Positions 1-28,914 of a DNA stretch of 28,914 nucleotides are shown here, piece by piece. Under the pieces are notes generated by a model. It saw only the letters and a program-made list of their open reading frames with translations, was not told the DNA's origin and did no database searches. Origin of the DNA: a virus; IMG/VR virus record IMGVR_UViG_3300037119_005840, positions 1-28,914 of that record; one strand, written 5' to 3'. Within the stretch, counting starts at the first letter, position 1. Every line of letters begins with the position of its first letter. The translations under genes and the position numbers were made by a program.

Positions 1-623
1 ACCTGTACATCCTGGCGGCGACGTTGAACGCCAATCACGGCACGTCATTGACGGCCAGGGAAACACGGGTTGTGACGGCGTCGTTCATCGAGCGGGGAGT
101 CACGCCCGAGCAGATCGCACGCGCGATCGGCTTGAAGCCCGCGAGCGTGACGGCGGTCAAGAAGGAGATCGACGCTTCCAAGAAGCTGCAGCACGTCGGT
201 CTCGACGACAACGGTTCGTTGAAGGGCGCATCGCTTCGCGCACTGGGAGCGAAGGACGTTCTGAACCTCAACGACGTGCCGTTCAAGGAGTTGGCGCTGT
301 TGTCGGCTGACGCCGGTCTGAACGCGAGCGAGATCATCGCGACCGCCAAGACCGCGCGCGAGTCCGGCTCGGATTCCGGTGCTCTCGAGTACCTCGCGCA
401 GGAGCGCGTGGATCTCGGGGACCGGATCGCTGAGCACGAACTGACCGGCTCGCGCAAGCCGCCGGTCTCTCGTCAGCTCCGTCAGCACCTGGGGTTCGTG
501 ACGAAGTTCGCGGGCCGTGAGCACGAGCTGGTCGAGACCGACCCGAAGGTGGCGGCGGCGCACGCCGAGACCGTTCGGAACGCGATCGCGGTGCTCGAGG
601 CGCTGTTGAAGGCGCAGGGCTGA
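1..623 (+). CDS. ParB-like DNA-binding protein, 5'-truncated by window edge
   Basis: The reading frame is open from base 3 to the TGA at 621-623, so the true start lies left of the window and at least 206 codons are visible. The first visible part (LNANHGTSLTARETRV, then a helix-turn-helix around GVTPEQIARAIGLKPASV) matches the segment that follows the ParB/Srx nuclease-like fold in actinobacterial ParB-type proteins, where an N-x-x-HG-x-x-L stretch precedes the HTH. The rest is charged and helical with no recognisable domain. The missing N-terminus probably holds the ParB/sulfiredoxin domain. A second ParB-like gene follows 4 bases downstream, so the two are likely co-transcribed. A role as DNA-binding regulator or partition-like protein is inferred. 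A TTG at 24 could be read as a start but would cut into the conserved region. Confidence 0.75.
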   Translation, partial: LYILAATLNANHGTSLTARETRVVTASFIERGVTPEQIARAIGLKPASVTAVKKEIDASKKLQHVGLDDNGSLKGASLRALGAKDVLNLNDVPFKELALLSADAGLNASEIIATAKTARESGSDSGALEYLAQERVDLGDRIAEHELTGSRKPPVSRQLRQHLGFVTKFAGREHELVETDPKVAAAHAETVRNAIAVLEALLKAQG

Positions 624-627
624 GGCG

Positions 628-1698
628 ATGAGCTACGCACTGGATCTTCACTCTCCGGTGCGTCACGTCGCTACCGAGCTGGAGAGGGCAGATCATGCCC
701 TCTCCGTCTCGGAGCTTGCGTCGACGTACACGCATCCGAACCACGGCGACGTCAACCGGGTTAAGAAGTTCGAACATCTTCGCAGCGATCGCGCGGCGGT
801 TGAGTGGATCATCGAGCGGGCACTGGAGAAGATCTCTAAGTACCTCGACAACGGCGACGGTACCTACCAGCTCGCTGTCCCGTTCGACGACATCAAGCTC
901 AACAGAAGGAAGCTGCAGCGCGTGCTACCCCGTGAGAGGTTCGAAGGCTACTTCGATCCGATGATGGGGACGGTCGCTGCGTCGGACGGCGAACCCGTCG
1001 AGGGATTCGCCAAGAACATCCGTGACATGAAGCACTTCCGTGAGACCGGGGAGAGCGCCGAAGATCTGCGCGAGTCGCTGCAGGCTTTCGGATGGATCCC
1101 CGAGCTTCCCGGTCTGCAGGACGAGCGCGGTGTCATCCTCATCGGTAACCGACGACTCGCTATCGCCACCGAACTGGGCATCGACCCCGTGATGAAGACG
1201 GTGCAGATCGGGCACGGGGACGAGGCCGATGCTCGGCGACTCAAGATCACGATCGCCTCGAACATCGGACAGAAGACCCTGACATCGTCGGACAGGAAAC
1301 GGATCGCTAGGGCGTTGTACGCGGACTACGACTGGTCGATGCCGAAGATCGCAGAAGCACTACAGGTGGGCACCTCAACTGTCGGTCGGGACGTCAAGGG
1401 GATTTCCCAACGTGGGAAAAGGAAGAAGCCCCAAGGACGCCCTCGGAACATCACCCGGCGACAGGAAGAGGAGATCGTCGCGCCTGCGCTCGAGCAGAGG
1501 AAGGGTCGTCCGGCGATCGCCAAGCTGCTCGAGGAGGACGACGGACAGAAGCGAGGCGAGCACGCGGTGCAGCTCGCGATCGAGCGGGTACGTACGCGCG
1601 AAGAAGAGCAGGACCGCAGAGACAACGGAACGCGCGCCGCGGGCAAACACACCAGCGTGTGTTCGACGTGTGGCCGCGAAGACATCCACGAGGGCTGA
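628..1698 (+). CDS. ParB/Srx-domain DNA-binding protein
   Basis: This 356-residue protein has three visible parts. The N-terminal ~75 residues look like a small winged-helix region (SVSELASTYTHPNHGDVNRV). A ParB/sulfiredoxin-like core lies around residues 130-215, with the diagnostic VILIGNRRLAIATELGI motif (G-x-R-R-x-x-A). An HTH follows at about 230-260 (MPKIAEALQVGTSTVGRDV), then a basic linker, a charged helical tail and one CxxC pair near the C-terminus (CSTCGRED). Single phage ParB-like proteins usually act as DNA-binding regulators or nucleases rather than in a full ParABS system, and no ParA is seen here. The ATG lies 4 bases after the upstream stop, which suggests translational coupling. 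Family call is firm; function is inferred. Confidence 0.8.
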   Translation: MSYALDLHSPVRHVATELERADHALSVSELASTYTHPNHGDVNRVKKFEHLRSDRAAVEWIIERALEKISKYLDNGDGTYQLAVPFDDIKLNRRKLQRVLPRERFEGYFDPMMGTVAASDGEPVEGFAKNIRDMKHFRETGESAEDLRESLQAFGWIPELPGLQDERGVILIGNRRLAIATELGIDPVMKTVQIGHGDEADARRLKITIASNIGQKTLTSSDRKRIARALYADYDWSMPKIAEALQVGTSTVGRDVKGISQRGKRKKPQGRPRNITRRQEEEIVAPALEQRKGRPAIAKLLEEDDGQKRGEHAVQLAIERVRTREEEQDRRDNGTRAAGKHTSVCSTCGREDIHEG

Positions 1699-1700
1699 AG

Positions 1701-1709
1701 TGTTACGGT
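1701..1709 (+). promoter_or_regulatory. Extended -10 promoter element (TGTTACGGT)
   Basis: TGTTACGGT fits an actinobacterial extended -10 (TGN-TANNNT) and lies 29 bases before the ATG at 1739. The same 9-mer occurs before the gene at 21705. No good -35 hexamer is visible; AAGACA at 1679-1684 is a weak candidate. It would drive the short unit that ends at the 1950-1979 terminator. Confidence 0.45.
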
Positions 1710-1738
1710 GTGCTCGAGCCGAGTGAAGGGAGATCTCG

Positions 1739-1924
1739 ATGAGCGACATCATGGTGGAGACGCCACCGATGGACCCGGATGCGCCGGACGAGCCGATGCC
1801 AGATGGCGAGCCGACGGAAGCCCCGGGACAAGGACTGCCGCCCGGTGTTGCACCGGGTGAGACGCCGCCGGAGCCGGAGCCAGCTCCTGAAGAGCCGGTC
1901 CCCGCGCCGGAGGGCGGAGAATAG
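1739..1924 (+). CDS. Small acidic Pro/Glu-rich protein
   Basis: The 61-residue product has 19 prolines, 11 Glu and 5 Asp and not a single Lys or Arg, so its net charge is about -16. It must be largely disordered. No family is recognised. The ATG is preceded by AAGGGAG at a good distance. The gene sits alone between a candidate promoter (1701) and a strong hairpin (1950-1979), so it is probably expressed as its own unit. Such composition is seen in disordered linkers and scaffold-like phage proteins, and highly acidic small proteins can act as DNA mimics. Both roles are speculation here. Confidence 0.7.
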   Translation: MSDIMVETPPMDPDAPDEPMPDGEPTEAPGQGLPPGVAPGETPPEPEPAPEEPVPAPEGGE

Positions 1925-1949
1925 ATCCCGCTCGCTCGGCGGGTAGGAC

Positions 1950-1979
1950 GCGAACCCCCGACTCCGGTCGGGGGTTCGC
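1950..1979 (+). terminator. Strong GC-rich stem-loop terminator
   Basis: A perfect 13-bp stem (GCGAACCCCCGAC paired with GTCGGGGGTTCGC) closes a TCCG tetraloop, 25 bases after the stop of the acidic protein gene. There is no clear T-tract after it, which is common for actinobacterial terminators. It should end or strongly reduce transcription of the 1739 gene. Confidence 0.75.
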
Positions 1980-1999
1980 TCGTGTCTGGGGTCGGCGAG

Positions 2000-2176
2000 A
2001 TGGACAACTACCGAGGACGACACACGCCGAGCGGCCGGGGCCGCCGGTTCCTGCGGTCTGTCTCGCGAGGGACGCTGAACATGCTGCTCGTGATCGGGCT
2101 GCTGCTGTTGTCGATCGTGCTGTGGGGCATCGTGGCGGTCGGCCTGATCTGGATCGCGATGAAGCTGATCCCGTGA
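2000..2176 (+). CDS. Small single-pass membrane protein
   Basis: The 58-residue product has a basic N-terminus (RGRHTPSGRGRRFLRSVSRG) followed by one long hydrophobic helix (LLVIGLLLLSIVLWGIVAVG) and a short tail. The positive-inside rule predicts the N-terminus in the cytoplasm. I chose ATG 2000; GTG 1982 is in frame but sits directly after the terminator stem. No family is recognised. Tiny membrane proteins of this kind in phages are often holin-like, exclusion or unknown proteins. It ends just before a convergent minus-strand gene. Confidence 0.55.
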   Translation: MDNYRGRHTPSGRGRRFLRSVSRGTLNMLLVIGLLLLSIVLWGIVAVGLIWIAMKLIP

Positions 2177-2179
2177 AGA

Positions 2180-2227
2180 AGCGGGGGGCGGCGCACCGGA
2201 CGCGACCCGGCCACCGTTCCCCCCGCT
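2180..2227. terminator. Inverted repeat between convergent genes
   Basis: AGCGGGGGG at 2180-2188 pairs with CCCCCCGCT at 2219-2227 across a 30-base loop. It sits exactly between the stop of the plus-strand membrane gene (2176) and the stop of the minus-strand metallohydrolase gene (2235), the place expected for a bidirectional terminator. The large loop makes it weaker than the other hairpins in this window. Confidence 0.4.
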
Positions 2228-2234
2228 CGGGATC

Positions 2235-2831
2235 CTATCCGCGGATCGCAGCGGCGTAGTCGACTCGCTTGAGCCGAGCAGCGAACCACTGCTGGGCGCA
2301 TCGCTTTGTGCAGAACCTCGAGGTGCCGAGGCTCGCTGCGAGGCGCCACGGTGGTGGCTTCGGGAATCCGCGACCGCATCCCGCACAGAACGACTCGGGC
2401 AGTTTCGTCCGGATGATCGGTGGTGTCCCACCGCGCCACCGGACTCGCTTCTCCGCGAAGGCGGCGCGCAGTAGCTCGCCGTCTCCCGGATCTCCGAACC
2501 GATCGACGAGCGCGATCATCGCCGCAGCGAACTCGCGACCGTGTGGTGCGTCGCCTGACTGCAGAATGTGCGCCAGCTCATGCAGCACGACCATCTTCGA
2601 TCGCGCCCACCGCGGGAGCTTGATCGTGTTCCCGTAGGCACAGGCGTTGACGCGACCACGACCGTCCTTGACCTGGACGACGCGGGTCGTGCTGCGCTTG
2701 CGCCACCACGACGAGCCGACCACCTGAGCAGTGAACGCAGTGACCTCGTCCATGCTGCCGGTGCCGATCGGATCCTTGCGGATCGAGTGCTCGGCGTTGT
2801 AGACGCGTTGGCGCTGGGTGTCTCGAGCCAT
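2235..2831 (-). CDS. SprT-like zinc metallohydrolase, TIGR04338 family
   Basis: The 198-residue protein starts MARDTQRQRVYNAEH, as in the actinobacterial TIGR04338 putative metallohydrolase family. Zinc-binding motif HELAH is at residues 84-88 with the third ligand His97 in HGREF, the SprT/WSS-type arrangement HExxH...HGxxF. The C-terminal ~45 residues carry a zinc-knuckle-like pattern (CAGCG ... FCTKRC). The start is fixed by AGGAAGGA just upstream of the ATG at 2831; longer in-frame starts run into the upstream hairpin. SprT-like enzymes in cells act on DNA-protein crosslinks, but the substrate of this family is unknown. It is downstream of the 2888 gene on the minus strand. Confidence 0.85.
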   Translation of the reverse strand: MARDTQRQRVYNAEHSIRKDPIGTGSMDEVTAFTAQVVGSSWWRKRSTTRVVQVKDGRGRVNACAYGNTIKLPRWARSKMVVLHELAHILQSGDAPHGREFAAAMIALVDRFGDPGDGELLRAAFAEKRVRWRGGTPPIIRTKLPESFCAGCGRGFPKPPPWRLAASLGTSRFCTKRCAQQWFAARLKRVDYAAAIRG

Positions 2832-2854
2832 CGCTGTATCCTTCCTAGTGGTGG

Positions 2855-2880
2855 GGGCCGGGGGAGTGATCCCCCGGCCC
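2855..2880 (-). terminator. GC-rich hairpin between two minus-strand genes
   Basis: GGGCCGGGGG (2855-2864) pairs with CCCCCGGCCC (2871-2880) around a 6-base loop. It lies between the stop of the 2888 gene and the ribosome-binding site of the metallohydrolase gene, so it could terminate or attenuate transcription between them or stabilise the processed mRNA. No T-tract is evident. Confidence 0.5.
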
Positions 2881-2887
2881 TCCCGGG

Positions 2888-3088
2888 CTACTTCTTGCAG
2901 CGCCTGTCGGTGCGCGCGCGCTCGGCGGTCGAGTACCACGAGTAGTTCGCTCGGCAGTAGCCGACTCGCCAGCCCACCGACACGGGCTGGTGGATCGGGT
3001 CGCGGGGACATGGTGGGCGGCTTGTGCTCACCACCTCCGCTCCGTCTGTGGGACACCACCAGACGGCTTCAGGTGCCAGGGTCTTCAT
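2888..3088 (-). CDS. Small Cys-containing protein
   Basis: The product is 66 residues with four cysteines spread along the chain (WWCPTDG, PPCPRDP, GYCRANY, RRCKK) and several tryptophans. The pairs are not spaced as a classical CxxC ribbon, so metal binding is only possible. The start at ATG 3088 is set by a perfect GAGGAGG eight bases upstream; a GTG nine bases further up is in frame but overlaps this site. It is first in the minus-strand pair with the metallohydrolase and probably transcribed from the -10 at 3138. No family is recognised. Confidence 0.65.
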   Translation of the reverse strand: MKTLAPEAVWWCPTDGAEVVSTSRPPCPRDPIHQPVSVGWRVGYCRANYSWYSTAERARTDRRCKK

Positions 3089-3137
3089 CCTGTTCACCTC
3101 CTCTCTTCAGTTGTCAGTGTTTCGTCCTGCACCTACC

Positions 3138-3143
3138 AGTATA
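3138..3143 (-). promoter_or_regulatory. Candidate -10 box (TATACT) for minus-strand genes
   Basis: On the minus strand TATACT lies about 50 bases before the ATG at 3088 and ahead of its GAGGAGG site. No -35 at the standard spacing is convincing. A copy of the CTGCCAAACAG motif (3156-3166) lies just upstream, where a repressor or activator could sit. Confidence 0.4.
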
Positions 3144-3155
3144 AGAATGGCCCTC

Positions 3156-3844
3156 CTGCCAAACAGCCGATGAGCTGCTGAAACGATCACTCGCAAAGCT
3201 GTGACCTGCAGCTCGTCTGCCAAACACGAAAGACTTGACACGGGTCTACCTGGTTGTTTGGCTTCGCGATGATGAAAGGACGATGCGCTGACCTGCAGGG
3301 GAAGGTCCGTGACCGTTGGTCAAACGGATGTTTCGGCGAAGTGCGGATCTCCTCCGCGCCGTCTGTTCTCAAGGTGCGTCACGGGTTCCATGTGGTCGGG
3401 GTTGACGCAACCTCGGACCCCGCAGAGGTGGTCGAGTTCGAGGTCACCGATCTCCCCGACGTGCTCGATGTAGACGGCTCGATGTGCGGATGTCGTTCGG
3501 CCCCTGAACCAGACCGTTCCGTATCCGGCCCCGTTCGTGCTGCCCTCCCACATCCAGCAGCCGGTGTCTGCGATCGAGAACCGCGCAAGTCCCAGGTGTG
3601 GACGGGGGGCGATCCCCCGCGCTCGGCGCTGAGTGGCCGCGTAGCACCGTTTGCACACGCCATGGGCGTAGGGCCGACCATGTGAGGGATCGGTGGCGCA
3701 CTCGGGAAGCTGGGCCACGTAGGGGCGATGGGGCGTGGCGTCGTAACACCGCCTGCATAGACCCCTGTACCGGTCCTGGGCCTTGCGCTCCTGGCATTGG
3801 CGGCATCTCATCCCTGGAGTGTAGGGGTCAGAGCTGTTTGGCAG
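3156..3844. repeat. Dispersed CTGCCAAACA / TGTTTGGCAG sites (four copies)
   Basis: Copies are at 3156-3166 (CTGCCAAACAG), 3217-3226 (CTGCCAAACA), 3255-3262 (TGTTTGGC, inverted) and 3834-3844 (CTGTTTGGCAG, inverted). The second and third form an inverted repeat that brackets a TTGACA at 3235-3240. The first and fourth flank the minus-strand HNH gene. All lie outside coding sequence. Operator sites are the simplest reading; no protein partner is known. Confidence 0.45.
3320..3811 (-). CDS. HNH endonuclease
   Basis: The 163-residue product has two small cysteine motifs at the N-terminus (MRCRQC with GLCRRC; C38 with GVCKRC) and an HNH core from about residue 85 to 150. Visible are CWMWEG, SAHRAVY (His110), LELDHLC (Asp127, His128) and GCVNPDHMEP (Asn137, His140), as in the HNH_3 type of phage endonuclease. 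Such stand-alone HNH enzymes nick or cut DNA and often act as homing endonucleases. It is the only HNH gene here on the minus strand. The start at ATG 3811 keeps the first zinc motif; the ribosome-binding site is weak. It is flanked by the TGTTTGGC-type sites. Confidence 0.85.
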   Translation of the reverse strand: MRCRQCQERKAQDRYRGLCRRCYDATPHRPYVAQLPECATDPSHGRPYAHGVCKRCYAATQRRARGIAPRPHLGLARFSIADTGCWMWEGSTNGAGYGTVWFRGRTTSAHRAVYIEHVGEIGDLELDHLCGVRGCVNPDHMEPVTHLENRRRGGDPHFAETSV

Positions 3845-3918
3845 CAACGGGTTGCCGACCCGGTCCGGGGACGGTACCGTGCTACCTGGGCGAACACTGA
3901 ACCTCCCACCGGGGCGTA

Positions 3919-3933
3919 CCGTACCTGGTACGA
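3919..3933 (+). promoter_or_regulatory. 13-bp palindrome overlapping a leaderless-type -10
   Basis: CGTACCTGGTACG (3919-3931) is a perfect palindrome around a central T and is repeated exactly at 7217-7229. Its right half forms part of an extended -10, TGGTACGAT (3925-3933). Six bases later is the ATG at 3940, the spacing of a leaderless actinobacterial promoter. A protein bound to the palindrome would cover the -10 and shut the promoter. Confidence 0.5.
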
Positions 3934-3939
3934 TATGGG

Positions 3940-4273
3940 CATGGACGAGAAGAAGACCAAGACCTACGACTCCTCGGTCAACGAGCGCCTCGGCGTCGAA
4001 CTTGCTCGCACCGTGAGCGGCTCGAAGACCCACCTGCGCTACATCGACAACGGCTGGCGCGAGACGATCTGCGGAGTTCGCGCACCGATCCGGATGGCTG
4101 ACCAGACCGCCGTCCCGACCTGCCACTCCTGCTACTCCGGCCCCCGCGAGGAGGAGATCGTCGAGAAGCCACGCGACTGGCAGGACGCGATGAACGAGCA
4201 CACCGATCAGTTGCACCGCGAGGGCTACCGCCCCGTGCCCGGTGAGTTCGGCAAGTGGAGCAAGGAGAACTGA
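3940..4273 (+). CDS. Small zinc-ribbon-like protein
   Basis: The product is about 111 residues. A central segment around GSKTHLRYIDNGWRETICG followed by VPTCHSCY (one Cys, then CxxC, with an upstream His) resembles the short zinc-binding modules found in many actinophage and actinobacterial proteins of unknown function. The C-terminal part is charged. I chose ATG 3940; ATG 3934 is also in frame. There is no Shine-Dalgarno before either, and the -10 position suggests a leaderless mRNA starting at 3940. It is first of the chain that runs to 7216. Confidence 0.7.
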
Positions 4274-4440
4274 TGACCGAGACCTACGACATCACGCTCT
4301 ACGCGCCGGGACAGTCTTCGATGACGTACCGCGGTCGCGACGCCGCATTCCTCAAGCGCGCGAAGGCCGTCGCCAAGGAGCGCGGTCTGAAGATCACCGT
4401 CAGCAAACCGGGGTTCAAGGGAAACGGGAGGTATCGCTAG
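4273..4440 (+). CDS. Small basic protein of unknown function
   Basis: The 55-residue product (MTETYDITLYAPGQSSMTYR...) ends in a basic, glycine-containing tail. ATG 4273 overlaps the upstream stop as ATGA and has AAGGAG in front. The pattern of a beta start and one helix (FLKRAKAVAKERG) is compatible with a small alpha/beta fold. No family is recognised. Confidence 0.65.
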   Translation: MTETYDITLYAPGQSSMTYRGRDAAFLKRAKAVAKERGLKITVSKPGFKGNGRYR

Positions 4441-5190
4441 ATGGCTACGTCTGCGAAGAAGCTCGAGGAACTCGGCCGCGTCCGTTCGCGTATCGAGTCG
4501 ACCACGTTGGACAGCCTCGCGGACTCGTTCGCGGCGCACCGTGAGTTCGGCGCCAACTACGGCTACCGCGACGCGACCGACTGGTGGGACACGCAGGTGC
4601 GCTCCTACCCCGAGCTGTTCAAGCTCGAGGACGCGCCCGTGCGTCCGGCGTGGGTCACCTCCACGGTTCCCGCGGCACCGGTCGCGCCCGCGTTCGTGCC
4701 GCCCTCGGACAAGCAGATCGCATTCGCGCAGAAGCTGCTGAACGAGCGCGACATCGTGCCCGCGATCCCGTTGGCCGAGCTGAACAAGCGCGAGGCGTCC
4801 AAGCTGATTGACGATCTGCTCAAGCTCCCGAAGGTCTCGCGTACGTCCGCCGCTCCGGTCGAGCTGGAGGACGGGATGTACCTGAAGGACGGCGAGATCT
4901 TCAAGGTGCAGCACGCGATCCACGGCTCCGGCAACCAGTACGCGAAGAAGCTCCGGGTCGTGGAAGAGCCGGAGCGCGACGACGAGGGCGACATCGTGGC
5001 GCCCGGCAAGATCGTGTTCGACTACGCGCCCGGTGTCGTCCGCAAGCTCACCGCCGCCGACCGGATGACGCTGGAGCAGGCCGAGGAGTTCGGCGCCCTG
5101 TACGGCACCTGCGTGCGGTGCGGCCGGACGCTCACCAAGGAGAAGTCGATCGCCCGGGCGATGGGTCCGGTCTGCGCGGGGAAGCTGTGA
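4441..5190 (+). CDS. DUF6011-type zinc-binding protein
   Basis: The 249-residue protein ends with the DUF6011 signature: GTCVRCGRTLTKEKSIARAM followed by GPVCAGKL, i.e. CxxC and a later Cys. This C-terminal module is shared by many actinophage proteins. The middle contains SDKQIAFAQKLLNERDI, a short helical motif also found beside DUF6011 domains, after a Pro/Ala linker at about 75-88. The N-terminal ~70 residues (WWDTQVRSYPELF) are unrecognised. The start directly follows the upstream stop. Biochemical function is unknown; zinc binding is likely. Confidence 0.8.
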   Translation: MATSAKKLEELGRVRSRIESTTLDSLADSFAAHREFGANYGYRDATDWWDTQVRSYPELFKLEDAPVRPAWVTSTVPAAPVAPAFVPPSDKQIAFAQKLLNERDIVPAIPLAELNKREASKLIDDLLKLPKVSRTSAAPVELEDGMYLKDGEIFKVQHAIHGSGNQYAKKLRVVEEPERDDEGDIVAPGKIVFDYAPGVVRKLTAADRMTLEQAEEFGALYGTCVRCGRTLTKEKSIARAMGPVCAGKL

Positions 5191-5405
5191 TGGCGCGCCG
5201 CCGACAGAACACGGCCGCGGTCTCGCGCCGCCTCGAAGGTGAGGCGCGCGAACGCGACGAGATCCAGGACGTCACGACGATGACGTTCAACGACCTGTGG
5301 TCGGCCGTGTACCGGCTGCAGGGACGCAACCGCGGCGGGTGCTACAGCGCCCGCATCCGCGAGCTGGACGCCGAGCGAGCACGCCGAGCGAAGGAGACAA
5401 GCTAA
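5190..5405 (+). CDS. Small charged protein of unknown function
   Basis: The 71-residue product is Arg/Glu-rich and mostly helical (AAVSRRLEGEARERDEIQDV ... SARIRELDAERARRAKE). ATG 5190 overlaps the upstream TGA by one base and GGGGA lies upstream. No family is recognised. Confidence 0.65.
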   Translation: MARRRQNTAAVSRRLEGEARERDEIQDVTTMTFNDLWSAVYRLQGRNRGGCYSARIRELDAERARRAKETS

Positions 5406-5683
5406 TGGCAGGGACACCGAGCTTCAAGATCCACGACGAGACCGGCCGCTACGTCGCGGCCACGGTTGACGCGCACCTCGCGGCGGCGCTGATCGGCGCA
5501 GCCGGTGCCGCGAGGTGGCAGATCAAGCACGGCGGGCGGATCGTCTGGCGCGAAGGATCTGAACCTACGACCTCGTTCGAGTCGATCGACGCGGTCGCCG
5601 ACATCATCAACGACCGCATCACGGCTCGGTGGCTTGCCTCCGACCGCGAGACGCTGCCGCCCGGGGTGGTGCGCGTTCGATGA
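5405..5683 (+). CDS. Hypothetical protein
   Basis: The 92-residue product begins MAGTPSFKIHDETGRYVAAT, a compact alpha/beta-like sequence. ATG 5405 shares its A with the upstream TAA, with AAGGAG just ahead. No catalytic or metal motif is visible and no family is recognised. Confidence 0.65.
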   Translation: MAGTPSFKIHDETGRYVAATVDAHLAAALIGAAGAARWQIKHGGRIVWREGSEPTTSFESIDAVADIINDRITARWLASDRETLPPGVVRVR

Positions 5684-5874
5684 CGATGTGCACAGGTCTG
5701 GAGTACCTGACACGCCGGGGGTGGGTGCGCGTAGACGGCCCGCTCCCGGCCGCGGCGATCACACGGCCGACGGAGCACACCTGGGGTCCGTGGAACGTGG
5801 AATCCGGCCGTGCACGGGTCCGGACCTGTTCGACCTGCGGAGAGCGAAGCTCCTACACGACGGGGAGATCATGA
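5680..5874 (+). CDS. Small CxxC-containing protein
   Basis: The 64-residue product ends in a single ribbon-like half site (RTCSTCGERSSY) after a short segment HTWGPWNVES. This W-containing stretch followed by CxxC resembles small phage zinc proteins in which a HxW motif precedes a Cys pair. ATG 5680 overlaps the upstream stop as ATGA. No function is known. Confidence 0.6.
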   Translation: MTMCTGLEYLTRRGWVRVDGPLPAAAITRPTEHTWGPWNVESGRARVRTCSTCGERSSYTTGRS

Positions 5875-6107
5875 CGACCACGCGCAAGGATCTGTACCGG
5901 ATCGCGGACGCGTTCGCGCAGTCCAAACCGGACACCAAGCCCGAGGCCCACGAGTACCGTGCCGGAAAGCTGGCGGCGTTGGAGCAGTGGCTCAAGGATG
6001 TCAGAGCCGTGGCGGATGCTCTTGAGGTGACCACGGGATTCACACCCAGCGGCAACAGGTCGTTCGATCGGGACCGGTTCTATGCGGCGTGCGGGGCGAC
6101 ATCGTGA
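5871..6107 (+). CDS. Small helical phage protein
   Basis: The 78-residue product starts MTTTRKDLYRIADAFAQSKP and continues with an amphipathic helix (GKLAALEQWLKDVRAVADAL), then FTPSGNRSFDRDRFYAAC. I recall this pattern from unnamed actinophage proteins, but no function is attached to it. ATG 5871 overlaps the preceding stop as ATGA. Confidence 0.65.
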   Translation: MTTTRKDLYRIADAFAQSKPDTKPEAHEYRAGKLAALEQWLKDVRAVADALEVTTGFTPSGNRSFDRDRFYAACGATS

Positions 6108-6352
6108 TCTCGCTTGGCTCCGAGACGCTGACGGTACGCCAGATCGAGGTACTCGTCGCGGTCGGGCGTATCGGCGCCAGAGGCGCGGCGACTGAGCTGT
6201 TCCTGTCGGAGAAGACGATCAAGAAGCACCTGTGCGAGATCCGCTGGAAGCTGCGGGTCACGACCACCACACGCGCGATCATCGTCGCGCTGCAGCTCGG
6301 CTACTTCACGCTGGAGGATCTGTACGTCGTCGACCACAAGGAGGCAATCTGA
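6104..6352 (+). CDS. LuxR/GerE-type HTH protein without receiver domain
   Basis: The 82-residue product is essentially one LuxR-type HTH: SETLTVRQIEVLVAVGRIGA, then AATELFLSEKTIKKHLCEIR (second and recognition helices) and LRVTTTTRAIIVALQLGY. The S-x-K-T-I-K-K-H pattern is the classic recognition helix. No signal-receiver or ligand domain is present, so it would bind DNA constitutively or be regulated by partners. I chose GTG 6104 because it forms a GTGA overlap with the upstream stop and has GGGG upstream; GTG 6089 is an alternative. Confidence 0.8.
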   Translation: MISLGSETLTVRQIEVLVAVGRIGARGAATELFLSEKTIKKHLCEIRWKLRVTTTTRAIIVALQLGYFTLEDLYVVDHKEAI

Positions 6353-6621
6353 TGGGGAACATGAACGCGATCGGTATGGCCGGAGCGGTGTCGGAGGGGC
6401 AGGTCTCGCTGCGGGCCGCGCTCGAGTGGAACCTCCGCTCGAACCACTTCCCGCCGGTCTCGCTGGACTTCGTGCCGACGTGCGAGGCCGCGATCGAGAA
6501 GGCCAACGCCGGGGACTGGGAGGACCGGATCGAGATGCCCAACGGGATGACGAAGACGGTCGGAGAGATCGTTGACGGACTCCACCTGCATTCGTTCGTC
6601 CAGTACGAGGACGACGAGTGA
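6352..6621 (+). CDS. Hypothetical protein
   Basis: The 89-residue product (MGNMNAIGMAGAVSEGQVSL...) has a mixed helical composition and an acidic C-terminus (FVQYEDDE). AAGGAGG precedes the ATG, which shares its A with the upstream TGA. A LDFVPTCEAAIEKANAGDWE stretch contains its only Cys. No family is recognised. Confidence 0.7.
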   Translation: MGNMNAIGMAGAVSEGQVSLRAALEWNLRSNHFPPVSLDFVPTCEAAIEKANAGDWEDRIEMPNGMTKTVGEIVDGLHLHSFVQYEDDE

Positions 6622-7064
6622 TGTGTCCCGTCTGCGGGCGTCCGTTGAAGACGAGGAACGCGCGGACATGTGGCCGTGCTTCCTGCGTTCGGGAACGGAT
6701 GTCCGAGGGAGGGAGACAGGGTGGACTCTACGGGCCTCGCAACCCGCTGCGAGGAGCGGACCACCAGAACCACAAGGGGACAGAGATTACGTACGGGGCA
6801 GCTCACTACCGGGCACGGATCGTGCTGAAAGACCAACCGTGTTCGATGGCGGATGGGACGTGTGTGAAGCGGCTTCATGTTGCTTTCAGGCATGACGCTC
6901 CGGTGGAGTTCGTTCGCATAGATCCAGATCGAGGCCCGTTCTACGTAGGTCCGGCTCCCGAGAACGGATACATGCGTCTCTGCTCGCATCACCACGCGAT
7001 ATACGACGGAGCCGGGCTTCGCCGAAAGAGAGACCCAGCCGGACGCTACGAGGAGGGGAACTGA
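6621..7064 (+). CDS. HNH-like zinc-finger nuclease
   Basis: The 147-residue product opens with a zinc-finger pattern (CPVCGRPLKTRNARTCGRAS, then Cys), followed by ITYGAAHYRARIVLKDQPCS and ends with YMRLCSHHHAIYDG. The order Y-x-x-AH-x-x-x, Cys pair, and C-x-x-HH-x-x-YD is that of a group of phage HNH endonucleases in which the last motif is usually C-x-x-C-H-x-x-x-D. The second Cys of the last motif is replaced by His, so catalytic activity is uncertain. ATG 6621 overlaps the upstream TGA; GTG 6618 is possible. Confidence 0.6.
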   Translation: MCPVCGRPLKTRNARTCGRASCVRERMSEGGRQGGLYGPRNPLRGADHQNHKGTEITYGAAHYRARIVLKDQPCSMADGTCVKRLHVAFRHDAPVEFVRIDPDRGPFYVGPAPENGYMRLCSHHHAIYDGAGLRRKRDPAGRYEEGN

Positions 7065-7216
7065 TGACGAGACGAGGTCTGGCTGTGGCGATCGCCGTGA
7101 CGCTGTTGAGCATCGCGGCGCTGGTCGCGCTCACCTGGTGGGAGTACCGCAACGGGATGTCCCCGGCGATGGATGACGTGGCCCTCGGATGGTCGCTTGT
7201 CAGACCCGGGTGGTAA
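7064..7216 (+). CDS. Small membrane protein (50 aa)
   Basis: The 50-residue product has a short basic start (MTRRG), one hydrophobic helix (LAVAIAVTLLSIAALVALTW) and a polar C-terminal tail (WWEYRNGM...). It has either a single membrane span or an uncleaved signal anchor. GAGGAGGGG precedes the ATG, which overlaps the upstream stop as ATGA. It is last of the 3940-7216 chain, and the 7217 palindrome starts at the very next base after its stop. No family is recognised. Confidence 0.6.
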   Translation: MTRRGLAVAIAVTLLSIAALVALTWWEYRNGMSPAMDDVALGWSLVRPGW

Positions 7217-7231
7217 CGTACCTGGTACGGA
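7211..7231 (+). promoter_or_regulatory. Second palindrome CGTACCTGGTACG with promoter-like elements
   Basis: The 13-bp palindrome is at 7217-7229, identical to that at 3919. It overlaps two possible extended -10 boxes, TGGTAACGT (7211-7219) and TGGTACGGA (7223-7231), and lies 26 bases before the ATG of the TIGR03299 gene. No -35 at standard spacing is seen. Operator plus promoter is the likely reading. Confidence 0.5.
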
Positions 7232-7255
7232 ACGATCCCACGAAAGGGGACGGGA

Positions 7256-8260
7256 ATGAGCAGGGAAACGGCAGAGTGGTTGAACACCCAGACGCTGATC
7301 GGTTTCACCGACAAGCGCGGTGAGGCGTGGCACTATCAGGAGGCGCTGCAGGGCGACGAGCCGAACCACTACGCGGGGGCCATCCCCGTCGAAGACGTCG
7401 AGCGGCGCCTCTTCAACTGGGAGGCCGAGTCCGAGCCGGTCTACGTGAACCGCAACGGCGAGTTCGTCGCCATCCCGAACCGTCAGGCGATCTCCGCCAA
7501 CGACGACGGCTCCGTCCTCGGGATCTTCGCCGACGGCTACCGGGCGCACCAGTACAAGCCCTGGTTGCTCGACAACGTCGCATCGATCCTGGACGCCGAG
7601 CTTTCCATTGGATCGGCCGGGCTGCTCAAGCGCCGCGGTCAGGCGTGGGTCTCGGTCGAGGTGCCGGACAACATCGTCACGCCGGAGGGCGTCGAGTTCC
7701 GTCCGCACCTGATCGCGTGCACGTCGTTCGACGGATCGCTCGCGACCACCTACAAGCCCGCGGTCACGCTGCCGGTCTGCGACAACACGCTTCGTGCCGG
7801 ACTCAACGAGACCGGGAGTGTGTTCCGTCTGAAGCACTCGACGAACAGCCTGGGCCGGATCACCGACGCGCGCGAAGCACTCGGCATCGTCTACTCGACG
7901 GCCGACGACTTCTCCGCCGAGGTCGCCCGCCTCTGCAACACCGAGGTCGACGACAAGATCTGGGCCAAGCTGCTCGACGTGATCGCGCCGCTGCCCGAGG
8001 AAGAGGGCCGCAAGCGCACCCTCGCACTCAACAAGCAGGATGCGCTGTTCGCGCTCTACCGGAACGACGACCGCGTCGCGCCCTGGAAGGGCACCGCGTT
8101 CGGCGTCCTGCAGGCGTTCAACACCTACGAGCACCACGTCAAGGGAGCGCGCGGCGGCAGCGTCGTCCAGCGGAACCGCGAGGCGGCGCTGACCGGCTCG
8201 ATCGCCAAGGAGGACGCTCGCGTCCTGGCGGAGCTGGAGAAGCTCCTGGTCAAGGTCTAA
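7256..8260 (+). CDS. Phage/plasmid-like protein, TIGR03299 / DUF932 family
   Basis: The 334-residue protein matches the phage/plasmid-like TIGR03299 family in length and layout. It has an N-terminal AEWLNTQTLIGFTDKRGEAW and IPVEDVERRLFNWEAESEPV, then a central GIFADGYRAHQYKPW followed by a long beta-rich DUF932 core, and a C-terminal EHHVKGARGGSVVQRNREAA. The family is common on phages and plasmids of actinobacteria, but its biochemical role is unknown. It probably has its own promoter at the 7217 palindrome, with AAGGGG before the start, and is followed by a strong terminator at 8267, so it is likely a single-gene unit expressed at high level. Confidence 0.85.
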   Translation: MSRETAEWLNTQTLIGFTDKRGEAWHYQEALQGDEPNHYAGAIPVEDVERRLFNWEAESEPVYVNRNGEFVAIPNRQAISANDDGSVLGIFADGYRAHQYKPWLLDNVASILDAELSIGSAGLLKRRGQAWVSVEVPDNIVTPEGVEFRPHLIACTSFDGSLATTYKPAVTLPVCDNTLRAGLNETGSVFRLKHSTNSLGRITDAREALGIVYSTADDFSAEVARLCNTEVDDKIWAKLLDVIAPLPEEEGRKRTLALNKQDALFALYRNDDRVAPWKGTAFGVLQAFNTYEHHVKGARGGSVVQRNREAALTGSIAKEDARVLAELEKLLVKV

Positions 8261-8266
8261 CAAGCG

Positions 8267-8300
8267 GGAGGGGCGGGGCTGTCAGACCCCCCGCCCCTCC
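8267..8300 (+). terminator. Rho-independent terminator after TIGR03299 gene
   Basis: GGAGGGGCGGGG (8267-8278) pairs perfectly with CCCCGCCCCTCC (8289-8300) around a 10-base loop, followed by the T-rich TTCCTTCT. It begins six bases after the TAA of the upstream gene. Confidence 0.85.
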
Positions 8301-8321
8301 TTCCTTCTGGAAGGAAACGCG

Positions 8322-8618
8322 ATGGAGAATCTCTCACGAGCACGGCTCACGAAGCTGCTCCGCGTCGAGGCCGACGGCGACGAGGAGTGGGTGAGCGGTG
8401 CGAAGAGCATGGTCGATCAGTGGGTCGCGCGCGGGGACGGCGTCGCCGTGTACCGCAACGAAGACCTCGGACACGCCGAGATGGGGCGGATGCGTTTCGT
8501 CTCGTTCGGCGGTCCGGCGGCACAGTTCCGGGATCCTCCGCCCGCACGTCTGCCCGACTTCCCCGACGAGATCAACTGGCGCTACGTACTGTTCGGTCTC
8601 TACCGGAAAGAGGCGTGA
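8322..8618 (+). CDS. Hypothetical protein
   Basis: The 98-residue product starts MENLSRARLTKLLRVEADGD and ends INWRYVLFGLYRKEA. GGAAGGAAA lies just before the ATG. It is the first gene after the 8267 terminator, and no convincing promoter is visible in the short gap, so it may depend on readthrough. No family or motif is recognised. Confidence 0.7.
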   Translation: MENLSRARLTKLLRVEADGDEEWVSGAKSMVDQWVARGDGVAVYRNEDLGHAEMGRMRFVSFGGPAAQFRDPPPARLPDFPDEINWRYVLFGLYRKEA

Positions 8619-8773
8619 TGGCACGGAAGGCGACCAATCTGGAGTCCACGTACACACGGCTGCTTCTGCTTGAGCTGATCCTCCTGCTGGTCCGCAAGGG
8701 CGTGCTGACCAAGGTGGAAGCGCTCGGGATGCACGACAAGGTGGACACCGAGATGAAGGAACGGGGGCTGTGA
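8618..8773 (+). CDS. Small helical protein
   Basis: The 51-residue product has a leucine-rich helix (YTRLLLLELILLLVRKGVLT) followed by a charged tail. The helix carries charged residues and is more likely an oligomerisation helix than a membrane span, though a peripheral membrane role is possible. ATG 8618 shares its A with the upstream TGA. Confidence 0.6.
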   Translation: MARKATNLESTYTRLLLLELILLLVRKGVLTKVEALGMHDKVDTEMKERGL

Positions 8774-8964
8774 TGGCGATGGGAGTACCAAACGGAGTTC
8801 GCTATACGTTCGAGGTCACCGTCTATGCGGCTCTCGAGGAACAGGCCGTGCAGGTGCTGGAGCAGCGTCTCGCGCCCGTGAAGGATCTCGGGGATCCCAC
8901 CGAGCCGGGCGCGACGCCGTTCCCCTACATCCTGGACTGGAAGAGGGAGCCTCGCCGTGGATAG
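8773..8964 (+). CDS. Hypothetical protein
   Basis: The 63-residue product (MAMGVPNGVRYTFEVTVYAA...) has a beta-strand/helix pattern and ends ILDWKREPRRG. ATG 8773 overlaps the upstream TGA by one base, and GTG 8770 is an alternative. No family is recognised. Confidence 0.6.
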   Translation: MAMGVPNGVRYTFEVTVYAALEEQAVQVLEQRLAPVKDLGDPTEPGATPFPYILDWKREPRRG

Positions 8965-9259
8965 ACAAGCCGAGATCACGGTGATGTCGATCGCGCTGCT
9001 GATGTTGCAAGACGCCGACAAGCAACGCGTACAGGACGCCTACGCGTCCGGCGCGAAGGTGCCGTGGTACACGTTCGACGCGCTGGCCGATGCGTTCCGC
9101 GCAGGTGGTGTAGACCCGAACGCACCCGCGCTCGGGAACAGGCAAGCCCTGGATGCGGACCTTGCCGAAGACGAGGCGCTCGTGGCGGAGCGCGTCGAGA
9201 TCGAGCACGACCAGGAGCTGGATCGCAAGCTCCGCGAACGTCCCAAGGAGGGCACATGA
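8957..9259 (+). CDS. Hypothetical helical protein
   Basis: The 100-residue product begins MDRQAEITVMSIALLMLQDA and is helical, with an acidic and then mixed-charge C-terminal half (EDEALVAERVEIEHDQELDR). GTG 8957 overlaps the previous gene by 8 bases and has GAGGGAG upstream. No family is recognised. Confidence 0.65.
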   Translation: MDRQAEITVMSIALLMLQDADKQRVQDAYASGAKVPWYTFDALADAFRAGGVDPNAPALGNRQALDADLAEDEALVAERVEIEHDQELDRKLRERPKEGT

Positions 9260-9591
9260 CCAAGAGAGCGAAAGCGTTCAAGGAGATGCCGACCGAGCAC
9301 CTGAAGTGCCGGTCGCTCGGGCACGCCTGGGAGATCCAGCTCGTGACGGTCGAACGACCCGACGGGCTGCAGTGCTACCGCGTGGCGCTCGAGTGCATGC
9401 GGTGTCGGACCGAGCGGAGCGATCTTGTTCCGGCGGGTGTCGACGAGGACGCACCGTTCATGTTCACTCGCGGGTACCGCTACGCCGACGGCTACATGGT
9501 CGAAGACCTCAAGGGCTGGGGCGGCGCCTCGCTGCTCAAGCGCAACGCGCGCAACGTGTTGTTCCAGCGACTGAAGGTGAGGAAGACGTGA
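9256..9591 (+). CDS. Zinc-ribbon-like protein
   Basis: The 111-residue product contains LKCRSLGHAWE and, about 25 residues later, ALECMRCRTERSD. A Cys with a GHxW followed by CxxC is a recurrent zinc-binding layout in small actinophage proteins. The C-terminal half (GGASLLKRNARNVLFQRLKV) is basic. ATG 9256 overlaps the upstream stop as ATGA, with AAGGAGG ahead of it. Nucleic-acid binding is plausible but unproven. Confidence 0.7.
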   Translation: MTKRAKAFKEMPTEHLKCRSLGHAWEIQLVTVERPDGLQCYRVALECMRCRTERSDLVPAGVDEDAPFMFTRGYRYADGYMVEDLKGWGGASLLKRNARNVLFQRLKVRKT

Positions 9592-9764
9592 TGAAGATCC
9601 GGATGTACATCGCCTGGTTCCGCGGCGCGACCGTGCTGCAGACACCGGACCGCGACGGCTACGCGGCACTGAGAGGTTCCGGCGATGGCTACGAGGAGTG
9701 GGCCGAGCGCCTGATCGCCAAGGGCTGGCACCGTTGGTACCCGAACCCGAAGGAGAAGCGATGA
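9591..9764 (+). CDS. Hypothetical protein
   Basis: The 57-residue product (MKIRMYIAWFRGATVLQTPD...) is rich in Trp and Tyr and ends in a basic KEKR tail. ATG 9591 shares its A with the upstream TGA. No family is recognised. Confidence 0.6.
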   Translation: MKIRMYIAWFRGATVLQTPDRDGYAALRGSGDGYEEWAERLIAKGWHRWYPNPKEKR

Positions 9765-9967
9765 CGACGAAGCTGCTCGAAGTGGTGATCTGCGACATCT
9801 GCCCGAAGGACCGTCCGGCGGTCGCGCACGTCGAGATCGATGTGTGCAAGCGCCACGACGAGATGCTCTCCGAGCGAGCTGCAGAATCTGGATACGTTTG
9901 CGATGAGTGCGGGCGTGTGTTCACGACGCCGGGCGGTCTCGCGCACCACCAGACGGTGAAGCACTAG
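9761..9967 (+). CDS. C2H2 zinc-finger protein
   Basis: The 68-residue product ends with a textbook C2H2 finger: C47-x2-C50-x3-F54-x5-L60-x2-H63-x4-H68, within YVCDECGRVFTTPGGLAHHQ. The N-terminal half has another possible metal site, C11-x2-C14 with C29-x2-H32. Classical C2H2 fingers are rare in bacteria but known in actinophage and Ros-like proteins. DNA or protein binding by one finger is inferred. ATG 9761 overlaps the upstream stop as ATGA, with AAGGAG upstream. Confidence 0.75.
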   Translation: MTTKLLEVVICDICPKDRPAVAHVEIDVCKRHDEMLSERAAESGYVCDECGRVFTTPGGLAHHQTVKH

Positions 9968-10216
9968 ATGTTCGGCAAGAAGAAGGGGCCGACGCTGCAC
10001 CGGGTGACGGTGAGTGCCACCTATCAGATCGGCAACGGCGAGAGAGACGGCGGTCTCTCCGAGAGCCTATGGACTATGACCTGCTCGGGATGCGGGTGGC
10101 GCTCGTCGTCGGGGTTCCTGCACACCGCGCAGAAGGCAACCCGGGAACACCTCGGGCTGCCGGTCGATTGGGACTCGACCGAGATCGAAGTGATCGGGAT
10201 GGTGGAAGACGAATGA
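9968..10216 (+). CDS. Small CxxC protein
   Basis: The 82-residue product starts MFGKKKGPTLHRVTVSATYQ and has one Cys pair in TMTCSGCGWRSSSG, followed by HTAQKATREHLGL. A CxxC with downstream His residues could bind zinc. It starts on the base after the C2H2 gene stop, so the two are probably coupled. Function is unknown. Confidence 0.65.
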   Translation: MFGKKKGPTLHRVTVSATYQIGNGERDGGLSESLWTMTCSGCGWRSSSGFLHTAQKATREHLGLPVDWDSTEIEVIGMVEDE

Positions 10217-10404
10217 TGCTGGTGAGTCAGGACGAGGACATCGTCGTGGTGGTGATGAACACCGCCGAGGCCGGGGAGCTGGAGCTTGCGCTGGGGAAGC
10301 TGATGACCGAGTCCGATAGCGTCTACCAGCTCTACGCCAACCTCCGGGAGATCGATCACACCGTGTCTGATACGGTACCGAACGACGAGCAGAAGGAGGC
10401 ATGA
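10213..10404 (+). CDS. Hypothetical protein
   Basis: The 63-residue acidic product (MMLVSQDEDIVVVVMNTAEA...) has a strand followed by a helix. It has two tandem ATGs at 10213 and 10216, of which the first overlaps the upstream stop. No family is recognised. Confidence 0.6.
   Translation: MMLVSQDEDIVVVVMNTAEAGELELALGKLMTESDSVYQLYANLREIDHTVSDTVPNDEQKEA
10368..10376 (+). promoter_or_regulatory. Extended -10 element (TGATACGGT), intragenic
   Basis: TGATACGGT lies inside the end of the 10213 gene and 30 bases before ATG 10407, the same spacing as similar elements before 1739, 13578 and 21705. ACCGT and ACGGT flank it as a small inverted repeat, and CGGTACCG follows directly. No -35 is visible. 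Confidence 0.35.
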
Positions 10405-10406
10405 CC

Positions 10407-10553
10407 ATGCCACGGGCAAGCATCGAGGAACGGCTGCAGAAGGAGATCCAGAAGGTCGACGTGAAGATCCAGAAGCTCGAGATCGACAAGAAGGATCTGC
10501 TCGAGGAGCGCGAGAAGCTCGTGAAAGCTCGCGACGCGCTGGGACCGGAGTGA
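10407..10553 (+). CDS. Small coiled-coil protein (48 aa)
   Basis: After a short MPRAS start the whole product is a charged heptad-like helix (IEERLQKEIQKVDVKIQKLE, then IDKKDLLEEREKLVKARDAL). It should form a coiled-coil dimer. I chose ATG 10407 because AAGGAGG ends seven bases upstream; ATG 10401 is in frame but only one base from that site. No family is recognised. Confidence 0.6.
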   Translation: MPRASIEERLQKEIQKVDVKIQKLEIDKKDLLEEREKLVKARDALGPE

Positions 10554-10834
10554 TGCCGCGGATGACGGAATGGCCGGTGTACCAGATCACGTTCATCGAG
10601 GGCACCGTCGTGGACATTCTGGCATCCGGGATCGGGTCGGCGATCATCGATGCGTGCGTTATCGCCAACGGGACGCCGGAAGCGGTCCCGCTCTCGTTGG
10701 GGATCTCCGACATCGTCGAGGTCCGTCAGCTCGGGTCGGTCTACATCTCGCCGTCGGTCGCGACGGTCACCGCCAAGCCCGACAGCCCCGATGTCTACGA
10801 CCTGACCCGAAGGGGACCATATGACGGTAACTGA
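10553..10834 (+). CDS. Hypothetical protein
   Basis: The 93-residue product (MPRMTEWPVYQITFIEGTVV...) looks like a small alpha/beta domain. ATG 10553 shares its A with the upstream TGA, and GTG 10550 is an alternative. No motif is recognised. Confidence 0.65.
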   Translation: MPRMTEWPVYQITFIEGTVVDILASGIGSAIIDACVIANGTPEAVPLSLGISDIVEVRQLGSVYISPSVATVTAKPDSPDVYDLTRRGPYDGN

Positions 10835-11018
10835 GAAAGATCTCGCGAGACAGTCGGCAGCGGTCCGCAAGGACGAGGAGAAACGGCGGTTGGACTACGC
10901 CAAGCTGGTCGACATGATCCGCATGGCGAACGCACAGGACGAGGCGTTGAGTTACGATCGGATCGCGAAGTCGACCGAACTCTCCAAGACGCAGGTTCAA
11001 CGAATCCTTGGGCGGTAG
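10821..11018 (+). CDS. Small HTH DNA-binding protein
   Basis: The 65-residue product ends in a helix-turn-helix: LSYDRIAKSTELSKTQVQRI, resembling the HTH at the end of sigma or resolvase-type proteins. The N-terminal half is a charged helix. AAGGGGA lies before the ATG, and it overlaps the upstream gene by 14 bases. It sits directly before the structured region and DNA polymerase gene, so it could regulate replication genes. That is inference. Confidence 0.65.
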   Translation: MTVTEKDLARQSAAVRKDEEKRRLDYAKLVDMIRMANAQDEALSYDRIAKSTELSKTQVQRILGR

Positions 11019-11024
11019 CTCATG

Positions 11025-11030
11025 TATGCT
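11025..11030 (+). promoter_or_regulatory. Candidate -10 box (TATGCT)
   Basis: TATGCT lies right after the HTH gene stop. A start site about seven bases downstream (around 11037) would place the transcript 5' end just before the long inverted repeat at 11043. No standard -35 is visible. Confidence 0.35.
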
Positions 11031-11042
11031 TCGACGCAGCAT

Positions 11043-11137
11043 AGAGACGGCACCTGCCTAGCCCTCGGGTTCGCGCGCGGTTCTCGCCCAGGCCGCAGAG
11101 AACAACTTCCCGGGTTAGCGGACCAGGTGCCGTCTCT
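11043..11137 (+). ncRNA. Structured RNA element or 5' leader before DNA polymerase
   Basis: AGAGACGGCACCTG (11043-11056) is the exact reverse complement of CAGGTGCCGTCTCT (11124-11137), a perfect 14-bp stem. Nested inside are CTAGCCC (11058-11064) with GGGTTAG (11112-11118), 7 bp including one G-U, and GTTCTC (11080-11085) with GAGAAC (11098-11103), extended by GC/GC past a one-base bulge. The fold ends seven bases before the polymerase ATG, and the only Shine-Dalgarno-like AGGTG there is locked in the outer stem. It could be a translational control element, a free small RNA, or a DNA hairpin at an origin. The strand also has a 41-codon open frame (11022-11147) ending ATGA on the polymerase start, so a tiny coupled gene is another reading. 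Confidence 0.45.
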
Positions 11138-11143
11138 CATTCC

Positions 11144-12853
11144 ATGACCGAGCTGGTGCTGGTCGATTCGGTTACCGAGGTCGAGGCGTTCCTGCGGTGG
11201 CTGTCGGAGCGGCGCCCGATCCTCGCCTTTGACTTGGAAACATCTGGCCTCGATCCCTACCGCGATGTGATCCGGCTCGCGCAGTTCGGCGATGCGGAGA
11301 CCGGGTGGGCGATCCCGTACCGGGACTGGCGCGGTGTGGTGCGCCACGCGCTCGAGATCTATGACCGGCCGCTCGGTTCGTGGAACGGGAAGTTCGACGT
11401 GTCGTTCCTCGAGCGCGACGGGCTGACGGTCGACCGTCACCTCGTGCACGACGGCATGACGATGGCGCACCTGTTTGATTCCCACGGGCCGAAGGCGCTC
11501 AAGCCCGCGGCGAACTTCTACCTCGCCTCCGGCTCGGACCAATCCCAGGTCATGCTCAAGGAAGCGATGAAGCACAACGGCTGGGACTGGGCAACGGTCC
11601 CGGAGACGTTTGAGACCTACTGGCTCTACGGCGCGATGGACACGGTGCTCACCGCGCGCGTGATCGAGCACCTGTGGCCCAAGATCCAGCCCTACCGGGA
11701 CGCCTATGACCTCGAGCGCGACGTGACCTGGGTGCTGCTGGACATGGAGCAGCGCGGCGCCCGCATCGACCCGGTCTACTGCGAGAAGCAGTACGAGGAG
11801 CTGACCGGCGAACTGGAGGAGATCCGCGCGCGGTGGCCGGGACTCGACATCCTGTCCACCACTCAGATCCGGATGCAGCTCGAAGCCGAGGGGTTCGCCT
11901 CGGCGTTCACCAAGAAGACCGAGAAGGGCAACATCGCGGTCGATGACGAGGTGCTCGCACGGATCGATCACCCGCTCGCGCAGGACTGTCGCCGCGCACG
12001 GCAGTGTTCGAAGTGGACGTCCTCCTACTTCGGCGCGTTCCTACGCTACGCGGTCGATGACATCGTTCACTGCAATGTGAACCCGCTCGGGGCGGAGAAG
12101 ACCGGCCGCATGTCGATCTCGAGACCGTCGATGCAGAACCTCCCGCGGCTCAAGCTCGTCCGGGATGCGTTCATCCCGCGCGACGGGAACCGGATCGTGC
12201 TGACTGACTATCAAGCGCAGGAAACCCGGCTGATCGCGCACTTCGCGAACGAGGCCGCGATGATCGCGGCGTTCCACGCCGGGGTCGACATCCACCGGTT
12301 CGTCGCCGAGATGGTCTACAAGGTGGCGACCGAGGCGGTGACGCCGGACCAGCGCTACCGCGCGAAGACCTGCGGGCACGCGCGCAACTACGGCGCCAAC
12401 GCCGAGAAGCTCGCGTTCGCCGCGAACATCGGTCTGGCCGAGGGGCGCGGGTTTGTGGAGCGCTATGACGCCGCGTTCCCCGGGATCCCGGTGTTCAACG
12501 CCAAGGTGGTGCACACGGTGTATGACCGCGAGGAGGACGGCTACGGGCACCTGATGTCCTACGGCGGCCGGAAGATCCGGGTGCCGGTCTCCAAGGCGTA
12601 CGCGGGCACAAACTGGCTGGTGCAGGGTTCGGGTTCCGACGCGCTCAAGAAGGGTCTCGTGAACGCCGACCGGATGGGGATCGCGCAGTTCGCGGTGCTG
12701 CCCGAGCACGACGAGGTCGTCTGGGATATCCCGATCCCGGTGATCGATGAGGTGCTGCCCGAGATCCATGAAGCGTTCGAGCATGATGACCTCGCGGTGC
12801 CGTTGCCGATCGAGGAGAAGATCGTGGAGAGGTGGGGCGACGCCTATGTCTGA
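11144..12853 (+). CDS. Family A DNA polymerase (PolA-like) with 3'-5' exonuclease
   Basis: The 569-residue enzyme lacks the 5' nuclease domain of cellular Pol I, as usual in phages. The exonuclease domain is intact by motif: AFDLETSG (Asp30, Glu32), SWNGKFDVSF (Asn81, Asp85), and YGAMD (Tyr162, Asp166). In the polymerase domain EKTGRMSISRPSMQNLP matches the T-G-R and QNLP region, motif A is TDYQAQETRL (Asp355), and motif C is PEHDEVV (His522, Asp523, Glu524). In the O-helix R404-x3-K408-x3-H412-x3-Y416-G aligns with Arg754, Lys758, Phe762 and Tyr766 of E. coli Pol I, so the Phe/Tyr sugar-selection position is His. It would be the replicative polymerase. The ATG has no clear ribosome-binding site and follows the 11043-11137 structure. 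Confidence 0.95.
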   Translation: MTELVLVDSVTEVEAFLRWLSERRPILAFDLETSGLDPYRDVIRLAQFGDAETGWAIPYRDWRGVVRHALEIYDRPLGSWNGKFDVSFLERDGLTVDRHLVHDGMTMAHLFDSHGPKALKPAANFYLASGSDQSQVMLKEAMKHNGWDWATVPETFETYWLYGAMDTVLTARVIEHLWPKIQPYRDAYDLERDVTWVLLDMEQRGARIDPVYCEKQYEELTGELEEIRARWPGLDILSTTQIRMQLEAEGFASAFTKKTEKGNIAVDDEVLARIDHPLAQDCRRARQCSKWTSSYFGAFLRYAVDDIVHCNVNPLGAEKTGRMSISRPSMQNLPRLKLVRDAFIPRDGNRIVLTDYQAQETRLIAHFANEAAMIAAFHAGVDIHRFVAEMVYKVATEAVTPDQRYRAKTCGHARNYGANAEKLAFAANIGLAEGRGFVERYDAAFPGIPVFNAKVVHTVYDREEDGYGHLMSYGGRKIRVPVSKAYAGTNWLVQGSGSDALKKGLVNADRMGIAQFAVLPEHDEVVWDIPIPVIDEVLPEIHEAFEHDDLAVPLPIEEKIVERWGDAYV

Positions 12854-13115
12854 GATCGACAGCTCGTGGTACGACGCATATGAGGAGCTGGCCCGGGTGC
12901 TCGGGATCGAGGAGTTCGACTCGACCGACGAGGTGGTCGCCGCCGCGCAGAAGCTGCGGACCGAGCGCGACGTTGCGACCGGCGCGGCGTCGATGGATGT
13001 GGCCGCGGTGACGCTGGCGGATCTGCGGACCGAGAACGCCAAGCTCACCGCGCGGCTGGAGGTGCTCGAACGCCAGGCCGCCTACCGCGCTGCGCGCGGG
13101 ATGGACGAATCGTGA
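12846..13115 (+). CDS. Small protein with C-terminal coiled coil
   Basis: The 89-residue product (MSEIDSSWYDAYEELARVLG...) has an acidic helical N-terminus and a coiled-coil-like C-terminal half (ADLRTENAKLTARLEVLERQ). It overlaps the polymerase gene by 8 bases and the resolvase gene by 4, so it is coupled to replication functions. No family is recognised. Confidence 0.7.
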   Translation: MSEIDSSWYDAYEELARVLGIEEFDSTDEVVAAAQKLRTERDVATGAASMDVAAVTLADLRTENAKLTARLEVLERQAAYRAARGMDES

Positions 13116-13543
13116 TCATCGCCTGCGATCCGGGAAAGGTTACGGGGATCGCGACGTATTGGTCGGGGTCGGTGTCCTCGATGCAGGAACCAACGTGGTA
13201 CGCGATCGATCGGATCTGGGCGATGCTGGGGGCGCCCTCGATGCCGGTGTCCACGATCGTGTGCGAGGCGTATGTGGTCACCGCCGCCACGCTGCGAAAG
13301 ACGCGGCAGTACGACGCGCTCGAGTCGATCGGGGCGCTACGGTGGATGGCGAACAAGCACCACATCGAGTTCGTGTTGCAGACACCGGCCGATGCGAAGC
13401 GGTTCGCCGACGACGCGAAGCTCAAGGCCGCGGGCTGGTACTTCCCGACGCCGGGCGGTCACGCCAACGACGCCGCGCGCCACCTGATGCTCTACCTCGC
13501 GAGGAATGACGTTGAGCTGTTCAAGCGTGTCATAGCGGGGTGA
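13112..13543 (+). CDS. RuvC-like Holliday junction resolvase
   Basis: The 143-residue product shows the RNase H-fold resolvase pattern: first acidic residue in ACDPGKVTGIA (Asp6), second in VCEAY (Glu52), and the C-terminal HANDAARHLMLYL with Asp120 and His117/His124. RuvC-type phage enzymes resolve branched DNA before packaging. The length fits the small phage RuvC group. GTG 13112 overlaps the upstream stop as GTGA. It lies between polymerase and helicase genes, as expected. Confidence 0.85.
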   Translation: MIIACDPGKVTGIATYWSGSVSSMQEPTWYAIDRIWAMLGAPSMPVSTIVCEAYVVTAATLRKTRQYDALESIGALRWMANKHHIEFVLQTPADAKRFADDAKLKAAGWYFPTPGGHANDAARHLMLYLARNDVELFKRVIAG

Positions 13544-13549
13544 TAGGGT
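13541..13549 (+). promoter_or_regulatory. Extended -10 element (TGATAGGGT)
   Basis: TGATAGGGT begins within the stop codon of the resolvase gene and lies 28 bases before the helicase ATG. TTCAAG at 13520-13525 is a weak -35 at 18-base spacing. It belongs to the recurring TGNTANGGT set. Confidence 0.4.
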
Positions 13550-13577
13550 CGGCCGGTACTGGGCGAAAGGATATGCA

Positions 13578-15368
13578 ATGGCGACCGCCAGCCTCGTTGG
13601 CGATGTGATCGTGCTGGACGTTCCGCACGCGGAGAACTACCTCGCGAAGGCAACGCCGGGCATGCGGTACCACGTCCACAAGGACGACCACCGGCTCGGG
13701 CCGCACTACGTGCTGCCCCTGTCCTGGGCCTCGTGTGTGACGCTGCGGGGGGTGTTCGGCGAGTCCCTCGAGGTAGACAAAGCTCTGGCGGACTGGGCGC
13801 GCGTGGAGATCGGGGTGCGGGTGCGTCCGTCCCTGGAGCTGCGGGACCGCCTCGAGCCGGACCTCGTGCTGGGCCAGCGGTTCGAGCGCCAGGCGGCCGA
13901 CCTCAAGTTCCTGCGGCCCTACCAGGTCATGGGGGCGGCGTTCCTGGCGACCGCGGGCGCCGCGATCCTGGCCGATGAGATGCGGGTGGGCAAGACGCCG
14001 CAGTCGATCGCAGCGCTCCGGATCCTCGGCGCCCTTCCCGCCCTGGTCGTGGTCCCGAACTCGACCAAGTACCAGTGGCTCGAGCAGCTCGAGCGCTGGT
14101 GGCCGGAGTCGGCGCCCATCATCATCCGCGGCACCGCGGCCCAGCGGCGCAAGGCAATCGAGGAGATCCGGCTCGGGCACGCGGACATCGGGATCATCAA
14201 CTGGGAGGCGCTGCGGCTGCACACGCGCCAGGAGCACTTCGGCTCGGTGGTGTCGCTGGTGAAGTGCCCGTCCCACGGCGGGGACGCCTCCGAGGCCCGC
14301 TGCGAGGTGCATGAGCGCGAGCTGAACGCGATCAAGTTCCGCGCCGTGGTCGCGGATGAAGCGCACCGGGCGGTGCACCCGCGCGCCAAGCAGACCCGCG
14401 CGCTGTGGGCGATCGCCTGGGAGGCCGAGCATGTGTTCGCGCTGACCGGCACGCCCGTGCTCGACACACCGCCGGACCTGTGGGCGCTGATGCACCTGAT
14501 CGCGCCGGAAGAGGCGACGCAGAAGACGAGCTGGATCGATCGGTACTGCACGGTCGGGTTCAACGGTTTCGCCGAGGAGGTGACGGGGCTGCGGCCGGAC
14601 ACGCGCGACGAACTGTTCCGCTACGTCGACCCGCGGTTCCTGCGACGCACGCGCGAGATGGTGATGCCCTGGTTGCCGCCGAAGATCCACGTCCAGCGCA
14701 CCGTCGAGCTGATGGGGCGTCAACGCAAGGCATATGACGAGATGCGCTCCTCGATGATGGCCGAGCTGGAGAACGGGGACGCGACGTTCGTCACCGACGC
14801 GCTGTCGAAGCTCACGCGCCTGCGACAGTTTGCAAGTGCATATGCATACCTGGATGAGACCGGTGCGCTGAAGCTCAAGGCGCCGTCGAACAAGGCCGAC
14901 GCGATGCTCGAGGTCGCCGAGGAGCTGGGCGGCAAGCCCGCGGTGGTGTGGGCGGAATCGCGCCAGCTCGTCGAGATCACGGGCGCGGCGTTGGCGAAGG
15001 CGGGATACGAGGTCGGGTTCCTCACCGGCTCGATCCCCGATCATGAGCGCGCGCTCGTGGTCGCGAAGTTCCAGCGCGGGGATCTGCAGTTCCTGTGCGC
15101 GACGATCGGTGCAGGCGGCGAAGGAATCACGCTCGACAGAGCGGATGTCGCCGTCTTCCTACAGCGGTCGTTCTCGCTGGCGAAGAACGCGCAGGCCGAG
15201 GACCGCATCGTCGGGCAGGACGCCGGACCGGGGCTGGAGATCATCGACCTCGTGGCGACCGGCACGATCGAGGAGCATGTGCTGGCCGTGCTCGCGGACA
15301 AGGAGCGGATCGTCGAGGAGGTGGTCCGCGATGTCGACACCTACCGACGGCTCCTCGGAGACGCCTGA
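13578..15368 (+). CDS. SNF2-family (superfamily 2) helicase/ATPase
   Basis: The 596-residue protein has an N-terminal ~110-residue region without known motifs, then a full SF2/SNF2 core. Motif I is LADEMRVGKTPQS (Lys139), motif II DEAH at 260-263, motif III ALTGTP at 288-293, motif V IGAGGEGITLDRADVAVFL, and motif VI QAEDRIVGQ with Gln and Arg. A CPSHGG...RCEVH segment (Cys230, Cys242) between motifs Ia and II may bind zinc. Such proteins move on double-stranded DNA and may remodel forks or protein-DNA complexes. AAAGGA precedes the ATG, and a candidate promoter is at 13541. Confidence 0.92.
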   Translation: MATASLVGDVIVLDVPHAENYLAKATPGMRYHVHKDDHRLGPHYVLPLSWASCVTLRGVFGESLEVDKALADWARVEIGVRVRPSLELRDRLEPDLVLGQRFERQAADLKFLRPYQVMGAAFLATAGAAILADEMRVGKTPQSIAALRILGALPALVVVPNSTKYQWLEQLERWWPESAPIIIRGTAAQRRKAIEEIRLGHADIGIINWEALRLHTRQEHFGSVVSLVKCPSHGGDASEARCEVHERELNAIKFRAVVADEAHRAVHPRAKQTRALWAIAWEAEHVFALTGTPVLDTPPDLWALMHLIAPEEATQKTSWIDRYCTVGFNGFAEEVTGLRPDTRDELFRYVDPRFLRRTREMVMPWLPPKIHVQRTVELMGRQRKAYDEMRSSMMAELENGDATFVTDALSKLTRLRQFASAYAYLDETGALKLKAPSNKADAMLEVAEELGGKPAVVWAESRQLVEITGAALAKAGYEVGFLTGSIPDHERALVVAKFQRGDLQFLCATIGAGGEGITLDRADVAVFLQRSFSLAKNAQAEDRIVGQDAGPGLEIIDLVATGTIEEHVLAVLADKERIVEEVVRDVDTYRRLLGDA

Positions 15369-15948
15369 GCGTTGTCCGACCTGCGAAAGCCCCCTCCGAA
15401 ACGTCTCGGGGACGGGCTGGGACCATTGCCCGGATCCGTGGCATGCGGTGTCGCGTGAGTACAACCTCGAGCTGGCCCGCGTTCTGCACTGCGAGCACCC
15501 GATTCAGGCCGATGTCGAGGGGGCCGCGGCCGCCGTCGTGCCGGGGTTCGGCTGGGCCGAGGCGGGTGAGGGGCAGGGGCTATTCTTGTGCCGGTGTATG
15601 AAGCCGTGCAAGCAGCCGGAGCAGTGCGGGTTGACGTTCTGGACCCTCCCGCTGGAGACCGGCGGCCACAAGGTGGTGTTGCGGCTGCCCTGGTCCGACG
15701 ACAGTTCCGGCGAGCTACTGACCTTCGACCTGTGGTGCTGCGACAACTGCGAGGTGCAGGGAACCGGGGCGACGTTCGACACCTGGGTGGGTCGGTTCTA
15801 TGACGTGCCCGCGCGCCTGTTGTCCTACGTGCATGAGCTGCGATCGCGCACCTACATCGGCGCGCGGAAGTCCTTGGGCAAGCGCTACCCAGACGTGTTC
15901 ACCGAAGGCTCGTACGTGACGTTGATCCTGTACCGGAGGACGACATGA
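15331..15948 (+). CDS. Cys-rich hypothetical protein
   Basis: The 205-residue product starts MSTPTDGSSETPERCPTCES and continues with TGWDHCPDPWHAV, CRCMKPCKQPEQCG and WCCDNCEVQG, so at least nine cysteines form pairs that could hold two or more zinc ions. The C-terminal half is less distinctive (RFYDVPARLLSYVHELRSRT). ATG 15331 has GAGGAGG about nine bases upstream inside the helicase gene, with a 38-base overlap. No family is recognised. Confidence 0.7.
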   Translation: MSTPTDGSSETPERCPTCESPLRNVSGTGWDHCPDPWHAVSREYNLELARVLHCEHPIQADVEGAAAAVVPGFGWAEAGEGQGLFLCRCMKPCKQPEQCGLTFWTLPLETGGHKVVLRLPWSDDSSGELLTFDLWCCDNCEVQGTGATFDTWVGRFYDVPARLLSYVHELRSRTYIGARKSLGKRYPDVFTEGSYVTLILYRRTT

Positions 15949-16100
15949 CGAAGATCCAGATCCTGAACTTCATCGAGCGGTATGCAACACCGAACGAGGG
16001 CGCACGTCGGTGGGCGCGCGGCGCGATCCGACAAGGTCTCGAGCCACTGGCGGTGTTGCGCGAGTTCATGCGCGAGGTCACCCCGGCAGAACTTACGTAG
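15945..16100 (+). CDS. Small hypothetical protein (51 aa)
   Basis: The product reads MTKIQILNFIERYATPNEGA and continues ARRWARGAIRQGLEPL, a helical basic sequence. ATG 15945 overlaps the upstream TGA as ATGA and has CGGAGGA ahead of it. It is last before a 97-base gap with a promoter-like site. Confidence 0.6.
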   Translation: MTKIQILNFIERYATPNEGARRWARGAIRQGLEPLAVLREFMREVTPAELT

Positions 16101-16147
16101 CGGTACGGAGTTTGCGGTAGAGGTTACGAGACCGCGTCAGTGCCGCG

Positions 16148-16156
16148 TGCTAGTGT
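16148..16156 (+). promoter_or_regulatory. Candidate extended -10 (TGCTAGTGT)
   Basis: The non-coding gap 16101-16197 contains TGCTAGTGT 41 bases before GTG 16198. A CGGTACGG half-palindrome lies at 16101-16108. No convincing -35 is seen. Confidence 0.35.
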
Positions 16157-16197
16157 CGAAGACGCGGGAACTTGGGCGGAAGTTGAAGGGGCGATGC

Positions 16198-16410
16198 GTG
16201 GAATACCGTCGACCGACGGATGCGGAGCTACGCGTTCTGCAGCTTGTCGCGAACGGGTTCACGGATGAATCAGCGGGCGCTGAACTGGGTCTGTCGAAGG
16301 AGACGACGCGGACCCAGATGAACAACGCGATGAGGAGACTGGGCGTGCACACACGGGCGAAGGCTGTTGCGATCTCGCTCTGCGAGGGGTGGATCGATTG
16401 CCCGGACTGA
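16198..16410 (+). CDS. LuxR/GerE-type HTH protein without receiver domain
   Basis: The 70-residue product is a single LuxR-type HTH: RRPTDAELRVLQLVANGFTD, AGAELGLSKETTRTQMNNAM and LGVHTRAKAVAISLCEGW. The LS-x-E-T-T-R-T-Q recognition helix and H-T-R-A-x-A-V close match GerE domains. GTG 16198 is chosen because GAAGGGG ends six bases upstream; the longer open frame lacks a better start. It is the second solitary LuxR-type protein in the window and is not a close copy of the 6104 product. It sits directly upstream of the Cas4/RecB-like nuclease gene and overlaps it by one base. Confidence 0.8.
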   Translation: MEYRRPTDAELRVLQLVANGFTDESAGAELGLSKETTRTQMNNAMRRLGVHTRAKAVAISLCEGWIDCPD

Positions 16411-17330
16411 TGGTTTCGCAATCCACGATCGCGACGTTCGACCGATGCAAACGCAAGTGGTGGCTGGCGGACTACCGCGGCCTCCGGCGCCCGAAGGAGT
16501 ACGCCTCCCCGCTGACGGTCGGCTCGCTCGTGCACGATGCGCTGGAGCAGTATTACCTCGGCGCCTACGGGGGCGGCGGTGTGTTCCTCGAGCCGATCGC
16601 CTGGGTCAAGAATCACGCGGTCGCGATGATCGAGGCCAACCCTGAGTTCGCCGAGGACATCGCGCGCGACGCCGAGATGGCGGGCATCATGGTCGACGGT
16701 TACATGGCCTGGCTGGAGGAGACCGGGGCGGATTCCGACTTTGCGCGGGTGGAGCCGGAGCGTGTCATCAAGGCGAAACTCTGGGACGGGATCGTGCTGA
16801 TCGGGCGCCTGGACGGGAAGGTCTACACGATCGACGGGTGGACCGGGTTCCTGGAGCACAAGTCGGTCACGAACTTCACCGACCTGCCCGCATACGCCCA
16901 GATCAACCGGCAGTTTCTGACCTATGACCTGCTGGAATACCTCGAGATCCTCGCCCAGGACGCCGCCCCGTTCCCGAAGGTGGACGGCGCCGTGTTGAAC
17001 ATGCTCCGAAGAGTCAAACGGACCGCGCGGGCCACCCCGCCGTTCTATGCACGGCACCGGGTCCAGCACAACGTCGAGGAGCTGCGGAACCACTGGCGAC
17101 ACGTCGTGGCGATCGCGCTCGAGATCCGCGCGGCGACCACGCGCCTGGACGCCGGGGAGTCCCACCAGCGGGTCGCTCCCCCGACACCGGCACGGGACTG
17201 CCGCTTCACGTGTGACTTCTTCAGTGTTTGCCCTCTGTTCGACGACGGCAGTGATGTTGAATCTGTCTTGGACTTCGAGTACGAGCACGTCGATCCGTTC
17301 GAGCGGTACCTCGAAGAGGCCGACGCATGA
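16410..17330 (+). CDS. Cas4/RecB-like PD-(D/E)XK exonuclease with Fe-S cysteines
   Basis: The product is about 306 residues. It has the RecB/AddB/Cas4 pattern: STIATFDRCKRKWW near the N-terminus (Cys13), His42 in SLVHDALEQYY, Asp135 in GRLDGKVYTID, Glu149 and Lys151 in FLEHKSV, and a C-terminal Cys264-x3-Cys268-x5-Cys274 in CRFTCDFFSVCPLF. The four cysteines match the Fe-S cluster of AddB/Cas4. It likely degrades or resects DNA ends for recombination with the Sak4-like ATPase downstream. The C-terminus FERYLEEADA recurs at the end of the HNH gene that follows. ATG 16410 overlaps the upstream stop. TTG 16398 has a better Shine-Dalgarno and is a real alternative, and GTG 16389 is also possible. 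Confidence 0.85.
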   Translation: MVSQSTIATFDRCKRKWWLADYRGLRRPKEYASPLTVGSLVHDALEQYYLGAYGGGGVFLEPIAWVKNHAVAMIEANPEFAEDIARDAEMAGIMVDGYMAWLEETGADSDFARVEPERVIKAKLWDGIVLIGRLDGKVYTIDGWTGFLEHKSVTNFTDLPAYAQINRQFLTYDLLEYLEILAQDAAPFPKVDGAVLNMLRRVKRTARATPPFYARHRVQHNVEELRNHWRHVVAIALEIRAATTRLDAGESHQRVAPPTPARDCRFTCDFFSVCPLFDDGSDVESVLDFEYEHVDPFERYLEEADA

Positions 17331-17831
17331 GCTACAAGGATGTCTTCGTCGACAGCAACGGCGGCGGGCCGTACGAGTGCTTCGTGTGTCACGAGCCTGT
17401 TTCCCGCAGGGAACTCCGTGTACATCATGTCGACCACGACCACTACAACGACGTCCCCGACAACCTTGTTGCGGTTCACCACGGGTGCCACTCGCATCAC
17501 CACAACAGCGGGAAGGTGCACACCGCCGAGACACGTCGCCACATGAGCGAGGCCCATGTTGGTGTGAAGCTCAGTCCCGAGCATGCTGCTGCGATTCGTG
17601 CCGGTCACGATCGCTCTCGTGCAAACGGTCGAGTGTGGTCCGTCTCCGACGAGGGCCGCAAACAGCTCCGAGAGGCAAACCGGAGGCGGCGAGGGCTGCC
17701 GCACGTCGAGATTCGGCTGAAGTGCAGAGATTGCGACATGGTCACAACCGCAGGTCCGCTTCGTTGTCACGAGATCGCGAGCGGCCACGGACAGGGATTC
17801 GACCGTTACCTGGAGGAGGCAGACGCGTGAG
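17298..17831 (+). repeat. 34-bp direct repeat encoding the same protein tail, 500 bp apart
   Basis: The copies at 17298-17331 and 17798-17831 share 28 of 34 bases. All six differences are at third codon positions, so both encode F-(E/D)-R-Y-L-E-E-A-D-A-stop. One ends the Cas4/RecB-like gene and the other ends the HNH gene. The repeat brackets a 500-bp insert that is almost exactly the HNH gene. Confidence 0.85.
17327..17830 (+). CDS. HNH homing-type endonuclease with NUMOD3 motif
   Basis: The 167-residue product has an N-terminal HNH domain: ECFVCHEPVSRRELRVHHVD, then HDHYNDVPDNLVAVHHGCHS (His/Asp, Asn and His ligands and CxxC at Cys18/Cys21). A NUMOD3-like segment follows (HTAETRRHMSEAHVGVKLSP), typical of the DNA-binding part of homing endonucleases. 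A CxxC (LKCRDCDMV) lies near the end. The last ten residues, FDRYLEEADA, repeat the end of the upstream nuclease, which suggests this gene inserted there and fused to the displaced tail. Its ATG overlaps the upstream stop as ATGA, and its stop overlaps the next gene start. Confidence 0.88.
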   Translation: MSYKDVFVDSNGGGPYECFVCHEPVSRRELRVHHVDHDHYNDVPDNLVAVHHGCHSHHHNSGKVHTAETRRHMSEAHVGVKLSPEHAAAIRAGHDRSRANGRVWSVSDEGRKQLREANRRRRGLPHVEIRLKCRDCDMVTTAGPLRCHEIASGHGQGFDRYLEEADA

Positions 17832-18021
17832 TGAGACAGAGGGATACGTCCTGAGAATACGGGCCGGTGAGGGTCTGAAGGAGATCGCGATCGACACGTT
17901 CGAGATCGAAGAGAGCGGTGTTTTGATGGCGAAGGTCGGCACACACAGCTACTGGTTCTCACCGTCGGAGTGGATGTCGGTGCGCGACAAGAACGCGCCC
18001 GCCGAGACGGGGACGATGTAA
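17827..18021 (+). CDS. Hypothetical protein
   Basis: The 64-residue product (MSETEGYVLRIRAGEGLKEI...) looks like a small beta-rich domain ending WFSPSEWMSVRDKNAPAETG. GTG 17827 overlaps the upstream stop as GTGA. Before HNH insertion this gene would have directly followed the Cas4/RecB-like gene. No family is recognised. Confidence 0.65.
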   Translation: MSETEGYVLRIRAGEGLKEIAIDTFEIEESGVLMAKVGTHSYWFSPSEWMSVRDKNAPAETGTM

Positions 18022-18879
18022 ATGGCCGAAGCAGTGAAGGTCAAGCCCGAGGATGTGATCAAGCAGGCGGTCCCGATTCGTCCCCTGAAGATCCTCGTGC
18101 ACGCGGATTGGGGCGAGGGCAAGTCTTGGTTGGGTGCAACAACGCCCGCGCCGCGGTTGATCATTGACGTCGAGGGCGGCTCGGAGTTCGTGCTCGGGCG
18201 CAAGGTCATGTGGGACAACCCAAATGACCCGCCGCCGGACATGACGGGCGCCGACACATGCATCGTGCGGATCTCCTCGCTGCGGGATCTGCAGGTCGTG
18301 TACCAGTGGCTGCAACGCGGACAGCACGAGTTCGTGTCGGTCACCATCGATTCCCTGTCGGAGCTGCAGAAACGGATCGTGGACGAGGTCGCCGGATCCG
18401 AGCAGCTCACCGCGCAGGACTGGGGCAGCGTGTTCCGCCGGGGCGAGGCGCTCGTGCGCCGGTTCCGGGATCTGTCCACGAACCCCGTGCGCCCGCTGCT
18501 GTGTCTGTGCTTCCTGACCGGCACCTCCGAACGGGGGCGTGCTGAGGTGAAGGTCGGGCCATACCTGGCGGGACAGCTCGGCGCGACGGTGCCGGGGTTC
18601 GTGGATATCGTCGGCATGCTGCGGATCGTCGACACCGAGACCGGCGAGCGCCGCGTGCTGTTCGTGCACCCGCAGCGTGGGCGCCAGAACATCGAGCAGG
18701 GTTTCGACATGAAGTCGGTGCCGTTTCGAATGATCGCGAAGGATCGCACGCACTCGTTTCCGACCGGCGAGATCGACGTCACCTGGACCGAGGCCGCCGG
18801 ATGGAATCAGAACATCACGACGATGATGCAGATCGTCACAGACACCCTCGCCGAGAGGGAGAAGGAGGTTGCAGTATGA
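18022..18879 (+). CDS. Sak4-like RecA-fold ATPase (AAA_24 type)
   Basis: The 285-residue product has a Walker A motif HADWGEGKSWLG (Lys34, Ser35), with Ala where the first Gly of the P-loop normally sits. It then has LIIDVEGGSE and a Walker B strand VSVTIDSLSEL. The pattern and length fit phage Sak4-type single-strand annealing/RecA-like ATPases. These work with a phage SSB in recombination, and the next gene has an SSB-like tail. It lies between the Cas4/RecB-like nuclease and that gene. The ATG follows the upstream TAA directly. Confidence 0.82.
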   Translation: MAEAVKVKPEDVIKQAVPIRPLKILVHADWGEGKSWLGATTPAPRLIIDVEGGSEFVLGRKVMWDNPNDPPPDMTGADTCIVRISSLRDLQVVYQWLQRGQHEFVSVTIDSLSELQKRIVDEVAGSEQLTAQDWGSVFRRGEALVRRFRDLSTNPVRPLLCLCFLTGTSERGRAEVKVGPYLAGQLGATVPGFVDIVGMLRIVDTETGERRVLFVHPQRGRQNIEQGFDMKSVPFRMIAKDRTHSFPTGEIDVTWTEAAGWNQNITTMMQIVTDTLAEREKEVAV

Positions 18880-19397
18880 CCCGCAAGTTCATGGTGGATG
18901 GCATCGCAGACAACGATGTCGTCGCAGCACAGGAGTCAAAGGTCGAGGTGGCCGATGCGCGCCCGCTCGAAGGCAAGGACTTCGTGTGGCTCGACCTGAA
19001 GATCCTCGGGGGACCGGATGACGGACGCCTCGTGTCGGTGTCGTTGAACATGCCCGATGACTCCGCCTCGCGCGGCGCGAAGTTCTACTTCGAGAAGAAG
19101 GTGCGCGGGTTCCTGCCGTTCCTGACGAACGTCTGGCTGATGCCGGATGAGCAACAGCCCGCCGCGTTGGCGGCCGCGATCACCGGCAAGCAGGTGTTCG
19201 CCAAGCTCGGTGTGCAGGCCGAGGGGCAGTACAAGGGATCCCAGGAGCTACTCGAGACCGATCAGGTGGTCGACGTTGCTCCGGCCATGCGCTCGGTCCC
19301 CACGACCGAGACGCAGGGAACGGTCACCGCGGTCGACGTCGCCAGCGAGACGACGGTGTCGGCGGCGATGAACGAGCCGACAGACCCGCCGTTCTAG
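18876..19397 (+). CDS. Probable SSB-like protein
   Basis: The 173-residue product (MTRKFMVDGIADNDVVAAQE...) has a beta-rich N-terminal ~125 residues (DFVWLDLKILGG, GRLVSVSLNMPDD, AKFYFEKKVRGFLPFL) that could be an OB fold. A low-complexity tail follows, ending NEPTDPPF. An acidic/proline tip finishing in Pro-Phe is the hallmark of single-strand DNA-binding proteins. Position right after the Sak4-like gene supports this. No sequence motif proves the OB fold, so the call is inference. GAAGGAGG precedes ATG 18876, and a strong terminator follows. Confidence 0.6.
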   Translation: MTRKFMVDGIADNDVVAAQESKVEVADARPLEGKDFVWLDLKILGGPDDGRLVSVSLNMPDDSASRGAKFYFEKKVRGFLPFLTNVWLMPDEQQPAALAAAITGKQVFAKLGVQAEGQYKGSQELLETDQVVDVAPAMRSVPTTETQGTVTAVDVASETTVSAAMNEPTDPPF

Positions 19398-19411
19398 GGG
19401 GCTGCTAGGCG

Positions 19412-19451
19412 GACCGCCCGGCCCGGAGGGGAAGCTACGGGCCGGGCGGTC
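19412..19451 (+). terminator. Rho-independent terminator after SSB-like gene
   Basis: GACCGCCCGGCCC (19412-19424) pairs perfectly with GGGCCGGGCGGTC (19439-19451), 13 bp, with a 14-base loop and a T-rich TCTCTTCTTTC tail. It ends the recombination operon; the prim-pol gene starts 24 bases later. Confidence 0.9.
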
Positions 19452-19474
19452 TCTCTTCTTTCGGGGGGTGTGCT

Positions 19475-19921
19475 GTGTCGACCGAGATCTTCAGTGCTGC
19501 CATCACCTACCTCGAGCGCTACGGGTTCTCGGTGATCCCGCTCGGGCGGAACAGCAAGCGACCCGCGATCGAATGGGAACCGTTCCAACGTCGGCGCCCG
19601 ACGCTCGAGGAGCTGGACGCGTGGTTCACCAACGGGGACGCCAACATTGGGATCGTGACCGGGGCGATCTCCGGCCTTGTCGTGCTCGACATCGACGGCC
19701 CCGAGGGCGAGGCGTCGATGCGTGGTCTCGAGGTGCCGCTCACGAAAGAGGTCCGAACACCTCGAGGACGGCACCTGTACTTCGAGCACCCGGGGAATAC
19801 CAAGGTGCCGACCGCGGTGGGATTCCTCCCGCATGTCGATGTGCGCGGTGATGGCGGCTACGTCGTCGCGCCTCCGTCGATCGTGAACGGCACGACGTAT
19901 GTCTTCGTGCGGCATGGATGA
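19475..19921 (+). CDS. Prim-pol domain protein (AEP primase, N-terminal half)
   Basis: The 148-residue product matches the bifunctional DNA primase/polymerase N-terminal domain. Visible are YGFSVIPLGRNSKRPAI, the DxD metal motif in VVLDIDGPEG, the GRHLYF motif (sugar/nucleotide-binding His) and DVRGDGGYVVAPPS. These three motifs form the active site of archaeo-eukaryotic primases in phages and plasmids. The domain normally continues into a PriCT linker and helicase in one chain; here it stops at a TGA and the next frame continues. GTG 19475 follows a GGGGGG stretch after the terminator. It would make primers for PolA. Confidence 0.88.
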   Translation: MSTEIFSAAITYLERYGFSVIPLGRNSKRPAIEWEPFQRRRPTLEELDAWFTNGDANIGIVTGAISGLVVLDIDGPEGEASMRGLEVPLTKEVRTPRGRHLYFEHPGNTKVPTAVGFLPHVDVRGDGGYVVAPPSIVNGTTYVFVRHG

Positions 19922-21203
19922 GTTCGCGCCGCTGCCCGCGTGGTTCGCAAAGGTAGCCTCCCGACGCAAACCCGCGCGCGCCGAGGCGTTGCCGGAAGAA
20001 CCGATCGCCGAGGGCGGTCGCAACGCCGCGCTCACGTCGCTCGCGGGAACGATGCGGCGCCGCGGGATGGGTGTGGCCGAGATCGAGGCGGCATTGTTGG
20101 TCACGAATGCGACCCGGTGCAAGCCCCCTCTCCCGGACCGCGACATACACACAATCGCGACCAGCGTCGGGCGCTATGACCCGGAGGAGCCGATCGTTCC
20201 CGCGGCCGTGCCCACGGTCATCGTCGTGCCGAGCAACGACCTGCCCTGGACATCGCCCGGCGAAGAGGCCGGAGCCGACGAGGACGAGGACGCGATCGTT
20301 TCCGACATCCTGTACCCGGGGTCCAAGACGTTGTGCATCTCGTTGCCGAAGGTCGGGAAGTCCACGTTCGCTGTCGGGATGTGCGCGGCGATCCGGAACG
20401 CGAAACGGTTCCTGGAGCGCGCGGTCGAACCCGCGAACATCCTGTACCTAACCGAGGAGCCGCGCTCGACGTTCCAGGCAACGATGGCGCGTGCAGGCAT
20501 CGAAGAGCATGACCCCGGTTTCCAGTACCTGCGCCGGGGGATGGCCGGAGTGGCCGGTGTGTCGTGGCCCAAGATCGTGGCCGCGGTCGTTGGCCGCGCC
20601 ACGGACATCGGGGCCGAGCTGGTCGTGGTCGACGTGCTGCACCGTTGGGCGGGGTTTCAAGACGGCGGGGAGAACGCCTCGGACAAGGTCAACGAGGCGA
20701 TCACCGAGTTGACGCCGCTGTCGGAGGCCGGTATCGCGGTGCTGATTCTGGCGCACTCACCGTGGGGGTTGAAGCGGGTGAGGGGGAGCACCGACATCTT
20801 CGGCGCCGTCGATGACGGGTGGTTCCTCGACGGCGAGGCCGGTTCGAGCATGTCGCGGGAGCTGAAGTGGATCGGGGGTCGACATGAGCCGAAGGAGGCC
20901 CGCAGCGCTTTCCGGTTGAACGCGGACGGGCAGATCGAGTACCAGGGGAATCAGAACGCCGAGAGTGCGTCCAAGACCTCGGCGGTGATCGATACGGTCC
21001 TGTGGTTCGGCAAGCCGTCCTCGACCCTCGAGGTCGCCGACCACCTCGAGTGGAACGAGCGCACGGCACGGCGCTGGCTGGACCGCGCCGCCAAGCAGGG
21101 GTGGATCGGGCACGACACCGGAGAGCACGGGGAGTACCTCTGGAGGAAGCGCCGGAGGTTCGAATATGTCTACGAACCCAAGCACGTACCCGGTACGGGA
21201 TGA
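19914..21203 (+). CDS. PriCT plus RepA-like helicase/ATPase
   Basis: The 429-residue product starts MDEFAPLPAWFAKVASR, which is the usual end of a prim-pol domain, then has a PriCT-1-like module (GGRNAALTSLAGTMRRRGMG ... LPDRDIHTIATSVGRYDP). A RepA/DnaB-like AAA_25 ATPase follows: Walker A SLPKVGKSTFAVG, LYLTEEPRSTFQ, Walker B ELVVVDVLHRW and ILAHSPWGLKR. The last ~70 residues look like a winged helix (SSTLEVADHLEWNERTARRW). It is probably the replicative helicase. ATG 19914 overlaps the prim-pol stop by 8 bases in the +1 frame. The palindrome CGTACCCGGTACG lies in its last codons. Confidence 0.85.
   Translation: MDEFAPLPAWFAKVASRRKPARAEALPEEPIAEGGRNAALTSLAGTMRRRGMGVAEIEAALLVTNATRCKPPLPDRDIHTIATSVGRYDPEEPIVPAAVPTVIVVPSNDLPWTSPGEEAGADEDEDAIVSDILYPGSKTLCISLPKVGKSTFAVGMCAAIRNAKRFLERAVEPANILYLTEEPRSTFQATMARAGIEEHDPGFQYLRRGMAGVAGVSWPKIVAAVVGRATDIGAELVVVDVLHRWAGFQDGGENASDKVNEAITELTPLSEAGIAVLILAHSPWGLKRVRGSTDIFGAVDDGWFLDGEAGSSMSRELKWIGGRHEPKEARSAFRLNADGQIEYQGNQNAESASKTSAVIDTVLWFGKPSSTLEVADHLEWNERTARRWLDRAAKQGWIGHDTGEHGEYLWRKRRRFEYVYEPKHVPGTG
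21185..21197. promoter_or_regulatory. Third palindrome CGTACCCGGTACG
   Basis: This 13-bp site differs from those at 3919 and 7217 only at the centre (C for T). It lies in the last codons of the helicase gene, 14 bases before the tandem repeats at 21212. A binding site of the same protein is likely. Confidence 0.45.
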
Positions 21204-21211
21204 TCTTGTGA

Positions 21212-21256
21212 GTGTCCTAAGTGTCCTATGTGTCCTATGTGTCCTACGTGTCCGAT
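21212..21256 (+). repeat. Five tandem 9-bp repeats (GTGTCCTAN), iteron-like
   Basis: Units are GTGTCCTAA, GTGTCCTAT, GTGTCCTAT, GTGTCCTAC and GTGTCCGAT, head to tail. A further GTGTCCTAT is at 21327-21335 and an inverted ACGTAGGACA at 21416-21425. The 263 bases 21204-21466 hold no convincing gene: two open frames exist, but they encode the repeat as VSYVSY and lack ribosome-binding sites. Position right after primase and helicase genes suggests a replication origin with iterons. Confidence 0.65.
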
Positions 21257-21258
21257 GC

Positions 21259-21276
21259 ATCCCCCGGATGGGGGAT
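21259..21276. other. Short stem-loop next to the tandem repeats
   Basis: ATCCCCC (21259-21265) pairs with GGGGGAT (21270-21276) around GGAT. No T-tract follows, so a terminator is less likely than a structural part of the repeat region. A G-run (GGGGGG, 21282-21287) follows. Confidence 0.4.
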
Positions 21277-21466
21277 CAAACGGGGGGATTCGTGTGTGCG
21301 GCCCTCTAGAGTGTCACCTGTCTTTGGTGTCCTATGTGAAGACCCGAAGAGGGCCGGAGGCACCCCCATGTTGCTTTCCAGGGGAATGGAGTTGCGTCGC
21401 TAAGGCACACCGGACACGTAGGACAGGTGTGTACCCCCGCGCGAGGCAGATCGAGAAAGGGAGACG

Positions 21467-21643
21467 ATGAGTGAGGGAGATCGGCAGGTTCTGGAGCGGG
21501 CGGTGGTGATCCTCGAGGGGATCGCCGCAGCCCCGCTGCTGAAGGGCGCGGGCCGTGTGGAGCGCAGCGCCTGGAACCGGGAGAGGTACCGCGCCGAGAT
21601 CGCCGCGGCGAAGGTTCGGTTCCTCCTGGAGGTGGCGGCGTAG
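21467..21643 (+). CDS. Small helical protein (58 aa)
   Basis: The product starts MSEGDRQVLERAVVILEGIA and continues with APLLKGAGRVERSAWNRERY and a second helix. AAAGGGAG is placed well before ATG 21467, the first gene after the repeat region. No family is recognised. Confidence 0.65.
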   Translation: MSEGDRQVLERAVVILEGIAAAPLLKGAGRVERSAWNRERYRAEIAAAKVRFLLEVAA

Positions 21644-21647
21644 GTAG

Positions 21648-21676
21648 TTGAGCGTGTCACCCGTTCCTGTTACGGT
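21648..21676 (+). promoter_or_regulatory. Best promoter in window: TTGAGC-17-TACGGT, extended -10
   Basis: A -35 TTGAGC (21648-21653) is separated by exactly 17 bases from -10 TACGGT (21671-21676), which is preceded by TGT to give the extended form. It lies 28 bases before ATG 21705 and should drive the long small-gene chain. Confidence 0.65.
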
Positions 21677-21704
21677 ACATATCCGAGCGAGCAAGGAGAG
21701 GCGT

Positions 21705-21902
21705 ATGGAGACCTGGGTGTACCTCGACCGGAGCACCGGCCGACGGGTGTCGGTGACCTCCGGGACGCGGCGGATCGCCAACCTGCAGTTGCTGGCGTGG
21801 CGCCAGCGGCAGCGCCGGGGCGGACGGCCGGATATCAGCTTTGAGCAACTCCAGGCGTTCACGGTCGTGCCGCTGGCGCAGGCGCGGAGGCGGCGGGCAT
21901 GA
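21705..21902 (+). CDS. Small basic protein
   Basis: The 65-residue product (METWVYLDRSTGRRVSVTSG...) is Arg-rich, with a basic helix region LAWRQRQRRGGRP. AAGGAGAG lies just before the ATG. It is the first gene of the chain driven by the 21648 promoter. Nucleic-acid binding is possible by charge only. Confidence 0.65.
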   Translation: METWVYLDRSTGRRVSVTSGTRRIANLQLLAWRQRQRRGGRPDISFEQLQAFTVVPLAQARRRRA

Positions 21903-22042
21903 TCTGGGTGCGGATCTCCTACCAGGACGCCGACGGGTACCTCCGCGAGTTGGTCACCGAGCTGCCCGCCGAGGCGGGGCAATCCTCGATCGAGTCGCTG
22001 TTGCCGGTGGGCGCCCGGTTCCGGTACGCGGTGGCGGCATGA
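21899..22042 (+). CDS. Small hypothetical protein (47 aa)
   Basis: The product reads MIWVRISYQDADGYLRELVT and continues to RFRYAVAA, beta-like in character. ATG 21899 overlaps the upstream stop as ATGA and its own stop overlaps the next ATG the same way. No family is recognised. Confidence 0.6.
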   Translation: MIWVRISYQDADGYLRELVTELPAEAGQSSIESLLPVGARFRYAVAA

Positions 22043-22212
22043 CGAAACTGCGCGTCAACAAGAACGAGGCCCGCACCGACGGGCTGTGGTGGGAGATCGA
22101 GCAGATCAACGACGAGACTTCTGCTGTCGTAATCGCGCGGTTCCTATTGCGCTCCGATGCGAACGCGTTCGTGCGGATGATGCAAGAGCTGGTCGGGTGG
22201 GAGGCGGCATGA
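22039..22212 (+). CDS. Small hypothetical protein (57 aa)
   Basis: The product (MTKLRVNKNEARTDGLWWEI...) has a strand-helix pattern with a C-terminal helix ANAFVRMMQELVGWE. Both ends overlap neighbours as ATGA. No family is recognised. Confidence 0.6.
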   Translation: MTKLRVNKNEARTDGLWWEIEQINDETSAVVIARFLLRSDANAFVRMMQELVGWEAA

Positions 22213-22478
22213 ACGAGTACGAGATCCTGCGGGTGGCGGTGCGGTCGGGAAACAGCTACGACCTGGACGCCCGGCAGTCCGAGGTCGAGCGCTACATCTA
22301 CGGTCGGCACTTCGTGCTGGACCGGGTGCCGCAGGCCGAAACGGATCCGCGCAAGCCGATGCACGATCTGTTCATCCTGGTCGAGGCGCATTACGCCCAG
22401 GCCATCATCGATCGACTCGCGTCGGGGCTGATCTTCGCCCGGCGCACCGAGGCAGAAGGGCTGGTGAGGGGACTGTGA
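22209..22478 (+). CDS. Hypothetical protein (89 aa)
   Basis: The product starts MNEYEILRVAVRSGNSYDLD and has ALTERNATING strand and helix character, ending in a helix with RRTEAEGLVRGL. It overlaps its neighbours by 4 bases on both sides. No motif is recognised. Confidence 0.65.
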   Translation: MNEYEILRVAVRSGNSYDLDARQSEVERYIYGRHFVLDRVPQAETDPRKPMHDLFILVEAHYAQAIIDRLASGLIFARRTEAEGLVRGL

Positions 22479-22780
22479 GCGTGGAGCTGCGGGAGGCGTA
22501 CGAAACGATCCGGGATCCGGGCCGGTGGTGCCAGCGTGAGATCCGGGTGGTAGACGCCATCACCGGGCTGGAGCGATTCTGCGCGTCGGGCATCGTCGCG
22601 ACGAAGAACGTCCCGGCGCTGGAGATGCATCGACTGAACGAAGTCGCGCGCGAGCTGTTCCCGATGTCTGCGGGACCGGGAGGGTTCGGGTCGGTCGTGT
22701 GGGTCAACGACGTGCTGGGACACGAAGCGGTTCTGCAGGTCTTCGAGAAGGTGCTGGCGGAAGAAGGGATGCCCGGATGA
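22475..22780 (+). CDS. Hypothetical protein (101 aa)
   Basis: The product (MSVELREAYETIRDPGRWCQ...) includes REIRVVDAITGLERFCASG and a helical C-terminus LGHEAVLQVFEKVLAEEG. The C-terminal GSVVWVNDVLGHEAVLQVF recurs in my memory of small phage proteins of unknown function. GTG 22475 overlaps the upstream stop as GTGA. Confidence 0.65.
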   Translation: MSVELREAYETIRDPGRWCQREIRVVDAITGLERFCASGIVATKNVPALEMHRLNEVARELFPMSAGPGGFGSVVWVNDVLGHEAVLQVFEKVLAEEGMPG

Positions 22781-23148
22781 TCGCGTGGTGGTGGGTAGCG
22801 GTGGTGGGGCTGGTCATGCTGTTCTTCGGGTTCCTGATCTCCAGCGTTGCGGCCGCGGCGGGGGCGGTGAGTCGCGAGGAGGAGTACGAGGCCGACCTCG
22901 CGGCGCTGCAGCGCCGGGGCAAGCTCCAGCTCTATGACCAGGACGCGTCCGTGGAAGAAGACGCGCTGGAGTTCTCGCAGCGGATGGTCTCGGAGCTGGC
23001 CCAGCAGGTCGGCGCGTTGCGGTCGGTGTGCTACGAGGCGGTCGCGTGGTTGGAGTCGCGGCCGGATCTCACCGAGGGGGATGCCGCAACCTCGACGCGC
23101 ATCCGCGCAGTGCTCGAGGACATCGAGGCCGAGGAGGAGTCCCGGTGA
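22777..23148 (+). CDS. Membrane-anchored protein with helical cytoplasmic tail
   Basis: The 123-residue product has one N-terminal hydrophobic segment (WWWVAVVGLVMLFFGFLISS), followed by a long charged helical region (YEADLAALQRRGKLQLYDQD, then EFSQRMVSELAQQVGALRSV) and an acidic end. It would be a bitopic inner-membrane protein. No family is recognised. ATG 22777 overlaps the upstream stop. Confidence 0.65.
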   Translation: MIAWWWVAVVGLVMLFFGFLISSVAAAAGAVSREEEYEADLAALQRRGKLQLYDQDASVEEDALEFSQRMVSELAQQVGALRSVCYEAVAWLESRPDLTEGDAATSTRIRAVLEDIEAEEESR

Positions 23149-23303
23149 ACCACGAACACGTTCCTGAGCCGGATGCGTGGGCGCGGCGGGTGTTCGACAT
23201 CTGCGCCTGCGGGGCGGTGCGTCGACACAGCACCTGGGAGGGCACGAAGCTCGATCGGCCGGATGCGTGGCATGTCTGTGCGCTGTGTCGGGTTGCGGTA
23301 TGA
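23145..23303 (+). CDS. Small zinc-ribbon-like protein (52 aa)
   Basis: The product contains FDICACGAVRRHSTWEGTKL and a second Cys pair, HVCALCRVAV. The two CxC/CxxC sites with a central His-Trp stretch look like a zinc ribbon of the kind seen repeatedly in this window. GTG 23145 overlaps the upstream stop as GTGA. Confidence 0.65.
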   Translation: MNHEHVPEPDAWARRVFDICACGAVRRHSTWEGTKLDRPDAWHVCALCRVAV

Positions 23304-23491
23304 GGTCGCGGGCCGAGCGGAAGCAGCGCCGGGCGGATGTGCGCCTCGTGCGCCGCGCGACCGAGGGAGGTGCGGGCGGGATCCCGCTGCTGAAGCTCTG
23401 GCAGGACTGGCCGTTCGAGGGGGACAACCCGTACGCGAACAAGATCGCCGAGGTCAAGGAGGCGCAGAAGAGACTGGAGGAAGCACGATGA
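23300..23491 (+). CDS. Small basic protein (63 aa)
   Basis: The product starts MRSRAERKQRRADVRLVRRA and ends in a helix EVKEAQKRLEEAR. The N-terminus is strongly basic. ATG 23300 and the next ATG both overlap as ATGA. No family is recognised. Confidence 0.6.
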   Translation: MRSRAERKQRRADVRLVRRATEGGAGGIPLLKLWQDWPFEGDNPYANKIAEVKEAQKRLEEAR

Positions 23492-23703
23492 GCACACGAG
23501 TCAGGAACGCACCGAAGGGTGAGCGGACGGTCTATGTCGACCACGGCATCTGGCAGGACGGGGAGCGGATCCACGTCACGATCCTCGGGGACAACGGCGG
23601 GCACTTCTCGCTGAAGGAGCACAACACCGATCCGTACTGGGACCGGATGTTCAAGGTGTACCGACAGATCCTGATCGACCAAGGCCGGTGGATCGAGCTG
23701 TGA
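23488..23703 (+). CDS. Hypothetical protein (71 aa)
   Basis: The product (MSTRVRNAPKGERTVYVDHG...) is beta-like at the start (IWQDGERIHVTILGDNGGHF) and helical at the end. GGAGGAAG precedes the ATG. No family is recognised. Confidence 0.65.
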   Translation: MSTRVRNAPKGERTVYVDHGIWQDGERIHVTILGDNGGHFSLKEHNTDPYWDRMFKVYRQILIDQGRWIEL

Positions 23704-23852
23704 GCTGGCCGGACTTCATGCTCGGGCTGCTGGCGGGGTTCCTGCTGGCCGTGTGGGTGGCGGGGTCGGTGCTGCTGCACGAGGAGCACAAGACGAAGCG
23801 CGCTCGAGCACGGCGGCGGCATCCTGCGGGAAAGAACGGGGGCGAGTGGTGA
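23700..23852 (+). CDS. Small membrane protein (50 aa)
   Basis: The product has one hydrophobic helix (FMLGLLAGFLLAVWVAGSVL) followed by a basic tail (EEHKTKRARARRRHPAGKNG), predicting a cytoplasmic C-terminus. GTG 23700 overlaps the upstream TGA as GTGA. No family is recognised. Confidence 0.6.
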   Translation: MSWPDFMLGLLAGFLLAVWVAGSVLLHEEHKTKRARARRRHPAGKNGGEW

Positions 23853-23941
23853 TTCTGTTGTCGATCGCGATTGCGGGTACGTGGTTCCGCCTCGGGTGGG
23901 AAGTCAGGGCCATGCTCGAGCGTCGTCGGGGGTCGGAGTGA
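23849..23941 (+). CDS. Very small protein (30 aa), possible membrane helix
   Basis: The product reads MILLSIAIAGTWFRLGWEVR and then AMLERRRGSE. The hydrophobic start may insert in the membrane. GTG 23849 overlaps the stop of the previous gene as GTGA and its stop overlaps the next GTG. The tight overlaps support it, but its size keeps the call low. Confidence 0.4.
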   Translation: MILLSIAIAGTWFRLGWEVRAMLERRRGSE

Positions 23942-24378
23942 AGCGGATCGAGTACCGGTTCGAGAAGGAGCTGCCGCCGGGGCCGTGGGACGGCGAGCCG
24001 GACAAGGTGCAGTGGCCGGATGCGGCAACCGGACTTGCGTGCATGATCCGGCGTGGGCCGACGGGTGCGTGGTGCGGCTACGTCGGTGTGGACGAGTCCC
24101 ACCCGCTGCACGGTCGGGGCTACTCGGGCGTCGATGTCGAGGTGCACGGCGGGCTGACGTATGCCGCTGCGTGTGACGGGGACGAGACCGGTATCTGTCA
24201 CGTCGTCGATCCGGGTGACCCGGACCCGGCGTGGTGGTTCGGGTTTGATTGCGGGCATGCGTTCGACCTGGTCCCGCTGATGCCGGTGCCGGGGGATCCG
24301 GGTGTCTACCGGGATCAGGCATATGTCACCGCCGAGGTGCAGCGGCTGGCGCTGCAGATTGCGGGCAGTGGTTGGTGA
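23938..24378 (+). CDS. Conserved phage/bacterial hypothetical protein
   Basis: The 146-residue product contains WCGYVGVDESHPLHGRGYSG, VDVEVHGGLTYAA and WWFGFDCGHAFDLVPLM, followed by YRDQAYVTAEVQRLALQI. This ordered set is familiar from a widespread hypothetical family in phages and bacteria, and the FDC-x-H-x-x-D-x-x-P motif is its most constant part. No activity is known to me. GTG 23938 overlaps the upstream stop as GTGA. Confidence 0.75.
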   Translation: MKRIEYRFEKELPPGPWDGEPDKVQWPDAATGLACMIRRGPTGAWCGYVGVDESHPLHGRGYSGVDVEVHGGLTYAAACDGDETGICHVVDPGDPDPAWWFGFDCGHAFDLVPLMPVPGDPGVYRDQAYVTAEVQRLALQIAGSGW

Positions 24379-24488
24379 TGCTGGTGTACCGGTTCTGGGC
24401 ACGCATCGCGCGGATCAAGTTCTGGTTCTACTTCCGTACCGCGCGCGGCAAGGCCGATCGTCGGGGGGAGAGCCGTGAACCGAACTGA
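24378..24488 (+). CDS. Very small basic aromatic protein (36 aa)
   Basis: The product starts MLVYRFWARIARIKFWFYFR and ends with a basic tail. It is amphipathic with many aromatic residues and could bind membrane or nucleic acid. ATG 24378 shares its A with the upstream TGA. Small size keeps confidence modest. Confidence 0.45.
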   Translation: MLVYRFWARIARIKFWFYFRTARGKADRRGESREPN

Positions 24489-24660
24489 GCGGGAGTTCAA
24501 TCAGCTCTGGGGGGATCTTGCGGTCTACAACGCCGAGGTCGCGCGCGGGATCATTCACACCGCGGTGTGGGATTCCAAGATGGAGCAGAAGCAGGCCGCC
24601 TACAACGCGTGGATCTCTGAGCCGCGACCGCGGCGCTGGTGGAAGGGGGGCAGCGGGTGA
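24475..24660 (+). CDS. Small helical protein (61 aa)
   Basis: The product (MNRTEREFNQLWGDLAVYNA...) is helical with a basic Trp-containing C-terminus (PRPRRWWKGGSG). GTG 24475 overlaps the previous gene by 14 bases, and GGGGGGAGAG lies upstream. No family is recognised. Confidence 0.6.
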   Translation: MNRTEREFNQLWGDLAVYNAEVARGIIHTAVWDSKMEQKQAAYNAWISEPRPRRWWKGGSG

Positions 24661-24947
24661 ATACTTCGTGTGTGGCAATCGTGCAGGTGGAGTGTCCGAC
24701 GTGCGGGGTGTTGAAGGTGGTCCCGCGGCTGATCTCGGTCGACGTCGCCGAGCTGGAGATTCGATTCGAGTGTCCGCAGTGCGGGACGAGTATCCGCCAG
24801 AAGGTGGATGACGAAACCGTCGACCTGCTCGAGCGGGCCGGTGCGGTCATGATCCGGCCGCCGATGGTGCGGAGACCGATCACGACCGATGACCTAATCG
24901 AGTTTCACGAGCACATCGAGGACGAGATCCGGGAGCTGCTGCGATGA
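24657..24947 (+). CDS. Zinc-ribbon protein (96 aa)
   Basis: Two CxxC pairs, VECPTCGVLK and FECPQCGTSI, are 29 residues apart and form a clear zinc ribbon. A helical acidic C-terminus follows (LIEFHEHIEDEIRELLR). Ribbons like this often bind nucleic acid or polymerase; that is inference. GTG 24657 overlaps the upstream stop as GTGA. Confidence 0.72.
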   Translation: MNTSCVAIVQVECPTCGVLKVVPRLISVDVAELEIRFECPQCGTSIRQKVDDETVDLLERAGAVMIRPPMVRRPITTDDLIEFHEHIEDEIRELLR

Positions 24948-25255
24948 CTGATGCGCGTGCGGTCATCGTCGGCGGGATCGATTCGATGGCGTGGTTGGTG
25001 AACCACTCGCACTCCCATGACGAGCGCCTCCGGTGGGAGGCGCTGTTGCAGGCGGCGGGGGAGGACCGGGTCGCGGCGATCAAGGAGCTGGACCGGACGC
25101 TCGCCGAACTCAAGCGGGTGCGCGAGGCGTACGCGGCGGCCGAGGAAGTGTTGTCGGGCTACAACGTCGACTGGGACCGGCCGACCGCGCTGGGTCCGGC
25201 GATCCGGCGGTTGGATCGCGCGCGTGCGGAGCTGCGGGTGTGGTCGGATGTCTGA
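24944..25255 (+). CDS. Helical hypothetical protein (103 aa)
   Basis: The product (MTDARAVIVGGIDSMAWLVN...) has a His-rich NHSHSHDERLRWEALLQ stretch and a coiled-coil-like middle (AAIKELDRTLAELKRVREAY). ATG 24944 overlaps the upstream stop as ATGA. No family is recognised. Confidence 0.65.
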   Translation: MTDARAVIVGGIDSMAWLVNHSHSHDERLRWEALLQAAGEDRVAAIKELDRTLAELKRVREAYAAAEEVLSGYNVDWDRPTALGPAIRRLDRARAELRVWSDV

Positions 25256-25700
25256 GGCGGTGCACGAGGCGCTCGAACGGTTGGAGGCAACGCTCGCGGA
25301 GGACTTCGACTCCGGTAGCACCGAAGCTATCGCGGAGGCTAAGGCGATCGTCGCGCCCGCGTTCGAGGAGCACCGCCGCATTCTTGACGAACTCCAACAG
25401 GCTCAGGGGAATCTCGTTGCTGCGAACTTGGATCGGGACGCCCTGCGCTACGAACTCCAACAGGCCCAGAACGGTCTGCGACTGGGCGACCTGCAAGTCG
25501 AAGCCCTCCGCACCGAACTCCAACAGGCCCGGGACCGCCTCCGCGAGAAGCGCCGGGTGAACGATGCGTTGGGTGAGGAACTCCAGCGGGTGAAGGCCGC
25601 GCTATCCCGCCACCATGCGGAGTACACACACGGTCCCGGCGCGAGTTGTCCGGTGTGTCAGACGGACCTGCGGATCCCCGAAGGGCTGTTGGGCGCGTGA
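25248..25700 (+). CDS. Coiled-coil protein with 21-residue repeats and CxxC end
   Basis: The 150-residue product is almost fully helical. Three copies of ELQQA(Q/R) are spaced by 21 residues, a multiple of seven, so they fall in register in a coiled coil (LDELQQAQGNL, RYELQQAQNGL, RTELQQARDRL). The C-terminus has ASCPVCQTDL. ATG 25248 overlaps the previous gene by 8 bases. It probably oligomerises. No function is known. Confidence 0.7.
   Translation: MSEAVHEALERLEATLAEDFDSGSTEAIAEAKAIVAPAFEEHRRILDELQQAQGNLVAANLDRDALRYELQQAQNGLRLGDLQVEALRTELQQARDRLREKRRVNDALGEELQRVKAALSRHHAEYTHGPGASCPVCQTDLRIPEGLLGA
25389..25528 (+). repeat. Three 63-bp-spaced copies of GAACTCCAACAGGC
   Basis: Identical 14-mers start at 25389, 25452 and 25515. 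They encode the ELQQA repeats of the coiled-coil protein. The near-identity at DNA level suggests recent internal duplication. Confidence 0.8.
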
Positions 25701-25858
25701 GGATCGCGATCGCAACCGGGGTAACCGCGATGCTGCTCGGGCTGGTCGTGTTCACCGCAACGGATCGGGAGGCACCGTTTGAGCGGGTGGCGGCCGCGGC
25801 GGTGCTGTTCGGGGTTATTGTCGGAGGGTTGGTGTTGCTGTGGACGTGGGCGCTCTAG
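25697..25858 (+). CDS. Two-helix membrane protein (53 aa)
   Basis: Two hydrophobic segments, IAIATGVTAMLLGLVVFTAT and AAAAVLFGVIVGGLVLLWTW, flank a short loop TDREAPFERV, a hairpin topology. Size and topology are holin-like, and a lysozyme-like gene lies about 2.2 kb downstream, but other membrane roles are as likely. GTG 25697 overlaps the upstream stop as GTGA. Confidence 0.6.
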   Translation: MRIAIATGVTAMLLGLVVFTATDREAPFERVAAAAVLFGVIVGGLVLLWTWAL

Positions 25859-26112
25859 GAACGGTCGTGTTCGACGAGGTGATCGCGCCGGTCGTTCGGA
25901 TCGAGATGCGGAATCGGTCCTTCGTCGTGACCGCACAGATATCCGGGCCGGTGGCTGAGCGTGCTGAGGGGATGCACATGTGTCGGCTGCATGGATCGGA
26001 CGGTTCGGTCGTGATGACCGATGAGGTCTGGTCGGGATGGCCCGCGGTCTATGCGGGGGACACGTTGCAGTTCTCCTTCGCCGCGGAACCGCTGAGACAG
26101 GAGCTGGAATGA
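25840..26112 (+). CDS. Hypothetical protein (90 aa)
   Basis: The product (MDVGALGTVVFDEVIAPVVR...) is mainly beta-like and contains HMCRLHGSDGSVVM. GTG 25840 overlaps the membrane gene by 19 bases, and GGAGGG lies about 10 bases upstream. No family is recognised. Confidence 0.6.
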   Translation: MDVGALGTVVFDEVIAPVVRIEMRNRSFVVTAQISGPVAERAEGMHMCRLHGSDGSVVMTDEVWSGWPAVYAGDTLQFSFAAEPLRQELE

Positions 26113-26366
26113 GCAAGACGCTGGGAGAGATGATTGCTGTCGCGGAGGGGCGTCTCGAGCGGGTGTTGACCTCAGAGGAGATCGAGATCGTCGGTCGGAT
26201 GCTGGACGCGGAGAAGTCCGAGGACGAGATCCTCGAGGTGTTGGGTCCGGAGGAGGAAGAGGTCGTGATCCCCGCTGATGACGAACTCGAGACCTACCGG
26301 TACGAGGGATCGCCCGCCGGGGGCGTGATCCCGATACCGCCCGCTGCTCCGGAGGACGTTGCATGA
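26109..26366 (+). CDS. Acidic hypothetical protein (85 aa)
   Basis: The product starts MSKTLGEMIAVAEGRLERVL and becomes very acidic (LGPEEEEVVIPADDELETYR), ending Pro/Ala-rich. The start resembles a helical pair. ATG 26109 overlaps the upstream stop as ATGA. No family is recognised. Confidence 0.65.
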   Translation: MSKTLGEMIAVAEGRLERVLTSEEIEIVGRMLDAEKSEDEILEVLGPEEEEVVIPADDELETYRYEGSPAGGVIPIPPAAPEDVA

Positions 26367-26539
26367 TCCTGGTGGGTCTCGAGGGTGTCGTGGAGGTTCC
26401 CCCCGAGGGCGAGCGCGATATCGCGCGGTGGGTTCGGAACGGATACGTGCGGGATCTCGGTGGCGGGATGTTCGAGGTGACCAACCTCGGGCGCCTGTAC
26501 TTTGTGGCCGCGAAGCGGGCGCAGGAGCGGGCGCAGTGA
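26363..26539 (+). CDS. Small hypothetical protein (58 aa)
   Basis: The product reads MILVGLEGVVEVPPEGERDI and continues GGGMFEVTNLGRLYFVAAKR, possibly a small winged-helix-like unit (beta hairpin around MFEVTNLGRLYF). ATG 26363 overlaps the upstream stop as ATGA, with CGGAGGA ahead. Confidence 0.6.
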   Translation: MILVGLEGVVEVPPEGERDIARWVRNGYVRDLGGGMFEVTNLGRLYFVAAKRAQERAQ

Positions 26540-26688
26540 GCAAGCTCGGGTACGTGCTGGCGGGCCTGTGTCTGTTCGGGGCGGTGATCTGGGCGTTGGC
26601 GGGTGAGTGGATCTGGATGGGCGTGCTGTTGGCGGCGGCCGCGGCGAACCTGTACTACGCGGGCGTGAATCGGAAGGCGGGATTGTGA
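26536..26688 (+). CDS. Small membrane protein (50 aa)
   Basis: Two close hydrophobic stretches, LGYVLAGLCLFGAVIWALAG and IWMGVLLAAAAANLYYAG, predict a two-helix membrane hairpin with a basic end. GTG 26536 overlaps the upstream stop as GTGA. No family is recognised. Confidence 0.6.
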   Translation: MSKLGYVLAGLCLFGAVIWALAGEWIWMGVLLAAAAANLYYAGVNRKAGL

Positions 26689-26900
26689 GCGAGGTCGAGA
26701 TTCGCACGGTGGAGGCGGGAAGTTACGGGTTCGACAAGGAGATGTTCATCGCAACGGTTGTGATCGATGAGGCGGGCGGGAAGCAGGCCGCGGGTCTCGG
26801 GCACACGGAGAACGAGGCGCTGCGGAATCTCGTGGAGTGGTTGGCGGGTGCGGCGCTCGGGTTCGATGAGAACTACGTGCGGCCGGAGGAGATCGCGTGA
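26685..26900 (+). CDS. Hypothetical protein (71 aa)
   Basis: The product (MSEVEIRTVEAGSYGFDKEM...) has a strand pair (FIATVVIDEAGGKQAAGLG) and a helix (ALRNLVEWLAGAALGF), a dsRBD-like or HicB-like order of strands then helix. Overall similarity is too weak to name a family. GTG 26685 overlaps the upstream stop as GTGA. Confidence 0.62.
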   Translation: MSEVEIRTVEAGSYGFDKEMFIATVVIDEAGGKQAAGLGHTENEALRNLVEWLAGAALGFDENYVRPEEIA

Positions 26901-27190
26901 GTGAACGCGAGCCGATGGATTCCGTCGACCTGGCGTTGGTGCTGCCGGACGGCACGGAGCTGGCCTACGGGCCGGTGCCGTGTTCGATTGCTCCGGCGGT
27001 CGGTGAGCGGATCACCTTCCAGCGGTCTGATCGCGAGGGGAAGCTGACGCCCGACGAACACAACCTGGAGGAGCCGCGGCACTGGGTCGTGCTCGGACGC
27101 GAGTGGGTCATCCGGCAGAAGCCGTGGCCGCACGTCCCGATCGCGTTCCTGGTGCTGCGTCTCGGGTACGAGGGGTCGGGGTCGGGTTGA
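26897..27190 (+). CDS. Hypothetical protein (97 aa)
   Basis: The product (MSEREPMDSVDLALVLPDGT...) looks like a beta-rich domain (VGERITFQRSDREGKL, HWVVLGREWVI). GTG 26897 overlaps the upstream stop as GTGA and the product ends GYEGSGSG. No family is recognised. Confidence 0.62.
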   Translation: MSEREPMDSVDLALVLPDGTELAYGPVPCSIAPAVGERITFQRSDREGKLTPDEHNLEEPRHWVVLGREWVIRQKPWPHVPIAFLVLRLGYEGSGSG

Positions 27191-27567
27191 AGGGGTTCCT
27201 GCGGACCTGCGCGGATGTGAGCTGCGGGGTGTTGGTCTCCGCGGCGAGCGGACCGTACTGCGCGGAGCATACGCGAGTGCAGGCCGCGGCGAAGTCGATC
27301 CGGGACAACGTGCTGCACTCGGGATCGGACTGGCGTTGGGTGTACAAGACGCGAAGGTGGGCGGGGTTGCGGCGCGAAGTGTTACGGGATCAACCCTGGT
27401 GCGCGGAGGTTGGTTGTTTCGAGCTTGCGACCGATGTCGACCATGTTGTCCCGTTGCAGGAGGGTGGGCCACCGTTCGATCGGGTGAATCTGAGAGGTCT
27501 TTGTCGCGGCTGCCACAGCGCGAAGACGAACAAGGAGGTTCGAACGCGTGCCGCGGGGCGTCTATGA
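27187..27567 (+). CDS. HNH endonuclease (McrA/terminase-associated type)
   Basis: The 126-residue product has an N-terminal Cys cluster (RTCADVSCG, GPYCAEH), the Y-x-x-x-x-W-x-x-LR segment (VYKTRRWAGLRREVLRDQPW), then DVDHVVPLQEGGPPFDRVNL and LCRGCHSAKTNKE. His86, Asn101 and His110 form the HNH triad and CxxC pairs hold zinc. This type often sits next to terminase genes in phages and is needed for packaging in some. No terminase is visible before the window ends. TTG 27187 overlaps the upstream stop as TTGA and is a less common start. Confidence 0.85.
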   Translation: MKGFLRTCADVSCGVLVSAASGPYCAEHTRVQAAAKSIRDNVLHSGSDWRWVYKTRRWAGLRREVLRDQPWCAEVGCFELATDVDHVVPLQEGGPPFDRVNLRGLCRGCHSAKTNKEVRTRAAGRL

Positions 27568-28030
27568 ACGGACGGAGCAGCACCGGGCTGCAATACGCGA
27601 AGGGCAGCGCGATCGCAAACCTCTCTCCGAAGAATCCCGAGCGAAGCTGTCTCGTTCTCTGAAGCTGGTCGAGCACACACCGGAGTGGAGCGCGAAGATT
27701 AGCGCAGCGAAGACCGGCAAGGTTGTGCCAGCTCTCCGAGGACCGAGGTTAGGGTCAAGAACAGACAAGCCCACATACCGAACCGCGCATGCCCGCGTGC
27801 ACAATGATCGAGGCCCGGCACGAACGCATCCGTGTGTCGACTGCGGGAACGGAGCGATCCATTGGTCGTTCTCGTGGAGAAGGGTGGCACGCGATCTGTG
27901 GATGTGGACCCCGGATCGGAAACGCCCGTTCACAGGGAACCCTGACGACTACGATTCACGTTGTGCCTCCTGTGCTACGAGGTACGACATGGCTGGATAC
28001 GAGGGAGGACAGGATGCCGCTGGCCGGTGA
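27548..28030 (+). CDS. NUMOD3/HNH homing-type endonuclease
   Basis: The 160-residue product opens with repeated NUMOD3-like motifs (RTEQHRAAIREGQRDRKPLS, EESRAKLSRSLK, SAKISAAKTGK), which bind DNA in homing endonucleases. The second half has YRTAHARVHNDRG, HPCVDCGNGA, HWSFSWRR and YDSRCASCATRYDM, the order of a phage HNH domain. The final His normally seen after the second CxxC is Ala here, so activity may be lost. GTG 27548 overlaps the upstream HNH gene by 20 bases. Confidence 0.75.
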   Translation: MPRGVYERTEQHRAAIREGQRDRKPLSEESRAKLSRSLKLVEHTPEWSAKISAAKTGKVVPALRGPRLGSRTDKPTYRTAHARVHNDRGPARTHPCVDCGNGAIHWSFSWRRVARDLWMWTPDRKRPFTGNPDDYDSRCASCATRYDMAGYEGGQDAAGR

Positions 28031-28415
28031 ACAGCTCACGATCAAGGAAGCACTCGCGCTGTGCTGGGTGGCCGGGTTTCGCAAGGAGAAGTTGGTGACG
28101 GCCGTCGCGGTCATGTGCGCGGAATCCGGGAGGTATGTGGAAGCGTGGCACGACAACATCGGCAAGGAGGGGCAGGTTGCGTCGGTAGATCGTGGGCTGT
28201 TCCAGATCAACAGCGTGCACGAGGGGAGCATCTCCGCGACCGAGGCGTTCGATCCTGTTGGGAACGCGGGGTTCGCGTTTCAGCTCTCAGACGAGGGGCG
28301 TGATTGGTCACCTTGGATGGCGTATGTGTCCGGGGCGCATGAGAAGTTCCTCGAGGGCGTGCGCGTGGTGAAGGACGAGGGGAACTGGCAGTCGCGCAAG
28401 AAGATGTGGCAGTGA
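28014..28415 (+). CDS. Lysozyme/transglycosylase-like protein
   Basis: The 133-residue product shows the lysozyme-like fold signature: VAVMCAESGRYVEAWHDN with the likely catalytic Glu37, then SVDRGLFQINSVHEG (residues 58-70), as in phage transglycosylase domains. It has no signal peptide or cell-wall-binding domain, so it is either an endolysin needing a holin or part of a virion-associated enzyme. It would cut peptidoglycan glycan strands. GGGAGGA precedes ATG 28014, which overlaps the HNH gene by 17 bases. Confidence 0.8.
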   Translation: MPLAGEQLTIKEALALCWVAGFRKEKLVTAVAVMCAESGRYVEAWHDNIGKEGQVASVDRGLFQINSVHEGSISATEAFDPVGNAGFAFQLSDEGRDWSPWMAYVSGAHEKFLEGVRVVKDEGNWQSRKKMWQ

Positions 28416-28468
28416 ACGTAGGGTAGGCAGGCGGGGCCGGTCGGTTGGACGCATACGTGGTGGGGTGG

Positions 28469-28914
28469 ATGGAGCAGGAGCAGTTCGCTCGTACCTGTGA
28501 GCCTGTGAACTTCGGATACGGCTGGCATGTAGCTGTAGCACAGGAGCAGCTCACCCCTGTGGGGCAGGGGTACGTGGTGGTGGAGGAGCTGATCGATCTA
28601 CACACGCATACACGCAATGGGGACAAGCGAGCCAATGGGATCTATGACATGGCAGTGAACAAGGACGTTACGTCGTGGGAGACAGATCATGTTGGTGTGT
28701 GTGGGGAGATAGCAGTGGCTGAGTGGCTGGGCATAGAGCTACCCCTCACGAACTACCTGCGTGGGGATCCTGGGTGGGACATGATCTCGAGGACAGGGCG
28801 CAAGATAGACGCGAAGGCAACACTCAAGGCTCAAGGCATGCTGTTCTTCCCCAAGCTCGAGAAGTTCAGAGCTGATGTTGCTGTGTTCGCTGTGGTGGGG
28901 GGAGGGGTGGGCCT
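28469..28914 (+). CDS. PD-(D/E)XK nuclease-like gene, 3'-truncated by window edge
   Basis: The frame is open from 28427 to the window end, so the C-terminus is missing. I use ATG 28469; TTG 28445 and GTG 28457/28460 are alternatives. The visible ~148 residues include VGVCGEIAVAEWLGI, then GDPGWDMISRTGRKIDAKAT and FRADVAVFAVV. Glu, Asp and a D-x-K (IDAK) in this order resemble a PD-(D/E)XK fold in which a GE-x-A-V-A start helix is common. Function as a nuclease is inferred. Codon use (GTA, GCA, CTA, ATA, AGA) differs from the rest of the window. Confidence 0.6.
   Translation, partial: MEQEQFARTCEPVNFGYGWHVAVAQEQLTPVGQGYVVVEELIDLHTHTRNGDKRANGIYDMAVNKDVTSWETDHVGVCGEIAVAEWLGIELPLTNYLRGDPGWDMISRTGRKIDAKATLKAQGMLFFPKLEKFRADVAVFAVVGGGVG

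Follow-up and report, generated by a model that had tools for sequence, protein, structure and literature searches.

A wobble-recoded copy of a Cas4-like gene ending on both sides of an HNH gene suggests homing with a substitute tail in an uncultivated virus

How can a nuclease gene settle between tightly overlapping replication genes, and why should two neighbouring genes end in nearly the same ten codons? Both questions are raised by an uncultivated virus, of which a fragment of 28,914 bp is analysed here and termed the window, and whose replication genes (DNA polymerase I, an SNF2-type helicase, a Cas4/RecB-like exonuclease and a Sak4/RecA-like ATPase) resemble those of actinobacterial phages. 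The host gene of interest encodes a Cas4/RecB-like PD-(D/E)XK exonuclease (16389..17330, plus strand; PF12705, E=1.5e-16; PHROG 1218 exonuclease, 8e-33). Its product can be aligned from end to end with Cas4-family exonucleases of actinophages and retains the conserved residues C20, C271, C275 and C281; the gene is complete and apparently intact. It is followed on the same strand by an HNH gene (17327..17830), which it overlaps as ATGA, and this in turn overlaps as GTGA a 64-aa ORF (17827..18021) for which no relative was found. The Sak4/RecA-like AAA ATPase gene (18022..18879, plus strand; PHROG 124 Sak4-like, 5.7e-20; PF13479), the usual next gene after Cas4 in relatives, completes the locus.

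The Cas4-like ORF (16389-17330) ends in ...DPFERYLEEADA and the HNH ORF (17327-17830) in ...GHGQGFDRYLEEADA. A preliminary description of this DNA had reported ten-codon ends repeated 500 bp apart with six wobble differences, and this was confirmed in every detail. The copies lie at 17298-17331 and 17798-17831, offset by 500 bp and each in frame with its own gene. They share 28 of 34 bases, and all six differences fall at third codon positions, five being synonymous and one exchanging E for D. Identity sets in sharply at TTC, preceded by GATCCG in the first copy and CAGGGA in the second. Each copy also includes the bases at which its gene overlaps the start of the following one (ATGA and then GTGA), together with a Shine-Dalgarno-like sequence (GAAGAGG or GGAGGAGG, respectively).

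Such a resemblance is rare among gene ends. Same-strand ORF ends no more than 2.5 kb apart were compared across the window and the collected loci, giving 29,264 pairs, among which the Cas4/HNH pair scored 9 of 10 identical residues. Only one other pair exceeded 7/10; it consists of antisense ORFs in locus L067 and contains an N, and all remaining pairs scored 7/10 or less. The L067 pair (minus strand, ORF ends at 925 and 1504) has 10 of 10 identical residues 579 bp apart with one ambiguous base, and has the look of a repeat or an assembly artefact. When the flanks of 19 homing genes were locally aligned, the window scored 22, whereas shuffled sequences reached at most 16. Of the 19, this is the one gene with the host-gene tail repeated on its far side, where it is in frame with the nuclease; the same alignment detected no displaced tail at the other 18, matches in tRNA arms aside. 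Those matches lay only in flanking tRNA genes, at two genes in tRNA clusters, and the repeats on either side of GodonK gp128 and Sixama gp134 were discounted as the usual resemblance among tRNAs. The Gordonia phages Sixama and GodonK (L110 and L108) carry several HNH genes within arrays of tRNA genes; some of them share about 10-15 bp with the end of a tRNA, and the two in GodonK had no match in the stretch of Phendrix compared.

The third-position pattern bears on how the two copies arose. If substitutions were evenly spread, the probability that all six would fall at third positions is P=3.5e-4. A 34-bp duplication made within one genome at insertion, through target-site duplication or template switching and followed by synonymous drift, would explain why the two copies flank the insert exactly, and the start-codon overlap and Shine-Dalgarno-like bases present in both could constrain part of them. 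The six changes could also have accrued after such a duplication if both copies were under selection at the protein level. However, this demands selection on the tail appended to the HNH protein as well, and if half of the changes arose in an unconstrained copy, the chance of the pattern is estimated at about 0.04 (one third cubed), which weakens the explanation. The insert, moreover, carries no enzyme known to create such duplications, and we regard this origin as improbable.

To which gene the tail belongs is indicated by relatives of the Cas4-like protein. Ten homologues from named phages and IMG/VR, plus 80 more from IMG/VR, were compared, and all 90 of these HNH-less relatives end in DPxx(R/Y)Y and a short tail, with NP in a few. 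A recombinase gene or a small gene usually follows directly, and no HNH gene was seen at the Cas4 3' junction among relatives whose junction was read. The tail is therefore the normal Cas4 C-terminus, and the first copy, FERYLEEADA-stop (17298..17330, plus strand), completes the family's DPxxRY ending. The preliminary description had held that its reading would fail if HNH-less relatives lacked the tail at this position; all 90 have it there. The LEEADA part is not conserved at the level of the Cas4 family, and therefore both copies should derive from closely related Cas4 genes. While the distant relatives establish the tail as native, the two spellings are not distinguishable from them.

A pair of Cas4 genes from collected loci illustrates how two spellings of one tail can coexist. 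The genes of the sister phages L012 and L013 are 91% identical, and their tails are identical in protein and differ in DNA at third positions only, so two lineages can indeed hold identical Cas4 tails with differences confined to third positions. Homology between these two loci ends with the Cas4 stop codon, beyond which each has a small gene of its own. The small genes between Cas4 and Sak4 (L012:4923-5070 and L013:4923-5136, from one metagenome) are unrelated, and the breakpoints lie at the Cas4 stop and within the last codons of the small gene.

The inserted gene is, judged by its sequence, of the homing type, combining HNH motif residues with a NUMOD DNA-binding motif. Its product matches NUMOD3 (PF07460) at 25.1 bits against a cut-off of 20.4 and PHROG 9443 HNH at 6.5e-8, while the match to Pfam HNH (PF01844) is weak (E=0.016; 15.8 against a cut-off of 21.4). 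The pattern HH..HDH, N, H...CHS.HH is common to this protein and its relatives L062 and L100, except for one D/N change. GC3 is 0.71 in the HNH gene against 0.87 in Cas4 and is lower than in its neighbours. The AlphaFold model of the protein has a pLDDT of 45, matches in bacterial genomes are weak, and a tblastn search for HNH relatives in phages returned nothing convincing. Two more HNH-type genes lie in the window (3320-4216, minus strand, and 27103-27567, plus strand; PF13392 HNH_3 and PF01844 HNH), and their flanks are not duplicated.

The nuclease appears to end before the repeated codons begin. Its C-terminal finger, CRDCDMVTTAGPLRCHEIASGH, followed by GQG (17723..17797, plus strand), is presumably the normal end of the enzyme. 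The GIY-YIG nucleases of Sixama (gp173), Phendrix (gp172) and GodonK (gp187), and those of L093-L095, are closed by this finger as well, identically spaced, and continue beyond it for a further 3-8 residues that are unrelated. The HNH relatives L062 and L100 have neither finger nor tail and are located at an overlapping polA/ruvC junction, so that this group of nucleases occurs at different gene junctions. Since finger-bearing nucleases stop 3-8 residues on and L062 and L100 lack the tail, the tail is an appendage. The FxRYLEEADA segment was absent from the related nucleases, although the preliminary description had allowed that it might prove a conserved part of the family.

The same evidence bears on a functional reading, in which the Cas4 tail was kept on the HNH protein for the peptide's own job, such as binding a Sak4/RecA-like partner by mimicry. 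The conservation of DPxx(R/Y)Y at the Cas4 C-terminus suggests that this element may bind something. The HNH copy, however, lacks the conserved DP, the LEEADA that does match is not conserved in the Cas4 family and related nucleases lack the tail, which together make mimicry highly improbable.

A group I intron or intein around the HNH gene was rejected. No Rfam intron match was found in the window, the Cas4 stop precedes the body of the HNH protein, and the HNH gene has its own start and stop. The absence of an Rfam match and the separate stops of the two genes uphold the earlier proposal of insertion without an intron or intein.

We consider it probable that a homing gene arrived together with a substitute, wobble-recoded 3' end for the Cas4-like gene, and that the old tail stayed behind it as an in-frame fusion. 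A free-standing HNH homing gene would have entered the Cas4-like gene ten codons before its stop, bringing a host-gene 3' end from a related phage that differed at wobble positions. With this substitute 3' end, the host protein would remain complete. The original tail, putatively the second copy, FDRYLEEADA-stop (17798..17830, plus strand), would have been displaced 500 bp downstream to become the in-frame C-terminus of the HNH protein, carrying with it the AGGAGG ribosome-binding site of the next gene and the GTGA overlap. The position of the copies, our sole guide to which is the newcomer, points to the upstream one. Retention of the second copy preserves GGAGGAGG and GTGA for the next gene, which may be a reason why it was kept.

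By analogy with the WHO elements of yeasts, the HNH enzyme would cut HNH-less alleles near the DP/FDRY codons, and recoding of the tail would protect the host allele from being cut. Repair would then copy the nuclease gene and the resistant upstream 3' end into the cut allele, with the old 3' end staying downstream and serving as a short right-hand homology arm. Counting against homing, this would-be arm is only 34 bp long and 82% identical, and a displaced tail was seen at none of the other 18 homing genes.

Recombination without any endonuclease drive gives the same anatomy and is the main rival to homing. Here, mosaic (illegitimate) recombination between related phages would have joined the HNH gene to the Cas4 end, with one crossover in homologous Cas4 sequence and the other placed at random just before FDRYLEEADA, and the recoding would confer no resistance. 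The Cas4/Sak4 junction is a natural spot for such swaps: L012 and L013 differ in the small non-nuclease gene that they have there, the breakpoint lying at the Cas4 stop, and L001 and L014 likewise carry small genes at this junction. In all four loci, these small unrelated genes occupy the spot of the 64-aa ORF. Yet the gene inserted in the window is a homing-type nuclease (NUMOD3, HNH), and recoded 3' ends adjoin homing genes in sister phages, as at the helicase gene of Phendrix, whose tail has diverged further than that of any other gene with a well-conserved core in the comparison. We therefore judge undirected recombination unlikely, if less so than duplication within one genome.

Megablast of 20 kb against phages returned no close HNH-less sister. 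Close relatives were also absent from IMG/VR when searched with the Cas4, HNH, 64-aa ORF and Sak4 peptides, from a search with the exact degenerate tail pattern, and from tblastn of the 64-aa ORF and a search among plasmids. Because no close HNH-less relative was found, we infer the empty site, the polarity of the change and the donor. The earlier claim of a homing insertion with a substitute tail is thus borne out in part: the tail is native to Cas4 and foreign to the nuclease, and sister phages have recoded 3' ends, whereas the uninterrupted Cas4 gene ending in FDRYLEEADA directly before the gene at 17827, which that claim predicted, was not found.

Sister phages with and without a homing gene offer comparisons in cultivated phages. 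In Talia1610, a GIY-YIG gene that is absent from Mimi and Racecar lies between nrdA and nrdB, making this a clean comparison of genomes with and without a homing gene. Between Talia1610 and Mimi, 31 of 41 differences in nrdA fall in the final 159 nt, a stretch in which Mimi and Racecar are identical. The concentration at the 3' end is strong (Fisher P=5e-21 for the last 90 nt), with little change to the protein. The 31 changes in this Arthrobacter phage are mostly synonymous and directly precede the GIY-YIG gene (L112:1849-4705 against L113:3113-5251). A donor of the recoded nrdA tail was looked for, and none was found.

The Phendrix/GodonK pair is similar. In Phendrix the helicase gene is followed by a GIY-YIG gene that is missing from GodonK at that place; the two helicase genes show 13 differences in the last 39 nt (P=2.5e-11), and the last 36 nt are 69% identical against 97.6% for the core. 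Across a 40-kb comparison of the two phages, no other gene with a conserved core has a tail as diverged as this one. GodonK polA, which precedes GIY187, shows 66% identity to its Phendrix counterpart, and identity returns to 97% precisely at the start codon of the gene that follows. Against a background of about 95-97% identity in this pair (GodonK, L108; Phendrix, L109), a diverged allele takes the place of most of polA to one side of a GIY-YIG gene, and the Cas4-like exonuclease gene is recoded at its 5' end, beside another GIY-YIG gene (gp182). The Talia1610, Phendrix and GodonK comparisons thus indicate that gene ends beside these homing genes are recoded or replaced. The comparisons leave the direction of change unproven. 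Although their genes are GIY-YIG rather than HNH, these pairs lend independent support, by analogy, to tail recoding in the window.

These observations suggest that swaps of gene endings accompany phage homing genes more widely. Tentatively, it is possible that free-standing homing genes of phages commonly travel as a unit of recoded host 3' end and nuclease, a home-and-rescue drive that rewrites gene endings, and that in the window the displaced tail was also captured as nuclease C-terminus and right homology arm. Pairs that differ by one homing gene (Talia1610/Mimi and Phendrix/GodonK) make the idea directly testable in cultivated phages. If homing with a substitute tail is correct, the tail-swapping mode that has been studied in yeast, and is inferred for mitochondria of fungi, would extend to bacteriophages. 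It would also explain how a selfish nuclease can enter essential genes that overlap tightly, with no need of an intron or intein, and protect the allele at once by wobble recoding.

Intronless homing with co-conversion is itself well known in phages (PMC2988022). The seg and mob genes of T4 resemble the window in being free-standing GIY-YIG or HNH genes at gene junctions, and are associated with co-conversion of flanking host sequence and marker exclusion. Their cut sites, in contrast, often lie hundreds to thousands of bp away, and the parts of that account available to us describe no duplicated host-gene tail (PMC2988022). A survey of phage exchange boundaries reports homing genes adjoining essential genes at the borders of sequence exchange, as at GodonK polA; it concerns large islands of homing genes, and its accessible portions do not mention recoded or duplicated gene ends (PMC10448857). 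A search of the open-licence literature, a weak negative, found no phage case with a duplicated host-gene tail.

The closest parallels come from eukaryotes. In the WHO elements of Torulaspora and Lachancea yeasts, the nuclease cuts the allele without the element, and repair copies the nuclease gene and the resistant upstream 3' end while the old 3' end stays downstream (PMC7282813). As in the window, the homing gene sits just 3' of a host gene and replaces the end of that gene, a displaced fragment lies downstream, neither intron nor intein is involved and the nuclease bears a zinc finger; the host 3' end is replaced with a resistant version at each homing (PMC7282813). Unlike the window, these elements occupy the eukaryotic nuclear gene FBA1, use an intein-derived HO/VDE nuclease rather than HNH, leave fragments of hundreds of bp that need not keep a reading frame, and have had their cutting shown experimentally (PMC7282813). 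Mobile ORFs of fungal mitochondria (Allomyces atp6; Glomus atp6, atp9, cox2 and nad3) likewise insert a foreign C-terminus with an endonuclease gene and displace the native C-terminus downstream, and the DNA of the two copies is far more diverged than the protein (PMC3630166). They differ in being organellar and LAGLIDADG or GIY-YIG, in having tails that are mostly longer, and in that some inserts are in frame with the host gene (PMC3630166). The window shares with both systems a complete host gene upstream, a second copy of its 3' end downstream, and 3' ends that differ mainly synonymously (six of six changes at third positions, five synonymous). Its anatomy is thus known from yeast and fungal mitochondria, and the old tail kept in frame is its unusual feature.
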